Origin: Phosphitispora fastidiosa
Lineage (GTDB): Bacteria > Bacillota > Thermincolia > Thermincolales > UBA2595
Length of the DNA stretch: 64,000 bases
Direction of reading: 5' to 3'
Assembly (NCBI RefSeq): GCF_019008365.1
Contig: NZ_JAHHUL010000018.1
Location: 1 to 64,000 of the forward strand
The position numbers were made by a program, and so were the translations under genes. Of the stretch, positions 1 through 64,000 are shown one piece after another. A model generated the notes under the pieces. It searched no databases. It was not told the origin of the DNA and saw only the letters and a program-made list of their open reading frames with translations. Positions within the stretch are counted from its first letter, which is position 1, and each line of letters starts with the position of its first letter.

Positions 1-209
1 TAAACTTACACAATATTCTTCTCCTGGTACATTCCTCACATGTTTTGGTTCTCTGATGGATATTGATAAACTTACACATATAATATATCATATCCATTTA
101 TTGTTGTGTTTTGGTTCTCTGATGGATATTGATAAACTTACACTTTGCCCTAGAGATTATGGCCTAACTGCAAGTTTTGGTTCTCTGATGGATATTGATA
201 AACTTACAC
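1..209. CRISPR. CRISPR array, end of array (3 full repeats plus 1 partial)
   Basis: Three identical 36-nt repeats lie at 42-77, 108-143 and 174-209. Each starts GTTTTGGTTCTCTGATGG and ends ATAAACTTACAC. The last 11 nt of another repeat lie at 1-11. The three spacers (12-41, 78-107, 144-173) are all exactly 30 nt and unrelated to one another. A 36/30 geometry and a GTTTT start are usual for type II arrays, and the repeat resembles the Streptococcus thermophilus CRISPR1 type II-A repeat from memory; the type call is inference. If that orientation holds, the leader lies left of the window and 209 is the leader-distal end. No cas gene is present in the window. Confidence 0.93.
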
Positions 210-245
210 GATAAAGAGTTCGGTATTCCCGGGGAGTGTTTTAGC

Positions 246-277
246 TAAAAACAACAAAAAGCGCCCAATTGGATGCT
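246..277 (-). terminator. Rho-independent terminator of the RiPP operon
   Basis: Read on the minus strand, AGCATCC and GGGCGCT (260-277) form a short stem with an AATT loop and one mismatch. It is followed by a T-rich run (TTTTTGTTGTTTTT). It lies about 60 nt past the stop of the radical SAM gene that ends at 338. Confidence 0.6.
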
Positions 278-337
278 TTTGGCTGTTGCGGTTATATCTG
301 TAGTCATCTCTCCTGCCACATGAACCTTACCTTTAAT

Positions 338-1615
338 TCATCTCGCGCTTTCCCCAGAGTGTGCCGCCACATTATTCCCACAAATCATTGTCTTATCCTG
401 ATACTGTGCAAACACTGTTTCACACCTGTGGCAGGCAAAGCGAAACTCGCACCTGAAACAGGGCTCCAATTCCCGGTCATTCTGCCAGTATGGCTGAATT
501 TTTTTCTCTGCAAATATTTCCTGTACCGTGGTATCCCGGACATGACCCAGTTCATGTTCCGACAGTGCCGGACAGGGATAATACTTGCCATCCCAGTTTA
601 GGGCCAGCTTGCTGTGCCGGCAGGTATGGTTTTTTTGTTTGGCAATATACCTTTGTATGTCTGGTGGGATTAGATAATTTTCGCCATAAATGAAATCCTT
701 AACCGGTGGTGAACTTTTAATAAGTCTGTCACTGTAAACTGACCCAGCGCCGAGTTGATTCAGGTTGCTGAGTATTTCATAGGGGGCAGGGTCTTCCCCG
801 GTAAACAGGTAAACCAGTTTGAAGGGATAATTGTTTTCCTTCAGGAGAGAAATATTTTGCAGCAGTTGTGCCCAACTGCCTTTTTTGCCGCTGATCCGGT
901 CATGAACCGCTTCCTGGTCAGAGAAAACCTGGAAGACAGGAGTGGTTTTTGTTTTTATCAGCCATTTGGTAAATTCCTTTGCCAACGGGATGCCGGTGAT
1001 GAGATCAAACATGGAATAGTTCAGCTTTTGAGCAGCAAGTATCGATTCCTGAAGCAATTCCTCTGTAAGATGAGGGTCACCGGCATGGAAGACCACGGAA
1101 TGGCAGCCTAACAGAGCTGTTTCTTCCAGGGCCTTTTTAATGTAGGGGAGCGGTAGTGCCTGTTCCCGACCGGTCAATTCCCGGTGGCATCCCAGACAGG
1201 GCTGCAGCCGGGGAGTCAATTGGCCGGGCACGCAAAAGCTGCAGTTCTGGCTGCATTGTCCCGTCAGTGTAATATGCAGGATATCGATTCTTGGCGCCGG
1301 GCGAAAAAAAGTAATATCCTCAACGGGATTATAGGGCCGGATTTTTTCCACAAAACAGGGCCGGTCCAGAAAACAGCCTGCCCCCAGTTTATTTAAGGTA
1401 TCAAAAAAACTTTTCGTTTCCACTAAGGAAAGTCCTGTACGGTCTGCGGCCTCCTCCAGTGAACAGTTTTGTTCCGTATCTGCAAGTATCTGGCTGCACA
1501 CAGTATCAAGGGCAAACACCTTTTGCTGCAGAAGCAAATATAAGGCGCCACCCACGGATCCCGGGACATAAATTGCCTCAGGAAACAGGCGGAAGTATCT
1601 TTTTGTGTTGGTCAA
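338..1615 (-). CDS. Radical SAM/SPASM protein of a cysteine-rich RiPP cluster
   Basis: A 425-residue protein. After an N-terminal region of about 110 residues that resembles a RiPP-recognition (PqqD-like) segment, it has a radical SAM cluster motif CSQNCSFC (CxxxCxxC) near residue 120. The C-terminal third is cysteine-rich (CRHSKLALNWDGKYYPC, then CFRCEFRFACHRC), as in SPASM domains that bind auxiliary [4Fe-4S] clusters. Members of this family make thioether or other radical-derived crosslinks in peptides. It lies 24 nt downstream of a second radical SAM gene and of a CxxxC-repeat precursor, so it is probably the second maturase or an accessory enzyme. The exact crosslink cannot be read from sequence. 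Confidence 0.85.
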   Translation of the reverse strand: MTNTKRYFRLFPEAIYVPGSVGGALYLLLQQKVFALDTVCSQILADTEQNCSLEEAADRTGLSLVETKSFFDTLNKLGAGCFLDRPCFVEKIRPYNPVEDITFFRPAPRIDILHITLTGQCSQNCSFCVPGQLTPRLQPCLGCHRELTGREQALPLPYIKKALEETALLGCHSVVFHAGDPHLTEELLQESILAAQKLNYSMFDLITGIPLAKEFTKWLIKTKTTPVFQVFSDQEAVHDRISGKKGSWAQLLQNISLLKENNYPFKLVYLFTGEDPAPYEILSNLNQLGAGSVYSDRLIKSSPPVKDFIYGENYLIPPDIQRYIAKQKNHTCRHSKLALNWDGKYYPCPALSEHELGHVRDTTVQEIFAEKKIQPYWQNDRELEPCFRCEFRFACHRCETVFAQYQDKTMICGNNVAAHSGESAR

Positions 1616-1639
1616 AGTAATACCCTCCCACAGGATGTA

Positions 1640-3145
1640 TCAAAAATTAAGGGATAACATTTGGCTGTATCGCCGCTGGTATATTTTCATTACTTCTTCA
1701 TAGTACTCAGGGGCTTTTTCCAGGAGACTGTAAATCTCCGTCAATATTTCCCGGGTCCATTGGACCTGGTTTTCACAAAAGGAGGGGGTAGGTTTACGGA
1801 AGTCTTTTCCAGACCAGAAGTGTGAGAAACAGGTTCTGCATAGCTGCATAATCTGGCATCCACGGCACTGGGCGGCAATCTCCCGATTATACATATGAAC
1901 CAAGTCGGCAATAACTTCAAAGTTAAGTCCGGTTTCCACTGTGCCGATATTGGCCAGGCCGGGTACCCTTTCACAGGGCTGCAGCCTTCCGTCCGGGAGG
2001 ACACAAATTTTTTCTCCGGGCAGGCAGGTTCCGGTCGCCGGGACTTCAGGCCTGCCGGGCAGACCTAAGATTTTTCGCATTAAATGTAACCGGTATGGTG
2101 ACAGAATGAAGAAATTTATCAGGGGGTCATTATCGTTTTCTCTTAAAGGGTCAGTTAGCTTTTCCCTGATGGCGGCCACACTTTCAAAAAAACCGAGTCT
2201 TTCCTGTTGGGAAAACTGTTTATAATAGTCGGTGAAATGTGACCCGACAGGATTAAACATAAACAAAGACCTTTTGAACTCCTGATGAGTTTTGAAAAAC
2301 TGCCACAGCTCACCAATATCGCTGCGCCAGTCATAGGTTACCAGGAAACCCAGGAGGGGATAGTCAGGGTGCCTCTTCCAAAAACGCTGAATATTGCCAT
2401 ATACCTCGGAGAAACTTCCCCTGCCTCCAGGTGTGATACGATTGCGGTCATGCTGCTGCCCGGGACCGTCGAGGCTTACCCAGACGGCAAATTTATTGGC
2501 TGCCAGGAAATCTGAGACATGGTCATCCAATAAAAGGCCATTAGTGCTGATGGTGTACAGAACGTTGGCCACTTTTTTCCCCCGGACATATTTGACTACC
2601 TCTTCTATCAGGGGGAAGCGCAGCAGTGGTTCCCCGCCGTAAAAGGTTATGACTCCGGTTCTGCAGGGATCGGCAAGGCGAATCCGGGCCAGGTTTTCCA
2701 GGTAATAATCAACTGCCGTTTTGGCAACCTCCAGTGACATGGCCTCAGAAGGCAGTGTTTCCGAATAGGGGTAAATTGTTGAATTAATACAGTAGCGGCA
2801 CTGCAGGTTACAGCTTCCGGTAACCGTCAATATCAGCTGGCGAAATCCATTCTGAGCCGTGGTCTGGGCCAAAATAACCGGATCGGGTTTAGCGGGTATC
2901 TGGGGAAAAGAGTCCGGAGCCCAAAAGGCTCCGTATATATGGTGCCGCTCCTGAATAAAACGTTCCCAATACCCCAATGATTCAGGTGGCGTTTTTTCTA
3001 GACGCTCCAGGTTGTCGGCATCCATGTTTAGAAGGGTATTTTTCAGGTCGCCGGGGCAGGGAAAAACCATCCCCGAACAGTCATCATAGTAGTAATCCAT
3101 ACCACTTAAACTTTTAAAATGAAGTCCCCGAAGTGTTTCTTTCAA
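1640..3145 (-). CDS. Radical SAM/SPASM peptide maturase (CcpM-like)
   Basis: A 501-residue protein with the radical SAM motif CNLQCRYC near residue 112, a glycine-rich TFYGGEP SAM-binding segment, and a C-terminal SPASM region (CLPGEKICVLPDGRLQPCERV, CRGCQIMQLCRTC). The layout fits the maturases of clostridial Cys-rich peptides (CLI_3235/CcpM class), which modify precursors like the one encoded 54 nt upstream. It is the likely primary maturase that installs sulfur-to-carbon thioethers. It appears to be transcribed with the precursor and the second SPASM protein. The family assignment is from motif and neighbourhood recognition, not a profile search. Confidence 0.85.
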   Translation of the reverse strand: MKETLRGLHFKSLSGMDYYYDDCSGMVFPCPGDLKNTLLNMDADNLERLEKTPPESLGYWERFIQERHHIYGAFWAPDSFPQIPAKPDPVILAQTTAQNGFRQLILTVTGSCNLQCRYCINSTIYPYSETLPSEAMSLEVAKTAVDYYLENLARIRLADPCRTGVITFYGGEPLLRFPLIEEVVKYVRGKKVANVLYTISTNGLLLDDHVSDFLAANKFAVWVSLDGPGQQHDRNRITPGGRGSFSEVYGNIQRFWKRHPDYPLLGFLVTYDWRSDIGELWQFFKTHQEFKRSLFMFNPVGSHFTDYYKQFSQQERLGFFESVAAIREKLTDPLRENDNDPLINFFILSPYRLHLMRKILGLPGRPEVPATGTCLPGEKICVLPDGRLQPCERVPGLANIGTVETGLNFEVIADLVHMYNREIAAQCRGCQIMQLCRTCFSHFWSGKDFRKPTPSFCENQVQWTREILTEIYSLLEKAPEYYEEVMKIYQRRYSQMLSLNF

Positions 3146-3199
3146 ATGGCATCTTCCTTTGACTCTTATATTTAGGGCTAATTTAGCTGTGTTTTAATT

Positions 3200-3490
3200 T
3201 TAATAGCCTTCCGCGATCCCGGTTGCGACTCCTCCTGAAGCGCCTCCGGCGCCCCCGGCAGCATATACGTCACCTACCGGAACAGGTCCATCCATGGCAC
3301 ACCCGCCGACACATCCACCCCCACAGCCGGCGCTGCACCCTCCGCCGCAAACAGCTCCACATACCCAGCTTTTTGTAATATCACCACCGATTTCTTTTAG
3401 GCCTTCAACATATGCTGTGGCAATCTTGCCGGCAAGTTTTTTCACTTCTTCCATTTGTCTGACATCAGGCTGATCCATAAATAAATTCAC
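3200..3490 (-). CDS. Six-cysteine CxxxC RiPP precursor peptide
   Basis: A 96-residue peptide. Residues 1 to about 42 form a charged leader. The core then has six cysteines spaced exactly four apart (VCGAVCGGGCSAGCGGGCVGGC is the pattern, C-x3-C five times over), followed by a Gly/Ala/Val-rich tail ending in GIAEGY. Regular C-x3 spacing is typical of ranthipeptide/sactipeptide substrates of SPASM enzymes. The start has a good ribosome site (GAGGTG). The two maturases follow directly on the same strand. The mature product, cleavage site and activity are unknown, and no dedicated peptidase or ABC transporter is adjacent. Confidence 0.85.
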   Translation of the reverse strand: MNLFMDQPDVRQMEEVKKLAGKIATAYVEGLKEIGGDITKSWVCGAVCGGGCSAGCGGGCVGGCAMDGPVPVGDVYAAGGAGGASGGVATGIAEGY

Positions 3491-3644
3491 CTCTTTTCGA
3501 TTAACGATTAAGCTCCCTAAGCTTCGGGGACCATAAAACGGGTTTAACCGCCTGCAGCAAGAAGTCTCCCGCCGCTAAGCTACCTTGCTCACGCTAGTGA
3601 GAGCGTAGGCGGGAGATGAATTGCCGCCATTCTTTTCCGTGATA

Positions 3645-3821
3645 ACCATTGATAAAAGTAAAAGTGCATCATCACGCCTGATAAAAAAAGAATACCGGCA
3701 AATACGTAGCTGCCTCTGGGAAGAATACTTTTGGTCAAGAAGTTTTTGCATACTTACAACTGGTGGTGCACCGCTTGAGGTGATAAAAAGATATATTGAA
3801 AGCCAGGGGGAGAAGCTGTGA
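3645..3821 (+). pseudogene. tnpA (IS200/IS605 Y1 transposase) C-terminal fragment
   Basis: The frame encodes the C-terminal part of a Y1 HUH transposase (YRQIRSCLWEEYFWSRSF, then GGAPLEVIKRYIESQ). The N-terminal half with the HUH motif is missing. Its stop overlaps the tnpB GTG start (GTGA), the usual IS605 arrangement. Confidence 0.7.
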
Positions 3822-4716
3822 ATAAAGCATATAAATACCGCCTTTATCCGAACAAAGAGCAAGCCATTCTCATAAATAAAACCTTTGGCTGTGTTCGGTT
3901 TGTATACAATCGAATGCATGCTGACAGAAAGGCAATTTATGAGAAGTATAAACTCTTGCCAATGCTCAACTAAATCTCAATAGGGCTTATAATAACTTTT
4001 TCAGAGACAAGTCGGTAGGCTTTCCAAAATTCAAAAGTAAGCATCATGATAAAGAATCCTACACAACCAATAACCAAAAAGGAACCATAAGGTTTATTGA
4101 CAGTAAAGCCATTCGATTACCCAAATTAAAAGATGTGCGCATTAATATGCATAGGCCATTACCACAAAACGTCATAATCAAATCAGCAACCATCAGTCAA
4201 ACACCAACAGGGAAATATTACATAGCTATTGTGGTTCAATATGAAGTTCAAATAAAGCCAATAACACCCACGGTAGAAACCACAATCGGACTTGACTATT
4301 CTTCCAAAGCACTATTTGTTGATAGTAAGACAAACAGTCCGGACTATCCGAAATATTACCGCCAGGCAGAAGCCAGGCTAAACGCCGTAAAGTTGCCAAA
4401 CTTCATGAGAAGGTTGCCAATCAGCGGAAGGATTTTTTGCATCAACTGTCCAGGCAGATAGCCAATGATAATGGTTTTGGGATGCTAAAAACCTTTTTGG
4501 CATACAAACTAGCGGAACAAGGTAAACAGCTTGTCATTATCGATAAAATGGTATCCATCTAGCAAACTCTGTCATATATGCAAGCATGAAAATAAAGAAC
4601 TGACCTTGGCAGACAGAAACTGGACCTGCCCCCACTGCGGAACAGAACTGGACAGGGATGTCAACGCTGCCATCAATATCAAAAATGAAGGCTGCCGGAT
4701 ACTTGGTATAGCCTGA
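3818..4716 (+). pseudogene. tnpB (IS200/IS605) with several frame breaks
   Basis: Pieces of a TnpB RNA-guided nuclease can be followed through three frames. The N-terminus (AYKYRLYPNKEQAILINKTF) runs to a stop at 3973. The middle (NLNRAYNNFFRDKSVGFPKF) runs in another frame to about 4460. The C-terminal zinc finger (CHICKHENKELTLADRNWTC, then CPHCGTELDRDVNAAINI) lies in 4531-4716. The sequence is well under the usual 370-400 codons, with internal deletions that remove most of the RuvC core. It is not expected to be functional. Confidence 0.8.
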
Positions 4717-4904
4717 CATAATCAAATAACCGTTGGGCGAACGGGGATAGCTTGGTAATTATACCAACGTGGGTTGGTACGTCCCAAGAAGCCCCTACCT
4801 CTAAGCGTTAGCGTAGGTAGTGGGAGTACGTCACTACCGTAATTATACACTGTCACAGACGGATTCTACAAGAAAAACACGAAAAATAGCAAACACGAAA
4901 ATTT

Positions 4905-5335
4905 AGCCCTGGCGGCGAGAATACTCCCACCTCTTTAGATGGTCAGATGAATCGCCGGTCTCTAAATATTTTCCGAACGCCAGTTCTCCTCAACTCCTGT
5001 TTGTGGTAAAATAAGGTTAAAACTCAACTAAGGAGGGGGTGTTCAGTATCATCAGAGCCTTAAAAACAAAGTTCCACACATCCAAAAAATACCTCGACTG
5101 TCTTTTTGCCTGCAATCGTGGATCAGTACAGGTTTGGAATGATTGCCTGCGCCTGGCTAAAGAGCACTTTCAAAAAACCGTATGCTATTTGGCATATAGT
5201 TGCCGGCTCTACCGGAATGATGTACTCACACCTGTCAGGTGAGGCGCCTTGAAACCGAGATGCCAATGAGACATGCATTCTGAGCTGGCCGGAAGCCCCC
5301 ACCCTCTACACAAAGTATAATGGAGGTTCACTTAG
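4905..5335 (+). mobile_element. Second IS605/IS1341-type remnant with short tnpB fragment
   Basis: The region has a left-end-like sequence (GGCGGCGAGAATACTCCCAC, 4911-4930), a GTG-started 67-codon TnpB N-terminus at 5039-5242 (FHTSKKYLDCLFACNRGS), then a right-end-like hairpin sequence (GAAGCCCCCACCCTCT, near 5292). Almost all of tnpB is deleted. It differs from the first element, so two separate insertions have decayed next to the RiPP cluster. Confidence 0.6.
5039..5242 (+). pseudogene. tnpB N-terminal fragment
   Basis: 67 codons with a strong ribosome site (AAGGAGGGG) and a sequence typical of TnpB N-termini (VWNDCLRLAKEHF). The frame ends at a TGA inside the right-end region. The catalytic domains are absent. 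Confidence 0.6.
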
Positions 5336-5426
5336 CTAAGATTATAGAATAGTTCATTGAGTTTATTTTCCGGAGCCAGGAAGTTGACGCTGCTCCGGGT
5401 GCATGGTATAGGGAAGGAGAAAAAAT

Positions 5427-6785
5427 GTGGATAAGTCCCGGAAATTGGGAGAAGAAAAGGTATCTAAGCTTTTAATGAAGTTTTCTATTCCGGCAGTCGT
5501 AGGAATGCTGGTAAATGCCGTTTATAATTTGGTTGACCGGATCTTTATCGGGAATGCGGTAGGTTCTCTGGGGATAGCCGGGACCACCATAGGTTTTCCT
5601 GTTATGATGGTAATTATGGCTTTCGGTATGCTGATTGGCATTGGAGCCACCTCTTTAATCTCAATCAGACTGGGTGAACAGAAAAAAGAAGAAGCAGAAC
5701 TGATAGCGGGAAATGCCATGGTTTTATTGATTGCCATTTCTGTATTGATTTCTACTGTGGGTCTGCTGTTTATCACACCCATTTTAACTGCTTTTGGCGC
5801 CAGTAAGGCAGTGCTGCCTTATGCCAGGGATTACATGGGTATTATTTTATGGGGCACAGTGTTTCAATCGATTGGTTTTGGGATGAACAACTTTATTCGT
5901 GCTGAAGGGAATCCCAGGACGGCTATGTTTACTATGCTGCTGGGAGCGATACTAAATACTGTTCTGGACCCTATCTTCTTATTTGTGTTCAAATGGGGGA
6001 TGAGCGGGGCGGCATATGCCACCATTTTGTCCCAGGCAGTGTCTGCGGCATGGGTGCTCTATTATTATACAGGCGGCGGAAGCCAGTTGAAACTAAGGTT
6101 AAAAAATCTAAAACTGCAGATGCAAACAGTAGGGCAAATTATGGCCCTTGGGGCACCGCCCTTTGCCATGCAGATTGCCGCCGGGGTTTTGGGGGTTATT
6201 ATGAACAGAAGTTTATTCACTTATGGCGGGGACCTTGCTGTATCAGCCATGGGAGTTGTTATGAGTGTCATGATGGTGCTTATGATGCCTGTTATTGGCA
6301 TCAGCCAGGGGGTTCAGCCGATAATTGGCTATAACTATGGCGCTCAAAAGTTTGATCGGGTCAAAGATGCTTTGAAGCAGGGGATAATGGCAGCCACCAT
6401 AATTGTTTGTATCGGTTTTCTGATAACCATGCTGATACCGGAACAGCTTGTAGCTATGTTCAACCGTCAGGACCGGGAGCTTATCAAGTTTGGCGCACAT
6501 GCTTTGCGGGTGTTTTTTATTTTTCTTCCTATTATCGGGTTTCAGATTATTTCGGCCAACTATTTTCAGGCAGTGGGCAAACCAAAACACGCTGCTTTTT
6601 TAAGTCTCTCCAGGCAGGTGCTGGTACTCATTCCGGCCCTGCTGATCCTGCCAAGGTTTTTTGGCTTAGACGGGGTACTCATGGCCGGACCGCTGGCGGA
6701 TTTAGCTTCATCAATTATAACCGGAATCTGGTTATTTAGGGAGTTAAAACATCTGGATACCAGACATCAGGAGAGTGCTGCCTGA
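5427..6785 (+). CDS. MATE family efflux transporter
   Basis: A 452-residue, very hydrophobic protein with about twelve membrane segments and the two-fold MatE repeat, each half opening with the typical pattern (MLVNAVYNLVDRIFIGNAVG; MQIAAGVLGVIMNRSLFTYG). Family members export cationic drugs or metabolites in exchange for Na+ or H+. The GTG start at 5427 follows GGGAAGGAG; an overlapping ATG at 5425 is out of frame. It lies downstream of the IS remnants and on the opposite strand from the RiPP operon, so a role in RiPP export is possible but unsupported. The substrate is unknown. Confidence 0.88.
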   Translation: MDKSRKLGEEKVSKLLMKFSIPAVVGMLVNAVYNLVDRIFIGNAVGSLGIAGTTIGFPVMMVIMAFGMLIGIGATSLISIRLGEQKKEEAELIAGNAMVLLIAISVLISTVGLLFITPILTAFGASKAVLPYARDYMGIILWGTVFQSIGFGMNNFIRAEGNPRTAMFTMLLGAILNTVLDPIFLFVFKWGMSGAAYATILSQAVSAAWVLYYYTGGGSQLKLRLKNLKLQMQTVGQIMALGAPPFAMQIAAGVLGVIMNRSLFTYGGDLAVSAMGVVMSVMMVLMMPVIGISQGVQPIIGYNYGAQKFDRVKDALKQGIMAATIIVCIGFLITMLIPEQLVAMFNRQDRELIKFGAHALRVFFIFLPIIGFQIISANYFQAVGKPKHAAFLSLSRQVLVLIPALLILPRFFGLDGVLMAGPLADLASSIITGIWLFRELKHLDTRHQESAA

Positions 6786-6816
6786 AAAAATATTCAGCCG
6801 GAGTGATGAGATGAGG

Positions 6817-6854
6817 AGCTGTCCCATATATGGGGCGGCTTTATTTTTGTTTTG
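6817..6854 (+). terminator. Terminator after MATE gene
   Basis: AGCTGTCCC and GGGGCGGCT form a 9-bp stem with two G-T pairs and a loop of about 6 nt (6817-6840). A T-rich run (TTATTTTTGTTTT) follows. Confidence 0.7.
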
Positions 6855-7065
6855 AAAGATGCACACTGTTCCAGCGAGAAATTGTAGAGGCAATATTCAA
6901 AATATTTTTGCAAAAGTGGGACAAGATTTGCCTAACATGAAGGAAATTAGTACCATATGTAGAAATATTAATACTAGAATAATAAGTACGTAACCACATA
7001 GTAGGAATGATAATTATAGCACATTAATAATAAGAGGATACCTAAGCCTTGGGGGGATTCGCTTT

Positions 7066-10000
7066 ATGGCAACTTCTATATTGAGTAGAGGATTAAAAAA
7101 GGTAATTAAACAGAAAAAGGTCTTATTAGCAACCATGATCATTTTAATCGCCGCGGCTCTGGGAGCAATAATATGGAATATTCTCCCCGCTGAGGCGGTC
7201 AGGAAAACCGTCTGGCAGACCCCTGCCACTGCTGCTGTACATGCTGTTGCAGCTGCTGACATCGATGGTGATAATGTCAGCGAAGTGGTCTATGGCGGTC
7301 AGGACAGCAAACTATACGTCAGAAAATACATTCACGCCACCAGGCTGACAGAGCCTTACCAGACCTTTGGCATCACTGCCGGAATGTCACCTGAGATAAT
7401 CAAGCTGCGGGACCTTGACGGCGACGGTAAACAGGAAATTATAATCGCCGGCCCGGACAGCAATCGGGTTGAGGCATATACCTTTATTAACAATACGCTG
7501 GCACAGCTTTTCAGTGTTCCTGTCAGCGCCAATGTTCTGGACCTGGCGGTCGGACAGTTCACCGATGCCAATGGCAATACCGGTATTGATGTGGCTGCAG
7601 TGACATCGGCAAACAAAATGGAACTGGTGTACAATGATGCCGATACCTGGAAAACCGGCTTCACAGCAAATACTGCATACCAGGCCCGGCGGGTTGAATC
7701 CTTTGTCTATGACGGCGCCCAGGATGCGCTGGTGGTGACTACTGTTTATGGTGTGAGGACATTTCTCTTTGAGGGGGTGGATAATCCGCCCCCGGTCTGG
7801 GAAGTAAACGGTGTTGTTTTTGATGGGGCCACCTACAATGTATTTGCCCCACTGGCCGTTTCCGGTGACATTGTGGACAGCTCAAACAGCAACGGCACTG
7901 ATGGTATTCCGGAAATCGTTGTCGGCACTCAGGACCTGAAAGCGGGGAAAAGCGATATTATTGTAACCCTCAACGGCAGGACCGGGGCTGAGGTTTGGAC
8001 GAGCACCGGTGGCAAGACCCTGGGACGTATCAATGACATCAAGGTCCAGGCTGTGGGAGGGGCGGAGCCTGACAGGAGATATGTTACTGTTGGTACAGGT
8101 GCAGCCAGGGATGCCGGAGGAAATCCGGCTCACGGGCAGTATGTCCTGTTATTTGAAGTTGGCGGTTCGGGTCTGAATAACCCCAACTTTAAACGGGCTA
8201 CCGGGGACGACTGGCGGGGTTACATGGCCCCCGCCGGAGAGGTCCTGGCCGTTTACCTGGGCTACATCGACCATTCTTTGACCAACTCATCGGGAAATAC
8301 AAATATAATCGTGATAACCGGGGACAAGACCGATGGAACTCCGGAAAACAGGGTTGTTAAAATGTGGTATCTCGGCAGCACTAACAGCCTTAACTATGAT
8401 ACCTATAGTGACACAGATAACTATTATGATTTAAATACTAATGCCTCCTATACCTGGTCGCCCCGGAGTACCTATTTGATTGCCAGCGCTGCCGTCAATC
8501 CACAGGATAACTGGCGGGATGTGGTGTTTACCCGGCCCGGCACAGGCGGGGCTGAAGTAGTCAGTTTTGACGACAAAGCGCCGGTAATTTTGGCAGTCCC
8601 CAGTGTGTCGCCGAACCCGGTTGTTAACCCCTGGAACAACAATGTTACCATATCGGTATCTGCCAGCGAGGGATGTTATGTTAAAGCAGAAGTATTAAGG
8701 GGCAGTAATGGTTCCGTATTTGCTACAGTGGGACCCAGAGTAGCGGATTTTAATGGGACCGATGCCGCTGCCAGCCTCGTTTGGGACGGCACTGACGGGG
8801 CAGGTAACAGGTATACGGAGACAATATATAAAATCAAGGTCTGGGTATATGATAATGAAACCCAATTTGACGGCAACAGCGAACTGACTCTGCCCTGGCA
8901 GTCGGAAGCAAGGTCATATAACACTTATCCCGGTACATATAGCTATTACACTGTAAGCTATGACTCTACCAGTCCGGAACTGACTTTGGGATTATATAAG
9001 GATATTAACCGGACCATTCCGCTCAGCGTTTACAATGGCAAGCCCATCACACGGTCAGGCTCTCCGGTATATCTTAAAATAACCGGTTCAGAAGCTCTGC
9101 TGCCAGATTCGGTGTTCTATAGTGTTTATGATGTGCATCCCCAGGCCGTGGCGAGTCCTTCGACAACTGACAATGTTAATTTTAAGGGGATCTGGAACCT
9201 TGACCTGCCCGCTGAGGACGGGACTGCCGTCATCCAGGCTGAAGGAAGAGACCCCGGGGGGAACACCGGGACGGTAACCCGGGAGGTTATTGTTGATAAT
9301 ACTGCGACTCAGCCGGCAGTAACCGCAACTGACAATTTAAACGGGAAGATAACCCTCAACATTTCAGGTATTGACCCGGACCACAGATATGTCAGGATAT
9401 ACCGCAGTACTGTAAGCGGGTTCACTCCCAATGAATACTGCCTCCTGGCAAGCTTCACCGGTTTTACGGCAAATTCCTTTACAGATAAAAACGTTCAGCC
9501 TAATCAGAATTATTATTACCGTGTCCAGCAGGTGGACTATATTGAAAACACCGCTGTTTCTGATGAGGTTTCCGGCAAGTCCCTGCCAGGACTGACTTTT
9601 AATGTGGATTATTATACGGATGCCGGTTTGACGCAGCTGCTGCCCAAAAACCCGGACGGCCGGTATGTAACAAATCTGAGATCACCTATTTACATTAAGT
9701 TTACCGCCGGCAATCCCCTGGTGGCTGCGCCTGCTTATGTAATTGATGCGCCCGGAAGCACAGCTAATGATATCACTGAACCGGTAACAGCCGCCTGGGT
9801 TAGCGGTCAGGTTTATCAGGGGACTTGGGGGGTTACTGTGCCGGGCAATGACGGATCGGCAAGTGTAAAGGTAACGGCTGCAGATATCTTCGGGCAGTCG
9901 TTGAGCGATAATGTGCCTGCAGCCGGCGGTACAGTGGTTGTGGACACAACTGCCCGGACGCCGCATCTCTGGGCTGAACCGGGCCCGTCCAGCGTAAATT

Positions 10001-12777
10001 TGAGTTGGACGAGGGAGAGCGATATCAAAAATACCAGGATTTACCGCAGTACTAACCCGGATTTTGTGCCCACTGATGCGGGAATTGGAGCTAATCTTAT
10101 CACTGCTGTGTCTGGAACCGTTTATCATAACACCGACCTTGACTCTGAACAAACCTATTATTACAAGGTTATTGCTGTTGACTGTGCCGGCAATGTTTCG
10201 GCCCCGTCTGACAGAGTCTCTGTGCAGCCTGAATTTGCGGAACCCCATCCGGCGCCGGTAATTGTTAGGGCTGACCCTACCAATAAACAGATTCTTTATC
10301 TTGTTTTTGACGAACCGGTTGTTATCAGGGGTAATCCTGCCGAATGGACGGTAACCCAGAATGTATACGGAACACCGCCTGAGGTAACTTCTGCAGAGGT
10401 TACCGATGACAGGAGGATCATCAGAATTATCCTAAACGGAGAACAGGGAACCGGAAACCAGTTAACTCCATTAACATATACCGTGGCTCTGACCGGTATT
10501 GAGGATGATTATGGGACTCCCCTTCCGGAAAATGGTACGGCCAATCAGGTATCCTGGGAGGCCTTTAGCCCTCACGGTAAGTTTTCCCAGTGGTCAGGAG
10601 GAACTGTTCCTGCCGGGTCAGCCACCGTTTTATGCGGACTTTGCCACAGCGCGCATAATGCTTCAGGGAGTTCACTGCTTCCTGATACCACCATTAAAAG
10701 GGTCTGCTTCATTTGTCATAGTATCACTGGTTCCAGCGCCTTAAAGGTGGAAGGTGAATTTGTTTCCCGGAGTGTATATGGGATGCCATATTCTTTTACC
10801 CTTCACAAATCCCTGGACAGTGATGATCCCGGATATGACGTGCTTTCATGTGTTGATTGCCATAATCCTCATGGAGATGTTATCGACAAAAACACTGACA
10901 ATACGATTTATCCCAAGCTGCTGCGGGTTACCGATGCCGGCGGAAATAAATATTATCAGGGCAATCAGGTATGTTTGGCCTGCCATGGCAATATTGACTG
11001 CGGTTTTGAAGACGGGACATATTATGCCAATACCGGGGGGAACCACATTAACCCGGTTAACCCGGATAATATAAATGCTCCAAATACTACCGGACCGGTT
11101 CATTATGATAACGTCAATTTTGCGGATTTCCTTAATCCTGATTCCGGGACCCAGATTACCTGCGTGAAATGTCACGAAAAACACGGTTCCCAATATGGCA
11201 GCCTTCTGGACAACAGCCTGGCCGGCAGTGAGGAAGCCCTGTGCTTCAAATCAGGCTGTCACGGGCCGGAAAATCCCGCCAAAAATATCTATGACCAGTT
11301 TCTCGGCGCCAGCAAGGTTTCCCGGCACGACATCGGCGGCACTGGCGGCAAGGGCAGGGTTGAATGCACCAACTGTCACGGCCCGCATACTGTTGATAAT
11401 ACCAACACCGCAGCTACCGCAAAAATCAGCGATCCGGATAATACCAAGCTGGCATATTCAGGCTGGTTGAATAATGACTTCTGCCTCAAGTGTCATGATG
11501 GCGACCCGCCCCAAAAGACCCGGACTGATACTGAGGTTGTGCCTTACACGGTCAGTTTTGATTTGGATATAACTACCAACGGCTCCGGTTGGAATAAATC
11601 ATGGTTCACCAATTCCGGTCATTATAACCAGGGTTTCCAGACACCCAGGCGCTGCACCGGGTGTCATACCTGGCATGGGTCCCAATATTTATCCCTGATG
11701 ACTGAACCTATCGACCGGGATTTTAATTACAGTTTCAATTCCAGCAATAGCCCTTATTGTTTAGGATTATGCCACCAGGCATCAATAGGCAACTCGTTCG
11801 TGAATACGGAAGTTAAGACTGTATTTAATCCGGCCAACTCTCCATACCGGCATCCTACCTTTGATGTAAATGGGGTTCATGACAATACCGAGGACCTGGC
11901 CGCGAAAAATGTGGACAGGCATGCCGAGTGTTCCGACTGCCATGATGTCCACACCTCCAGGGCTGACGGCACTGAGCAGGGCCTTTTGGGACAGGTAACC
12001 GGTCTTGACCTTACCTGGAGCGGGGACCCATGGGAAACGTTTGCTGATGCGGAGCTGGTGCCGCTGACTTTCGGCGCTAAGCAATACCTGTTGTGTCTTA
12101 AGTGCCACAGCCCTTATTCATATAATTCACCTCCTGAGTCGCCATCGTCCAATGGGTCATGGCAGGGCGCTTTTGACCAGACGGATATTGCTATGGAGTT
12201 CAACCCTGATAACCCTGCCTTCCATGCGGTAATTGGAGAAAGCAAAGTACCCGATTTCGTCTATAATGATGACACATATGATTACGGAATGTTTGCGAAT
12301 TCATGGACGGCAGATTCGGAAATGAAGTGTACAGACTGCCACAGCTATCCGGGCAGGAGGGGGCCTCACGGTTCACCAAACAGGTTCATCCTCAAAGGCC
12401 GATGGGATAATACTACCGGAGAAAGCGGGACTTCCAATCATCTCTGTTTCTACTGTCATGACTATGACTTTTATACAGGGGCTGATCCTGGCAGTGAGAC
12501 TGTAAGATCTCAGTTTTCCAGGGAAGGAAATTATAACCTGCATAACAGCTCCGGGGGTTCCCATGGCAGCGCCGGATGTGTCCAGTGCCACGGAGCGGTT
12601 CCCCATGGCTGGAATAAAGAAGACAGTGGAACTGGAGGGTTGTCCCTGGTTACCGCTGATGATCCCGGACCATATAGTGACGGGGTGGGGATTACAGCAA
12701 TCAACAGTGTAAATACCATCCCGGGTGATTGGAAAGGCCATGGCGTCCAGTGGTCATGCCAGAAAAGCTGTCACTAA
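7066..12777 (+). CDS. Giant extracellular multihaem c-type cytochrome (16 haem sites)
   Basis: A 1903-residue protein. A signal/anchor segment (residues about 20-40) is followed by FG-GAP-like beta-propeller repeats (DIDGDNVSEVVYGG, DLDGDGKQEIIIAG), a FlgD-type Ig region (VWDGTDGAGN near 580), and at least two fibronectin III-like modules (YRSTVSGF, YRSTNPDF). From about residue 1185 the rest is a cytochrome. I count 13 CxxCH sites plus three longer-spaced sites (CFKSGCH, CLGLCH and the C-terminal CQKSCH). Such proteins in Gram-positive metal reducers carry electrons across or outside the wall. The propeller and FN3 part may act as a spacer or adhesion stalk. An NHL protein follows. The terminal electron acceptor is unknown. 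Confidence 0.92.
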   Translation: MATSILSRGLKKVIKQKKVLLATMIILIAAALGAIIWNILPAEAVRKTVWQTPATAAVHAVAAADIDGDNVSEVVYGGQDSKLYVRKYIHATRLTEPYQTFGITAGMSPEIIKLRDLDGDGKQEIIIAGPDSNRVEAYTFINNTLAQLFSVPVSANVLDLAVGQFTDANGNTGIDVAAVTSANKMELVYNDADTWKTGFTANTAYQARRVESFVYDGAQDALVVTTVYGVRTFLFEGVDNPPPVWEVNGVVFDGATYNVFAPLAVSGDIVDSSNSNGTDGIPEIVVGTQDLKAGKSDIIVTLNGRTGAEVWTSTGGKTLGRINDIKVQAVGGAEPDRRYVTVGTGAARDAGGNPAHGQYVLLFEVGGSGLNNPNFKRATGDDWRGYMAPAGEVLAVYLGYIDHSLTNSSGNTNIIVITGDKTDGTPENRVVKMWYLGSTNSLNYDTYSDTDNYYDLNTNASYTWSPRSTYLIASAAVNPQDNWRDVVFTRPGTGGAEVVSFDDKAPVILAVPSVSPNPVVNPWNNNVTISVSASEGCYVKAEVLRGSNGSVFATVGPRVADFNGTDAAASLVWDGTDGAGNRYTETIYKIKVWVYDNETQFDGNSELTLPWQSEARSYNTYPGTYSYYTVSYDSTSPELTLGLYKDINRTIPLSVYNGKPITRSGSPVYLKITGSEALLPDSVFYSVYDVHPQAVASPSTTDNVNFKGIWNLDLPAEDGTAVIQAEGRDPGGNTGTVTREVIVDNTATQPAVTATDNLNGKITLNISGIDPDHRYVRIYRSTVSGFTPNEYCLLASFTGFTANSFTDKNVQPNQNYYYRVQQVDYIENTAVSDEVSGKSLPGLTFNVDYYTDAGLTQLLPKNPDGRYVTNLRSPIYIKFTAGNPLVAAPAYVIDAPGSTANDITEPVTAAWVSGQVYQGTWGVTVPGNDGSASVKVTAADIFGQSLSDNVPAAGGTVVVDTTARTPHLWAEPGPSSVNLSWTRESDIKNTRIYRSTNPDFVPTDAGIGANLITAVSGTVYHNTDLDSEQTYYYKVIAVDCAGNVSAPSDRVSVQPEFAEPHPAPVIVRADPTNKQILYLVFDEPVVIRGNPAEWTVTQNVYGTPPEVTSAEVTDDRRIIRIILNGEQGTGNQLTPLTYTVALTGIEDDYGTPLPENGTANQVSWEAFSPHGKFSQWSGGTVPAGSATVLCGLCHSAHNASGSSLLPDTTIKRVCFICHSITGSSALKVEGEFVSRSVYGMPYSFTLHKSLDSDDPGYDVLSCVDCHNPHGDVIDKNTDNTIYPKLLRVTDAGGNKYYQGNQVCLACHGNIDCGFEDGTYYANTGGNHINPVNPDNINAPNTTGPVHYDNVNFADFLNPDSGTQITCVKCHEKHGSQYGSLLDNSLAGSEEALCFKSGCHGPENPAKNIYDQFLGASKVSRHDIGGTGGKGRVECTNCHGPHTVDNTNTAATAKISDPDNTKLAYSGWLNNDFCLKCHDGDPPQKTRTDTEVVPYTVSFDLDITTNGSGWNKSWFTNSGHYNQGFQTPRRCTGCHTWHGSQYLSLMTEPIDRDFNYSFNSSNSPYCLGLCHQASIGNSFVNTEVKTVFNPANSPYRHPTFDVNGVHDNTEDLAAKNVDRHAECSDCHDVHTSRADGTEQGLLGQVTGLDLTWSGDPWETFADAELVPLTFGAKQYLLCLKCHSPYSYNSPPESPSSNGSWQGAFDQTDIAMEFNPDNPAFHAVIGESKVPDFVYNDDTYDYGMFANSWTADSEMKCTDCHSYPGRRGPHGSPNRFILKGRWDNTTGESGTSNHLCFYCHDYDFYTGADPGSETVRSQFSREGNYNLHNSSGGSHGSAGCVQCHGAVPHGWNKEDSGTGGLSLVTADDPGPYSDGVGITAINSVNTIPGDWKGHGVQWSCQKSCH

Positions 12778-12916
12778 AAAATGGAGGAACTCCTGGATTT
12801 ATCTAGAATATTCAGTATGTAGACCGGGCGGCATCGCGGTGCATCGCGGCGGCATCGGCTTGTTAAAACAGATGGGGCAGTCATTTAATTATCTGTTAAG
12901 GATGTGGTTTACATAC

Positions 12917-13831
12917 ATGAAGGTTAAACACTTATTGCTTGTTTTTTTCATTATGGCTATAGCGGGGATTGCGGCTGTCATGGTTTTTACCGGGGACGGT
13001 GGGAGTGAGAAGGCGGCCGGACCCCGGTTTCTGTATGAAATAACCGGGGGAAATGGGGATAACGGCCTTAAAGACCCGGTATATGCCACGACAGATAAAC
13101 AGGGCCGTATCCTGGTGGCAGACAGCGGCAGGCGCAGGGTGGCGGTATTCACTGCCAAAGGCAGGTTCCTTCACGAAATCGGCGGGCCCAAATCGGCGAA
13201 GCCCCTTTCTTACCCGTATGGTATTGGGCTGCTGGGAGACCGGGTTCTGGTTGCCGATCCCGGTGCAGACGCCCTGTATGAATACTCCGCTGCCGGAAAA
13301 TATGAAAAAACGTGGCTTAATCACCAAGAAGGTATTCAACCGGCTCAGGTTTTTGTCACCAATGATAAAGAAGTGTATATCACTGACATGGCCGGCAAAC
13401 AAATCCTGGTTTTTGACAAAGCAGGCAGCCTGATCAAGACCATCAAGTCCCGGCAGGTTGCCCTGGGGTCTCCTCAGGGTCTTGCGGTAACGGATGATGG
13501 ATCTGTATGGGTCGCAGACGGGGGCAACTATAATGTTAAACTCATCAGCCCCACCGGAGAAACCGGAAAGGTTTTTGACGGCGGGCCCAAACAGGCCTTG
13601 AGCATGGCCAAAGGGCTGGCTGTTGACTCAAAAGGCCGAATTTATGTGGCTGATACTCTGGCAAACCTGGTCAGGGTATTTGATGAGGATGGGAACAGCC
13701 TGGCGGGTTTCACAGCAGAACCGGAAGAGAAGACTAACTTCAACATGCCTGTGGGAATATTTATAGATGATGATGACAAAATATATATTGCCGATCAGGG
13801 AAATAACAGGATTCAGGTGTGGGGTTATTGA
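12917..13831 (+). CDS. NHL-repeat beta-propeller protein, membrane-anchored
   Basis: About 304 residues from the ATG at 12917. There is one N-terminal hydrophobic anchor (HLLLVFFIMAIAGIAAVMVF), then five to six NHL repeats (DKQGRILVADSGRRRVAVF, DDGSVWVADGGNYNVKLI, DSKGRIYVADTLANLVRVF, DDKIYIADQGNNRIQVWGY). NHL propellers usually act as binding platforms. NHL proteins often sit beside multihaem cytochromes in extracellular electron transfer loci, and this one follows the giant cytochrome by 139 nt. The start is uncertain: the open frame reaches back to 12725, and an ATG at 12902 is also possible. No ligand can be assigned. Confidence 0.85.
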   Translation: MKVKHLLLVFFIMAIAGIAAVMVFTGDGGSEKAAGPRFLYEITGGNGDNGLKDPVYATTDKQGRILVADSGRRRVAVFTAKGRFLHEIGGPKSAKPLSYPYGIGLLGDRVLVADPGADALYEYSAAGKYEKTWLNHQEGIQPAQVFVTNDKEVYITDMAGKQILVFDKAGSLIKTIKSRQVALGSPQGLAVTDDGSVWVADGGNYNVKLISPTGETGKVFDGGPKQALSMAKGLAVDSKGRIYVADTLANLVRVFDEDGNSLAGFTAEPEEKTNFNMPVGIFIDDDDKIYIADQGNNRIQVWGY

Positions 13832-13890
13832 CAAACCCCCAAAATTACTGACTTTGTCAGTAGCTTGAGGCAGGACACTGGTCCTGCCTT
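13828..13890. repeat. Possible solo relic of the palindromic repeat family; hairpin after NHL gene
   Basis: TTGACAAACCC...TGACTTTGTC followed by AGGCAGGAC-actg-GTCCTGCCT (stem 13868-13876/13881-13889). The order matches the outer ends of the 46078-46401 element joined together with the middle missing (its ends contain GACAAACCCAATATTTT and TGACTTTGTC...GAGGCGGGTAG). It may also act as a terminator, though the T-run is poor. In the remaining stretch 13891-14149 I see nothing besides AT-rich sequence. Confidence 0.5.
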
Positions 13891-14149
13891 GGCTTATTGT
13901 ATAAAGAGGATTCTTGCCAGTGGGATGTACCAGTGGGATAGTCCGACCGGAATCTGTAGTAGAATTTGCTATGAAACAGTTCTACACTTGATACTATTGT
14001 ACTATTTTGGAAAAACTAAATGCTGTAAAGATATTGCGGTTGTTTTTGTGTAAATTGCTTAATTCGGAAATGTTATATTATCTCAAACACCAGCATTGCA
14101 CAAGAGTATAATATTTAGTATACTTTATTAAGGCTTAGAAAGAGATAAT

Positions 14150-14189
14150 TATAAATAACTATAAATGGTTATAATTAATTATAAGTGAC
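14150..14189 (+). promoter_or_regulatory. Four tandem 10-bp AT-rich iterons
   Basis: Four contiguous 10-bp units, TATAAATAAC, TATAAATGGT, TATAATTAAT and TATAAGTGAC, share TATAA and are spaced by one helical turn. They end 18 nt before the preferred start of the HTH gene at 14208. This phasing suggests an operator array on one DNA face, or a curved promoter region. Autoregulation by the small HTH protein is a guess. Confidence 0.55.
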
Positions 14190-14207
14190 ATGAAAAGAGT
14201 GGTATGT

Positions 14208-14432
14208 ATGTCAAAACATTATGGAGATAAAGGGTTAAAAAGTAAAGTAGATTATCCGGATATTATGACAATAAATCAGGTAGCTGAGTATTTTCAGATA
14301 AGTGAAGTGACTACCTATAAGCTGGTTCAGGAGGGAAGCATTCCGGCCTTCAAAATAGGACGGCACTGGCGGGTAAAAAGGGATGACCTGGATGAATTCA
14401 TAGAAAGACTGAAACGGGGTGAAAGAATTTGA
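14208..14432 (+). CDS. Small excisionase-type helix-turn-helix protein
   Basis: 74 residues from ATG 14208, which has a suitable ribosome site (GAGTGG); an in-frame ATG at 14190 lacks one. Residues about 20-70 form a winged MerR/excisionase-type HTH_17 domain (MTINQVAEYFQISEVTTYKL, then GRHWRVKRDDLDEFI). Such small proteins bind DNA as accessory factors or regulators. Its last codons overlap the TTG start of RNase J by 4 nt, so the two are translationally coupled. It may regulate the downstream gene through the repeats just upstream. Confidence 0.85.
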   Translation: MSKHYGDKGLKSKVDYPDIMTINQVAEYFQISEVTTYKLVQEGSIPAFKIGRHWRVKRDDLDEFIERLKRGERI

Positions 14433-16126
14433 AAGTTAAACGCAGGAGTGGGACTAAATTGAAAAAGGACAACAGTGGTCTGAGTATTATACCCCTCGGA
14501 GGTGTGGGGGAAATCGGGAAAAACATGGTGGTCTTCGAGTATGGTGAAGACATAATAGTTGTTGATGCCGGTGTTGCCTTCCCTGGCGAGGAATTGTATG
14601 GCATAGATTTGGTAATCCAGGATATCAGGTATCTGGTAAGAAACAAGGACCGGGTAAGGGGAATTTTTATTACCCATGGTCATGAAGACCACATAGGCGC
14701 TTTACCTTATGTCCTTAAAGATATCGATGTACCTGTGTATGCTACCAGGCTTACCATTGGCCTGATTAAAAAAAGGCTGACAGAGCATGCCATGGAAAAA
14801 ACCGCCAAGCTGATTGAAATCCATCCTGATGATGTGATCAGGGCAGGTGTTTTTACGGTTGAATTTTTTCGGATTAATCACAGTATCCCTGATGGAGTCG
14901 GACTGGCAATTGATACCCCTGAGGGGCTGGTGGTGCATTCCGGGGACTTTAAACTGGATCATACGCCAATTGACGGCAGGGTAACTGAGCTGCACAAACT
15001 GGCTTCATATGGCGCCAGAGGGGTGCTGCTATTTATGTGTGACAGTACCGGAGCTGAAAATGAGGGCTTTACACCATCTGAAAAAGTGGTTGGAGAAACA
15101 TTTGCGAAGGAGTTTGAGCGGGCAGAAGGAAGAATCATCGTAGCAACATTTGCTTCAAATGTGCACAGGATCCAGCAGGTGGTAAATGCCGCTGTGGAAC
15201 ATGATCGTAAGATTGCCGTAGTTGGCAGGAGTATGGTAAACGTGGTTGAGGCGGCCAGGGAATTAGATTATTTATCCTGTCCGGATTCAATAATGATAGA
15301 TATTGATCAGATAAATAAGTATGCTCCACACCGTATTGTAATTATAACAACCGGCAGCCAGGGGGAACCGATGGCTGCCCTGACACGAATTGCCGAAGGC
15401 AGCCACAGGCAGATTGTACTTGAACCCGGAGATACGGTAATTTTATCGGCAACACCTATCCCGGGAAATGCCAAGCATGTCTACAGGACAATTAACAATC
15501 TCTTCAAGGGAGGCGCCCGAGTAGTTTACAGGGATATTGCATCTGTACATGTGTCCGGACATGCAGCCAAGGAAGAAATTAAGACCCTGATAAATATTGT
15601 TAAGCCCCAATATGCGATGCCTTTTCACGGTGAGTACAGGCATTTGATTAAATTCAGAAAGACAGCTTCCGAACTGGGGATTCCTGAAAAAAACGTTATC
15701 ATCAGCTCTATTGGGGATAAAAATGTTTTTCACCTGGGCAGATTCAGCATGCAGGGTAAAGTTCACTCCGGAAGCATAATGATTGACGGCTTGGGCGTAG
15801 GGGATGTGGGCAATATAGTTTTACGTGACAGAAGGCACTTGGCTGAAGACGGAGTTGTGGTTGCCGTGCTGTCTATTGACAAGACCACAGGGGCGCTGTT
15901 ATCAGGCCCCGACATAGTATCACGCGGTTTTGTCTATGTCCGCGAGTCTGAGGCGCTGCTGGCCAGGATGAAGCATGAACTGGATCGTACGGTGAAAACC
16001 TGTGAAAAATCAAATATCAGGGAATGGTCTAAAATTAAGGAACAAATCCGGAAGACCTTAAGTAATGTGATGTATTCCGAGACAAAAAGGAAACCGCTTA
16101 TTTTACCGATAATAATGGAGGTCTAG
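14429..16126 (+). CDS. rnj: Ribonuclease J
   Basis: A 565-residue metallo-beta-lactamase/beta-CASP ribonuclease. The zinc motif HGHEDH (THGHEDHIGALPY) lies near residue 83, with further ligands at HSGDFKLDH and a C-terminal HVSGHA motif; the beta-CASP region (FASNVHRIQQV) is in the middle. The length fits the family (about 555). RNase J acts in mRNA decay and rRNA maturation as a 5'-3' exonuclease and endonuclease. The start is TTG, overlapping the upstream stop. Only one RNase J gene is visible here, so J1 versus J2 is not decided. Confidence 0.95.
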   Translation: MKVKRRSGTKLKKDNSGLSIIPLGGVGEIGKNMVVFEYGEDIIVVDAGVAFPGEELYGIDLVIQDIRYLVRNKDRVRGIFITHGHEDHIGALPYVLKDIDVPVYATRLTIGLIKKRLTEHAMEKTAKLIEIHPDDVIRAGVFTVEFFRINHSIPDGVGLAIDTPEGLVVHSGDFKLDHTPIDGRVTELHKLASYGARGVLLFMCDSTGAENEGFTPSEKVVGETFAKEFERAEGRIIVATFASNVHRIQQVVNAAVEHDRKIAVVGRSMVNVVEAARELDYLSCPDSIMIDIDQINKYAPHRIVIITTGSQGEPMAALTRIAEGSHRQIVLEPGDTVILSATPIPGNAKHVYRTINNLFKGGARVVYRDIASVHVSGHAAKEEIKTLINIVKPQYAMPFHGEYRHLIKFRKTASELGIPEKNVIISSIGDKNVFHLGRFSMQGKVHSGSIMIDGLGVGDVGNIVLRDRRHLAEDGVVVAVLSIDKTTGALLSGPDIVSRGFVYVRESEALLARMKHELDRTVKTCEKSNIREWSKIKEQIRKTLSNVMYSETKRKPLILPIIMEV

Positions 16127-16129
16127 TAT

Positions 16130-16159
16130 AAAGAAAACCGGCTGAGGTACAGCCGGTTA
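16130..16159 (-). terminator. Terminator between rnj and prfC
   Basis: AACCGGCT and AGCCGGTT (16137-16159) form a perfect 8-bp stem with a 7-nt loop. On the minus strand it is followed by TTTTCTTTAT, so it best ends the minus-strand prfC gene. It may also stop the convergent rnj transcript. Confidence 0.75.
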
Positions 16160-17758
16160 ACCGTCAGACAGTTCATAGGGTTTGCAGAAACGAACGCGGG
16201 GGTTTTTTTCTGCCGCCCAGCGGAGGGCAAAATCATTTTCATAAAGTACCACAGTATCACCGTTGTGGTCCTTTACACAAGGGCTGGAACTGCTGTGGAG
16301 CTGACGGATGTCTTCCGGGTTATCACTTTTTACCCACCTGGCAATGTTGAAGCGGAGATGCTGCAGTAGAATATCGGCCCCGTATTCTGCTTTAAGCCGG
16401 TATTCAAAAACTTCAAACTGAAGTTTTCCTACCACTCCCAAAATGATGTCTTCCGTTCTGTCCCTGAAGGTCCGGAATATTTGGACAGCGCCTTCTTCAG
16501 CCAATTGGTTAATTCCTTTTTGGAATTGTTTATGTTTCATAGCATCCTTTACTGTTACCCTGGCAAAATGCTCGGGAGAGAAGCGGGGGAGCCGTTCGTA
16601 CTGAAATGATCCCTCTTCGCAAAGGGTGTCACCTATCTGGAAAATTCCCGGATCGAATATTCCAATGATGTCACCGGGATAGGCTTCATCTATAATATTC
16701 CGCCCCTGGGCTAGAAATTGCTGTGGCTGTGAAAGCCTTATTTTTTTGCCTGTTCTGACATGGTTTGCCATTATGCCGCGGCTAAACTTACCTGAACAAA
16801 TGCGGAGAAAGGCGATGCGGTCACGATGTGCCGGGTTCATGTTAGCCTGAATTTTAAAGACAAAACCGGAGAATGGCGTTTCCTCCGGGGCGACAAGACC
16901 GATGCTGCTTTTTCTGGGCGTTGGGGCCGGGGCAAGCTCCAGGAAGTCATCCAGAAAAGTCTGGACACCGAAATTAGTAATGGCGCTCCCGAAAAAAACA
17001 GGAGTTAGCTGCCCCTTTTGGATTTGCTGCCGGTCAAACGGATCTCCGGCGATGTCCAATAAGGAAATATGCTCATAGAGTTGGTGGTAAAGAGTTTCAT
17101 CGATTACGTTTTTGAGAGCAGGGTCTTCAATTCCTGCAGCACAGGGGACAAATTTCCTTACACTCCGTTCATTAAATAGTTCCAGCCTGTTTTTCTGCCT
17201 GTCGAAGATGCCGCGAAAATCTCTTCCCATACCAATAGGCCAGTTCATCGGACACGAACGCACACCAAGCACCTGCTCAATTTCCTCTAAGAGTTCCAGA
17301 GGGTCTTTGCCGTGCCGGTCCATTTTGTTTATGAAGGTGAAAATGGGGATAGACCTGATGCGGCATACTTCAAACAGTTTTATTGTTTGGGCTTCCACCC
17401 CTTTGGCTGCATCTATTAGCATAACTGCGCTGTCGGCGGCATTCAGGGTGCGGTAGGTATCCTCACTGAAGTCCTGGTGACCGGGAGTATCTAAAATATT
17501 TATTTTTAAACCTTGGTAAGAAAACTGCATGACACTGGAAGTAACCGAAATACCGCGCTGCTGTTCAATTTTCATCCAGTCGGAGGTTGCATGTTTTCCT
17601 GATTTTCTCCCTTTAACAGTACCGGCTAACCGGATGGCCCCGCCAAATAAAAGAAGTTTTTCGGTCAGGGTTGTTTTCCCGGCATCGGGGTGTGAGATGA
17701 TAGCAAAAGTACGTCTGGTGTTGACTTCTGAGGTAAGCTTATTTTTATGATTATGCAT
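16157..17758 (-). CDS. prfC: Peptide chain release factor 3
   Basis: A 533-residue translational GTPase with G1 SHPDAGKTT near residue 22, G2/G3 (RGISVTSSVMQF, DTPGHQDF) and G4 NKMD; the C-terminal half matches RF3 rather than EF-G (the usual length is about 530). RF3 releases RF1 and RF2 from the ribosome after termination. It stands alone and convergent to rnj. The ATG start is plausible, though the upstream Shine-Dalgarno is modest. Confidence 0.95.
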   Translation of the reverse strand: MHNHKNKLTSEVNTRRTFAIISHPDAGKTTLTEKLLLFGGAIRLAGTVKGRKSGKHATSDWMKIEQQRGISVTSSVMQFSYQGLKINILDTPGHQDFSEDTYRTLNAADSAVMLIDAAKGVEAQTIKLFEVCRIRSIPIFTFINKMDRHGKDPLELLEEIEQVLGVRSCPMNWPIGMGRDFRGIFDRQKNRLELFNERSVRKFVPCAAGIEDPALKNVIDETLYHQLYEHISLLDIAGDPFDRQQIQKGQLTPVFFGSAITNFGVQTFLDDFLELAPAPTPRKSSIGLVAPEETPFSGFVFKIQANMNPAHRDRIAFLRICSGKFSRGIMANHVRTGKKIRLSQPQQFLAQGRNIIDEAYPGDIIGIFDPGIFQIGDTLCEEGSFQYERLPRFSPEHFARVTVKDAMKHKQFQKGINQLAEEGAVQIFRTFRDRTEDIILGVVGKLQFEVFEYRLKAEYGADILLQHLRFNIARWVKSDNPEDIRQLHSSSSPCVKDHNGDTVVLYENDFALRWAAEKNPRVRFCKPYELSDG

Positions 17759-17942
17759 TTGTGCCCTTTCTATTGTAATTTAGTCCTATAAATTATAGCA
17801 CATTTGAAATTGACCTTTTAAATTATACCACATTTTTTGTTGTATATGAAAACATGAAGCATTTTAATAAAGTTTTATCTTGCATTTGAAAAAACATGTT
17901 AAAAAACCAGAGAGTCTTTACCTCTCGTAGTGAAGAATGTTG

Positions 17943-18000
17943 ACCTTTTAAAGCAGCAGGGTCTCAGGCGGGACCTTAAAATCATGCTGGGCCGGATGTG
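17943..18000 (+). pseudogene. Fragment of a corrinoid-protein gene
   Basis: A 50-60 bp stretch matches the corrinoid-protein gene at about 23560-23615: both encode LLKQ..LR.DLKIMLG. Here it reads as LKQQGLRRDLKIMLG with no start and no continuation. It lies in the 390-nt gap 17759-18148, which otherwise holds AT-rich sequence and no gene I can support. It indicates that this gene family was once present in a second copy. Confidence 0.5.
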
Positions 18001-18148
18001 TTGTCCCCGTGGGCATTTCATGGAAGTTTGTTTAGGAGCAATTTTGTTAAAAATAAATGGTGAATAATTGATTCCGGTTTCAAGAAATTGCAGGAAATGA
18101 TACGCTTGATGAGGTATAATAAATTAAAAGGCGTGGTGGGAGGGTGCT

Positions 18149-18610
18149 ATGTCAGAAAACATAATCCCAAAAGATGTATTGATTTTTAAGTTGTTTAGGT
18201 TTACAGAACAAATCAGACATGACGGAAAAATAATTGCCTTTTATCTTTTCGGATCCTATGCTAAAGGCAGGCCAATTCCATCAAGTGATGTTGATTTGGC
18301 TGTCCTTTTTGATGAATCTGTTAATAAGGATTACTACCTTATGGAACGACTTAGATTGATGGGCGAGGTGTCAACAGTTCTTGGTATTGATGCGGTTGAA
18401 CTGGTAGTACTTAATGAATTGCAGCCGGCCCTGGCATACCGTATTATTAAGGATGGAGAATTGTTATATACACGGGATGAAGTGAAAAAGCAGCTGGTTG
18501 CTTTTAAGGTGAAGACAATGGACCGGTATTTTGATTTTCAGCCGGTACAAAGGATGTTTTCCGAAAGTTTGGCAAGGCGAACCAGGGAGGGCGGTTTTGG
18601 TGGTAGATAA
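18149..18610 (+). CDS. mntA: MntA-type nucleotidyltransferase antitoxin
   Basis: A 153-residue minimal nucleotidyltransferase. The catalytic signature GSYAKG-x5-SSDVDLAV lies near residues 38-53. In MntA/HepT systems this enzyme neutralises the HepT toxin by transferring AMP to a tyrosine near its active site. The hepT frame begins inside its last codons. The protein runs longer at its C-terminus than many MntA proteins. Assignment rests on the motif and the pairing. Confidence 0.88.
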   Translation: MSENIIPKDVLIFKLFRFTEQIRHDGKIIAFYLFGSYAKGRPIPSSDVDLAVLFDESVNKDYYLMERLRLMGEVSTVLGIDAVELVVLNELQPALAYRIIKDGELLYTRDEVKKQLVAFKVKTMDRYFDFQPVQRMFSESLARRTREGGFGGR

Positions 18611-19010
18611 AGAAAAGATCGAACAAAGACTTATGAAACTTGAACAGGCGGTACGTAAATTAAGAGAAATTGCAGAACAATCCTGGGAAGAATACAATAG
18701 TAATGAAGCCCTCAGAGACAGGGCAGAACGTAATTTGCAGGTTGCGGCGCAGGCTTGTATAGACATAGCTAACCATATTATTGCAGACAAGGGGTTTCGG
18801 ACACCTCAGGGGTATGCTGACAGTTTTAATGTACTATTAGAAGAAGGTATTATCCTTGAGGTATTATCTGATAAAATGAAAAGGGTGGCCGGTTTTAGAA
18901 ATATTCTTGTTCATGATTACCTGGAGATAGATAATAAAATTGTTTATCTGAGCCTAAAACATCTTGAAGATTTTAGTGAGTTCGCAAAACACGTATATAT
19001 GCTGTTGTAA
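18597..19010 (+). CDS. hepT: HepT-like ribonuclease toxin
   Basis: About 137 residues from TTG 18597; GTG 18600 is also possible. Ribosome site GGGAGG is at 18585-18590. The mainly helical HEPN domain carries the catalytic R-x4-6-H motif as RNILVHDY (RxxxxHxY) near residue 102; the tyrosine is the residue AMPylated by MntA in studied pairs. HepT cleaves RNA when not modified. It overlaps mntA by 14 nt and is followed at once by a strong terminator, making a two-gene cassette. Confidence 0.88.
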   Translation: MVVDKEKIEQRLMKLEQAVRKLREIAEQSWEEYNSNEALRDRAERNLQVAAQACIDIANHIIADKGFRTPQGYADSFNVLLEEGIILEVLSDKMKRVAGFRNILVHDYLEIDNKIVYLSLKHLEDFSEFAKHVYMLL

Positions 19011-19023
19011 GCAGCCAAAAACC

Positions 19024-19076
19024 AAAAGGCCTGACTGTTACAGTCAGGCCTTTTTCCAGCGCGCCCGGCATGGGCT
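19024..19076 (+). terminator. Terminator module after hepT (first copy)
   Basis: GGCCTGACTG/CAGTCAGGCC (19028-19037/19041-19050) with TTTTT after it is a strong intrinsic terminator. The sequence that follows (GCGCCCGGCATGGGC, 19060-19074) forms a second small hairpin. A closely similar two-hairpin module follows the SLH gene at 34963-35013. Confidence 0.85.
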
Positions 19077-19077
19077 A

Positions 19078-19725
19078 TTTGATTATCCCTAACTGCTTCG
19101 CACGAGCAATCGCATCCAAAGCATTATGTACCTCCAACTTTTGATAAGCAATCTTTGTGTGAGTTCTGATTGTGTTAAGGCTTAGACCTGTTTGTTCAAC
19201 TATCTCGGTGTATTCGCAGAGCTCTAAAGAAAATTTGTCCGGCACTCGCTTGCAATACAGGAAATCTTCTGCTGTTCATATAAAGCCGCAAATGAATCCG
19301 GCAGATTGTTTCTGCTTAAAACGAGTATTGTGATCGCCAGGGGAAGTCGCTTCATAACAAATGGGAGCGACTTTATTATTTCCTCATTGGAGATGGAATG
19401 GAAATCGTCAAGCACAAGCGCGTATTTAAAATCTTCATAGGTTAACTGAGTTAACAAATCAATAGTACATTCGACGGGAGAAGCATTAAAAGCAGGAGAT
19501 TTAACTTCCTGCCCGATTTTTTAAGCCATAAAAGAGTTGAAATAGTTTTGCCATAACCGGCGGGAGCATGAACATATATGTACTGATTTTTTGCTGCCTT
19601 GTCGAAGGTTGCTTAATATAAAAATAAAATGCGATGTTCTTTTTTACCTTTGCTGCAGCTTTAACCGCTTTTGGTAGGCTAAGCCTGGCTGCCGGATTTT
19701 CTTCCTCAACAGCCTGTTTTAACTA
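19078..19725 (-). pseudogene. MalT/LuxR-type ATP-dependent regulator remnant
   Basis: On the minus strand, pieces of one large transcriptional activator appear in order. A P-loop segment (YVHAPAGYGKTISTLLWL) is near 19520-19580. A Walker B piece (YALVLDDFHSISNEEI) is in 19224-19457. A C-terminal LuxR helix-turn-helix (GLSLNTIRTHTKIAYQKLEV) is near 19100-19200. Frames shift between the pieces, and the roughly 600-residue central TPR region is missing. It is clearly a deletion derivative and not expected to be made. Confidence 0.75.
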
Positions 19726-19829
19726 AAAATTTGATTGACCGCTAATATACCATCTATTATAATAATATTATAAATTACTAATATAATCATTGAAAAGAGG
19801 TGATTATATGCTAGCAGAAAATAACCACA

Positions 19830-19970
19830 ACCACTTGAAGGAGTAGTAAATGTATATGACATCCATGCGTGGAAGATTTCAGGACAGTTAATTTCTTTCA
19901 GCATGCTTGGTATCATGCATTCTACTGTCCAACTGGAGCAGAACTGCCATATGCAGGGCCTGACAGTATG
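19830..19970 (+). pseudogene. Cation diffusion facilitator C-terminal fragment
   Basis: The frame through about 19840-19890 reads LEGVVNVYDIHAWKIS, which matches the cytoplasmic dimerisation domain of CDF metal exporters. A further frame-shifted piece near 19917 reads HSTVQLEQNC, as in their C-termini. The membrane domain is absent. It marks another lost metal-handling gene at the edge of the arsenic island. Confidence 0.55.
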
Positions 19971-20062
19971 CGATATCAGGGAGGCCTACCGGGGAAACGC
20001 GTGCCCCATGTATTAAGTTAACCATTTAATAGAATTTGCAGAAAGATGGGAAGGTGATAGTT

Positions 20063-21013
20063 ATGTTTGAATTAATAGCTGATTATATCGTATACAACTT
20101 GTTTAATCTCCAGCAAAATACAAGGCTGGGTGACTCGGTTCATTTCTTTATATATGACTCCCTTAAGATTATTGTACTCCTGGCAGCTATGATTTTTGTG
20201 ATTTCATATATAAGGAGTTATTTTCCTCCGGAAAAAACCAAGAAGATCCTTGGTCATACCAACCGCCTGATAGGGAATATTATTGGGGCTGTGATGGGAG
20301 TTGTGACACCTTTTTGTTCATGCTCATCTGTTCCGATATTTATAGGCTTTGTTGAAACCGGGGTTCCGCTCGGAGTGACCTTTTCCTTTTTGATTGCATC
20401 TCCACTTGTTAATGAGATATCGGCAGCTATGCTGCTGGGACTGTTTGGGTGGAAAGTAACGCTTCTCTATATTGCCAGCGGCATGATTATAGCCATTGTG
20501 GGAGGCATTATAATCGGCAAACTCAAGCTTGAAAAGGAAGTTGAAGATTATGTCTATGAAATAAAGATGGGGCAGTCTGCGGAAATTGAAGAGCTTACCT
20601 GGAGAGACAGAGTTAAATTTGCCAAAGATAATGTTTCTGAAATAGTTAGAAAAATATGGGTTTATATTCTCATCGGAATTGGTGTCGGGGCGCTGATACA
20701 CGGCTATGCTCCGGAAGAATTCCTGGCCAAATATGCAGGTCCGGATAACCCGTTGGCTGTATTTGCAGCCGTAATAATTGGAATTCCCCTTTATTCCAAT
20801 GCTGTCGGGACTATTCCCATTGCCCAGGCGCTGATAGGAAAGGGGGTTGGGATAGGAACCGCCCTGGCTTTTATGATGGCTGTTACAGCATTGTCCTTGC
20901 CGGAAATGATAATATTAAGAAAAGTGCTAAAACCCAAACTAATTGCCATATTTATTTCAATCGTTGGCGCAGCAATAATATTTACCGGATATCTGTTCAA
21001 CCTGATACTCTAA
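20063..21013 (+). CDS. ArsP/YraQ-type permease (first copy)
   Basis: 316 residues from ATG 20063 (ribosome site GGGAAGGTGA). About eight membrane segments in two halves separated by a charged loop (residues about 155-195). The family motif TPFCSCSSVPIFIGF is near residue 85, with a second-half signature GIPLYSNAVGTIP. PF03773 (DUF318) includes ArsP, which exports methylarsenite, and many uncharacterised members. The conserved cysteines in the first-half motif fit a thiophilic substrate. It heads a tight set with a thioredoxin, CcdA and an ArsR remnant. An organoarsenical or other metalloid substrate is inference. Confidence 0.85.
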   Translation: MFELIADYIVYNLFNLQQNTRLGDSVHFFIYDSLKIIVLLAAMIFVISYIRSYFPPEKTKKILGHTNRLIGNIIGAVMGVVTPFCSCSSVPIFIGFVETGVPLGVTFSFLIASPLVNEISAAMLLGLFGWKVTLLYIASGMIIAIVGGIIIGKLKLEKEVEDYVYEIKMGQSAEIEELTWRDRVKFAKDNVSEIVRKIWVYILIGIGVGALIHGYAPEEFLAKYAGPDNPLAVFAAVIIGIPLYSNAVGTIPIAQALIGKGVGIGTALAFMMAVTALSLPEMIILRKVLKPKLIAIFISIVGAAIIFTGYLFNLIL

Positions 21014-21031
21014 AATATTGGAGGGGAAAAA

Positions 21032-21472
21032 TTGAAGATAAGAGCAGTTGTGTTAATATTGCTGGTAGCTGCATTAGCTGCCTTGCTGGCTGCCAAGGGG
21101 TTCAGGACAAATCCTGTCCCGGATGAGTATACCTCAAATGGGGCAGTTTCCCAGTCTGCAGACCTGATAAAACAGTCCATACAAGACGGTAAGCCTGCCT
21201 GGCTCCTGTTTCATTCAAAGACCTGCCAGCCTTGTATAGAGATGGAAAAAGTGTTTAACACACTAAAACCCGAATTTGAAGGAAAAGTGACTTTTGTTGA
21301 CATCAATGTAAATGACCCGGCTGAGCAGGAACTGTGTGCTCAGTATAAAATACAGTATATCCCCACCACATACCTTCTTGAGCCTGCCGGGAATATTGCG
21401 TTTGATTATGTCGGTGTGATACAGCTGGATGAAATGCGGGCCAAACTAAATGCCCTGGCGGGGGAGGGGTAA
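21032..21472 (+). CDS. Membrane-anchored thioredoxin-fold protein
   Basis: 146 residues with a TTG start behind GGAGGGG. One N-terminal membrane segment (about residues 4-22), then a thioredoxin fold with active site CQPC (FHSKTCQPCIEME) near residue 67 and the cis-proline loop YIPTTYLL. It probably faces the outside and exchanges electrons with the adjacent CcdA. It lies 18 nt after the permease and one nucleotide before ccdA, so it is in one operon. It may keep the permease or its substrate reduced. Confidence 0.85.
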   Translation: MKIRAVVLILLVAALAALLAAKGFRTNPVPDEYTSNGAVSQSADLIKQSIQDGKPAWLLFHSKTCQPCIEMEKVFNTLKPEFEGKVTFVDINVNDPAEQELCAQYKIQYIPTTYLLEPAGNIAFDYVGVIQLDEMRAKLNALAGEG

Positions 21473-21473
21473 A

Positions 21474-22163
21474 ATGGAAGATATCGTTACCAACTATCTC
21501 TCTCAGGCCCTGACAGGTTACTCTGTACTGGCAGTACTACTGGTTTTTGTCGGAGGGATAGTTACCAGCATAGGTCCGTGCAATATGTCTATGATCCCTG
21601 TCCTGATGGCCTATGTGGGCGGGACATCTGAGGTATCCAGGGCCAGAAGCTTTTGGTTATCATTCTTTTTCACCCTGGGAACATCAACTACTTTTGCTTT
21701 GCTGGGTGTGATTGCTTCAGTTATCGGCGGGTTTTTCGGTGTCTCCAAATCAGTTTTGGTTTATATTGCTGCTGTGGTGAGCATACTGGTAGGATTGAAA
21801 ATGTCAGGGGTAATAAATTTTAACCTGCCAAATTACGGAGCGCGAATTCTGCGCAGGCCGCAGCACAAGGGGATTTGGCCGGCATTCTTGATGGGACTTG
21901 TGATTGGCCTGGTCGGCTCCCAGTGTGCTACTCCCATACTGTTTGCCATCCTGTCTCTGGTGATGAGCAAAGGACAGATAGCATACGGGGCAGTGCTGCT
22001 GTTTATATACGGTCTCGGCAGGGGAGCGCCTGTGATAGCAGCAGGGACTTTTACCGGATTTGCTAAAGGACTTCCCGGTCTGACCCGATGGGCAGGAGTT
22101 TTTGAAAAAGCTGCGGGTGTGGTCTTAATAGTCATTGGGCTCTATTTTGCATGGACAGCATGA
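21474..22163 (+). CDS. ccdA: CcdA-type thiol-disulfide electron transporter
   Basis: 229 residues with six predicted membrane segments. The two cysteines of the CcdA redox pair are seen in SIGPCNMSMIPVL (near residue 32) and GSQCATPILF (near residue 150). CcdA carries electrons from cytoplasmic thioredoxin to extracytoplasmic thioredoxin-like proteins. Its ATG follows the upstream stop by one base (GGGGAGGGGTAAAATG). The partner here is probably the CQPC protein. A role in cytochrome c maturation cannot be excluded. Confidence 0.9.
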   Translation: MEDIVTNYLSQALTGYSVLAVLLVFVGGIVTSIGPCNMSMIPVLMAYVGGTSEVSRARSFWLSFFFTLGTSTTFALLGVIASVIGGFFGVSKSVLVYIAAVVSILVGLKMSGVINFNLPNYGARILRRPQHKGIWPAFLMGLVIGLVGSQCATPILFAILSLVMSKGQIAYGAVLLFIYGLGRGAPVIAAGTFTGFAKGLPGLTRWAGVFEKAAGVVLIVIGLYFAWTA

Positions 22164-22177
22164 AAAACGGGGAGGTA

Positions 22178-22424
22178 ATGGCCTTGGAAGAGAGGTTGTT
22201 TTCTATGGAAGCAGAATTTTTTAAGGCTTTGGCTCATCCGACCAGGGTGGGGATTTTGAAGCACCTGAAAGAAGGGCCTAAATGTGTCTGTGAATTTACT
22301 GAAATATAAGGTGAATTACCCGCAGATTTTTGAAATGCTTGACATGGTGGAGACAATTCTGATATCCCAGGTTCATGATACCCTGATGCTGCTTGATAAA
22401 CGGCGAAAAGAAGGAGGTGAGTAG
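22178..22424 (+). pseudogene. arsR-family repressor with internal deletion
   Basis: The N-terminus reads as an ArsR/SmtB repressor (FFKALAHPTRVGILKHLKEG, then CVCEF) and then meets a TAA at about 22306. A C-terminal helix from the same family continues in another frame (YPQIFEMLDMVETILISQVH). The DNA-recognition helix is deleted between the two. The operon has therefore lost its local repressor. Confidence 0.75.
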
Positions 22425-22428
22425 TCAA

Positions 22429-22680
22429 ATGGATATTAAAGTGCTTGGTTCAGGATGTGCTAACTGCAACAAACTGGAACAAATGGTATTTGATGTGCTG
22501 GCAGAGCTTAGCGCTGATGCAGATGTAAGCAAGGTAACAGATTTTAAGGACATAATGTCCTATGGGGTAATGTCAACCCCGGCGCTGGTTATCAATGAAC
22601 AGGTTGTGTTTTCGGGTGGAGTTCCCTCCAAGGCCAAACTGAATGAGATTATTGCAACAGAACTGGCCAAAAAGGGATAA
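22429..22680 (+). CDS. Small thioredoxin-fold protein (redox-active disulfide type)
   Basis: 83 residues from ATG 22429 with ribosome site AAGGAGGTGAG. Active site CANC (LGSGCANCNKLEQ) near residue 10 and a cis-proline loop (VMSTPALVINEQ) match the Thioredoxin_3 family. Such proteins are often encoded next to DUF318 permeases, as here, and may pass electrons or bind thiophilic metals. Cytoplasmic; no signal sequence. Confidence 0.88.
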   Translation: MDIKVLGSGCANCNKLEQMVFDVLAELSADADVSKVTDFKDIMSYGVMSTPALVINEQVVFSGGVPSKAKLNEIIATELAKKG

Positions 22681-22713
22681 CGCCGCTAACCGGTCAAAAT
22701 TATAATGTTTTAC

Positions 22714-22761
22714 GGCATAAAAGGTTTTGCAGCAGGTTAACTGGGCAAAACCTTTTATGCC
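22714..22761. repeat. Perfect 17-bp inverted repeat
   Basis: GGCATAAAAGGTTTTGC (22714-22730) and its exact complement (22745-22761) are separated by 14 nt. There is no T-run after it on the plus strand, so it is not a typical terminator. It lies between the thioredoxin gene and a truncated nifS and may mark a deletion point or an mRNA-stabilising hairpin. Confidence 0.7.
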
Positions 22762-22803
22762 AAAAACCCGTAGGATATTGTTGATGATGCGGAGGTTATA
22801 CCT

Positions 22804-22995
22804 ATGCCGATATATCTTGATAATGCGGCCACTTCTTTTCCCAAGCCGGAGGTTGTATACAGGGCTTCCGATGAATTTATGCGCAAGGTTGATGTTAACG
22901 CAGGGCGGGGAGCATACAGGCAGGCTCTGGAAGCTGGGGTCGGCTGCAGCTTTATGAAGGAGTTAAGGAACTGGCCGCGTATTTATTTGAAATAG
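22804..22995 (+). pseudogene. Cysteine desulfurase (NifS/SufS type) N-terminal fragment
   Basis: 63 codons. The first part is a clear class V aminotransferase N-terminus (IYLDNAATSFPKPEVVYRAS, then VNAGRGAYR). After about residue 48 the frame diverges and ends at TAG 22995. A full enzyme needs about 380 residues, so PLP-lysine and catalytic cysteine are missing. Confidence 0.75.
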
Positions 22996-23028
22996 GCAAA
23001 TATTATTTGGGAGGCTGAGCCAAATGGG

Positions 23029-23709
23029 GTGAATGGTTCATATGAAAAGGCCGGTGTAGAATTCATGAACAAGGGCCTGTTGAGGAAGCTAAGGGAAGCA
23101 GTTTTATCAGGTGAGCAGGAGCTGGCATTGAAGATTGCCGGAACGGCTTTGACAGAAGAAGTACCTGCCGAGGCCTTGGTTGAGCAGGGTTTATATCCGG
23201 CAGCATGCGAGTTAGCCCGAAGCTATGGAAATGACGAAACATGTATGGCAGAAATACTGGCAAAATTTGAATTAATTCAGTTGCTGCTTAACGAATTAAT
23301 TCCAAAACTGCGAGATGAAAGAAAAGGAGCAGAGCGAGGGCGATTATTGATCGGTTCCATACAGGGTAACCTGATAGACTTCGGTAAACTGATGCTGAAA
23401 ATTCTATTTATTGCATCTGGTTTTGGGGTAATTGACCTGGGGACAGATGTATCTCCTGAAACATTTGCTGAACATGTGCGTATGGAAAAACCTGATGTTC
23501 TTGCAATAGCCGTATATACAAAAGAATCTCTGCCCATGGCAGCAAAGACTGTCCAGCTTTTAAAGCAGGATTGTCTCAGGCAAGACCTTAAGATTATGCT
23601 GGGAGGCTGGGCGGTAACGCCTGAATTTGCAGCTGAGGCCGGTGCGGATATTTTTGCAGTAACGGCCGAGGAGGCAGTGGAACTTTGTTTGGCTGCCGTG
23701 GGGACTTGA
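23029..23709 (+). CDS. Corrinoid (B12-binding-like) protein with altered cobalamin motif
   Basis: 226 residues from GTG 23029; ATG 23068 is also possible. The N-terminal helical B12-binding cap (residues about 15-95) is followed by a Rossmann-type domain. The usual GDxHDIG cobalamin motif reads GSIQGNLIDFGKLM, so the Asp and the lower-ligand His are not conserved. Other family marks are kept (VIDLGTDVSPETFAEHV, MLGGWAVTPEFAAEAGAD). It may bind a corrinoid base-off without His ligation, or something else. It lies with DUF6951, SelW-like and ArsM genes and near an MtaA-type remnant, which suggests methyl-transfer chemistry. Confidence 0.8.
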   Translation: MNGSYEKAGVEFMNKGLLRKLREAVLSGEQELALKIAGTALTEEVPAEALVEQGLYPAACELARSYGNDETCMAEILAKFELIQLLLNELIPKLRDERKGAERGRLLIGSIQGNLIDFGKLMLKILFIASGFGVIDLGTDVSPETFAEHVRMEKPDVLAIAVYTKESLPMAAKTVQLLKQDCLRQDLKIMLGGWAVTPEFAAEAGADIFAVTAEEAVELCLAAVGT

Positions 23710-23755
23710 ATGGTACTGCATATACAGTCAGGACAAAACGGGGAGTGATTTAACT

Positions 23756-24088
23756 GTGAAAGTAAGTATTAATATTCAGGCAGGAATCTGTGGTTTTGAA
23801 ACTACTGTCACAGCATGTGGTTCCGGTGTGAAAGAGCCGACTTTAATTGAAATTGAAAGTAACTGTGAAAAGATTATTGCACTGGGTGAGTCTGTCAGGG
23901 AAGTCAGAGGACTGGACGAAATAACCCGGGGTTTTGATGGCGTAATTATGTCTGAGGCAAGAAATGTTCTTAGGGGATGCTGCGCCGGTTGTGTAGTTCC
24001 GGCAGGCATTTTTAAAGCAACACAGGTTGCGTCTGAGTTAGCCCTGCCTAAAGACATATTAATTTCAATGACCAAAGAGGAAGAATAA
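23756..24088 (+). CDS. DUF6951-like conserved protein
   Basis: 110 residues with a GTG start behind GGGGAG. It begins INIQAGICGFETTV and ends with a cysteine-rich CCAGCVVPAGIFKATQVASE segment and LPKDILISM. I recognise it as the small family often found beside corrinoid methyltransferase genes; no activity is established. Conserved Cys residues near positions 12, 80-85 suggest metal or cofactor binding. It sits 46 nt after the corrinoid protein. Confidence 0.65.
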   Translation: MKVSINIQAGICGFETTVTACGSGVKEPTLIEIESNCEKIIALGESVREVRGLDEITRGFDGVIMSEARNVLRGCCAGCVVPAGIFKATQVASELALPKDILISMTKEEE

Positions 24089-24094
24089 TGAGTT

Positions 24095-24208
24095 ATGAAT
24101 GCCAGTATTTGTCCTGTCTGCGGCCGGCAGGGCCAGAGCGTGCCGCTGACTGCCGTGGAGCAGGAAAGATGCAACTGCCAGTATGAAAATCCGGCAGGCA
24201 AGTGCTGA
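24095..24208 (+). CDS. Very small cysteine-rich protein
   Basis: 37 codons, starting 6 nt after the DUF6951 stop. It has a CPVCG motif near the N-terminus and CNC near residue 26, ending in GKC. The start resembles the zinc/Fe-S N-terminal domain of CopZ-like proteins (ICPVCGRQGQSVPLT) but is much shorter. It could be a truncated gene. A competing frame from ATG 24088 is less convincing. Confidence 0.45.
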   Translation: MNASICPVCGRQGQSVPLTAVEQERCNCQYENPAGKC

Positions 24209-24233
24209 AAATTTTATTGGAGGTGTAATTATA

Positions 24234-25055
24234 ATGTCTGTTGATATTAAAAAGAATTTAAACATTGAAATCACTTACTGTGTGGAATGAGGATTTCTTT
24301 CCAAGGCCTCCGGTCTGGCGGCCGCTATAGAGAAGGAGTTTGGTATCCCTGCGAAATTGAGGGAAGGTCATAACGGTATCTATGAAGTTTCTGTAAATGG
24401 CAATGTAATGTGTACAAATCAGAGTAAATGCAGCATGATTCCAAATGAAGAAGAGATTTTTCGGGTGCTCCGGCAGCTTGGCGTCCAAAAGAAAGAAGCT
24501 GCACAGGAGGTTGCTGAGAGCCCCGGAAGACAGGTGAACATTGAATTTATGTATCTTGACCTGAGTGTCTGTAACTGGTGTCAGTCAACGGAATCTAACC
24601 TTGATGAAGCCATAGCGGAAGTGGCCCGGGTTTTAAAGGCCACCGGTGTTGATGTGAATGTCAGGAAAATACATGTGCAATCAGAAGAACAGGCCCGTGA
24701 ACTGGGATTTGTAAGTTCGCCGACAATCCGCATAAATGGACAGGATATTCAGTTGGATGTCAAAGAAGCCTTATGTGATTCTTGCGGTGATCTGTGCGGG
24801 GACAGTGTTGACTGCCGGATTTGGACATATCAGGGCAAGGAATATACTGCTCCGCCAAAAGGCATGATAATTGACGCTGTCTTAAGGGAAGTTTACGGTG
24901 GTACAAAAGAGAGTACGAAAAAGCCAGCCAAAACAGGCGAGATACCGGAGAATTTGAAAAAGTTTTTTGCAGCCAAACGCCGGAAACAGGATATTGAAAT
25001 AATCAAAGTAACAGATAGTTGTTGCAGTCCGACTACAGGCGAAAAGTGTACCTGA
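24234..25055 (+). CDS. Selenoprotein: Rdx/SelW-like domain fused to DUF2703
   Basis: 273 residues if the in-frame TGA at 24288-24290 is read as Sec19. The start ATG has ribosome site GGAGGTG. Residues 8-85 match Rdx selenoproteins, with the redox motif CVEU (ITYCVEUGFLSKASGLAAAI) where most bacterial relatives have CxxC, and the domain continues without a break after the TGA (FGIPAKLREGHNGIYEVSVN). Residues about 100-222 are a DUF2703 domain with CNWC and CDSCGDLC clusters, related to the separate protein at 31538. The tail ends SCCSPTTGEKC. A hairpin with a GGTCT loop starts 14 nt after the TGA. It lies just before a MarR-arsM set; a thiol-redox role in metalloid metabolism is inferred. Confidence 0.85.
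24305..24323 (+). promoter_or_regulatory. Bacterial SECIS element candidate (SelW-DUF2703)
   Basis: GGCCTCC-GGTCT-GGCGGCC forms a 7-bp stem with one mismatch and a GGTCT loop starting 21 nt after the TGA. The loop is the same as in the fdhA SECIS, the sequence read by SelB in studied bacteria. Confidence 0.75.
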
Positions 25056-25067
25056 AGTTAGACGATT

Positions 25068-25092
25068 ACCCGCAGTTTGCGGGTTTTCTTTA
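25068..25092 (+). terminator. Terminator after SelW-DUF2703 gene
   Basis: ACCCGCA-gtt-TGCGGGT (25068-25084) followed by a T-rich run TTTTCTTT. Confidence 0.85.
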
Positions 25093-25122
25093 TGTTATGA
25101 TCTGATTAAGTTAAACAAAAAC

Positions 25123-25151
25123 TTGCAAATTGCAATAAATAATCATATAAT
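25123..25151 (+). promoter_or_regulatory. Sigma-A-type promoter with palindromic operator for MarR gene
   Basis: TTGCAA (25123-25128) and TATAAT (25146-25151) are exactly 17 nt apart. The -35 box lies in an inverted repeat TTGCA-aat-TGCAA (25123-25135), a likely site for the MarR protein encoded from 25168. Confidence 0.7.
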
Positions 25152-25167
25152 TAGCTCAGGGGGTGAA

Positions 25168-25620
25168 ATGAAGTTGGAAAACGTCCACGAGTTGATCCGG
25201 ATTTTAGTCCAAAGGTTTGGATTGCTGAACGCAAGTTGTTGTGAGAACTGTTTCGGGGAAGGAGTTTCACTGGTTCAAAGCTATATCCTGTTTGAGATTA
25301 GGAGGGAAGAAAATCCTGCGATGTATCAGGTCGCGGAAGCTCTGGGGATAGATATCACGACATTTAGCCGGCAAATTAAATCCTTAGAAAATAAATGCCT
25401 GGTTACAAAATCGCCCGATCCCGATGACCGGCGGATTAATATACTGGCGCTTACCTCTGAAGGCAAAAGGATAACAGACCAGATCGATATGCGCATGAAT
25501 AGTTATCTTGAGCAGCTTTTTTCCTGTTTCACAGAGTTTGAACGAGAGGTAGTGATTAAATCAATGAAACTGTTAAATAAAGCTTTATTCAAATCGGAAA
25601 TGTGTTGCGATATAAAATAA
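25168..25620 (+). CDS. MarR-family regulator, cysteine-rich (first copy)
   Basis: 150 residues from ATG 25168 (ribosome site GGGGGTG). A winged helix typical of MarR is clear (AMYQVAEALGIDITTFSRQI, then SPDPDDRRINILALT). Unusual cysteines occur at CCENC near residue 25 and at a C-terminal CC, suggesting thiol-based sensing of arsenite or similar ions. It lies 64 nt upstream of arsM with its own promoter and palindrome, so it likely controls arsM and itself. Confidence 0.85.
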   Translation: MKLENVHELIRILVQRFGLLNASCCENCFGEGVSLVQSYILFEIRREENPAMYQVAEALGIDITTFSRQIKSLENKCLVTKSPDPDDRRINILALTSEGKRITDQIDMRMNSYLEQLFSCFTEFEREVVIKSMKLLNKALFKSEMCCDIK

Positions 25621-25684
25621 TTATCCAGTAGGATATTTGCAAAAAACAAGTAAAAGCCAAATAATTGCATGAGGAGGTAACAAT

Positions 25685-26488
25685 ATGAATCCAGACAAAA
25701 CAGCTGAAGTTGTCAGGGCAGCCTATGGGTCCATTGCCAACCAGCAAAGCGGTTGTGGCTGTGGCGGTTCTTGCGGGGATGACGCAGGGGAATTTGCCAA
25801 ATCTCTTGGGTATTCTGACAGTGATCTTAGCGTTATACCTACGGAAGCCAATTTGGCGTTAAGCTGTGGGAATCCCACCGCGATTGCCGGCCTAAAGGAA
25901 GGTGAAACAGTTCTTGATCTCGGTTCCGGAGCAGGTTTCGATTGTTTTCTGGCAGCAGCTAAAGTTGGTCAGTCAGGCAGAGTCATCGGTGTTGACATGA
26001 CACCGGAGATGATTGGAAGGGCAAGGGACATAGCCTCAAAAGACCACAATGCCAATGTTGAATTTAGGCTTGGTGAAATTGAAAATTTGCCTTTAGCAGA
26101 TAATTCGGTTGATGTAGTGATAAGTAACTGTGTTATTAATCTATCTGCCAATAAGGCCAGGGTTTTTCAGGAAATATACAGGGTGCTTAAGCCTCACGGA
26201 AGGGTGGCCATATCTGATATTGCTCTGCTAAAAGAGCTTCCTGAAAAAACCCGGATTAGCATGGAAGCTTATGTGGGTTGTGTTGCCGGTGCAATGCTGA
26301 TTGATAAGTACAAAGAGGTGGTTGAAGCATCCGGATTAAAGGATGTGAAAGTGACCGTTAAAGGTTCTTCGATTTGCCTGGATCCGGATACCAAAGACCC
26401 GATAGGGAGGGCTATGCTGGACAGCCTGGAAGAAGGCCAGTCACTCCAGGACTATGTTGTCAGCGCTTATATTGAGGCAACAAAGTAA
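25685..26488 (+). CDS. arsM: Arsenite S-adenosylmethionine methyltransferase
   Basis: 267 residues, ATG behind GAGGAGG. SAM-binding motif VLDLGSGAGFDCFLAA near residue 75. The three cysteines conserved in ArsM are visible in LSCGNP, SNCVINL and VGCVAGA, with an extra N-terminal CGCGGSCG cluster. ArsM adds methyl groups to arsenite, giving mono- to trimethylated arsenicals. The length fits (about 265-280). It lies between two MarR genes and near two ArsP-type permeases that could export methylated products. Confidence 0.95.
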   Translation: MNPDKTAEVVRAAYGSIANQQSGCGCGGSCGDDAGEFAKSLGYSDSDLSVIPTEANLALSCGNPTAIAGLKEGETVLDLGSGAGFDCFLAAAKVGQSGRVIGVDMTPEMIGRARDIASKDHNANVEFRLGEIENLPLADNSVDVVISNCVINLSANKARVFQEIYRVLKPHGRVAISDIALLKELPEKTRISMEAYVGCVAGAMLIDKYKEVVEASGLKDVKVTVKGSSICLDPDTKDPIGRAMLDSLEEGQSLQDYVVSAYIEATK

Positions 26489-26503
26489 AAGGGAGAAACT
26501 AAA

Positions 26504-26566
26504 ATGACCATTATTGGCATTGCCCTTATTTATTTTTACAGGAAGAAAGGCCCTAAAAAAGGTTGA
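26504..26566 (+). CDS. Possible 20-residue peptide or gene relic
   Basis: ATG 26504 follows a ribosome site (AAAGGGAG) 15 nt after arsM and encodes a short hydrophobic then basic peptide (MTIIGIALIYFYRKKGPKKG). Its end overlaps the -35 box of the next promoter. It may be the truncated start of a lost membrane protein. Confidence 0.3.
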   Translation: MTIIGIALIYFYRKKGPKKG

Positions 26567-26609
26567 CGTCAGCAACTAATAAAAGTATAATTTAGTTGAT
26601 GGGGTCAAC
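26563..26609 (+). promoter_or_regulatory. Promoter and palindromic operator of second MarR gene
   Basis: TTGACG (26563-26568) and TATAAT (26586-26591) are 17 nt apart. A palindrome GTTGA-tgggg-TCAAC (26595-26609) covers the expected start of transcription. This places the first base near 26597, so translation most likely starts at GTG 26635 and not at the upstream TTG 26596 or ATG 26599. Confidence 0.8.
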
Positions 26610-26634
26610 CAAATTAGAAAGGAAGAGCTCTAGA

Positions 26635-27060
26635 GTGGATAAAAACATTTCGGCAATCTATAATTCGCTGCAGGAGGTAGCATGGTATTTCGGAAACAAA
26701 GGATTTGACGGGGAATGCTGCGGGGACCTTTCTTTAGTTGAATTTATGACATTAAAAAAAACGTTCCTTAATAAAAATTTTTCAATACAGGACATAGGAA
26801 ATGCATTGAATTTTACGAAAAGCGGAGCTACCAGAATTGTTGACCGCTTGGTAAGTAAGGGATACCTCACACGTGAACGTTCTTCCGTTGATGGGCGGGT
26901 TTGCTGTGTTTCAGTTACGGAAAAAGGAACAGAAATGATAAATGAGACCATGGGAAAAAATACTGCCCAGCTTCAAGAAAGGTTGAAAGACCTTGAACCA
27001 CAGGTAGTGGATGTTATTAAAGATGCATTGGAAACTTTATTAACAGCAATAGAGCGGTAA
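26635..27060 (+). CDS. MarR-family regulator (second copy)
   Basis: 141 residues from GTG 26635 (ribosome site GGAAGAG). A winged helix (FSIQDIGNALNFTKSGATRI, then RERSSVDGRVCCVSVT) follows an N-terminal helix with ECCGDLSLVEFM. The cysteine pair near residue 26 and the one in the wing could sense thiophilic ions. It is not a close copy of the first MarR protein. It is followed by the second permease, 45 nt on, so it likely controls that gene and itself through the palindrome at 26595. Confidence 0.85.
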   Translation: MDKNISAIYNSLQEVAWYFGNKGFDGECCGDLSLVEFMTLKKTFLNKNFSIQDIGNALNFTKSGATRIVDRLVSKGYLTRERSSVDGRVCCVSVTEKGTEMINETMGKNTAQLQERLKDLEPQVVDVIKDALETLLTAIER

Positions 27061-27105
27061 GAGCTCAGATAGTCTAAAATTTTGCATCTAACTGGGGGGG
27101 TATAT

Positions 27106-27999
27106 GTGAATTCACTTACAAGCACAATAAAATATTTTATTGTCATAACTGCGGAGCTTACGGTATTGTTTCTGGGAATCAGCACGATTGTGGCATTAAT
27201 CCTTATGTATATATCTCAGGAGAAAATTAAAAACTGGATGTCAGGTAAGGGTATATGGGGTAATTTTATTGGAGCATTTATCGGGGCCTTGACACCTTTC
27301 TGTGCTTGTTCCACTATTCCGCTGACTCTTGGTTTTTTGGAAGCCGGAGTCACATTTGGCGCTGTGATATCATTTGTGATTGCTTCGCCCTTATTGAATC
27401 CTATAATACTGACCATGCTGGTGGCCTTGATGGGCTGGAAGGCAAGCGTAATCTATTTTATTATTGTGTTTGGCGGGACTGTTATTTTTGGAGTAATCCT
27501 GGAAAAAGCAGGTGGGTCCAAGCTTGTTAAGGGAGTCCGAATAAAAGGAGGTGAGCAGAAAGATAATGAAGAAATGCCCAAGGCTTTTAAATCCAAATTG
27601 AGGCTGTCTTTTATTAAAGCCTGGGGAGACTTCAGGGGTGTCTTAATTTATCTGCTGGTCGGTGTCGGTATTGGGTCAATTATTTACGGCTATCTGCCGC
27701 AGGATTTTGTATTAAAAATTGCCGGTCCGGATAATCCTTTTACCATCCCAATTGCAGCGCTAATAGGCATTCCCCTGTATATTCGTGCAGAAACGGCGAT
27801 ACCAATCGGAGTAGCCTTAATGCAAAAAGGTATGAGCATTGGAGCTGTAATCGCTCTAATTATTGGCGGGGCAGGTATGGCAATTCCCGAAATGAGTATG
27901 TTAGCAGGTATATTTAAGAAAAAATTGGTAGCAGCTATTATTATGGCGATTTTTCTTACAGCTGTTATTGGCGGATATATTTTCAATATGATTTTATAG
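27106..27999 (+). CDS. ArsP/YraQ-type permease (second copy)
   Basis: 297 residues from GTG 27106 behind GGGGGG. Same two-half fold as the first permease, with motif TPFCACSTIPLTLGF near residue 65 and a GIPLYIRAETAIPIG signature in the second half. The central loop is charged. Family PF03773 contains the organoarsenical exporter ArsP. Its place right after a MarR gene and arsM supports export of methylated arsenic species; this is inference. The two copies differ widely in sequence, so they may serve different substrates. Confidence 0.85.
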   Translation: MNSLTSTIKYFIVITAELTVLFLGISTIVALILMYISQEKIKNWMSGKGIWGNFIGAFIGALTPFCACSTIPLTLGFLEAGVTFGAVISFVIASPLLNPIILTMLVALMGWKASVIYFIIVFGGTVIFGVILEKAGGSKLVKGVRIKGGEQKDNEEMPKAFKSKLRLSFIKAWGDFRGVLIYLLVGVGIGSIIYGYLPQDFVLKIAGPDNPFTIPIAALIGIPLYIRAETAIPIGVALMQKGMSIGAVIALIIGGAGMAIPEMSMLAGIFKKKLVAAIIMAIFLTAVIGGYIFNMIL

Positions 28000-28052
28000 G
28001 CAATACGTGAAAATGATTTCAAAAATTAATATGAAACATGAAAGGGGGAAAC

Positions 28053-28217
28053 ATGTTAATGAATAACGAAAATAAGAAGAAGGGATTATTTGAAAGCCTT
28101 TTTGGCAGCAAGAAAGATAAAAAAGGATCATGCTGCGGCAGTTTCCAGATAGAAGAATTGCCGGAAGAGAATACCGAAAAGAAAGATTCTGAGGCTTCCT
28201 TAAAGAAGCAGATTTGA
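28053..28217 (+). CDS. Small charged protein with CCGS motif
   Basis: 54 residues from ATG 28053 (ATG 28059 possible), ribosome site AAAGGGGG. Lysine-rich start (KKKGLFESLFGSKKDKKG), then SCCGSFQIEEL and an acidic tail. The vicinal cysteines could bind arsenite or another soft ion. It follows the second permease and precedes a terminator. I do not know a function for it. Confidence 0.6.
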   Translation: MLMNNENKKKGLFESLFGSKKDKKGSCCGSFQIEELPEENTEKKDSEASLKKQI

Positions 28218-28272
28218 GACAGAGCTTCAGGATGCATTGGACAGATTTAGAATTTAAAAAGTATTTTGAGTG

Positions 28273-28314
28273 GATACAGGCATCACATTTGCTGTGAAGC
28301 TTGTATCTTTTTTT
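28273..28314 (+). terminator. Terminator after permease operon
   Basis: A 15-nt arm (28273-28287, GATACAGGCATCACA) pairs with 28293-28307 with two mismatches, followed by seven T residues. Confidence 0.85.
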
Positions 28315-28387
28315 GCCAGTTTTTAGATATAACTATTCCTGATAGGGGTATAATTTAATCCTATTACCCGAATTAGTATGTGCATGT

Positions 28388-28565
28388 TATAATTAGCACA
28401 AGCGGTAGTGTAAATTATTTCCAAAAATAGTGAGAATTAAATCAATTCTGACAACTTGGAGTTGTAATAATTAATTTGTCTCCATAAGGCAGTGCTTTGG
28501 TATCCAAAAAAACATATTTTAAAAGGAGAGGTGGGTTAGCAACAAGGCAAAACTCAAGCACTGCC
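28388..28565 (+). ncRNA. Candidate structured leader RNA upstream of rhodanese gene
   Basis: A weak promoter (TTACCC 28364-28369, TATAAT 28388-28393, 18-nt spacing) would give a leader of about 210 nt. In it, GGCAGTGCTT (28488-28497) pairs perfectly with AAGCACTGCC (28556-28565), enclosing a purine-rich segment (GGAGAGGTGGGTTAGCAACA). No T-run follows, so control of translation is more likely than termination. I compared it in mind with SAM, TPP, cobalamin, c-di-GMP, Moco and fluoride riboswitches and could not match it to any of them. Confidence 0.4.
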
Positions 28566-28616
28566 GGCTGATGCCATAAGCAATTATAAAACACAAACGA
28601 AAGGGGAAATTATCAG

Positions 28617-29723
28617 ATGCATTATTTATCAAAAAGAACAGTATTTTTAAGCCTTATGATGATACTTCTTCTAGTTGCAGCCGGGTGCAGTTCTTCCGGT
28701 GTCGCCCAGAATAACGTACCTGCTGCCAGTGAAACGGAAACTTCAGTTGCTGCAGCAGCTCTAAAACTCCATCCGGCAAGCCCGGAAACAGTAGCTACCA
28801 GTACTGAATCATTGGGAGCTTTTTCCCTTGATGAAATCGGCCCGTCTGACATTGTAGATGTTGCTTTTGTTGAATCCAAGGTTAAAGATTCCGGATGGGT
28901 AATAATTGACGCCCGTTCTGCTGAGGATTATGCCAAGGGACATATCCCGGGAGCTGTTAACTTTGGCGGCAAAGGTCTCGTTACTGTTCTCAAGCACCCA
29001 ATGGATGGCCGTGTCCTGCCTGCCGAAAAATTTGCCAAGTTAATGAGTGAAATGGGAATCAGCAATGACATGGACTTGATTGTCTATGGAAAAGCCAATG
29101 ATTATCATGTATTTATCGAAGGCTCTCCGCTTTATTACGGGGCAAAATCATTCCACTACATGAACGGTGGTTACGAGGCATGGCAGAAAGCAGGCCAGTC
29201 AGTTGAAACGGATCCCGTGAAACTGTCACCGGCTACTTTTACTGCCAAGTCTGTTAACCCCAATATGTATGTTTCCACATATCAAATGGCTGAAATCGCT
29301 TCAACAAAGGATCCCAATTACTACCTCATCGATGTTCGCAGTAAGGATGAGTATAATGGTATCGGCTTTGGCACTACCCGTGCCGGAAGGATTCCGGGAG
29401 GAATCTCCTATCCGGTAGATATTAACATGGATAAAGAAGCCGGAGTACTTGCAGTTGATAAATTTGCAGAACTTTATAAGGATGTTCCTAAAGACAAGAC
29501 AGTTATTGTTTATTGCCACCGCGGCTGCCGGACCGCCTTCTCCTTCCTTGCTCTCCGCAGCTTAGGTTATAAGGACGTCCGGGTTTATGAAGATTCCTTT
29601 GTAGTTTATGGCAACTGGCTTGATTTGCCTGTAGAAGAAGAGCATTTCCTTAACCTGCGCGGTGATTTTAAGACAACGGTTGAGAGGGCCGAAATCCTAT
29701 GGAAAGAAGCAGGTAAAAGCTAA
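28617..29723 (+). CDS. Rhodanese-like sulfurtransferase lipoprotein
   Basis: 368 residues with a lipoprotein signal (LLLVAAGC, lipid Cys near residue 24). Two rhodanese domains follow. The first (WVIIDARSAEDYAKGHIPGA) has no cysteine in its active loop (VYGKANDYHVF). The second (YYLIDVRSKDEYNGIGFGTT) has active loop YCHRGCR, so only it should transfer sulfur. Thiosulfate or another sulfane-sulfur donor is the usual substrate. Exported and membrane-anchored. It lies 58 nt upstream of the selenocytochrome gene, so the two probably work together outside the membrane. Confidence 0.88.
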   Translation: MHYLSKRTVFLSLMMILLLVAAGCSSSGVAQNNVPAASETETSVAAAALKLHPASPETVATSTESLGAFSLDEIGPSDIVDVAFVESKVKDSGWVIIDARSAEDYAKGHIPGAVNFGGKGLVTVLKHPMDGRVLPAEKFAKLMSEMGISNDMDLIVYGKANDYHVFIEGSPLYYGAKSFHYMNGGYEAWQKAGQSVETDPVKLSPATFTAKSVNPNMYVSTYQMAEIASTKDPNYYLIDVRSKDEYNGIGFGTTRAGRIPGGISYPVDINMDKEAGVLAVDKFAELYKDVPKDKTVIVYCHRGCRTAFSFLALRSLGYKDVRVYEDSFVVYGNWLDLPVEEEHFLNLRGDFKTTVERAEILWKEAGKS

Positions 29724-29781
29724 ATAATTACATCCTTTTTTAAAAAGGTGTCTTTTAAGTTATTGGGGAAGGAGATTAGTA

Positions 29782-30645
29782 GTGATTAAAGAAAAAAATA
29801 ATCTGGAAGAGGGAAAAAACTCCCTGCTGAGCAGGAGAAAATTTCTGATAGGCGCAGGAGCTTTGGCGACATCCGGTGTACTGGCTGCCACAGGTCTGGT
29901 GGGATGCGGGGCGAAGGAAAAGCCCGCTGGGACTTCAGCTGAACCGGGTGCAACCCCATTATCTTCCGGTGGTAAAGTACCATGGAAATATCAAAAGTTG
30001 GATGTTGAGCTGGTAAGGAAAAGAGGATATGAAGCTTATTTTAAGTATGGCTGAGGTTATGGAGCCGCAGAAGCGTTGCTTCTGACTCTGAGAGAATCAT
30101 CCGGGGGGCCGTGGGATAATATTCCAATTGAAATGTTCATATACGGCGCTGGTGGAGCATATTCATGGGGTACTTTATGCGGAGCTTTAAATACCAGTAT
30201 GGCCATTATGTGCCTTGCTTCAGAAAAACATGCCGAAATAGGCAATGATTTAATCGGATGGTACACCGAGTTTCCATTCCCGTCCGACAAAATGGATGCT
30301 TATTCCCATTTTCCCAAACAGCATCAGACAATATCCAAATCACCTCTGTGCCACGTATCTGTAAGCACGTGGGCCAATGCTGCTGACTCCATTCAAAGGA
30401 TTAATGAAAAGGCAAAGAAAGATCGCTGTGCCAAGGTTACCGGTGATACGGCTGCCAGGGCAGCAGAACTCCTGAACCAGGCTCTTGGCGGCAAGGTTGT
30501 TCCTCTGTACAAGGTTCCTGAGGAATTTAATCACTGTATGCAGTGTCACCAGGGAGAGAAGAGTACTTTGGATAACCAACAGGGGAAAATGAACTGTAAT
30601 CTGTGTCATGATGTCGCTGACGATCATCCGGCGAAGACGCAGTAA
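29782..30645 (+). CDS. Selenoprotein: split-Soret-type dihaem cytochrome c, Tat lipoprotein
   Basis: 287 residues if TGA 30052-30054 is Sec91; GTG start. The signal carries a twin-arginine motif (SRRKFLIGAGALA) and a lipobox LVGC. The region around the TGA (RGYEAYFKYGUGYGAAEALL) matches the C_GCAxxG_C_C/split-Soret cytochrome family, where a Cys stands at the TGA position. The frame continues through WGTLCGALNTSMA to two haem sites, CMQCH and CNLCH, near the C-terminus. Neither half makes sense alone: the first ends before the haem sites and the second has no ribosome site. Split-Soret cytochrome is known from sulfate reducers; its role is unclear. Confidence 0.85.
30068..30084 (+). promoter_or_regulatory. 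SECIS-like hairpin (selenocytochrome)
   Basis: CAGAAGC-gtt-GCTTCTG is a perfect 7-bp stem with a 3-nt loop starting 20 nt after the TGA, in the position expected for a bacterial SECIS element. Confidence 0.6.
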
Positions 30646-30679
30646 TCTTTTTAAAAAACAATTATAAATATAATGAGCT

Positions 30680-30723
30680 GAAACACAGCCGGACCCTTTC
30701 TTATAGCGGTTCGGCTGTGTTTC
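30680..30723 (+). terminator. Terminator after selenocytochrome gene
   Basis: GAAACACAGCCGGACC pairs with GGTTCGGCTGTGTTTC (30680-30695/30708-30723) with one G-T pair. The T-run is short, but the stem is long. Confidence 0.7.
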
Positions 30724-30901
30724 CTAATAGACATCTCAGGGGTGTTTGCTGCTCTAATCGTGATAGGGATTATAGGAATCATGTAGGTACGCTAAAGAAA
30801 TTCTTGAATTGTATGATTCCCTGGAGGAGGAGATTGACAGCCTTCAGCAGAATAAAATGCAATAGGTGTTATTTTTTATATATATATAGAAGGTGATATA
30901 T

Positions 30902-31468
30902 TTGAATACGGAAGAATTATGGGCCATCTATAGTTCCAGCCTGAAGACCTATATAATGAAACATATACCGGATAAATATGAAGCAGAAGATATACTTCAG
31001 GAAGTCGGCATTCGAATGCAAAAAAATGCAAACAGAATTAAAGATATAACCAATGTTGAGGCCTGGTTGTACCGGATAGCCCATAATTTAATAGTGGACT
31101 ATTTCAGAGGAGCAAACAAGCATTTACTGACAGACCATATCAATGAAATACCCGTTCCAGCCGCAACTGAGCAGGAGAACTATAACAAAGAGGCGGCGGA
31201 GTGCTTGCTAAAACTTCTTGAATATCTTCCTGACACATATAAAGAAGCCATTATTGAAAGTGATTATAATGGTAAGAAGCAAAGCCTGTTAGGTCAAAAA
31301 TGGGGATTAAGCAATTCCGGAAGCAAAACCAGAATCCAGCGGGCACGGAAAAAATTAAAAAAAGTGCTGCTTAGTTGCTGTGAAGTCAAATCAGATAACG
31401 CAGGGAATATAATAGATTTTTATAATAAAGAAAATGATGGAACTGAATTTTCGTGTATAAAGTGTTAG
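30902..31468 (+). CDS. SigZ-like RNA polymerase sigma factor
   Basis: 188 residues from TTG 30902 (ribosome site AGAAGGTGA). Region 2 is clear (AEDILQEVGIRMQKN, VEAWLYRIAHNLIVDYFRG), and region 4 has YLPDTYKEAIIESDYNGKKQ. The C-terminal tail is longer than in ECF sigmas and has a CC pair and a final C-IKC, hinting at thiol or metal sensing. No anti-sigma gene is adjacent. It lies 69 nt before the DUF2703 gene and may drive it and other genes in the island. Confidence 0.85.
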   Translation: MNTEELWAIYSSSLKTYIMKHIPDKYEAEDILQEVGIRMQKNANRIKDITNVEAWLYRIAHNLIVDYFRGANKHLLTDHINEIPVPAATEQENYNKEAAECLLKLLEYLPDTYKEAIIESDYNGKKQSLLGQKWGLSNSGSKTRIQRARKKLKKVLLSCCEVKSDNAGNIIDFYNKENDGTEFSCIKC

Positions 31469-31537
31469 AATAAATGCGTCCTTTTGTTGATGCCTCCGTC
31501 TTTATTTATGAAAACACTATTACAGGGAGGTATTTAA

Positions 31538-31975
31538 ATGAAAAAACTTATAATTGAATGGAAACATCTTGATGTTGAAGGGGAGACCTGCAACCGTTGT
31601 TATGATACGGGTGAAAATCTTAATCAGGAAGTAAAAAGATTAAACAGAGCGTTGCAACCACAGGGCATCGAGGTAGAATGGTTTGAGACCAAACTCGATG
31701 ATACCCAGATTCCTCAATCAAATACTATCTTATTCAATGGAGTTCCTATTGAAGACATCTTGGATATTAAGGTATCAGAGAACTTCTGTGAGTCCTGTAC
31801 TGCTTTACTGGGAAATGAAACTTACTGTCGAACCATTACATATGAAGGCTGCGAGTATGAAGACATACCTGCCAAGGCCATCCGGCAGGCGGCATTTAAG
31901 GTATTAGGCATAGAAGAAGCGAAAAGGGTGCCGATGGCAAATTCCGGCTGTTGTAATAACAGCGGCTGCTGCTAA
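31538..31975 (+). CDS. DUF2703 protein
   Basis: 145 residues, ATG behind GGGAGG. It matches the C-terminal half of the selenoprotein at 24234: both have an IEW/IEF strand, a CNRC/CNWC motif near residue 20, a CESC/CDSCGDLC cluster, and TYCRTITYEGCEYEDIP-like sequence. The tail NSGCCNNSGCC adds two cysteine pairs. The fold is probably thioredoxin-like; no activity is known. Its pairing with a sigma factor and its cysteine tail fit a metalloid-binding or thiol-redox role. Confidence 0.8.
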   Translation: MKKLIIEWKHLDVEGETCNRCYDTGENLNQEVKRLNRALQPQGIEVEWFETKLDDTQIPQSNTILFNGVPIEDILDIKVSENFCESCTALLGNETYCRTITYEGCEYEDIPAKAIRQAAFKVLGIEEAKRVPMANSGCCNNSGCC

Positions 31976-32004
31976 TTTCAGAAAAAAATTCTATTAGAAC
32001 TATT

Positions 32005-32034
32005 CGGGCGGGGCATATGTTCCCTCCCGTTTTT
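32005..32034 (+). terminator. Terminator after DUF2703 gene
   Basis: CGGGCGGG pairs with CCCTCCCG (one mismatch) around a 9-nt loop, followed by TTTTT and further T-rich sequence. Confidence 0.75.
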
Positions 32035-32045
32035 GTTGTTTTGAA

Positions 32046-32252
32046 GTGGAACAGGTGAATTTTGAGACGGCGGGTTTTGAATGTGCCCTGATACCTTTTG
32101 ACATCTGTGTTGAAGCTGAGTTGATGGGGTGTAAAATAAAGTATTTTCGCAATAGCAACGAATCAATATATCCGAATATAAAGAAACGTTTAATTATAGA
32201 ACCAAACGAAATCGAAGGAGTGGAGGCTCCTGATGAGGTTATGGGGAGATGA
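32046..32252 (+). pseudogene. MtaA-type (URO-D family) methyltransferase fragment
   Basis: About 65 codons resemble an inner part of methylcobamide methyltransferases of the uroporphyrinogen decarboxylase family (AGFECALIPFDICVEAELMG, then VEAPDEV). The rest of the roughly 340-residue enzyme, including the zinc site, is gone. The fragment runs directly into an arsR fragment. It suggests that a methyl-transfer partner for the corrinoid protein once existed here. Confidence 0.55.
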
Positions 32253-32454
32253 GGTCAGGTTAAAGATACTGCAAATGCTGACAGAACGTGAAATGTGTGT
32301 CTGTGAAATAATTGACTGGCTGGACATGTCCCAGCCGGTAGTTTCCCATCACCTGAAAATTCTCAGGCAGGCCGGGCTGGTGAAAGACTGCCGGGACGGG
32401 AAGTGGATATATTACTCCTTAAATGAAAACCCGGGGAGGTTGTTACTGTTCTAA
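32233..32454 (+). pseudogene. arsR-family repressor fragment
   Basis: The DNA-binding part of an ArsR repressor is intact (DEVRLKILQMLTEREMCVCE, then SQPVVSHHLKILRQAGLV, and DGKWIYYSL). The N-terminal helix is replaced by the end of the methyltransferase fragment and the C-terminal end is replaced by a permease fragment. A short 73-residue product from ATG 32233 is conceivable, but the lost N-terminal helix should weaken dimerisation. Confidence 0.6.
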
Positions 32455-32594
32455 TCCCTGAATTTGTAACCTCCAAATGGTGGCACCGTTTTCTGCATAA
32501 CCAAACCGGGTTAATGCTGCAGAACCTCTTGGTGCTGAAGACAGATGTGGTTGTAACGGCAGTCCCGTTCCACTTACAGAATAAACGTGCCTGA
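32436..32594 (+). pseudogene. Amino-acid permease (APC) C-terminal fragment
   Basis: The frame GEVVTVLIPEFVTSKWWHRF, then LHNQTGLMLQNLLVLKTDVV, and VPFHL before TGA 32592 matches the cytoplasmic C-terminus of APC-type permeases. It is fused to the arsR fragment with no start codon. From 32595 to 32830 I see no supported gene. Confidence 0.55.
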
Positions 32595-32830
32595 GCAGTA
32601 GGATGCCCCATCGGAGGATGCTAAACTTGCTCAAAATTAAACAACATCAGTCCGATGGATGTTCGAACCAAGGCTAAGTGTTCGTAATGGACGATATTTA
32701 GTTTCTCAAACCTCAAGGGAAATGAACTGAATACATTAAAACCATGACCACAAAAATTTGGTTCTGTAGGGAAATAACGTTTTATGTCGAAAAGAGTAAT
32801 AAAATAGTAGTAATTGGAATATGGGGGGTG

Positions 32831-34954
32831 TTGGGAATAAAGCTAATTAAATTGAGCTTAATAGTTATCTGTATCATGCTGACCTCTGCTATGCCCGCTT
32901 TTGCAGAAAATGCGGCAGATGTACAGGGGCACTGGGGAGAAAAAGAGATAAATCAATGGATAGAACAAGGATTTATCACAGGATATGCCGATGGGACATT
33001 TAAACCGGACCAGAATATAACCAGGGCCGAGTTTATAACAATCCTGAACAAAGCGTTAGGGCTTAAGGAGAAAACAGAGGACAATTTTAAGGATGTTCCC
33101 CAACGTGCCTGGTATGCCGGGGAATTTGCAAAAGCCAGGTATGCAGCATATATTTCAGGTTACAATGACGGCAGCGTTAGACCGCAAAACAATATTTCGC
33201 GGCAGGAGGTTGCAGTACTTGTGGCCAATCTTCTGAGGTTAACTGAAGCCAATAATTTGATGACAGTGAAAAAATTTAGGGACGCGGCTTCTATACCTGC
33301 CTGGAGTAAAGCATGTATTAACCAGCTGGCAGTTAAGGGATATATTAATGGTTATGCAGACCAGACTTTTCATCCCACGGCACCTATCACCAGGGCTGAG
33401 GCTGTTGCCATGCTAAACAGGGTTTTGGGCCAAATAATAAGTGAACCCAAGACTTATGGACCTGAAACAGGGCAAGAGGTGATTAACGGCAACCTTACCC
33501 TGACCAGTCAGGATATTATATTACAGAACCTGACCGTGGCAGGGGATATGTACTGCACTGCAGGTATTGGTGAAGGTAATGTCTATGTTAAGGATTCAGA
33601 TATTAAAGGTAATATTATTATCAGCGGCGGGGGAATAAACTCTGTAATTTTTCTGAATACCTCTTCCCAAGGAATTATCATTTATAAAAACAGCGGCAGG
33701 GTACGTGTTGTAGCCGAAGGGGATACTTCTTTAAACAAAGCGGTTTTGGAGACCCCGGCAATATTGGTGGAACAGGATGCCCGGGGCAAAGGATTCAGTG
33801 ATGTTGAGATAATTGTCATCAAACCGGGGGAAGCAGTTGAGTTGGATGGGGATTTCCAAAATGTTTCCATAGCTGCAAAGATTGAAGTGAGTATAACGGG
33901 AAATACCAATATAAATAATATTGAAATTGACAGTTCGGCAGAAGGCAGTCAGATTGATATAGACAGCAGTGCAAGTATAAATAATGTTATTATTAATGCG
34001 GGCATCCAGATCACCGGCAGCGGAACGATTGATGCTGCAGTTGTTAATGCCAATAATGTGACAATTCAGCAGAAGGTGAACCGGGTAACGGTGTCCCAAG
34101 CAGTGCAGTCAACTAATGTGGGAGGCCAGGAGATTAATGAGCCGGGAGTGGTGACAACTCCTGTGGCAGGCGGCAGCGGAAGCTCTAATTCCACTCATGC
34201 TCCGGCAGCAGGTCAAGATACGGGGGCTGTAAATGAAGATGAAAGCGTATTAATAGATGTACTGGCGAATGACACCGATGCCTTGAGTCATACGCTGACA
34301 GTCACCGGCTTCACCTATGAAATCAGTGACGGCAATGGCGGGACCGCGACAGCCACGGTTAGTGTAACCATAAATGCGGTCAACGATGCCCCGGCTACGG
34401 TCAATGATACTGCTGCAGTTGACCAGGATAGTACTGTGCTGATAGATGTAATAGCCAATGATACGGATGTTGAGGGTGATACCCTGTCAATCACGAGCCT
34501 CACCCAGGGGACTAACGGTATGGTGTCCAAGGAAGGAGACAGCCTGAGGTATACGCCTGATGCCGGTTACACCGGAGCCGACAGTTTTACCTATAATATC
34601 AGTGACGGCAACGGCGGTACCGCAACAGGCACAGTAAGTGTTACGGTGAACCTTGCCGGGCCTTTGTTATCAATGGATATAGACGAACCTTTCTGGATAA
34701 CAGAACGTTTCCCGGTATCAATAACTCACACGGGGACTTATGAATTCAGAACAAGTTTTTATTCTTTCGATTGCGATACCATCCTGTATGTTTTAGATGC
34801 AGCTACAGCTGGCAATATACTGGGATCTAATGATGATTACACCGATTTATATGCCTGTGTTATCTTAAACCTGGACCCGGGAACATATTACGTAAAGGTT
34901 GAAGAGTTTTCAGCAAGTTATCTTTATTGTCACTTAGAAGTTTCTGAATTGTAG
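32831..34954 (+). CDS. S-layer-homology surface protein with cadherin-like repeats
   Basis: About 707 residues from TTG 32831; the exact start is uncertain. A signal peptide ends near MPAFAEN. Three SLH domains follow (GHWGEKEINQWIEQGFITGY; YISGYNDGSVRPQNNISRQE; GYINGYADQTFHPTAPITRA), which bind pyruvylated wall polymer. The middle has parallel beta-helix-like repeats. Then come two VCBS/cadherin-like units sharing YNISDGNGGTAT, the first about 40 residues shorter, and a C-terminal pre-peptidase (PPC)-like domain. It is a cell-surface protein anchored by its SLH part; the ligand is unknown. Confidence 0.88.
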   Translation: MGIKLIKLSLIVICIMLTSAMPAFAENAADVQGHWGEKEINQWIEQGFITGYADGTFKPDQNITRAEFITILNKALGLKEKTEDNFKDVPQRAWYAGEFAKARYAAYISGYNDGSVRPQNNISRQEVAVLVANLLRLTEANNLMTVKKFRDAASIPAWSKACINQLAVKGYINGYADQTFHPTAPITRAEAVAMLNRVLGQIISEPKTYGPETGQEVINGNLTLTSQDIILQNLTVAGDMYCTAGIGEGNVYVKDSDIKGNIIISGGGINSVIFLNTSSQGIIIYKNSGRVRVVAEGDTSLNKAVLETPAILVEQDARGKGFSDVEIIVIKPGEAVELDGDFQNVSIAAKIEVSITGNTNINNIEIDSSAEGSQIDIDSSASINNVIINAGIQITGSGTIDAAVVNANNVTIQQKVNRVTVSQAVQSTNVGGQEINEPGVVTTPVAGGSGSSNSTHAPAAGQDTGAVNEDESVLIDVLANDTDALSHTLTVTGFTYEISDGNGGTATATVSVTINAVNDAPATVNDTAAVDQDSTVLIDVIANDTDVEGDTLSITSLTQGTNGMVSKEGDSLRYTPDAGYTGADSFTYNISDGNGGTATGTVSVTVNLAGPLLSMDIDEPFWITERFPVSITHTGTYEFRTSFYSFDCDTILYVLDAATAGNILGSNDDYTDLYACVILNLDPGTYYVKVEEFSASYLYCHLEVSEL

Positions 34955-34962
34955 TATATAAA

Positions 34963-35013
34963 AAAGGCCTGACCGCTCCGGTCAGGCCTTTCCCTCGTGC
35001 GCCCCGCATGGGC
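34963..35013 (+). terminator. Terminator module after SLH gene (second copy)
   Basis: AAAGGCCTGACCG-ctc-CGGTCAGGCCTTT (34963-34991), then GCCCCGCATGGGC and a T-run. It is the same two-hairpin module as at 19024-19076. It may also stop the convergent cotJ operon. Confidence 0.85.
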
Positions 35014-35032
35014 CTTTTTCTAGCACTTTCCC

Positions 35033-35605
35033 CTAAAATACTTTCTTACAGTTCAAATGTGTCTGCACATTATCCAGGACTTCACCGAACCTCTGGAAGT
35101 GGACAACTTCACGCTCCCGGAGGAACTTGAGGGTATCATTGACACAGGGGTCATCACTTAAGTTGAGGATGTTTTCATAGGTGGCCCTGGCCTTTTCCTC
35201 AGCGGCCATATCCTCGACCAGGTTTGCCACCGGGTCTCCCTTGGCGGCAAAGTAGGCCGCGGTAAAGGGTACTCCCCCGGCATTCTGCAGGAAGACATCC
35301 TTGCCGTGGTTGGCGTAATAGGCTTCCAGCCCGGCTGCCTTGGCCTGGGCGGGGGTTACCCCCTTCATCAGCTTATAGAACAGTGTGGCAATGATCTCCC
35401 AGTGTGCCAGCTCTTCGGTCCCAATATCTGTAAGCACTCCTTTGGCCATTCCTGTCGGCATTGTATACCGCTGTGTCAGGTAGCGGTTGGCTGCTGCCGC
35501 TTCCCCGTCGGAGCCGCCGTACTGTTCCAGGACTATTTTCGCAAGCCGTGGGTTGGGGCCGCTTACCCGGACAGGGTATTGAAGCTTTTTCTCATATATC
35601 CACAT
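35033..35605 (-). CDS. cotJC: Spore coat protein CotJC (manganese catalase family)
   Basis: 190 residues. Four-helix ferritin-like di-manganese catalase core with Glu/His ligands (EELAHWEII near residue 65, DMAAEEKARATYENIL, EREVVHFQRFGEVL). CotJC is incorporated into the spore coat during sporulation. It is the last gene of cotJABC, 16 nt after cotJB. It shows that the organism forms endospores or descends from one that did. Confidence 0.95.
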   Translation of the reverse strand: MWIYEKKLQYPVRVSGPNPRLAKIVLEQYGGSDGEAAAANRYLTQRYTMPTGMAKGVLTDIGTEELAHWEIIATLFYKLMKGVTPAQAKAAGLEAYYANHGKDVFLQNAGGVPFTAAYFAAKGDPVANLVEDMAAEEKARATYENILNLSDDPCVNDTLKFLREREVVHFQRFGEVLDNVQTHLNCKKVF

Positions 35606-35621
35606 ACTATCTTAGCCCTCC

Positions 35622-35888
35622 TTAGTACTCGATTTGCCACGGCCATGGCTCGTCAATCCAGCGCCATGGGTGCTGGCTGGGGGAAGTGCCGAAGTTCATC
35701 AGGGGACCGTAGCATTTTTCGTATTCAAACTTGAGTTTTTTCAGACACTCAGTGACCTGGTTATATTCTGCCAATGCCTTGATATCAGCAGGATGTGTGT
35801 CCAGGAAGAGGTTAAGTTCAACGGCAGTAAATTCGTAGCTCATTATTTCCTTGAGCAGGTGTGCCTGGTGAGAAATTTTCCTATTCAT
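35622..35888 (-). CDS. cotJB: Spore coat protein CotJB
   Basis: 88 residues, the usual CotJB length. Typical features are an LFLDTHPADIKALAEYN segment and a tryptophan-rich end (HPWRWIDEPWPWQIEY). It works with CotJC in coat assembly. It lies between cotJA and cotJC with gaps of 18 and 16 nt. Confidence 0.93.
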   Translation of the reverse strand: MNRKISHQAHLLKEIMSYEFTAVELNLFLDTHPADIKALAEYNQVTECLKKLKFEYEKCYGPLMNFGTSPSQHPWRWIDEPWPWQIEY

Positions 35889-35906
35889 AGCTACCTCCTG
35901 TCATTA

Positions 35907-36104
35907 TTACCATTCAGATGTACACGGATGGGGAGTATAAGGTCTCACAAGTTCCGGAAAGATAGTGCCATGGTACAGGCCGATTTCCGGGTCAAATACC
36001 AGCCTCATATACTGGTAAGGTGTCCATGCCTGTGCCAGCCGGGCCTGGGGAAAGCACGCTCCTATTGGCTCCGGAGGCAGACAGTTGTTATATTCTCTCA
36101 ACAT
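35907..36104 (-). CDS. cotJA: Spore coat protein CotJA
   Basis: 65 residues. It has the CotJA pattern of a short proline-rich chain (QAWTPYQYMRLVFDPEIGLY, then GTIFPELVRPY). It is the first gene of the spore-coat operon; ribosome site AGAGGGGG is well placed. A sporulation sigma promoter is expected in 36105-36190, but I could not fix one with confidence. Confidence 0.9.
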   Translation of the reverse strand: MLREYNNCLPPEPIGACFPQARLAQAWTPYQYMRLVFDPEIGLYHGTIFPELVRPYTPHPCTSEW

Positions 36105-36191
36105 TTTTTGACCCCCTCTAAACAGAGTTATTCCTATGTTTAGGATATGCAGAAAAACCGGTATTTGTTATTCGTCACCCAATATGTAAAC

Positions 36192-36219
36192 AAAAAAAGG
36201 AGTCTCATTCCGAGACTCC
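36192..36219 (-). terminator. Terminator of DUF421-DUF4363 operon
   Basis: On the minus strand GGAGTCTC-ggaat-GAGACTCC is followed by seven T residues. Confidence 0.85.
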
Positions 36220-36257
36220 GCATTTACGCCCTAGGAATACATTTTCCATTTCCCCTC

Positions 36258-36647
36258 TCATAATACATTTTTCATATTGAGGGCTTCTTTTTCAGGGACG
36301 TGTTTGATAAGCAGCTTTAGTTCCGCCATTTCCGACATAAAGCCGGATAGGTCCCTGGTGTCCATGAATTTTTTAGTCCGGGACATTGATGTATTTATCT
36401 GGTCCAGTTCGATGTGGTCAATCAGGATGGTCCATTTGACGATGGTCCGTTCCCATATGGCATGAAGTTTGGAAAAGTCAGATTCGGCCTGCTGCCAGTC
36501 ATCATTGGCAACACTTTTTTCAATTCGTTCAGCCATAACCAGGAGTTCATTTGCGGTGCTGTCAAGATAATAATAGGCATAGGTTCCGAAACCCAGGAGA
36601 AGGGCTAAAATCACTATTGTAGCGACTACAATTTTCAATTTTTTCAC
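36258..36647 (-). CDS. DUF4363 membrane-anchored protein
   Basis: 129 residues with one N-terminal membrane segment (residues about 6-27) and a helical, charged outer domain. DUF4363 proteins are commonly encoded right after DUF421 proteins in spore formers, as here (5-nt gap). No function is known. Confidence 0.8.
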   Translation of the reverse strand: MKKLKIVVATIVILALLLGFGTYAYYYLDSTANELLVMAERIEKSVANDDWQQAESDFSKLHAIWERTIVKWTILIDHIELDQINTSMSRTKKFMDTRDLSGFMSEMAELKLLIKHVPEKEALNMKNVL

Positions 36648-36652
36648 CTCTG

Positions 36653-37339
36653 TTATTTCGCTTCTTTACCTGACTTAAGCTGGCAAAAGAGCTTATCCTC
36701 GGTATCCAGACAGGCAAAAAGAACATCTTTGGGACTTGCTATCCCCAGGTCTTCAAGCTCCTGATACAGCCACTCAATATTCAATTTCAATTTCGCCAAA
36801 TTCCTGTGAATGACATGTCCGTCCATTATCAGGGTATAGGGAAGCCCTTCATATTTTGTGGGAAGATTTAAATCTTCCGGTATCACAGGTCTTTTTTGAG
36901 ACTTTTCGATAACGCTGAGCTGGCCGCTGGTTTCCAGAATGGCAAATTCAACATCTGAAATGTTGGGGACATCTTTTGCTCTAAGTTGTTCCATTAGGTC
37001 ACTAAGGTTATACCTCAGCCGCTTGAGTTCAGATTCGACGATTTTTCCGTTTTCGATGAGGACACTGGGGGTGCCGCAGATAAAACCCCTGGCCCGGTCA
37101 CTCTTTAAAGAAATATAGGACAGGATAACCTGAGCGGCAATAAGTGTCAGAATCGGGGTAATGCCGTTTATTAAGGGTATGCCCGGACTCTCCATAGGTA
37201 TTGCGGCCAATTCCGACAGCATTAGGGTGACTACCAGTTCAAAGGGCTGAAGCTGGCCGATCTGTCTCTTGCCCATGATGCGCATGGCCATAACTACAAA
37301 GACATAAAGTATCAGGGTGCGAACAAGAACAATCAGCAA
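36653..37339 (-). CDS. DUF421 (YetF/YdfS-like) membrane protein
   Basis: 228 residues from TTG 37339, which has ribosome site GAGGAGGG; the open frame extends upstream to 37387, but this start matches the family's N-terminus. Three membrane segments include VVMAMRIMGKRQIGQLQPFE, the hallmark of DUF421; the cytoplasmic part holds two repeats (GTPSVLIENGKIVESELKRL; MDGHVIHRNLAKLKLNIEWL). The related Bacillus proteins are linked to spore or envelope functions. The molecular role is unknown. Confidence 0.87.
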   Translation of the reverse strand: MLIVLVRTLILYVFVVMAMRIMGKRQIGQLQPFELVVTLMLSELAAIPMESPGIPLINGITPILTLIAAQVILSYISLKSDRARGFICGTPSVLIENGKIVESELKRLRYNLSDLMEQLRAKDVPNISDVEFAILETSGQLSVIEKSQKRPVIPEDLNLPTKYEGLPYTLIMDGHVIHRNLAKLKLNIEWLYQELEDLGIASPKDVLFACLDTEDKLFCQLKSGKEAK

Positions 37340-37565
37340 AACGCTGTCCCTCCTCTTGTCTAACACAAGTCTCTTTATTTTAACCACGAGGCAGGTCTTT
37401 TATTACAGGCAACTATTCAATCCCCTATAAATTCCATTCAGTGGGCAATTATGCTGTTTCGTCCCTAAACAATAGAAAAACTACTCTCGTAGTGATACAG
37501 TAGTATTAGGTTAAAAGGTCGATAAGAGTTTTAAAACCCCCTATCATGAAAAGGGAAGGAAGGCC

Positions 37566-37745
37566 ATGAGTATGTTATCCTCAGTTCTTGCGATTGTGAT
37601 AATTATCTTGATTGGAGCCAGTCTGCTGACTTTATTGGGGATTGTGTTATCACTGGGACACTATGACAAAAAAGAGGTTATTGCCAAATTTGAAAGCGAG
37701 CCTGACGATCCTAGCCGGTGGAGCCATTGGCCGGAATGCAGCTAA
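37566..37745 (+). CDS. Small single-pass membrane protein
   Basis: 59 residues, ATG behind GGGAAGGAAGG. One membrane segment (IVIIILIGASLLTLLGIVLS) and a polar tail ending SRWSHWPECS. Followed by a good terminator, so it is probably a real monocistronic gene. I do not recognise it. Confidence 0.6.
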   Translation: MSMLSSVLAIVIIILIGASLLTLLGIVLSLGHYDKKEVIAKFESEPDDPSRWSHWPECS

Positions 37746-37800
37746 ACGGAACTCGATAGGATGCCCTTGAATTATATATTGAATTATTTGAATGCACCTG

Positions 37801-37827
37801 TGACAGGATATTTATCCTGTCATTTTT
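37801..37827 (+). terminator. Terminator after small membrane protein
   Basis: TGACAGGAT-attt-ATCCTGTCA followed by TTTTT (37823-37827). The region 37828-38043 beyond it is AT-rich and shows no gene. Confidence 0.85.
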
Positions 37828-38043
37828 ATGTTTGCGAGGCATAAAATTTATCTTTTCCACACATGTATTCACTATCACAAGCTGCGGAAATTAGCTGTAA
37901 GTATAATCTTACATGTAAAGAAAACATACACAATAATAGTATTAAGTGATAGTGCCTGAAAATAAAGAGTTTCCACGTTGTGTTTAAAAAAGCATAATGC
38001 ATACTTTGTGTTCATTTGACGGCAAAATGTGACAAAATTCGGC

Positions 38044-38059
38044 TGGCATCAAATTTGCA
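38044..38059 (+). promoter_or_regulatory. Sigma-54-type promoter of the formate dehydrogenase operon
   Basis: TGGCATCAAATTTGCA matches the -24/-12 consensus TGGCAC-N5-TTGCA with the required GG and GC spacing. Transcription would begin near 38071, upstream of the TTG 38114 start. No activator site was identified. Confidence 0.65.
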
Positions 38060-38113
38060 TATATAGTGTATGGGGTTCAAAAAACTAATCCATCGGAAGG
38101 AGGACTATTTCAT

Positions 38114-41100
38114 TTGCAGATTTCACGAAGAAGCTTTCTCAAATTATCCGGGGCGACCACATTATCAGTTATGCTGGCAGACTTGGGTTTCGACCTTTCA
38201 CAGGCTTCTGCCCAGGTTCAGGGGTTCAAAATTAAGTCAGCCAAAGCAACTCCAACCATCTGCCCGTACTGCAGTGTGGGCTGCGGTATCCTGATTTACA
38301 ACGAGAACGGTAAGCTGGTTAATACCGAAGGGGATCCGGATCACCCTATTAATCAGGGGTCACTCTGCAGCAAGGGAGCAGCCGTTTACCAGCTGCATGA
38401 AAATGAGAGAAGGCTCAAAAAGCCCCTTTATCGGGCTCCCGGAAGCGACAAATGGGAAGAAAAAGACTGGGAATGGATGATAGAAAAGATAGCTCGGAAA
38501 GCAAAAGAGACCAGGGATGCAACTTTTACAGTCAGGGATACAGTAACTGATTCCAAGACCGGACAAGCTCTTGACATAACTGTTAACCGGACTGAGGCGA
38601 TAGGATGCCTGGGAGGCGCCGCTCTGGACAACGAAGAATGCTATCTGTTGCAAAAACTCATGAGGGGAATGGGCCTGGTATTTATTGAGCACCAGGCGCG
38701 TATCTGACACTCTTCCACGGTTGCCGGTCTGGCGCCATCATTTGGAAGAGGGGCAATGACTAATCACTGGATTGATTTAAAAAACACTGATCTCGCTCTG
38801 GTTATTGGGGCCAACCCTGCGGAAAACCACCCCATTTCCTTCAAGTGGCTAACCAAAGCCAAAGAGGACAGGGGTGCTAAAATTATCCATGTAGACCCGC
38901 GGTTTACCAGGACATCCGCCAAGGCTGATATCTATGCAAAGTTACGTTCAGGCACTGACATAGCCTTCATAGGCGGGATATTTAATTATCTCCTGCAAAA
39001 TGGCCTCTATAATAAAGAGTATGTCCTGAATTACACTAATGCTCCGCTGCTCACTAATCCCGGTTATCAATTTGCAGACGGTCTCTTCAGCGGATATAAC
39101 CCGGAAAAGCGGAGTTACACTGTTGATACCTGGAAATACCAGACTGATCCTGAAGGTAAACCCTTAAAGGATATGACTTTAGCCAATCCTTTCTGTGTGC
39201 TTAACCTGATGAAAAAGCACTATGAGCGGTACGATATTGACACAGTTTGCAAGGTAACCGGCACACCCAGTGATGTTTACAAAAAGGTTCTGGAAAGTGT
39301 TGCTGCCATGGCGGCCCAAGATAAGACCATGACGATTATGTACGCAATGGGAACCACCCAGCATACTGTGGGGTCACAAAATGTGCGCTCCTATGCCATG
39401 CTGCAGCTTCTTCTGGGTAATATCGGGCTGCCTGGCGGCGGGGTCAATGCCATGCGCGGTGAATCCAATGTCCAGGGTTCCACTGATATGGCATTACTGT
39501 TCCACATCCTGCCTGGATATATCGGGACACCTGCAGCCAAACCTGAGCATGCCACACTCCAGGCTTATAATGAAACAGAAACCCCCAAGACCGGTTACTG
39601 GTCCAATAAACCCAAGTTTATGGTAAGCATGCTTAAGGCCTTCTGGGGTAATGCTGCTATTAAAGAAAATGAATTTGGTTATCAATACCTGCCCAAACTG
39701 AATGCAACAAAAAACTACTCTCATATAGCGTTGTTTGAGGCTGCTGCCAAAGGTGATCTGAAGGGCTTATTTGCCTTTGGACAGAACCCGGTGGTGGGCG
39801 GACCCAATTCAGACCTGGAAGCCAAAGCCCTGGAGAACTTGGACTGGATGGTTGGGGTGGATCTCTGGGAGACTGAGACCGCAGCCTTCTGGAATCGTCC
39901 CGGGGCCAAACCGGCTGACATCAAAACTGAGGTGTTCCTCCTGCCGGCGTGTGCTTCCTATGAGAAGGAAGGTACTGTCTCCAACAGCGGGCGCTGGATC
40001 CAGTATCGCTGGAAGGGTGTTGAACCGGCGGGTGAATCAAAGGCTGACCTGGATATCATTAATGAATTGGGCAATGTCCTGAAAAAGCTTTATGCAGGTT
40101 CAACCAGGCCTGAAGATGCACCAATCCGTGACCTCCTTTGGGATTATGGCCAGGATATGTGTGATATAGACAAGGTATCCCGGGAAATTAACGGTTATAA
40201 TACCACTACCGGAAAATTGGTTCCAGGGTTTGCCAAACTGATGGATGACGGTTCCACATGCTCCGGAAACTGGATTATGTCAGGAATGTATCCTGAAGAG
40301 GGTAAAAATCTAACCCAGAGAAGGGACAACAAGGACACATCAAAAATCGGGACATACCTGAACTGGTCCTTTTCCTGGCCTGCTAACAGGCGGATTATCT
40401 ATAACAGGTGTTCTGCCGATTTGACCGGCAGGCCGTGGGCAGGTGATAAGGCGGTTATCTGGTGGGATTCCCTCCAGAGCAAGTGGGTCGGTGAAGATGT
40501 GCCGGACTTTAATGGTACACTGGCCCCTGCAAGTCCAGGGGGCTGCAACCCGTTTATCATGAAGCCCGAGGGCCTGGGAGGCCTCTCTGGAGTCACTGGA
40601 ATGAAAGAAGGGCCGTTCCCGGAACACTACGAACCATGGGATACTCCTCTGGAGAAAAACCCCTTCTCAGGACAACTGCTTAACCCTGTTGTCAAGGTAT
40701 GGCGTCCTGAAGAAATGGGTACTCCTGATAAATTCCCCATAGTGGCTACAACTTACCGGCTTTCCGAGCACTGGCAGGCAGGCGCCATGACCAGAAATGT
40801 ACCCTGGCTGGCAGAGCTTTTCCCTGACATGTTTGTGGAAATCGGTGAAGACCTGGCCAAAGAAAAAGGAATCAACAATGGTGACATGGTGGTCGTAAAA
40901 TCTGCCCGGGGAGAAATAAAGTGTTATGCCATGGTCACCAAGCGTTTTGAAGCCTTCGATCTGGGCGGGCGCACGGTTCACCAGGTGGGGCTGCCATGGC
41001 ATTATGGGTTTAAGGGGATTGCTACAGGCGAGACTGCCAACAAACTCACTCCTCATATCGGTGACGGTAATACCATGATACCTGAATATAAGGCCTTCTT

Positions 41101-41125
41101 GGTCGACGTAAGGAGGGCTGGCTAA
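38114..41125 (+). CDS. fdhA: Formate dehydrogenase catalytic subunit, selenocysteine-containing
   Basis: 1003 residues if TGA 38705-38707 is read as Sec198 (EHQARIUHSSTVAGL, the usual U-H active site). TTG start 38114 follows GGAAGGAGG. A Tat signal (SRRSFLKLSG) precedes a [4Fe-4S] motif C50-x2-C53-x3-C57, then the molybdopterin domains and a C-terminal dinucleotide-binding domain (RLSEHWQAGAMTRN). The enzyme oxidises formate (or reduces CO2) on the outer face of the membrane, using Mo or W bound to Sec. It heads an operon with an iron-sulfur subunit, a membrane subunit, FdhE and TatA. A SECIS with the classical GGTCT loop follows the TGA. Confidence 0.96.
38719..38736 (+). promoter_or_regulatory. 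SECIS element of fdhA
   Basis: GGTTGCC-GGTCT-GGCGCC forms a stem with one bulged T and a GGTCT loop that begins 18 nt after the TGA, as I recall for the E. coli fdhF SECIS. Confidence 0.85.
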
Positions 41126-41919
41126 TGGCAGAACAAATGGGGTTGCTTATTGATGTCAGCAAGTGCACCGGCTGCCGCGGCTGCCAGGTTGCCTGCAAGC
41201 AGTGGAACAACCTGCCGGCAACGGCCACGGCTTTTTCCGGGAGCTATGAAAACCCGCCCCGGATTGAGGGTAATACCTGGACAAGAGTTAAATTTGCCGA
41301 GGACAGGCAGAGTGATGGGAGTGTCCGGTTCCTTTTCCGGAAAACCCAGTGCATGCACTGCACTGAGGCCAGCTGTGTGGCCGTATGTGCATCAGGGGCT
41401 GCCACCAGAATGGATAACGGAACTATTGTTATTGACCAGGACAAGTGTGTTGGCTGTAAAAACTGTGTTGTCGCCTGTCCCTTCGGCGCTGTCGGATTTG
41501 ACCCGCAGACAGGGACCAGCAGGAAATGCCGGGCGTGTTATGAAAGGGTTACCAACAACATGCCTCCTGCCTGTGTCAAAACATGCCCACCGGGAGCCCT
41601 GCAGTCCGGTAAACGCGAAGATATCCTGGCAGTGGCTGAGAAACGTGTCAGCCAGCTAAAGGCTGCAGGTAAAGAGGCATACATATATGGACAAAAGGAA
41701 CTGGGCGGCACCGGCGTCGTCTATGTTCTTGATGCTCCTCCAAAAGTATACGGGCTGCCTGAAAACCCAAGGCCTGCCACGGCAAGTGTGGCAAGAAACT
41801 GGCTGGGTGTTCTGGCAGGAGCGGGGATTCTGGCTTTTGCACCCTTTAAACTCCTGTTTGGTGATAAAGGGTCAGATGTGGAGAATTCTCCAGGAACGGG
41901 GGTGGATGAAAATGCATGA
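41125..41919 (+). CDS. fdhB: Formate dehydrogenase iron-sulfur subunit
   Basis: 264 residues; its ATG overlaps the fdhA stop (TAATG). Four [4Fe-4S] cysteine clusters are visible: CTGCRGCQVAC, CMHCTEASCVAVC, CVGCKNCVVAC and CRACYERV..ACVKTC. A C-terminal hydrophobic segment (WLGVLAGAGILAFAPFKLLF) anchors it to the membrane, as in FdnH-type subunits. It carries electrons from FdhA to the membrane subunit. It has no own signal, so it is probably exported with FdhA. Confidence 0.94.
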   Translation: MAEQMGLLIDVSKCTGCRGCQVACKQWNNLPATATAFSGSYENPPRIEGNTWTRVKFAEDRQSDGSVRFLFRKTQCMHCTEASCVAVCASGAATRMDNGTIVIDQDKCVGCKNCVVACPFGAVGFDPQTGTSRKCRACYERVTNNMPPACVKTCPPGALQSGKREDILAVAEKRVSQLKAAGKEAYIYGQKELGGTGVVYVLDAPPKVYGLPENPRPATASVARNWLGVLAGAGILAFAPFKLLFGDKGSDVENSPGTGVDENA

Positions 41920-42808
41920 AGTTAACTGGCCGGCGCTAATTGCTGTATACCTGTTCATGGCCGGAGTTGGCACTGCTGCTTTCTATACCGGTGTTCTTGC
42001 TGATATATTCAGCAATGGTAAGTACCGGAAATTGGCCAAATACGGAGCATATATCGGTGTACCTCTGATAGTTGGCGGTGTGTTGATGCTGCTTTTCGAT
42101 CTGGGTAAACCGATGAGTTTTTGGAGGTTTTTGCTGCATTTTAACGCCAGTTCGACAATGTCAATCGGGGTTTGGCTGCTTTCAGCCTTTATAGTACTCG
42201 GTGGTCTGAATGCACTGACCTGGCTTGCTGAGGAGAAGTTCGCCGGGAACTCCGGAATCCTGGGAGCCTTTAAGAATAAGGCAGGTCTCAGGAGGTTTAC
42301 CGGATTGGTTGGGATGCCCGTAGGATTACTTACGGCCGGATATACCGGGGTATTGCTGGCAAGTACATCCTCTGCCCTTTGGAGCAGTACATCCTATTTG
42401 GGACTGCTTTTCCTGATTTCGGCGACATCCACCGGAATAGCCGCATTGATGCTGGTATTGGCATGGCGTAAAGAGGACTTTGCTGTAATCCAGAAGCTGG
42501 CCAAGGCAGATGCGATGGTAATCGTATTTGAAATGATTGTGTTCTGCCTGCTTATGCTGGCATTGGGTTCAGGCGCCCCTGAAGCTGCAGCGGTAATCCT
42601 GAAAGGGAGTTTTTCAGTGGTATTCTGGCTTGGCATCGTAGCCTGCGGCCTGGTAATACCCCTAATTGTGGAAATTTATAACATGTTTTCAGCAAAACTG
42701 CACACCGGGAACGATTTTACAGTTCCTGTGGTGGCTTCTGTACTGATTCTGGTGGGTGGATTTTTACTGAGATATGTCTTCCTGTTTGCCGGACAGGTTT
42801 CACTCTAA
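41912..42808 (+). CDS. NrfD/PsrC-type membrane subunit of formate dehydrogenase
   Basis: 298 residues from ATG 41912 (ribosome site GGGGGTGG; ATG 41906 possible), overlapping the fdhB stop. Eight or nine membrane segments and the typical NrfD start (PALIAVYLFMAGVGTAAFYT) with LGKPMSFWRF. NrfD-type subunits pass electrons to or from the quinone pool without haem. Here it replaces the cytochrome b subunit of E. coli-type Fdh-N. Confidence 0.92.
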   Translation: MHEVNWPALIAVYLFMAGVGTAAFYTGVLADIFSNGKYRKLAKYGAYIGVPLIVGGVLMLLFDLGKPMSFWRFLLHFNASSTMSIGVWLLSAFIVLGGLNALTWLAEEKFAGNSGILGAFKNKAGLRRFTGLVGMPVGLLTAGYTGVLLASTSSALWSSTSYLGLLFLISATSTGIAALMLVLAWRKEDFAVIQKLAKADAMVIVFEMIVFCLLMLALGSGAPEAAAVILKGSFSVVFWLGIVACGLVIPLIVEIYNMFSAKLHTGNDFTVPVVASVLILVGGFLLRYVFLFAGQVSL

Positions 42809-42843
42809 TACCCGAACTTTACTGAAAGAAGGTGGGAATTATT

Positions 42844-43656
42844 ATGGGCATCAATGACGTAATAAGCCTGCCCCGGGAAGTTGTTAAGCTTTCCAAGGGC
42901 ATATGCAGCATTAATGAAGAGGTTCTGAATCAGGCAAGTCTGAAAAACCAGGTATTCTCACCACCGGCCAACTGGGTATGGACAGGGGAACGGCCTGTAA
43001 TAACTGAAATCAGCCCGTCAGTTGATAATGCCGCAGCCCGCGGGTTGTTCAATCGCCTGCTGGAATTGCTGGCTGCCTGTAAACCTGAATGGACGGGGGA
43101 TGCCGAAAGACTCAAAGCCCTTGGCGAAGCGGAGTTTTGCGAGCTAGTTGAATGTACCATAAAAGGAGATATGCCAGGTTTCCAGGGGATTACCGGGAGT
43201 TTGGGGACCGCTCCGGAAGTGGCTGGATTTATATTGTTTCATACAGTCAGGCCATTCCTGAAGCTTTATTCCGAAGCCGTAAATCCAGTGCTGGATACCG
43301 AGCTTTGGATGGAAAGCTTCTGCCCGGTTTGTGGCGGGGCACCTGCTATTGCTAGGGTTGAGAGCGGGGATGGCAGGCGTTACCTGAGGTGCGGCAGCTG
43401 TGATACTGAATGGCTTTTCAGGCTGTTAAGCTGCCCGCGGTGTGGTAATGACGACCACAGTTCGCTGGCCTTTCTGAGGATTGAGGAGACTCCGGGCTAT
43501 GAACTGCACGTTTGCGAGTCCTGCGGCGGGTACATCAAGGCCGTAAATGAAAGAAACGGTGGTGACCGTCAGGTGATGGAGGATGAAACTGCAACCGTTT
43601 ACCTGGATTTAATTGCAGAACAGAGGGGTTATCGCACTGAGACAGGAAATGCCTGA
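42844..43656 (+). CDS. fdhE: Formate dehydrogenase accessory protein FdhE
   Basis: 270 residues from ATG 42844 (ribosome site AAGGTGGG). The C-terminal half has four CxxC motifs (CPVCGGAP, CGSCDTEW, CPRCGNDD, CESCGGY) that bind iron or zinc, typical of FdhE. FdhE is needed for assembly of the exported enzyme. Its stop lies inside a 22-bp tandem duplication. Confidence 0.93.
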   Translation: MGINDVISLPREVVKLSKGICSINEEVLNQASLKNQVFSPPANWVWTGERPVITEISPSVDNAAARGLFNRLLELLAACKPEWTGDAERLKALGEAEFCELVECTIKGDMPGFQGITGSLGTAPEVAGFILFHTVRPFLKLYSEAVNPVLDTELWMESFCPVCGGAPAIARVESGDGRRYLRCGSCDTEWLFRLLSCPRCGNDDHSSLAFLRIEETPGYELHVCESCGGYIKAVNERNGGDRQVMEDETATVYLDLIAEQRGYRTETGNA

Positions 43657-43681
43657 TATTGAGACAGCAAATGCCTGATAT
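43638..43681 (+). repeat. 22-bp tandem duplication at the fdhE stop
   Basis: TGAGACAGGAAATGCCTGATAT (43638-43659) is repeated directly at 43660-43681 with one G-to-C change. The first unit contains the fdhE stop codon, so the second lies in the gap before tatA. It looks like a recent slippage event. Confidence 0.9.
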
Positions 43682-43696
43682 AAGGAGGGATAATTC

Positions 43697-43897
43697 ATGC
43701 TTGGTCTGGGACTGCCTGAAATAGCTATTATCCTGGTTATAGTGCTGGTCCTTTTTGGGCCCGGCAAACTCCCTGATATTGGAAAAGCCTTTGGTAAGAG
43801 TATCAGAGAGTTTAAGAATGCTACCAGTGAACCAGGAGAAATTGCCCGGGAAATTAAAAATGAAGTCAATGGAGTAAAAGAGGTTTTGAATAAGTAA
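43697..43897 (+). CDS. tatA: Twin-arginine translocase TatA/E component
   Basis: 66 residues. N-terminal membrane segment then the conserved hinge LFGPGKLPDIGKAFGKSI and an amphipathic helix. TatA forms the channel for folded Tat substrates, such as the adjacent FdhA. Its place at the end of the operon suggests a dedicated exporter; no tatC is in the window. Confidence 0.95.
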   Translation: MLGLGLPEIAIILVIVLVLFGPGKLPDIGKAFGKSIREFKNATSEPGEIAREIKNEVNGVKEVLNK

Positions 43898-43929
43898 GCA
43901 GTGTTTTTTAACAATAAAGTGTAACTTAA

Positions 43930-44308
43930 ACAGGGGTAGAAGTGTTCCTCCGGCAGGCTACATCTCCGCCGGCATCCACTCCCGCTTTGCGGGTTTACCC
44001 CAAGGGTACCGCCATCTCTAAGCGCTAAAGCGCCAAGAGCTGCCATGGTGGGCCGGACGGACGACAGACTCTGCCTTCCGGAACACATCTTTTATTTCGC
44101 TTTACCGCAGTTCCGCTAAGCGAAGCCACAGACCGGAGCCACGGATGGCGGAGCCGCCATTGAGGCAGCAGCGGAGCCGTTGCCGCTTTAGCGGCTTACG
44201 GATTCCGGCGTGCCCCTTGCGGGTAGAGCCGAATTGGCGGTTCCATTTTACCAACGGTCATTTCCAAGAGACTAGTATAAGTGCAGTGTGTTATAACAAA
44301 AAGGTTTC
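43930..44308. repeat. Palindromic MITE-like repeat, copy A (degraded)
   Basis: Starts ACAGGGGTAGA...GTTCCTCCGGC like copies B and C, and reaches the shared GACGACAGACTCTGCCTTCCGGAACACATCT by 44100. The closing CTACCCCTGT is missing. About 190 nt of extra GC-rich hairpins follow (GGCGGAGCCGCC, CCGCTTTAGCGG). The sequence fills the whole gap between tatA and the aminotransferase gene and has no coding frame. The right boundary is uncertain (44100 or about 44308). Confidence 0.65.
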
Positions 44309-45496
44309 CTATGACAGGCCGAACTCTTTGGCCAGTTCCTTAAAGGACGGCAGCGAGTTTAAAATTATCTGCTTATCGATACAATAGGCCATTCGGAAAT
44401 AGCCCGGTTTACCAAAGCCTGCTCCCGGTACCAGGAGGATATTATATTTCTGGCCGGCCCTGACGAACTCGATGTCATCGGGAATGGGCGACTGTGGAAA
44501 GAGGTAGAAGGCGCCTGCCGGTTTAACAATCTTAAAGCCCATTTCAGTGAGGCTGTTATACAAAATATCGCGTTTTTCCTGATAGAGAGCGATGTCCACA
44601 CTCTCCCTCTGCAGGCCTGTTACCAGATGCTGCATCAGTGCCGGAGCATTTACAAAACCCAGAGTTCTGTTGGCAAAGGTCATTCCCTCCATGACCAGAG
44701 AGAGGTTTTTCACCCGGGGGCTTACTGCAAGATAACCGATGCGTTCTCCCGGGAGGGCCAAGTCCTTACTGTGTGAGGTCACAATAATGCTGTTGGCAAT
44801 GTATTTAAATACATTGGGCACCTTAACCCCGTCATAACTTATTTTGGCATATGGCTCGTCAGAAATGACATAGATTTCTGTCCCCAGTTCCGCCTCTTTT
44901 TTCTGCAGCAGTTCCCCCAGATTTTCCAGGGTTGCAGCATCATATACTACCCCGGTGGGGTTGTTGGGGGAGTTAATTATAATCGCCTTGGTACTACTCG
45001 TTATAGCTGCCTCAATAGTATCCAGATCAAGCTGAAAGTCATCTTTGGCAGGCGCTGCCTTGACAACTCCGCCGTGGTTGTCTATGTAAAAGTTATATTC
45101 CACAAAGTAGGGGGGGATTATGACAACCTCTTCGCCTGGGTTGAGAAGTGTCTTCAGTACGACATTTAATGCACCTCCGGCACCCACTGTCATAACGATG
45201 TTTTCTTCGGTAAGGGCCAGGCCTGATTCTTCAGAGATTACCCCGGCAATAGCCCGGCGTGTCCCAGGATAGCCGGCATTGCTCATATAACGGTGCATGC
45301 CCTGGGTGGGGCTTAAAGCAGCCTGTTTCAGCGCCTCTTTAAAGGCCTCAGGGGGTTCGATGTCGGGATTACCCAGGGTGAAGTCATAGACCTTTTCCGG
45401 CCCGTGTACTTTCCTGAGCTTTTCACCCTCTTCAAACATAGCTCTGATCCATGAGGAACGTTTCAGATTTTCTTCAACTTTTTTTGAGATGCCCAA
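44309..45496 (-). CDS. Pyridoxal-phosphate aminotransferase, class I/II
   Basis: 395 residues from TTG 45496, which has ribosome site GGAGGTATACG; the open frame runs upstream to 45589. Fold type I features: substrate-binding DFTLGNPDIEPP, NSPNNPTG, the PLP-lysine motif SHSKDLALPGERIGY and a C-terminal arginine (GYFRMAYC). Such enzymes transfer amino groups between aspartate-, alanine- or aromatic-type amino acids and 2-oxo acids. The exact substrate cannot be decided. It stands alone between two repeat copies and a divergent thioesterase. Confidence 0.9.
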   Translation of the reverse strand: MGISKKVEENLKRSSWIRAMFEEGEKLRKVHGPEKVYDFTLGNPDIEPPEAFKEALKQAALSPTQGMHRYMSNAGYPGTRRAIAGVISEESGLALTEENIVMTVGAGGALNVVLKTLLNPGEEVVIIPPYFVEYNFYIDNHGGVVKAAPAKDDFQLDLDTIEAAITSSTKAIIINSPNNPTGVVYDAATLENLGELLQKKEAELGTEIYVISDEPYAKISYDGVKVPNVFKYIANSIIVTSHSKDLALPGERIGYLAVSPRVKNLSLVMEGMTFANRTLGFVNAPALMQHLVTGLQRESVDIALYQEKRDILYNSLTEMGFKIVKPAGAFYLFPQSPIPDDIEFVRAGQKYNILLVPGAGFGKPGYFRMAYCIDKQIILNSLPSFKELAKEFGLS

Positions 45497-45669
45497 TACG
45501 TATACCTCCTTCAATCTTCCTGCGGTTTTTGGCAAAGAAATTAATGTAATTATAGCATAAACTGCAATTTTGTCACAATTGAAATGCAAGTATTAATTGT
45601 AAATGGAGGAATAATTGCTTATTAGTAGAATTAAACAAGTATTTATTTTCTTGAGGAGGAATGCTGAAT

Positions 45670-46077
45670 ATGGATGGGGTAGAACGGGCAGTACGGAGGA
45701 TTACTTCAAATGACAGGTTTGCCAGGCTGGTAGGAACAGAGATACAGGAGGTCAGACCGGGATATGCGCGGGTAAGCCTGAAAATAGAGGATAAGCACCT
45801 GAACTCCGTAGACATAACTCATGGTTCTGTTGTCTTTACATTAGTAGATATGGCCTTCGCTCTGGCATCCAATTCTCACGGTCAGGTTGCGGTGGCTTTG
45901 AATATGAGTATAAATTTCGTGAAGGCCACCGGTACCGGGAATTTCCTTACCGCAGAGGCGACGGAGGATAAACTGACGAACCGCACCGGGCTTTACAGAA
46001 TAGCCGTAAGTGACGAGACCGGTGAAATTGTCTGTGTGGCCGAAGGGCTGGTTTACAGGAAAAAAGAATCAATTTGA
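45670..46077 (+). CDS. PaaI-type hotdog thioesterase
   Basis: 135 residues from ATG 45670, correctly spaced from GAGGAGG (ATG 45661 is too close). The hotdog signature LNSVDITHGSVVFTLVDMAF with HG and a following acidic residue matches PaaI/YdiI thioesterases that hydrolyse acyl- or aryl-CoA. The substrate is unknown. Immediately followed by repeat copy B. Confidence 0.87.
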   Translation: MDGVERAVRRITSNDRFARLVGTEIQEVRPGYARVSLKIEDKHLNSVDITHGSVVFTLVDMAFALASNSHGQVAVALNMSINFVKATGTGNFLTAEATEDKLTNRTGLYRIAVSDETGEIVCVAEGLVYRKKESI

Positions 46078-46401
46078 GAGGCGGGTAGACTACCTGTCTC
46101 GCTCATTGACAAACCCAATATTTTTTGAAGATTAAATTGTAATATAAACAGGGGTAGATGAATTCCTCCGGCGGGGCCCCCAATCCGTTACCGAAACCCC
46201 GGCCTTTCGGGAAGGCCGCCGTTTCGACGGATTGGGGGGACCCCCGACATCTCAACCGGTTACCCAAACCCACCAAGGCGGGTTTGGACTGGTTGACGAC
46301 AGACACCGCCTTTCGGAACACATCTACCCCTGTCTTATAACATTTTATAGTACAAAATATTGACTTTGTCGACAGCCTGAGGCGGGTAGACTACCCGCCT
46401 C
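46078..46401. repeat. Palindromic MITE-like repeat, copy B (most complete)
   Basis: About 324 bp. The left arm (46078-46160) and the right arm (46321-46401) are imperfect inverted repeats of about 82 bp, both starting GAGGCGGGTAG from outside and ending in a perfect 13-bp pair ACAGGGGTAGATG/CATCTACCCCTGT. In between are GGCGG/CCGCC and TTCC/GGAA pairs and an inner region with ATCTCAACCGGTTACCCAAA and GGGTTTGGACTGGTTGACGA. The whole could fold as one long hairpin. No coding frame. The right end (GAGGCGGGTAGACTACCCGCCTC) could also act as a terminator. 46402-46487 holds nothing else. Confidence 0.8.
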
Positions 46402-46487
46402 TTAAATTTGCGTATAAATAGGTTTGGTAGGAAGAAAAATAGCAGCAGAGGGATGACTGCAGATTATGACAGAAAGGGCATGTGGCT

Positions 46488-46973
46488 ATGTATGGATTGT
46501 TCTGGGTTACCCTGTTTATACTATTAATGCTTGCAATGCTGATACTTGTGCCTCGGCGGGCAGTTATCAAGCTGTTTCCGGTCGGCATTATCGGAGGGTT
46601 TGGGCAGGCTGTCATCATTATGGGGTTCCTGGTATCGGTTTTTGAAGTCTGGCAGCTGAGATACCACGATTTTTTTGCCTTTGCCGGGATACCTTTGTTT
46701 GCAGCCCTGGCGTGGGTTCCGGAAGTAATAATGTTCTCATACTTCATGAAATACCTGGGCAATGACCGGCAGGTTTTTGCTTACCTGGCGGGATTTACCA
46801 TGCTGGCCGGTTTATCTGTCCACTGGCTTTTCCGGGCCGGTTACCTTGTTTATAACGGTTGGAACAGTATTCTCACACTTCCTGTGGCCTTGCTGGCACA
46901 CTCAACGATTGCTTACTATATCGTGAAAACTTCCAGGGTATTAGATAAAAGGAGGCAGCATAGTATTGAATGA
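46488..46973 (+). CDS. Uncharacterised membrane protein, four to five segments
   Basis: 161 residues from ATG 46488 (ribosome site AAAGGG, 9 nt away; GTG 46482 possible). Mostly hydrophobic with four or five membrane segments and short charged loops (LVPRRAVIKLFPVG). Its end overlaps the YkvI-like gene by 8 nt, so they are likely cotranscribed. I do not recognise a function; it resembles small spore-former membrane proteins in size and layout. Confidence 0.75.
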   Translation: MYGLFWVTLFILLMLAMLILVPRRAVIKLFPVGIIGGFGQAVIIMGFLVSVFEVWQLRYHDFFAFAGIPLFAALAWVPEVIMFSYFMKYLGNDRQVFAYLAGFTMLAGLSVHWLFRAGYLVYNGWNSILTLPVALLAHSTIAYYIVKTSRVLDKRRQHSIE

Positions 46974-48084
46974 AGTAAGACACGCTCCAGGAAGTAATAC
47001 GGAAAATAAGGCCAGGGAAACTCCCGGTTTATCTGTTTTCAAAATTGCAGCAACATATGTCGGCACGGTAGTGGGGGCCGGCTTTGCTTCGGGACAGGAA
47101 GTACTGCAGTTTTTCGGGAAGTTCGGTCTGCTGGGTTTTGCCGGGCTGCTGGCCGCAACTGCCATGTTCGGTCTCTTTGGCTGGGCGATACTGGATATGG
47201 GCATGAGACTGAGGGCGAAGTCACACCTCGAAATAATAAGACATATCGGGGGACGCTGGATGGGAACCGTGATTGACTATGTGATCACATTTTTCCTCTT
47301 TGGCGCTTTTACGGCAATGGCCGCCGGGGCAGGAGCAATTTTTGCCGAGCAGTTCCAATGGCCGGCTGTTATTGGCAGCGCTGTGATGGTAGTCGTCACG
47401 GTAGCTACCGTAATGTTGGGACTTAGAGGTGTTATCACCTCCATAAGCATGGTTGTCCCGGTGTTGTTAGCCTCAGTAGTGGGTATGGCTGTGTGGACGC
47501 TGATTAATAAGGATTTCTTTGCTAACCCGGTTATCGGCGCGGTTCCCTTTAAAGCAGCGGTGCCCTTCTGGCCTCTGGCGGCGGTGCTGTATGTGTCGTA
47601 TAATCTGGTAATGGCGGTGGCTGTTCTGGCGCCAACTGGAGCCAGCTATAATCGTCCCGGACTCTTGACAAAGGGAGCTATCCTCGGAGGCATCGGTTTG
47701 GGGCTTGGGGCAGCGGCCATTCTTCTGGCTTTGGCTCCCAATCTTCCCACAGCGGGAGGATTTGAAATTCCGATGTTGTATGTGGCCGGAACCCTGGGCC
47801 CTGTGTTCAGAACTTTTTACAGCATAGTTCTTCTGGCTGAAATTTATACAACAGCGGTGGGAAGTCTTTATGGTTTTACGGTCAGGCTGGCCCCTGAGGA
47901 GAGCCCCAGGGCCAGGTACTATATTATAGGCACTGCTGTTGCTGCATTTCTGGCAAGTCTGCTGGGTTTTTCAACTCTGGTAAGGACAGTTTATCCTGCA
48001 GTAGGGTATGCGGGTCTGCTGCTGCTGCTTGGTCTTACTTACGGGCTTATCAGGAGAGGAAAAGGTATCGAAAATCAACCTTGA
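46966..48084 (+). CDS. YkvI-family membrane transporter
   Basis: 372 residues, TTG start behind AAAGGAGGC. About ten membrane segments. The start (YVGTVVGAGFASGQEVLQFF) is the YkvI family signature and resembles the first helix of LeuT-fold transporters. The substrate is unknown. Confidence 0.85.
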   Translation: MNEVRHAPGSNTENKARETPGLSVFKIAATYVGTVVGAGFASGQEVLQFFGKFGLLGFAGLLAATAMFGLFGWAILDMGMRLRAKSHLEIIRHIGGRWMGTVIDYVITFFLFGAFTAMAAGAGAIFAEQFQWPAVIGSAVMVVVTVATVMLGLRGVITSISMVVPVLLASVVGMAVWTLINKDFFANPVIGAVPFKAAVPFWPLAAVLYVSYNLVMAVAVLAPTGASYNRPGLLTKGAILGGIGLGLGAAAILLALAPNLPTAGGFEIPMLYVAGTLGPVFRTFYSIVLLAEIYTTAVGSLYGFTVRLAPEESPRARYYIIGTAVAAFLASLLGFSTLVRTVYPAVGYAGLLLLLGLTYGLIRRGKGIENQP

Positions 48085-48183
48085 TTATGAAGGAAATGAC
48101 AGCCCGGTGTTGAATAATTTTATATTAGGAATATTTGTCAAAATAGAATTTTTGACAAACAACTGCCGGGGGGGTCATTAAAC

Positions 48184-48987
48184 TTGTTAAAAAGAATAGT
48201 GTTGGTATTAGTCGTGATAGTTTCAGGTTTGCTTACAGGTTATTACTCAGAGCCGGTTTATGACCTGATGTGGTCAGGCCGGGAGAGGATACCTTCGGGG
48301 CTCGCAGGTGCAGAAGACCAAAAAGACGGGGCAGACAGTGCAGATGAGAGCGCCTCAAAATATGTTTCTGCTGAAGAAGCTGTCAGCGCGGTGAAGAATG
48401 TCCCCTGGGTAAATAACCTGATTCGGGTATCTGAACTCGATGGAACCACACTGACCTTTGAGATAGACCGTGAACCGTCAGATGACTACCCTGTCTGGCT
48501 GATTGAGGTCACTGAGAGGTATCCTGACCGGGTTCCGGAAACCAAATATTTTCAGGTTGAAGCCGAGTCTGGCAAGGCCCTTGATATACAGGAAAAGGAT
48601 ATGAAAATCTCAGGCATAGGCCTTGATATGACCCGGAATCAAGCCAAAGAGGCCGGCGGCACTCCCCGAAAAACGCAGCGGAAATGGGATAACTTCGTGC
48701 AACAGACATTGAGAACAGATAGTTATGATGGTATGGAAGTTATCTTTGATAAGAATGGTGTTGTGGTCAAAGTGGCTGCATCGGACAGAGGCTGTCCCGG
48801 GCCCGGAGGGGTTGAAGTCGGTGATTCCAGGGAAGATGTCATTAGGAAGCTGGGCAAGGCAGGCGCTGTGCAGACTAATTTATGGACTTATAACCTTGTG
48901 GACAAAAAGGAATACAAGCTATTACTGGATATTAACAGTGAAGGCCGGGTAATGGCTGTCACTATCAGTTCGGGCCTGCTTGACTAA
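48184..48987 (+). CDS. PepSY-like exported protein
   Basis: 267 residues, TTG start behind GGGGGG. One N-terminal membrane segment or signal, an acidic linker, then a PepSY-type domain (VSAEEAVSAVKNVPWV, then YPVWLIEVTERYPD) and a C-terminal domain with SmpA/BamE-like character (VEVGDSREDVIRKLGKAG). It is probably outside the membrane. PepSY domains often inhibit proteases, but no partner is seen. Confidence 0.7.
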   Translation: MLKRIVLVLVVIVSGLLTGYYSEPVYDLMWSGRERIPSGLAGAEDQKDGADSADESASKYVSAEEAVSAVKNVPWVNNLIRVSELDGTTLTFEIDREPSDDYPVWLIEVTERYPDRVPETKYFQVEAESGKALDIQEKDMKISGIGLDMTRNQAKEAGGTPRKTQRKWDNFVQQTLRTDSYDGMEVIFDKNGVVVKVAASDRGCPGPGGVEVGDSREDVIRKLGKAGAVQTNLWTYNLVDKKEYKLLLDINSEGRVMAVTISSGLLD

Positions 48988-49023
48988 AGCAGGTTCTGTA
49001 GTTTAATACAAGAGGTGAATTCA

Positions 49024-49851
49024 TTGCAGGACAAATGGGTATTAGGGATTATTCAGAGCAAAGTAACCGAAGATAAAGCAAGAAACATAGTCAGGGCCCG
49101 GGACATGATCAGGGAAGCTGCAGCCCAGGGCGCAAAAGCAGCAGCCCTTCCGGAGATGTTTAACTGTCCGTATGAAAGCAAGGCATTTCCTTTGTTTGCT
49201 GAGTCATATCCTGAAGGGGAAACCATCAGGATGCTTTCAGAAGAGGCGGCAGTAAATAAGATTTATGTATTTGGCGGGTCTATTCCCGAAAAGGATGGTG
49301 ACTCCATATATAATACGTGTTTTGTTTTCGGGCCTGACGGCAGTCTTCTGGCCAGACACCGGAAAATACACCTTTTTGATGTTGACCTTACCGGGAAACT
49401 GAGGTTTAAAGAATCGGACACCCTGGGTGCAGGGAATGAGATAACGGTTGTGAATACATCCCTGGGGAAAATTGGTGTGGGAATCTGCTATGATATTCGT
49501 TTTCCGGAACTTGCCAGGCTGATGACTTTACAGGGCGCTGTGCTGATGGTAGTACCTGCCGCTTTTAATATGATTTCAGGTCCGGCCCACTGGGAGCTGT
49601 CCATCAGGATGAGAGCGGTTGACAACCAGTTTTACGTTGCCGGAATAGCGCCGGCGAGGAATGAAGCAGCTTCATATGTGGCTTACGGCCACTCCATGGC
49701 GGCTGACCCCTGGGGCCAGATAATCGGGGCGCTGCAAGAAAAAGAAGGGGTATTGACCGTTGAAATTGATCCCCAAAAAGCCGCTCAGGTACGCAGGGAG
49801 TTTCCCCTCCTGAAGCATCGCCGGCCAGATATTTATGATAGCAGAGGGTAG
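49024..49851 (+). CDS. Carbon-nitrogen hydrolase (omega-amidase/Nit2-like)
   Basis: 275 residues from TTG 49024 (ribosome site AAGAGGTGA). Catalytic triad of the nitrilase superfamily: Glu in LPEMFNCPY (E44), Lys in RHRKIHLFD, Cys in GVGICYDIRFPEL. The closest type is omega-amidase, which hydrolyses 2-oxoglutaramate and similar amides; this subgroup call is less certain than the family. Confidence 0.9.
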   Translation: MQDKWVLGIIQSKVTEDKARNIVRARDMIREAAAQGAKAAALPEMFNCPYESKAFPLFAESYPEGETIRMLSEEAAVNKIYVFGGSIPEKDGDSIYNTCFVFGPDGSLLARHRKIHLFDVDLTGKLRFKESDTLGAGNEITVVNTSLGKIGVGICYDIRFPELARLMTLQGAVLMVVPAAFNMISGPAHWELSIRMRAVDNQFYVAGIAPARNEAASYVAYGHSMAADPWGQIIGALQEKEGVLTVEIDPQKAAQVRREFPLLKHRRPDIYDSRG

Positions 49852-49979
49852 TATTAAGGCGTATAATAACAATTACTACTATAGGTAAAAAGAGGATATA
49901 GTCGTAAAGAATAGAAATAGAACGTATTATAAGATGTAATGTGAAGTGTTTTTGTGAAGTGCCAGTGGGGGGAGAGACC

Positions 49980-52214
49980 ATGGCTTTCAAAAAAATGAAC
50001 CAGGCTTTGTTTAAGTTGGCAAACCGGTTGGAATATAAATATTCCATAGGGCTAAGGACGAAGATCTTTATCCCTTTCTTTATTGTTACTTTTTCTATTA
50101 TTGCCGCTATTTCTTATTATGCCATGAACCTGGTGGATACCAAAATAGAAGAAATGCAGCAGGAAAAGGCTTATGGCGTTTTGACTGGGACTGTCGAAAA
50201 TTTCAGGAATGAGACCGCTAACCTTGAAGCCTATGTCCGGCTGCTGGCAGATTCTCCGGAACTGGAAAAGGCAGTGGCCGGGAATAACAGGAAATTGCTT
50301 TATGAACTGCTGGCCCCTGCCAAGTACTATTCCGGACATCAGAAAATACAGGTTTTTGACCGGAATAAAAAAATCATAGTTGAATTGTTCAATCGGGCAT
50401 CAGAAGGTAATTTAGCTGAAGGCCGCCTTCTCAACCGCGCTATAGAGGGAGTTACCGGTTCGGATTTTGGTGTCACCGGGAACGGTCTGGAACTTTATGC
50501 AGCCTCACCTATTCATTTTGATCCCACCAGCTATGGGTTGAAAGTCCCTATTGGCGCTCTGGTGGTTGACCGTCATATTAGTGATCCGGAGCTTGCGGAA
50601 ATTAAGGACAGGTCTGGCGTGGAAATTAATATATTTCATGCCGGTAAGCTGACGGCTTCAACTCTTAGCCGGGAGACCCGTGCCGAAATCATGCCTCAGC
50701 TGATTGCTTCAATGGAAGATGGTGATTTCCGGGTTGTGGTTTCCGGAGACCGGAATGAGTATCTCAACGCCTGGGAGGAAATTGGTGATGACGGCAAAAT
50801 TTCCGTAATGGTGCCAAATGAATATCTGCTTGCAGCCAAGGTGGAATTATCACATGATATTATAAGAATTACGATTGCAGCCGGGGTCCTGATTTTCTTA
50901 AGCAGTTTCCTGCTGGCAGAGTTAATCCTCAGGCCGCTGACGAATATGCTGACAGTAACAACTGCGATCACCAATGGAGATTTAAGCAGGAGAATCAGGG
51001 TATTCACCGGGGACGAACTGGGGCAGCTTGGCAAGGCAATAAACTTTATGGCTGATAAGATTAAGGCCAGGCTCGATGAGGCTGAATTGCTGGCCACCGT
51101 AGACGGTTTAGCGGAATTATATAATCACCGGTATTTTCAGCAGCGCCTCAGGGAGGAATTAAACCGCGCCGAGCGTTTCAAGTATCCCCTTTCCCTGGTA
51201 ATGATGGATATTGACTATTTTAAAAAATATAATGACAGCCAGGGCCATCCGGCCGGCGACAAGGTCATTCAGGTTCTGGGGAAGATTATCAAGAGGAATA
51301 TCAGGGGTGTGGATATTGCCGCCAGATACGGGGGGGAGGAATTTGCCATCATTTTGATTGATACCGTTCCTGAAGCGGCTTATTCCGTGTGTGAGCGCAT
51401 CAGGCAGGAAGTAGAAAGCTTCCCCTTTGAAGGTCGGGATAATCAGCCTGACGGCGTTTTAAGTATTTCCGCCGGGATAGCTGCGGTGCCGGTTAATGCC
51501 ACCAGGCAGGATGACCTGATAAAAATGGCTGATGATGCTCTTTACAAGGCCAAAAACACCAATAGGAACAGGGTGGTTCTCTATTATTCGGTATTGGATG
51601 AACTTAAGCGTGTGGCTAATGAAGCCGAACATGAGCGTATTAATACCATTAAAACGTTTATATCGATGATAAATTCAAAGGATAAGTATACTTATGGACA
51701 TTCAGAAAGGGTAGCCAGGTATGCGCTCCTTATTGCAGAGGCCATGGATCTGGATGAGTCCACACTAAAAACAATAAAGATTGGCGCCTACCTGCATGAC
51801 ATTGGCAAGATTGAGATAGACAGAGAGCTGTTAAATAAAACCGGCCAACTATCCCGGGATGAATTGGGATTACTGCAGCGCCACCCGGAATGGGGAGCTG
51901 AGATAGTAAAATCCGTCGCTTCCCTGGTTGAAGCTGCCCCCTTGGTCTTATACCATCATGAGAGTTTTAACGGAGGTGGTTATCCCGCGGGGCTTGCCGG
52001 AGAAGAGATTCCACTGTCTGCCAGGATTCTCAAGGTAGCTGACAGTTTTGATGCTATGACCTCCTTACGTCCGTACCAGAAAAAAAGGACTTTTCAGCAG
52101 GCAAGGGAGGAAATGGTCAGGTGTTCCGGGACGGATTTTGACCCCGCCATTGTGGAGGCGTTTTTGCGGATTCTGGAAAATATCGATTTCGATGCATCCA
52201 GAATGATCTCCTGA
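49980..52214 (+). CDS. Membrane sensor with HAMP, GGDEF and HD-GYP domains
   Basis: 744 residues from ATG 49980 (ribosome site GGGGGGAGAG). Two membrane segments flank an extracellular CACHE-type sensor (about residues 45-290). HAMP follows, then a diguanylate cyclase with an intact RYGGEEF site, and an HD-GYP phosphodiesterase with HSERVARYA, LHDIGKI and HHESFNGGGYPAG. It can in principle both make and break c-di-GMP. The substrate-binding protein gene follows after 15 nt. No target protein is evident. Confidence 0.93.
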   Translation: MAFKKMNQALFKLANRLEYKYSIGLRTKIFIPFFIVTFSIIAAISYYAMNLVDTKIEEMQQEKAYGVLTGTVENFRNETANLEAYVRLLADSPELEKAVAGNNRKLLYELLAPAKYYSGHQKIQVFDRNKKIIVELFNRASEGNLAEGRLLNRAIEGVTGSDFGVTGNGLELYAASPIHFDPTSYGLKVPIGALVVDRHISDPELAEIKDRSGVEINIFHAGKLTASTLSRETRAEIMPQLIASMEDGDFRVVVSGDRNEYLNAWEEIGDDGKISVMVPNEYLLAAKVELSHDIIRITIAAGVLIFLSSFLLAELILRPLTNMLTVTTAITNGDLSRRIRVFTGDELGQLGKAINFMADKIKARLDEAELLATVDGLAELYNHRYFQQRLREELNRAERFKYPLSLVMMDIDYFKKYNDSQGHPAGDKVIQVLGKIIKRNIRGVDIAARYGGEEFAIILIDTVPEAAYSVCERIRQEVESFPFEGRDNQPDGVLSISAGIAAVPVNATRQDDLIKMADDALYKAKNTNRNRVVLYYSVLDELKRVANEAEHERINTIKTFISMINSKDKYTYGHSERVARYALLIAEAMDLDESTLKTIKIGAYLHDIGKIEIDRELLNKTGQLSRDELGLLQRHPEWGAEIVKSVASLVEAAPLVLYHHESFNGGGYPAGLAGEEIPLSARILKVADSFDAMTSLRPYQKKRTFQQAREEMVRCSGTDFDPAIVEAFLRILENIDFDASRMIS

Positions 52215-52229
52215 GAGAGGGGTATGTAA

Positions 52230-53144
52230 GTGGATAGAAGAAAGGTATTAACTGCACTTATATGTGTGGCTATACTAAACTTCATAATACTGGCAGTTTC
52301 AGGATACTGGGACAGTAAAAAAGCTGTAGAAATTAGAGCTGCAGAAAGTAAGGACGAGCTGAATCAATCCAGAGTACCGGGTTCCCAAAGGACTATTCTC
52401 ATGGTGGGAGGTTCCGGGTCAAACCTGCCAATTACCAGAGTGTTGGGCCGGGCTTTTATGGAGCGGTATCCCGGTATTGAGGTGGAGATACCGGAAAGCC
52501 TTGGTTCTACCGGTGGCATCAAGAGCGCCAATGAAGGCTTAATCGATATTGGCCTGACTGCCCGTGAATTCCTGCCTGCCGAGCGTGAACTTGGGCTGGA
52601 ATACATCCCGTATGCCAGGGTTCTGTTAAGCTTTGCCGTCAATAATAATGTTAATATTGACAATCTTACCGAAGAACAGCTGCTGGGGATTTACACTGCC
52701 AAAATTACTAATTGGAAGGAAATTGGCGGGCCTGACCATGAAATTGTTGTACTTACCAGGGAGCTGTCAGACTCATCCCGGCTTGTATGGGATAACTGCC
52801 TAAAGGGATTTGGGAATACCGGCAACCTGCCTGAGGCGGTTCTGTTAAGGAGTGATCAGGCAATGAATGAGGCCATTAGATCCATACCGTACAGTATTGG
52901 GTGGACAGACCTGGGTGCGGTAACTCTTGAATACCCTGAAACCTCCATGCTAAAGATAAATGGGGTAAGTCCCAGGTACGAAATGGTCCTAAACGGGGAG
53001 TACCCTTATATCAAGGAACTGGCCTTTGTTACCAAAGGGAAACCGGCAGGGGATGTCCTGAAATTCATTAATTTTGTCAGAGGCTGGGAGGGCGCCAGGA
53101 TTTTGATGGACAACGGATATATGGCTGCCCGGAAGGATAAGTAA
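52230..53144 (+). CDS. PstS-like substrate-binding protein
   Basis: 304 residues, GTG start behind GAGAGGGG. One N-terminal membrane segment, then a type 2 periplasmic binding fold with a phosphate-binding-like motif (GGSGSNLPITRVLGRAFMER, ESLGSTGGIKSANEG, IDIGLTAREF). Such proteins bind phosphate or related oxyanions. No Pst permease genes follow; the pairing with the GGDEF/HD-GYP sensor suggests a sensing role. Confidence 0.85.
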   Translation: MDRRKVLTALICVAILNFIILAVSGYWDSKKAVEIRAAESKDELNQSRVPGSQRTILMVGGSGSNLPITRVLGRAFMERYPGIEVEIPESLGSTGGIKSANEGLIDIGLTAREFLPAERELGLEYIPYARVLLSFAVNNNVNIDNLTEEQLLGIYTAKITNWKEIGGPDHEIVVLTRELSDSSRLVWDNCLKGFGNTGNLPEAVLLRSDQAMNEAIRSIPYSIGWTDLGAVTLEYPETSMLKINGVSPRYEMVLNGEYPYIKELAFVTKGKPAGDVLKFINFVRGWEGARILMDNGYMAARKDK

Positions 53145-53180
53145 GGCATATTTTGACCGTTCCGGACAAAAAATATTTAC

Positions 53181-53585
53181 ATGAAATACCGAATTCTATT
53201 TTACGGCCTTTTAGGTGTAGCTATGGAAATAGTCTGGACAGGCGGAGGTTCAATGCTCAGGGGTGATTACAGCCTCCGGGGAGTCAGTTATATCTGGATG
53301 TTCCCTATTTATGGAGCCGCATTTCTATTGGAGCCTGTTCACGAAAGCATAAGAGGGCTTAGATGGCCTGCCAGAGGAATGATCTGGGCCCTAGTGATTT
53401 TCACAATGGAGTTTGCTTCCGGCCTGGTTATCAAAATGGCTGTAGGCAGGATTCCCTGGGATTATTCCGGCCATTCCCCGTACTCTGTGGGAGGCCTTAT
53501 CAGGCTCGACTATGCTCCGGTCTGGTTTGTGGTGGGCCTTCTTTTCGAACAGGCTCATGAGTTTCTTAAAAAATTACTCAGGTAG
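53181..53585 (+). CDS. Small membrane protein (putative ABC-transporter type IV family)
   Basis: 134 residues with four membrane segments. Features such as ILFYGLLGVAMEIVWTGGGS and WDYSGHSPYSVGGLIRLDYA match the PF06541-like family of unknown role. No ATPase gene is adjacent. Confidence 0.7.
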   Translation: MKYRILFYGLLGVAMEIVWTGGGSMLRGDYSLRGVSYIWMFPIYGAAFLLEPVHESIRGLRWPARGMIWALVIFTMEFASGLVIKMAVGRIPWDYSGHSPYSVGGLIRLDYAPVWFVVGLLFEQAHEFLKKLLR

Positions 53586-53590
53586 ACATT

Positions 53591-53725
53591 TTACTTCTCT
53601 TTCACCGGACCCATTCCCACGGGTTCTACATATGTCTCACTATAGGTCATTTTATAGGGCTTTTCCCGTGTAGGCTCTTTTTCTTTGGGTACTTTGTCAG
53701 CCTTTGCCTTTGCTACCTGCTTCAT
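53591..53725 (-). CDS. Small charged protein, lysine- and proline-rich
   Basis: 44 residues from ATG 53725 (ribosome site AAAGGAG). Highly charged and likely disordered (KADKVPKEKEPTREKPYKMT), ending VGMGPVKEK. Convergent with the upstream gene. It resembles small spore-former proteins only in composition; function unknown. A similar small charged gene lies at 60275. Confidence 0.6.
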   Translation of the reverse strand: MKQVAKAKADKVPKEKEPTREKPYKMTYSETYVEPVGMGPVKEK

Positions 53726-53879
53726 GAAAAATCTCCTTTCTGAACATAATTTAATATATGGCCCTGATATAAGTATTTCCCCAAAGCACTTCATTATTGT
53801 ATAATAGTTTCAGAGAGTATTGGCTATATTATCCAGATAAAAGGTTTGGTTTTTAATCTGCTGCAATATGGGGGACAAG

Positions 53880-54632
53880 ATGCGAGACGATAATGGCGCT
53901 TTACTGCATAACAATGATTTATTAAAAGACAAGAGGGTACTTGTTATTATTCCTGCTTTTAACGAGGAACCAAACCTTCCCGGAATTGTCGGCAGGATTC
54001 GTCAGTTTGCCGGGATAGACGTGATTGTAATTAATGACGGTTCCGAGGATGCGACCTCGGCGGTTGCCAGGGAGTCAGGGGCCAATGTTATCGACCTTCC
54101 CTTCAATCTGGGGATAGGCGGGGCAGTTCAGACCGGGTATCTATTTGCCCACAAAAATAATTATGATGTTGCCATCCAGGTAGATGCTGACGGCCAGCAC
54201 AACCCTGAAGACCTGCTGCAAATTATCGGACCTGTGCTCCGGGGCGAAGCTGATATGGTATTGGGTTCGCGGTATGTCGCCAAGACCGGGTACAAAACAC
54301 CCTTTGCCCGTAAAATGGGAATGGTAGTTTTCTCTGCCGTAGTTTCACTGATTAACAGGCAGCCTTTGAAAGACACCACCAGCGGCTACCGGGCAGTGAG
54401 TAAACGGGTGATCAAGTTTTTTGTCAATAACTATCCCACAGACTACCCGGAAGTAGAAGCCTTGGTTCTGCTCAAGAAGAGCGGGTTTTCCATTAAAGAA
54501 GTGCCGGTTACCATGGCGCCCCGGGAATATGGCAGGTCATCAATAACACCTATCAGGTCGGTATACTACATGATTAAGGTACTGCTGGCAATTTTCATGA
54601 ACCTGCTCAGGGCACATAAAAAGGAGGCTTAA
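53880..54632 (+). CDS. GT2 family glycosyltransferase (dolichyl-phosphate-mannose-synthase-like)
   Basis: 250 residues from ATG 53880 (ATG 53868 possible, but it lacks a ribosome site). GT-A fold with VLVIIPAFNEEPNLPGIVGR, the DxD-type metal site VDADGQHNPEDL and a SGYRAVSKRVI acceptor region. Such enzymes attach a sugar to polyprenyl phosphate. The next genes encode DUF2304 and an SMR-like protein, a set found in envelope polysaccharide modification, where the lipid-linked sugar is flipped. Confidence 0.9.
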   Translation: MRDDNGALLHNNDLLKDKRVLVIIPAFNEEPNLPGIVGRIRQFAGIDVIVINDGSEDATSAVARESGANVIDLPFNLGIGGAVQTGYLFAHKNNYDVAIQVDADGQHNPEDLLQIIGPVLRGEADMVLGSRYVAKTGYKTPFARKMGMVVFSAVVSLINRQPLKDTTSGYRAVSKRVIKFFVNNYPTDYPEVEALVLLKKSGFSIKEVPVTMAPREYGRSSITPIRSVYYMIKVLLAIFMNLLRAHKKEA

Positions 54633-54637
54633 GGATA

Positions 54638-55030
54638 ATGATTAACATATTTTTGTTTTCAGCTTTGTTCAGCCTGGGATTCCTTGTCATTGTTCTTGAG
54701 CTGGTCCGCAGCAAGAGGCTTAAAGAGCAGTATTCCCTGTTATGGCTGTTTGTTGGCGGGGTTATGTTGACACTAACGCTGTGGCGGGGTATGATTGAAA
54801 GCCTTGCCGAGCGGCTGGGCATCTTTTATGCGCCTTCACTGCTGTTCATTGTAGGTATTCTTTTTTCTTTTGCCCTGATACTTCATTATTCTGTAATTAT
54901 TTCAAGACTGCACAACCAGAACGTCCGGCTGGCCCAGGAGATCGGGGTGCTTAACAAGAAGGTGGAAGACCTTTATGAAACCGTTAACAGGAGGGAAAAG
55001 ATTGAAAACAATCCTGTTGATAGTTTTTAA
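54638..55030 (+). CDS. DUF2304 membrane protein
   Basis: 130 residues. Three membrane segments, then a coiled-coil-like tail (LAQEIGVLNKKVEDLYETV). It begins 5 nt after the glycosyltransferase and overlaps the SMR-like gene by 29 nt. DUF2304 proteins usually follow GT2 enzymes and may scaffold them. Function unknown. Confidence 0.85.
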   Translation: MINIFLFSALFSLGFLVIVLELVRSKRLKEQYSLLWLFVGGVMLTLTLWRGMIESLAERLGIFYAPSLLFIVGILFSFALILHYSVIISRLHNQNVRLAQEIGVLNKKVEDLYETVNRREKIENNPVDSF

Positions 55031-55433
55031 TGTTGTTTTGCTCACCTCTGGGCAGATCCTCTGGAAAATTGGACTGACAAGAGAGGGCGGCCTTTCTCTG
55101 GATAATATGCTGCGAGTTGCCCTGTCCCCGTTTATTCTTGCAGGTCTTGCCCTGTATGTGGTGGCAACAGTTGTATGGTTTGTTGTCCTCTCAAGGGCGG
55201 AGTTAAGTTATGCTTATCCCATGCAGAGTATGGCTTATATTATCGGCGTGGTTGCCGCCTGGCTGTTATTCAAAGAAACTATTCCAACGATTCGCTGGAT
55301 AGGCGTGCTTGTAATAATTGCGGGGGTGGTGTTGGTTTCCTACAGCAAACCAAACGATAATCCCCAGGTATCTGGGGGCGCTCCGGAAGTACACAGGACT
55401 GAAGTTAATGTAAAAGGTGAACCGGATGATTAA
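55002..55433 (+). CDS. SMR/EamA-type four-helix transporter, candidate lipid-sugar flippase subunit
   Basis: 143 residues from TTG 55002 (ribosome site AGGAGGG). Four membrane segments with VLLTSGQILWKIGLTREGGL and SYAYPMQSMAYIIGVVAAWL, like ArnE/EmrE-type subunits. With the neighbouring GT2 and DUF2304 genes it may flip a polyprenyl-phosphate sugar. The C-terminus is extended with a polar tail. Confidence 0.82.
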   Translation: MKTILLIVFNVVLLTSGQILWKIGLTREGGLSLDNMLRVALSPFILAGLALYVVATVVWFVVLSRAELSYAYPMQSMAYIIGVVAAWLLFKETIPTIRWIGVLVIIAGVVLVSYSKPNDNPQVSGGAPEVHRTEVNVKGEPDD

Positions 55434-55782
55434 ATCAGTGATATTTTTTATAATTCTTGCTATCACCTGGGTATTAATAATTTTTAACCGCAAGCTGAAA
55501 AGTCAGGTAAAGAAAAATGCCCGGGGTATGAGTATAGTGAGGGAACACACCGGATGGGGGACCACTGATTGTACATGCGGTACTTCCCGGCAGAAATGGC
55601 AGGTACTGGCTATGCTGCGCCCGGAAAATGTTGTTTTGCTGAAATGCCCATTATGCGGCGGCCTCTGGGAAGAACAGATGAGCTTATATGGGAACAAATG
55701 GCGGCAGATTGATTCGGCTTATGCCGATGAACATTATAAATACAAGCAGCAGGCAGTTCCCGGCAGCCGCATGGAGCTTTAA
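55426..55782 (+). CDS. Membrane-anchored zinc-ribbon protein
   Basis: 118 residues from ATG 55426 (ribosome site AAAAGGTGA), overlapping the SMR gene by 8 nt. One N-terminal membrane segment, then DCTCGTSRQKWQ and KCPLCGGLWEE, which together make a four-cysteine zinc ribbon. It is probably in the same operon. Not recognised beyond that. Confidence 0.72.
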   Translation: MIKSVIFFIILAITWVLIIFNRKLKSQVKKNARGMSIVREHTGWGTTDCTCGTSRQKWQVLAMLRPENVVLLKCPLCGGLWEEQMSLYGNKWRQIDSAYADEHYKYKQQAVPGSRMEL

Positions 55783-55869
55783 CCGGTTCGGAAGCGGCAG
55801 ACGAATATTTTCCGGGAATGAAGTATATCATAGTTAGAAATATACAGGCAGGGAGATGAGTAACTGATT

Positions 55870-56058
55870 ATGAATTATGACACTGGGGATGAAGTATATA
55901 ATGATATAAAGGATGAAGCACAAAATGCCCGGCAAAATCATAATGGTTCTTACTTTTATAAGCTTAATCAGGAGTTAAGCGGTCAGGCGGAGATTGGAGC
56001 TTACCGTGTTTACGGCATAACTGAAGACCAGGGACCGGAAAATGATACTATAAGCTGA
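55870..56058 (+). CDS. Hypothetical 62-residue soluble protein
   Basis: ATG behind GGGAGATGAG. Acidic and polar (DTGDEVYNDIKDEAQNARQN), no membrane segment, no cysteine. Not recognised. The size, start context and gap suggest a real small gene. Confidence 0.5.
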   Translation: MNYDTGDEVYNDIKDEAQNARQNHNGSYFYKLNQELSGQAEIGAYRVYGITEDQGPENDTIS

Positions 56059-56159
56059 AGAGGGTTTGCGCAATGGCAAACCTTTCTGAATTATGCGCGC
56101 TTTTCTTTTCTAGTTATTTATGCTGCCGGTTGCATACCTCAACAAAAGGCGGTGAACCT

Positions 56160-56999
56160 ATGCCCTATAGAATAGCCCCTGATATCTATGTTTATCAGAG
56201 CTCCATGTGGCAGACCAACAGCGCTGTCATTATAAATCAAACAGCAAACCTTGTTATTGATCCCTGCTATTTTCCGGCAGAAATCAGGATAATAGCAGAT
56301 TTTGTCAACCGGAAACGCAGCTTTAACAGGTACATGATTTTTACCCATTCAGATTTTGACCACATAGTTGGTTACCAGAATTTTAAGAATTATAAGCTTG
56401 TAGCACATGAAGAATTTGCGTTTTGTGACCGCGATTCCCAGCTGATCCAGCTCAATGAAATTGACCAGAGTTATTACGTACTTCGCACACCTCCCTTTGT
56501 TTTTCCTGACCCTGAGATAACTTTTCAGGGAACGTACCGGATTTCCATAAGTGGTGACGAATTGCTGCTTGTTCATGCGCCGGGGCATACCGGTGATTGT
56601 ATTTTCGTAATCAGCCTGGAACGCGGCATTATGTTTGCCGGGGACTACCTGTCCAACCTGGAGTTCCCCTTTGTAAATTTCAGTACGGCAGCTTACAAAA
56701 AAACGTTGGATCTGGCCGGGAAACTTGTCAGAGACCATAATATAACCTGTGTTGTTCCGGGACATGGTGATATTGCTGACGGGAGAGAAGAGATTTTTGA
56801 CCGGATTGAAAGCGACCGGGAGTACCTGGTAAGTCTGACCGAGTGGGCTCAGGATCTGTTTGTACAAGGCCTCCAGACCAGAGAAATCACTGAAGTGCTT
56901 AGCGGCCTGCCCTATAGGAACCGCCCCATTGAGGGGGTTATGCTTAAAATGCACATTGAGAACATCAAACTTGTTATATCTGAGCTGCAGAGTTTTTAA
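56160..56999 (+). CDS. Metallo-beta-lactamase-fold hydrolase
   Basis: 279 residues from ATG 56160 (ribosome site AAGGCGGTGA); the open frame extends to 56073. Metal-binding motif THSDFDHIVG (HxDxDH near residue 62), then HAPGHTGDCI, a metal-bridging Asp in AGDYLSN and PGHGDI. The family includes glyoxalases, lactonases and others, so the substrate cannot be told. Confidence 0.88.
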   Translation: MPYRIAPDIYVYQSSMWQTNSAVIINQTANLVIDPCYFPAEIRIIADFVNRKRSFNRYMIFTHSDFDHIVGYQNFKNYKLVAHEEFAFCDRDSQLIQLNEIDQSYYVLRTPPFVFPDPEITFQGTYRISISGDELLLVHAPGHTGDCIFVISLERGIMFAGDYLSNLEFPFVNFSTAAYKKTLDLAGKLVRDHNITCVVPGHGDIADGREEIFDRIESDREYLVSLTEWAQDLFVQGLQTREITEVLSGLPYRNRPIEGVMLKMHIENIKLVISELQSF

Positions 57000-57067
57000 A
57001 CATTAGCCAATTTTTCCCTATTCACCAATTATCCAGCATTTTTATATAATACTATGGGTGAATGTAT

Positions 57068-58048
57068 ATGGCTGGAATAGCAGTTAAAAAGCAAAAAGCT
57101 AATGCTGTCTTTGAGGGCGGGGGGATTAAGGGGATTGGCATCGCCGGGGCGCTCTCGGTCGCCAGCGAGCATTACAGCTGGATGTATGCTGCCGGTACCT
57201 CTGCAGGGGCTATAGTGGCCTCTCTGGTTGCTGCCGGGTATACTGCAGAAGAGATCAGGGATATGATTTTCAGTATCGATTACCGCCGGTTCGAAGACAA
57301 TGACGCGGTGGGCAAATTACCTCTTTTTGGTCCTGCATGGAATCTCAGGGTTAATCTTGGCCTTTATAAGGGTGATTATATTGAAAACTGGGTCAGGGAA
57401 GCTCTTAAGGCTAAAGGGATTAAGAGTTTTGGCGATCTTGTGGTTGTTAACCGGTCCGCATCAGATTTTCCGGGGCGATACCGCCTCCGGGTTATTGCCT
57501 CTGATATAACATCAGGAAAAATGCTGGTACTCCCCCAGGATATCTCACGTTACGGGATAGACCCTGATAACCTAGAGGTTGCCACCGCTATAAGGATGAG
57601 CATCAGTATTCCTTTTTTCTTTGAGCCTGTTCAGGTGACGCATAAAGCGGAAGATGGCAGGGAGCTTAATAGCTGTATTGTGGACGGCGGGCTTTTGAGT
57701 AATTTCCCGGTTTGGCTGTTTGACGATTGCAGCGGGTTGGAAGACATGCCGACAATAGGTTTCAAGCTGACAGGGCCAAATGAAGAACGGCGCAATGATA
57801 TTGATGGCCCCATTTCAATGCTGAAGGCCCTTTTTGGTACCATGCTGGAAGCTCATGACAACAGGTTTGTTGAGGAAAAGAATTTTAAACGGACGATAAC
57901 TATACCCACTATGGGAATAAGAGCCACAGATTTCGGTATTTCGGAAGAGCGTATCCGCTCATTATATGATTCAGGTGTGGCGGCGGCCAGGGATTTCTTC
58001 AAAGACTGGAATTATCGCTATTATTTGTTAAAGTATGGTCGCCGTTAG
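57068..58048 (+). CDS. Patatin-like phospholipase
   Basis: 326 residues from ATG 57068 (ATG 57062 is too near its ribosome site). The oxyanion loop FEGGGIKG is near residue 16, the nucleophile Ser45 lies in GTSAGA, and the catalytic Asp in VDGGLLSNFP. These enzymes hydrolyse acyl lipids with a Ser-Asp dyad. It is probably cytoplasmic or membrane-associated; no signal sequence. Convergent with the next gene. Confidence 0.9.
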   Translation: MAGIAVKKQKANAVFEGGGIKGIGIAGALSVASEHYSWMYAAGTSAGAIVASLVAAGYTAEEIRDMIFSIDYRRFEDNDAVGKLPLFGPAWNLRVNLGLYKGDYIENWVREALKAKGIKSFGDLVVVNRSASDFPGRYRLRVIASDITSGKMLVLPQDISRYGIDPDNLEVATAIRMSISIPFFFEPVQVTHKAEDGRELNSCIVDGGLLSNFPVWLFDDCSGLEDMPTIGFKLTGPNEERRNDIDGPISMLKALFGTMLEAHDNRFVEEKNFKRTITIPTMGIRATDFGISEERIRSLYDSGVAAARDFFKDWNYRYYLLKYGRR

Positions 58049-58079
58049 GCATTTAAGAAATCTTTCACCTTCTGTAATC

Positions 58080-58565
58080 TCACCGGTTGTCAGGATCATC
58101 GTAATCCTGGGTAATAATATTGGAGGGGAACCGGCCCCACCTGACCACAAAATAAGCCATGGAGACGGAATAAACTATATTTGTTACGAACATTAACAGA
58201 TTTGTCAGGGCATGCTCCTGCAAAACAGGCACTATATTAAAAGCCCTATCCAGCAGGCCGGAGCCGAGTACCCAAACAAAGCCGGTATAGCCAAGAGCCT
58301 TTAACAGCCAGTAATCTTTTCCTGTAATTGAAATCAGGTATACAAAGATTAATGCCAGAAATCCACCCATAACCAGGTCTGCAAGCAAGCCTACAATATA
58401 TCCGGCGGTAGTATTAAGGGCACTTTCATTAAGAAAAAAATTGCCGGCCATTAAGAGGTGATTGGTCTTGGCAAGACCGGTCAGGTAAAAAATGTATCCC
58501 AAAGCTGTTTGCAGGATGCTTCCAATTATGCCGCCAAATATTGCGGCAACAATCCTGTCTGACAT
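58080..58565 (-). CDS. Uncharacterised four-segment membrane protein
   Basis: 161 residues from ATG 58565, correctly spaced from AAGGAGG. Four membrane segments (IVAAIFGGIIGSILQTALGY near the start) and a short polar C-terminus. Resembles YqhR/YagU-like small membrane proteins in layout only. Function unknown. Confidence 0.7.
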   Translation of the reverse strand: MSDRIVAAIFGGIIGSILQTALGYIFYLTGLAKTNHLLMAGNFFLNESALNTTAGYIVGLLADLVMGGFLALIFVYLISITGKDYWLLKALGYTGFVWVLGSGLLDRAFNIVPVLQEHALTNLLMFVTNIVYSVSMAYFVVRWGRFPSNIITQDYDDPDNR

Positions 58566-58755
58566 AATCAAGCCTCCTTGTTCATGTACATTGTTTCAAG
58601 TAAATGCGCTTAAAATATAAATTCCCTCAAAAGCAGATTTTTATCCTGTGAATGTCCAACTGGATTGCCGCCAAAATATGTTTTTGGATGGACTCCATTG
58701 GTCGTTTAAATGTATAATTATATGGGACAACCAGAGAAAGGAGCACTTATTTTCA

Positions 58756-59202
58756 GTGGATAAAAAAACACTACAGGAAACATCTTTAGCAGTAAATCAA
58801 ACACAAATCAGGGTCAGGTATGAAGAAACTGACAGGATGGGTTTTGTGTATCACGGAAACTATTTTACCTGGTTTGAGGTGGGCCGGACAGAGTTGTTCA
58901 GGTCCATAGGTCTTCCCTATACTGTATTTGAAGAGATGGGAATAATGCTTCCGGTTACCGAAGCAGAGAGCAGATATAGAATCCCGGCAGGTTATGATGA
59001 CCTGATAACTGTTCAGACAACAGTAACCCGGCTGACGCCAACCAGGATAAATTTTAAATATCGTTTACTTTCCCCAAAGGGCACGGTTATTACTGAGGGA
59101 AAGACCGGACATGCCTTTGTGGACCGTATCGGAAAGCCGATAAATCTGGCTAAGAAGGCTCCCGAACTGTGGGAAAGGATTGCCAAAAAAATAACCGGAT
59201 GA
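58756..59202 (+). CDS. YbgC/4HBT-type acyl-CoA thioesterase
   Basis: 148 residues from GTG 58756 (ribosome site AAAGGAGC); the longer frame to 58648 has no good start. Hotdog motif YEETDRMGFVYHGNYFTWFE, with the Asp, His and Tyr typical of the 4-hydroxybenzoyl-CoA thioesterase family. It probably hydrolyses short acyl- or aryl-CoA. In YbgC the same motif acts on acyl-CoA. Followed by the DUF1189 gene. Confidence 0.87.
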   Translation: MDKKTLQETSLAVNQTQIRVRYEETDRMGFVYHGNYFTWFEVGRTELFRSIGLPYTVFEEMGIMLPVTEAESRYRIPAGYDDLITVQTTVTRLTPTRINFKYRLLSPKGTVITEGKTGHAFVDRIGKPINLAKKAPELWERIAKKITG

Positions 59203-59258
59203 GTTAAAAGCAGCCGGCTGGATAATAATATTACTTGCAGCGTGAGAGGAGAGTATCG

Positions 59259-60056
59259 ATGGGGTTTTTCAGGCAGGTCAAGGACAGCTTTACAAATTTT
59301 GAATCTTACAGTGAATTTGCCATTCAAAAAAGAGGCAAGACCTTTAAATATTTGGTTCTTCTCTTTACCCTGACATTTTTGATTGGCGGCCTCAGGTTTG
59401 TTTTTGATTTTAAGGCCGGTGCAGCAGGGGTAAGGGAGACTGTGGAGCAGCAAATACCCGAATTCAGGCTGGAAAACGGCGAACTGATCGTTTTGGGGGA
59501 GCAGCCCATCATATTAGGTGATGACGGACACACCGTTATGATAATTGATACTACCGGACAAACCCAGGAGTCAGTCTTGAATGATTATACTGAAGGGGTC
59601 CTGGTTTTACGGAATAGGTTGATCACTAAACAGGATTATCAGCAGAAGGAAATCATGTTTGCAAATTTTAAAGAGATTTCCTATAATAAGGAGGATTTGA
59701 TTGGCTTAATGCCTTTGCTTAAATGGTTGTTGGTTTTCATTGCTGTCTTTGCCTATATTTTTAAACTAGTATGGGTTTTCATAACGGTATTGATTCTCGC
59801 TGCTATTGGATTGATTCTTAATAGCAGTGAGAAGTCAGAGCTCAAGTTCGAAAACTTGTTAAATATGGCTGTTTATGCCTTTACCCTGCCGTGGCTGATT
59901 GAGATGCTTAAAAATTTGGCCTATCCGGCGCTGCCCATGTTTTGGGTGATTAAGTGGGGCCTTGCGGTATACATTCTGTACCGGGGTATCAAAGCAGCCA
60001 AGCCTCCCTTACTTAACGAGGAACCCCCTGATTCATCAGGGGATATAGTGATATAA
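59259..60056 (+). CDS. DUF1189 membrane protein
   Basis: 265 residues from ATG 59259 (ribosome site GAGAGGAGAG). Membrane segment near residue 40, a large outer loop, then four C-terminal segments and a short polar tail. The pattern FFRQVKDSFTNFESYSEFAI at the start is the DUF1189 mark. Function unknown. Confidence 0.82.
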   Translation: MGFFRQVKDSFTNFESYSEFAIQKRGKTFKYLVLLFTLTFLIGGLRFVFDFKAGAAGVRETVEQQIPEFRLENGELIVLGEQPIILGDDGHTVMIIDTTGQTQESVLNDYTEGVLVLRNRLITKQDYQQKEIMFANFKEISYNKEDLIGLMPLLKWLLVFIAVFAYIFKLVWVFITVLILAAIGLILNSSEKSELKFENLLNMAVYAFTLPWLIEMLKNLAYPALPMFWVIKWGLAVYILYRGIKAAKPPLLNEEPPDSSGDIVI

Positions 60057-60104
60057 ACACAGTATGCACAGGGTTATATTATTTTTGAGTCAAATGTAAT
60101 AACG

Positions 60105-60222
60105 CCAGGAGTAGATGAGTTCCTCCGGCGGGCAACGTCTCAACCGGTTACCCAAACCCGCTGAAAGCGGCTTTGGACCGGTTGACGACAGACACCGCCT
60201 TAAGGAACACATCTACCCCTGT
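60105..60222. repeat. Palindromic MITE-like repeat, copy C (short)
   Basis: CCAGGAGTAGATG (60105-60117) pairs with CATCTACCCCTGT (60210-60222). Inside are GTTCCTCCGGCGGG, CGTCTCAACCGGTTACCCAA and GGACCGGTTGACGACAGACA, as in copy B but without the extra hairpin block. The similarity to copy B continues outward into AT-rich flanks (TTTTTGAG, AATGTAATAA). Confidence 0.78.
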
Positions 60223-60274
60223 CTTAATAAAATTTGGCTCAAAAATGATGGGAGCAAGGATATCCTGCCTTTTA

Positions 60275-60442
60275 TCATTCCTGCATATTCCCTTTTTCAC
60301 CTAAATCTTCATCAGCTTCATAAGGTGTCACCCTATCCCCGGCAGAGGTATATTCGACAGCCTGATAGGGCTCCATTGCAGCCCCTGCATTTGCAGTTAT
60401 CTTTCCCCGGGTTGCCTTTTTCCTGTCTTCCTTCTTGTCCAA
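60275..60442 (-). CDS. Small charged protein, 55 residues
   Basis: TTG start at 60442 with ribosome site AGGAGGG 8-10 nt upstream. Basic N-terminus (MDKKEDRKKATRGKITANAG), acidic C-terminus. No cysteine, no membrane segment. It looks like a disordered small protein; a role in spores is possible but unproven. Confidence 0.5.
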   Translation of the reverse strand: MDKKEDRKKATRGKITANAGAAMEPYQAVEYTSAGDRVTPYEADEDLGEKGNMQE

Positions 60443-60669
60443 GTCATTCCCTCCTGTTCAATTATTCTGCCATAATATGATTGCCCTCTTGATTGAGATT
60501 ACACTAATGCCAACCCTTCTGTATAGTGTGCCCATGCATGTACTTACTATGTACATGGATACAATAAGTGAAATGCAGCTTATTACCTGCGGAGATATTA
60601 CAGAAACTAATTGACCGGGTTGCGGCTGAGATGATAACATTAAAAGAACAACAAAGGTGGTGATCAGGT

Positions 60670-61680
60670 TTGCAGTTACGTAGGCTGGGAAAAACAGGTT
60701 TACAGGTTGCTGTGATAGGTTTTGGGGGCATCCCGATTCAAAGGGTCAGCTCCGACCAGGCAGTCAAGGTAGTTGAGGCAGCAGTAGCCGGTGGAATTAA
60801 CTTCATTGATACCGCCAGGGCTTATACCGACAGTGAGTCCAAGCTGGGGGGGATTATTGGAAGCCACCGGAATAAACTAATAATAGCAACAAAGTCCATG
60901 GCCAGAAGCAGGAAGGATATGGCGCGGGATATTGACACCAGCCTCAGGGAAATGAAAACTGACTACATAGACATATATCAACTGCATAATGTTAAGGATG
61001 AGGGGAGCCTGGAAAAGGTGTTGGCTCCGGGAGGCGCTCTGGAGGCCCTTCAGGATGCCAGGAGCAGCGGGAAAATTCGTTTTATCGGTGTAACCGGGCA
61101 CATAGCCCAAATACTTGTCAAGGTAATCGGAACAGGTCAGTTTGATACAGTACAGGTTCCATTTAATCCCGTGGAAATAGCTGCTCTTGATGAACTGCTG
61201 CCGCTGGCCCGGGATCTGGATATGGGAACAATAGCTATGAAGCCCTTTGCCGGGGGAGCTTTTAAAAACAGGACTGCCTGCCTGAAATTCATCATTGAAA
61301 ACGGATTTACAACGGCGATTCCCGGGATGGATGAAGTCTCCCAGGTTGCAGAAAATATTGCTGCAGGACAAATAGATTCCGAATTGTCAGGTGAGGAGAA
61401 AAGCCTCCTGGATGAGGAAACGGAACTGTTGGGACGGAAATTCTGCCGCAGATGTGAGTATTGTCAACCATGCCCTAGGGGCATAGATATCCCGACGATT
61501 TTTTTGCTGCAGGGTTATTCGACTCGTTATGGGCTGCAGGAGTGGGCTGTGGAACGCTACCGACCGATGCCGGCTAAAATATCTGATTGTGCTGACTGTG
61601 GGCAGTGTGAGGAAAAATGTCCTTACAGTCTACCCATTAGGGAAATGTTAAAGGAAGCGGGAACTTATCTGGAAAAATAG
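60670..61680 (+). CDS. Aldo/keto reductase with C-terminal ferredoxin domain
   Basis: 336 residues, TTG start behind AAAGGTGG. The NADPH-binding barrel begins LRRLGKTGLQVAVIGFGGIP and has the catalytic Asp/Tyr region (INFIDTARAYTDSESKLG) and Lys (IIATKSM). A C-terminal segment has two cysteine sets, CRRCEYCQPCPRGIDI and CADCGQCEEKCPYSLPI, for [4Fe-4S] clusters. This is a known architecture in anaerobes. The substrate is unknown. The NapH-like gene follows in the same direction. Confidence 0.9.
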   Translation: MQLRRLGKTGLQVAVIGFGGIPIQRVSSDQAVKVVEAAVAGGINFIDTARAYTDSESKLGGIIGSHRNKLIIATKSMARSRKDMARDIDTSLREMKTDYIDIYQLHNVKDEGSLEKVLAPGGALEALQDARSSGKIRFIGVTGHIAQILVKVIGTGQFDTVQVPFNPVEIAALDELLPLARDLDMGTIAMKPFAGGAFKNRTACLKFIIENGFTTAIPGMDEVSQVAENIAAGQIDSELSGEEKSLLDEETELLGRKFCRRCEYCQPCPRGIDIPTIFLLQGYSTRYGLQEWAVERYRPMPAKISDCADCGQCEEKCPYSLPIREMLKEAGTYLEK

Positions 61681-61699
61681 GAAGGAAGAGGGTATTCAA

Positions 61700-62461
61700 A
61701 TGTATGGACCGGTTAAAAGGAAATCACCGGTAATATCAACCCGTTTGGCTTTCTTGCTGTTTTTCACTCTGTTTTACTGGGGTGTTCATTTCATTTCCGG
61801 GAAAAGCAATCTGCAATTAAGCCAGATTGTCTTTAACTTGTTTGCAGGTGTATTTACCGGGGCCACCATACATGTTGCCATAGCCAAGTTTTTCGGTCCC
61901 CTGCTGTTCGGTCGCGGTTTTTGCGGCTGGGTGTGCTGGAATGCTTCGCTTTTCGAGTTGCTTCCTGTCAGGAGGGTAAAAAAAAGAATTCCGGAAAAGC
62001 ACTTTATGTATAAATATGTGGTTCTTATCATTGCACTGATTGTCCCGGGTTTCTTTATTGCTGCAGGTTACAATTTCCTGAGCCCGGAAGCCCAGTTTAA
62101 GTGGATATTGACGGAAAATGCCTTGATATATGTGGTAGGAACGGTCCTGGCATTGTTTTTGGGGGACCGCAGGGCGTTTTGCAAGTACTTATGTCCTGCA
62201 GGGGCATTAATGACCCTGACTTCTCCCAAGAGTGTCCTCAAAATCGAAAAAAACCATTTGTCCTGCAGCAGATGCCGCAGGTGTGAAGAAGTCTGCCCAA
62301 TGGATGTGCCGATATTGGAATACATCACAGCAGGACAGCGGGTCTCGCATCCGGAATGTATTTTATGTACTGAGTGTGTGAATAACTGCCCTAAAAACTG
62401 CCTGACAGTCGGCATAGGGAAAAAGTCAGACACCACTCCGGAATTCGGCAAGTCTTTTTAG
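61700..62461 (+). CDS. NapH/MauN-like membrane iron-sulfur protein
   Basis: 253 residues. Four membrane segments with the family motifs GRGFCGWVCWNASLFELLP and FCKYLCPAGALM, then two [4Fe-4S] sets (CSRCRRCEEVCPMDVPI, CILCTECVNNCPKNC). Such proteins move electrons across the membrane between quinol and ferredoxin-like partners. It lies 19 nt after the aldo/keto reductase. Confidence 0.88.
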   Translation: MYGPVKRKSPVISTRLAFLLFFTLFYWGVHFISGKSNLQLSQIVFNLFAGVFTGATIHVAIAKFFGPLLFGRGFCGWVCWNASLFELLPVRRVKKRIPEKHFMYKYVVLIIALIVPGFFIAAGYNFLSPEAQFKWILTENALIYVVGTVLALFLGDRRAFCKYLCPAGALMTLTSPKSVLKIEKNHLSCSRCRRCEEVCPMDVPILEYITAGQRVSHPECILCTECVNNCPKNCLTVGIGKKSDTTPEFGKSF

Positions 62462-62561
62462 AATGTTTTGGCACATTTTTCACCGTAGTATGGGACAAAA
62501 GTAATAGGGAAATAATAATTCAAACAATTGTTCCGGCAATTATTTTTAAGGGACAATTGAT

Positions 62562-63179
62562 TTGAAGGCGGTGAAAAGAGAAATGCTGAGTATTGTTAAG
62601 GAATTCATCAGGTTGAACCAGTCACTGGCGCTCCTGCCGCTGCAAGCGGCGCGCAAACTGCTGGATGACAGGAATACAACGGGCAAACAGATGGTGGATG
62701 TGGCTGAAGATTTGGTCAGCACACCTTTTGTAGCTGCCGGTAAGGCTATCGATAACGGATGCCGCCAGTGTGCTGTGAAAGAAGAGCCCTGCGGACAACG
62801 CCGCTCTGCCCGGGAAGGCCGGGGTCCCGGTGCGCGGAATATTCTCGTTGATCCTGAGGTCAAGGTTTTAGCAGATTCGGAACTTAAACCGGGGGAACAC
62901 AAGTTATTACTGTCCGTAACCGGTTTGTTGTGCGGCGGGTGAGTCAGGCGTGTCAGACAGACCCTGGAAGGGTTCGAGGGGGTAACTAAAGTTGACTTTC
63001 ATCCGGCACGTGAGGAATTCGAAGTTTATTACAGTTCCGATTCGCCACGGGGCGAAGAGTTTGCCGGGGCAGTTACTGAAATTATTATATTTCCTGGTGT
63101 GCGCAGTTTTTTAGGGGGCATGGGTGACAGGCTGAATAATTCCAAGGACCTGAATAATTCCAAGGACATGGGACCATAA
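62562..63179 (+). CDS. Selenoprotein with heavy-metal-associated domain (CGGU motif)
   Basis: 205 residues if TGA 62940-62942 is read as Sec127, with TTG 62562 as start (ATG 62583 would give Sec120). The N-terminal half is helical and charged, with CRQCAVKEEPC. From about residue 108 it reads as an HMA domain: HKLLLSVTGLLCGGU, then VRRVRQTLEGFEGVTKVDFH and PAREEFEVYY. The usual HMA motif is GMxCxxC; here the second Cys is Sec. The frame runs on past the TGA for 79 codons in full agreement with the domain, which ends at TAA 63177. It is probably a metal or thiol redox carrier. Confidence 0.82.
62960..62974 (+). promoter_or_regulatory. SECIS-like hairpin (HMA selenoprotein)
   Basis: GACCCT-gga-AGGGTT forms a 6-bp stem (one G-T pair) whose loop starts 23 nt after the TGA. 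Position fits, though loop and stem are weaker than in fdhA. Confidence 0.5.
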
Positions 63180-63220
63180 TAAGACACGAATGATACAATG
63201 CTTAGAGGAAGCGAGGGATT

Positions 63221-63412
63221 ATGATGAAGGTCGAAGTTATTGATAATGTCTGTGTCAGTTGTGGTATGTGTATCGATACCTGTCCCGATGTCTTTGAATG
63301 GGGCAATGACGACAAAGCTGTGGCCAAAGTCCCTGAAGTGCCGTCCGGTATGGAAGCCCTGGCCCATGAGGCCGTAGATGGATGCCCTACAAGCGCTATT
63401 AAAGAAGAATAA
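63221..63412 (+). CDS. Single-cluster ferredoxin
   Basis: 63 residues. One [4Fe-4S] motif CVSCGMCIDTCPDVF (residues about 11-21) and a lone distal cysteine in DGCPTSAI. The size and the three-plus-one cysteine pattern fit small [4Fe-4S] ferredoxins of anaerobes. It follows the HMA selenoprotein by 41 nt and may supply electrons to it or to the NapH-like protein. Confidence 0.92.
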   Translation: MMKVEVIDNVCVSCGMCIDTCPDVFEWGNDDKAVAKVPEVPSGMEALAHEAVDGCPTSAIKEE

Positions 63413-63415
63413 AGC

Positions 63416-63473
63416 AAAGGGGAGTGTCATAGTTCCGGAAAATTAAGGGACGAGAGGCATGCCCCTTTTTTTT
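63416..63473 (+). terminator. Terminator after ferredoxin gene
   Basis: AAAGGGG (63416-63422) pairs with CCCCTTT (63462-63468) around a long loop, with eight T residues in a row from 63466. Confidence 0.65.
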
Positions 63474-63634
63474 ATTTACTGTTTTTTCAGAACCCCTCCA
63501 AACATAAAGAGATTAAATTTTGACACCAGGAAGGAAAATCATAACTGGGGATAGAATAACATTGTTAGAATAAGGATTATCATGCGCTCACCAGAGCAGG
63601 GCTTATTTTAACAGTAAGTAGGGGGAGAACTGAT

Positions 63635-64000
63635 TTGTATACTGACGGCAGGCATTTTAGGTTTAAAGTTGTTATTGTCCTGGCTGTATTGAATTCAATA
63701 ATAACATTTGCATACTTTGTCCTGATTAATCAGGGTGTTGTAGAAGCTGCTTACCTGCCTGAGAACATCTGGGCAGTTGTCCTGCCACTGGCAGTTATTG
63801 CTGTAGCCCCTGTTATTATTGGCTCATATGGTTTGTATATGCGTCGAATGTGGGGTCTGGGCTTTTTTACCCTTGGCGGTGGAGGTTTTCTCTTTGCTTC
63901 ATTGGCAGGTATGATGTTATCTGTAAGAAGTAATGTCTTTGGAATACTGTTTTTCCTTTCACTTTACCTGATTTTATACAATGCCGTTGCTAATATTTAT
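63635..64000 (+). CDS. Uncharacterised membrane protein, partial at window end
   Basis: 122 codons from TTG 63635 (ribosome site AGGGGGAG), still open at the window edge. Four hydrophobic segments are visible (FKVVIVLAVLNSIITFAYFV, VVLPLAVIAVAPVIIGSY, LFASLAGMMLSV, ILFFLSLYLIL). Function not recognisable from this part. Confidence 0.7.
   Translation, partial: MYTDGRHFRFKVVIVLAVLNSIITFAYFVLINQGVVEAAYLPENIWAVVLPLAVIAVAPVIIGSYGLYMRRMWGLGFFTLGGGGFLFASLAGMMLSVRSNVFGILFFLSLYLILYNAVANIY

Follow-up and report, generated by a model that had tools for sequence, protein, structure and literature searches.

A predicted Rdx-DUF2703 fusion selenoprotein is encoded in an arsenic island of an anaerobic Thermincola-type bacterium

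The window, i.e., the complete stretch of 64,000 nucleotides that was analyzed, originates from an anaerobic Thermincola-type bacterium and harbors an arsenic island. The original prediction had placed the gene under study in such an island. While the arsenic context held, the island turned out to be larger than proposed, with an extent of about 20036-31975. It opens with the genes for an ArsP permease, a thioredoxin and CcdA. The gene for the fusion protein is the fourth in a run encoding a Trx_3-like protein, a corrinoid protein, DUF6951, the fusion protein, MarR, ArsM, MarR and ArsP. The predicted identity of the corrinoid-binding protein, DUF6951, MarR and ArsM neighbors was confirmed by domain and profile matches. 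The relevant features are:

20036-21013, + strand: ArsP_1 permease (PF03773, E 6e-85)
21032-22163, + strand: thioredoxin and CcdA/DsbD-type membrane protein
22393-22680, + strand: MTH895/ArsE family thioredoxin-like protein (redox-active disulfide protein 2; TIGR00412, above cutoff)
23065-23709, + strand: corrinoid-binding protein, MtgC-like
23756-24088, + strand: DUF6951 protein (PF22263, E 1.3e-20)
24219-24223, + strand: Shine-Dalgarno sequence GGAGG upstream of the fusion start, seen in the sequence
24234-25055, + strand: gene for the predicted Rdx-DUF2703 fusion selenoprotein of 273 residues, Sec19 included (this codon is TGA in six genomes and CGA in one)
24261-24473, + strand: Rdx/SelW-like domain, residues 10-80 (PF10262, E 4.5e-8)
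24288-24290, + strand: in-frame TGA, predicted Sec19 of C16-V-E-U19 (TGA conserved in genomes G011, G161, G131, G186 and G328; CGA in G147)
24305-24323, + strand: SECIS-like hairpin GGCCTCC-GGTCT-GGCGGCC (loop GGTCT, 24312-24316)
24537-24878, + strand: DUF2703 thioredoxin-like domain, residues 102-215 (PF10865, E 3.1e-37; thioredoxin-fold matches)
24570-24581, + strand: CxxC (C113, C116), shared by all 45 relatives
24774-24815, + strand: second cysteine cluster CDSCGDLCGDSVDC (C181, C184, C188, C194; C181, C184 and C194 invariant, C188 in 38 of 45)
25123-25620, + strand: MarR-family regulator with a cysteine-rich N-terminal part
25685-26488, + strand: arsenite methyltransferase ArsM (NF008823, 323.7 bits, cutoff 263)
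27082-27999, + strand: second ArsP_1 permease
31538-31975, + strand: stand-alone DUF2703 paralog, preceded by the gene for a SigZ-like ECF sigma factor (30893-31468)

Gene remnants are found at 22171-22330, 22790-22900 and 32046-32450. The corresponding genes are intact in the related loci L047, L048 and L049, where they encode two ArsR proteins, a methyltransferase of the MtaA/CmuA (URO-D) type and a cysteine desulfurase-like protein. The island has thus been rearranged and is eroding. The neighboring gene for the MtaA/CmuA-type methyltransferase, a remnant in the window, is complete in G011. In the genome to which the window belongs, acr3 lies elsewhere, outside the fusion island. A second candidate selenoprotein is encoded at 29782-30645, a split-Soret cytochrome c / C_GCAxxG_C_C protein (PF09719; NF047622, E 1.4e-43, below the cutoff of that model). 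Its in-frame TGA at 30052 is followed after about 22 nt by the hairpin CAGAAGC-GTT-GCTTCTG, and in G011 (L047:7280-8143) this codon is likewise a stop.

The fusion gene is a single reading frame (24234-25052) with an ATG start at 24234, a TGA interruption at 24288 and a terminal TGA stop at 25053-25055. The encoded protein begins with MSVDIKKNLNIEITYCVEUGFLSKASGL... As had been predicted, the first TGA, codon 19, lies in the CxxU motif (CVEU) of a SelW-like domain, and the frame runs on beyond it. Both parts of the proposed fusion, Rdx and DUF2703, exceed the Pfam gathering scores. For Rdx, the PF10262 score is 33.6 bits (gathering score 22.6), while TIGR02174 remains just below its cutoff (28.6 vs 34.2). 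The Rdx profile matches SelW-family chains, e.g., 2ljk and 2fa8. In a predicted model of the fusion protein (pLDDT 87, pTM 0.60, such that the placement of the domains relative to each other is unreliable), the N-terminus adopts a SelW fold, for which Foldseek returned 2fa8, 2obk, 2p0g and 3dex with TMt values of about 0.8. SelW-like CxxU proteins have been predicted as bacterial selenoproteins before (PMC2398784, PMC9312934, PMC13188914), and the domain (Rdx, PF10262), the CxxU motif and the position of selenocysteine are common to these and the fusion protein. However, the described SelW-like selenoproteins consist of a single domain, whereas the present one is joined to DUF2703 and located in ars loci.

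Relatives were sought in 398 genomes sampled from the phylum. The fusion with one in-frame TGA at the same codon is present in five of the nine genomes covered from the family (the genome studied here, G011, G161, G131 and G186) and in G328, which belongs to another family and class. The same phylum sample contains 20 stand-alone Rdx homologs, 19 of which also have TGA at this position while the remaining one has Cys. In the seventh fusion genome, G147, the gene (L051:9209-10159) carries CGA (Arg) at the Sec position, so that the ORF is not interrupted. Fusion homologs with Cys at residue 19, which were to be expected, did not emerge among the relatives, which have Sec and once Arg, nor does any relative found use the TGA as a real stop. 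In principle, the TGA at 24288 could genuinely end translation or reflect an error in the sequence, with DUF2703 starting internally, and an ORF from TTG 24357 does exist. However, the TGA is shared by six genomes from two classes, the N-terminal protein sequence is conserved, and alternative starts preceded by a ribosome-binding site are not consistently present. Furthermore, both domains form one unbroken chain in G147, and this speaks against a separate downstream gene. We therefore regard a true stop or a sequence error as extremely improbable. Purifying selection acts on the coding sequence before as well as after the TGA, and dN/dS in the latter part is about 0.2 where estimable.

The hairpin with a GGTCT loop starts exactly 14 nt past the TGA, in full agreement with the original prediction, and has one internal U.C mismatch; the stems in G161 and G328 are unbroken. 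Taken alone, the folding energy of the window's hairpin is ordinary compared with shuffled sequences (z about 0). The energy summed over the hairpins, on the other hand, was matched by only 3 of 1000 resamplings of synonymous codons in which the protein was kept. At three of the seven stem pairs, both partners have changed, and pairing amounts to 86% as opposed to 33-60% for slid versions, while the shuffle control for pairing is weaker (50-74 of 500, with six sequences only). For selenocysteine insertion in bacteria, the loop is located about 16-37 nt past the UGA and carries a G among its first two bases. The fusion hairpins comply with this rule, as in each of the five distinct Sec sequences the loop lies 21-22 nt past the UGA and has a G among the first two bases. 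The genome studied here contains selA, selB, the gene for tRNA-Sec and two selD genes, one of which lies beside selA, and SelB is encoded in all seven fusion genomes. Each of the two selD genes (L163 and L164, on contigs C20 and C26) has an in-frame TGA itself. Hence neither of the two observations named in advance as refuting the original prediction was made, i.e., homologs in which the TGA acts as a stop and the downstream part starts on its own, or a genome devoid of the sel genes. Taken together, we strongly infer from the sequences that UGA codon 19 is read as selenocysteine.

G147 deserves a separate comment. The arginine in place of Sec means that either Sec is not indispensable everywhere or the G147 copy is damaged; this genome is 7% contaminated. 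The arginine codon is likely the result of a recent loss of Sec by one transition, with SelB and the hairpin still present. Retention of the hairpin despite the loss of the TGA is expected of such a recent event.

Searching a genome collection with the fusion protein returned the fusion in Thermincola-like genomes only, and no additional fusions were found in the classes of G147 and G328. Plasmid and phage collections contained no fusion but two plasmid matches to DUF2703 alone, and the two relatives on viral contigs were likewise DUF2703-only. In a tree of the DUF2703 domain, the fusions fall within one supported group of 16 that includes unfused members. Judged from these sequences, the fusion could have either a single origin followed by losses or several origins.

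The C-terminal domain has been encountered in an arsenic context before. A DUF2703 protein is encoded within the ars cluster of Rhodococcus aetherivorans BCP1 and is arsenate-induced there (PMC6514093). It shares the domain, the CxxC motif and the ars context with the protein studied here but, in the part of that report concerned with it, appears without Rdx and without Sec. DUF2703 has been assigned to the thioredoxin-like proteins in PMC3091736, where the passages on this domain mention fusions of ArsD with DUF2703 and not of Rdx with DUF2703. In line with this assignment, the DUF2703 profile aligned with MTH895/ArsE-type thioredoxin at the CxxC motif and the cis-Pro (E 1.4e-5), and a separate model of the domain matched thioredoxins weakly (E about 4e-3 at best). 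The fusion protein in its full length is not represented by any NCBIfam model. One model, NF049942 (DF family (seleno)protein), reached 62.9 bits with a cutoff of 70, covers DUF2703 residues 122-215 and probably represents the 'hypothetical protein DF' of deep-Sep (PMC12013277). This family is named for a Sec in its own domain, whereas the DUF2703 part of the fusion protein has Cys, and its predicted Sec is located in Rdx.

To assess the linkage with arsenic genes, homologs of Acr3, ArsP, ArsA, ArsD, ArsM or ArsC were counted within 6 kb. Such neighbors occur at six of seven fusion loci and at 21 of 36 stand-alone DUF2703 loci, compared with none of 20 arbitrary 14-kb control regions taken from 20 of the same genomes (Fisher p about 7e-7). 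In G161, the island is the same as that in the window. At the loci of G131, G186, G147 and G328, arsR-acr3, arsD-arsA and/or an ArsP-type gene reside beside the fusion: it adjoins ArsR-Acr3-ArsD-ArsA in G131, ArsR-Acr3 in G186, Acr3 and ArsR in G328, and ArsR with ArsD-ArsA in G147. The exception is G011, which has no specific ars gene within 6 kb, the downstream ars genes being missing. This exception, the generic redox character of SelW proteins and the general nature of the island's CcdA and thioredoxin genes would fit a protein for general thiol or metal stress that resides in the ars island by chance of position. We consider this very unlikely, as the linkage recurs in three classes and is absent from the controls, and as stand-alone Rdx genes are devoid of arsenic-specific neighbors (none within 1.5-kb flanks at the 20 loci of the phylum sample, with one weak MarR-type match). 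A special role had originally also been seen for the corrinoid protein and DUF6951. Such a role found no support: both accompany the fusion in the closest genomes only (they occur together in G161, and in G011 DUF6951 alone was detected) and are absent at the loci of G131, G186, G147 and G328. Like the MtaA/CmuA-type methyltransferase, also limited to close relatives, they need not share the function of the fusion protein.

These findings suggest that the arsenic defence of the bacterium uses selenium. The originally proposed 'undescribed selenium-dependent step' in metalloid or thiol metabolism is plausible. With reasonable though far from complete confidence, we propose that the fusion protein acts as a selenocysteine-containing, intramolecular redox relay in arsenic detoxification that reduces arsenic species or arsenic-blocked thiols. 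The SelW-like N-terminal domain would supply the selenol/thiol pair of CxxU, and DUF2703 would contribute the thioredoxin-like CxxC, the second conserved cysteine cluster and cysteine-rich ends. The action of the Rdx selenol is probably coupled to that of DUF2703, with electrons presumably passing within the molecule between the CxxU of the former and the CxxC of the latter, and either domain may be the one that receives electrons. Arsenate, a methylarsenical or arsenic-blocked thiols are the putative substrates, and the resulting trivalent arsenic would be methylated or exported by the neighboring ArsM, ArsP and Acr3 proteins. Points that speak against this reading are the arginine of G147, the ordinary folding energy of the window's hairpin when taken alone, the missing ars neighbors in G011 and the location of acr3 outside the island in the genome studied here.

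Two other functions in arsenic metabolism have to be weighed against a redox relay. The first is that of a chaperone, in which Sec and the many cysteines bind As(III) and hand it to Acr3, ArsP or ArsM, much like ArsD delivers to ArsA. This fits the conserved cysteine cluster outside the active site, the CC motifs at the C-terminal end of many of the 45 DUF2703 relatives, and the vicinity of acr3 or arsDA at fusion loci. However, similarity to ArsD was lacking (hhalign E 0.14, with an ArsD profile of five sequences only), DUF2703 has the CxxC and cis-Pro of a redox thioredoxin, and ArsD is itself present at some fusion loci, such that the fusion protein is no replacement for it. We hold a chaperone to be rather unlikely.

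The second is a replacement of ArsC in strict anaerobes by the fusion protein itself, with arsenate or methylarsenate being reduced jointly by the selenol of Rdx and the dithiol of DUF2703. The arsC gene does not occur within 6 kb of any fusion locus, compared with 8 of 36 stand-alone DUF2703 loci, and with curated cutoffs a Trx-type ArsC is encoded in only one of the seven fusion genomes (G131) and a Grx-type ArsC in none. As ArsC is thus absent from the fusion loci and, with these cutoffs, from six of seven fusion genomes, the fusion protein may replace it. If so, it would be a selenium-dependent arsenic reductase, and arsenic tolerance would depend on the selenium supply. On the other hand, G131 has both proteins, so that replacement is not general, and G186 has an ArsC-like protein below cutoff (132 bits). 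In addition, anaerobes may mainly meet As(III), in which case a missing ArsC proves little, and the counts do not suffice for significance. The fusion protein gave no ArsC match in domain scans. A substitute for ArsC therefore appears distinctly unlikely, and the redox relay remains our preferred reading.

Both halves of the protein were known, SelW-like CxxU selenoproteins on the one hand and thioredoxin-like DUF2703 of ars clusters on the other, and it is their fusion that is new. In keeping with the original prediction, the Rdx-DUF2703 architecture was not found in the searched literature, although recent selenoprotein papers may mention it. It may also be under-reported, since ordinary gene callers likely end such genes prematurely at the TGA. 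The domain fusion, which is conserved across several genera of anaerobes, ties selenocysteine directly to arsenic-resistance operons. It also provides DUF2703, a family that is widespread in ars operons and has no known function, with testable partner chemistry. Selenoproteins beside metalloid genes are likewise found in SAO (Sec-assisted organometallic) operons and as ArsM selenoprotein fusions, as stated in PMC13188914 with reference to Haft and co-workers. Unlike the latter, ArsM of the window carries no fused seleno domain. When membership in SAO was assessed, the permeases scored 132 bits against the SaoE cutoff of 325, and the thioredoxin 18.8 against the SaoT cutoff of 65. The system presented in section 3.9 of PMC2963123 has three redox genes that are also present in the window's island, but no Sec fusion is described for it in that section.

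Two further arrangements of DUF2703 were noted. The SigZ-like ECF sigma factor encoded directly upstream of the stand-alone paralog in the window has a cysteine-rich tail, and sigma factor and DUF2703 genes occur together at 15 of 43 DUF2703 loci, which suggests an arsenic- or thiol-responsive sigma unit. At L050:15161-15979, DUF2703 is joined to an N-terminal domain of another, unidentified kind (PQIYKLNVGGQVIGLTRVDEAF...), and a short protein encoded nearby (17365-17607) has an N-terminus resembling that of this other DUF2703 fusion.
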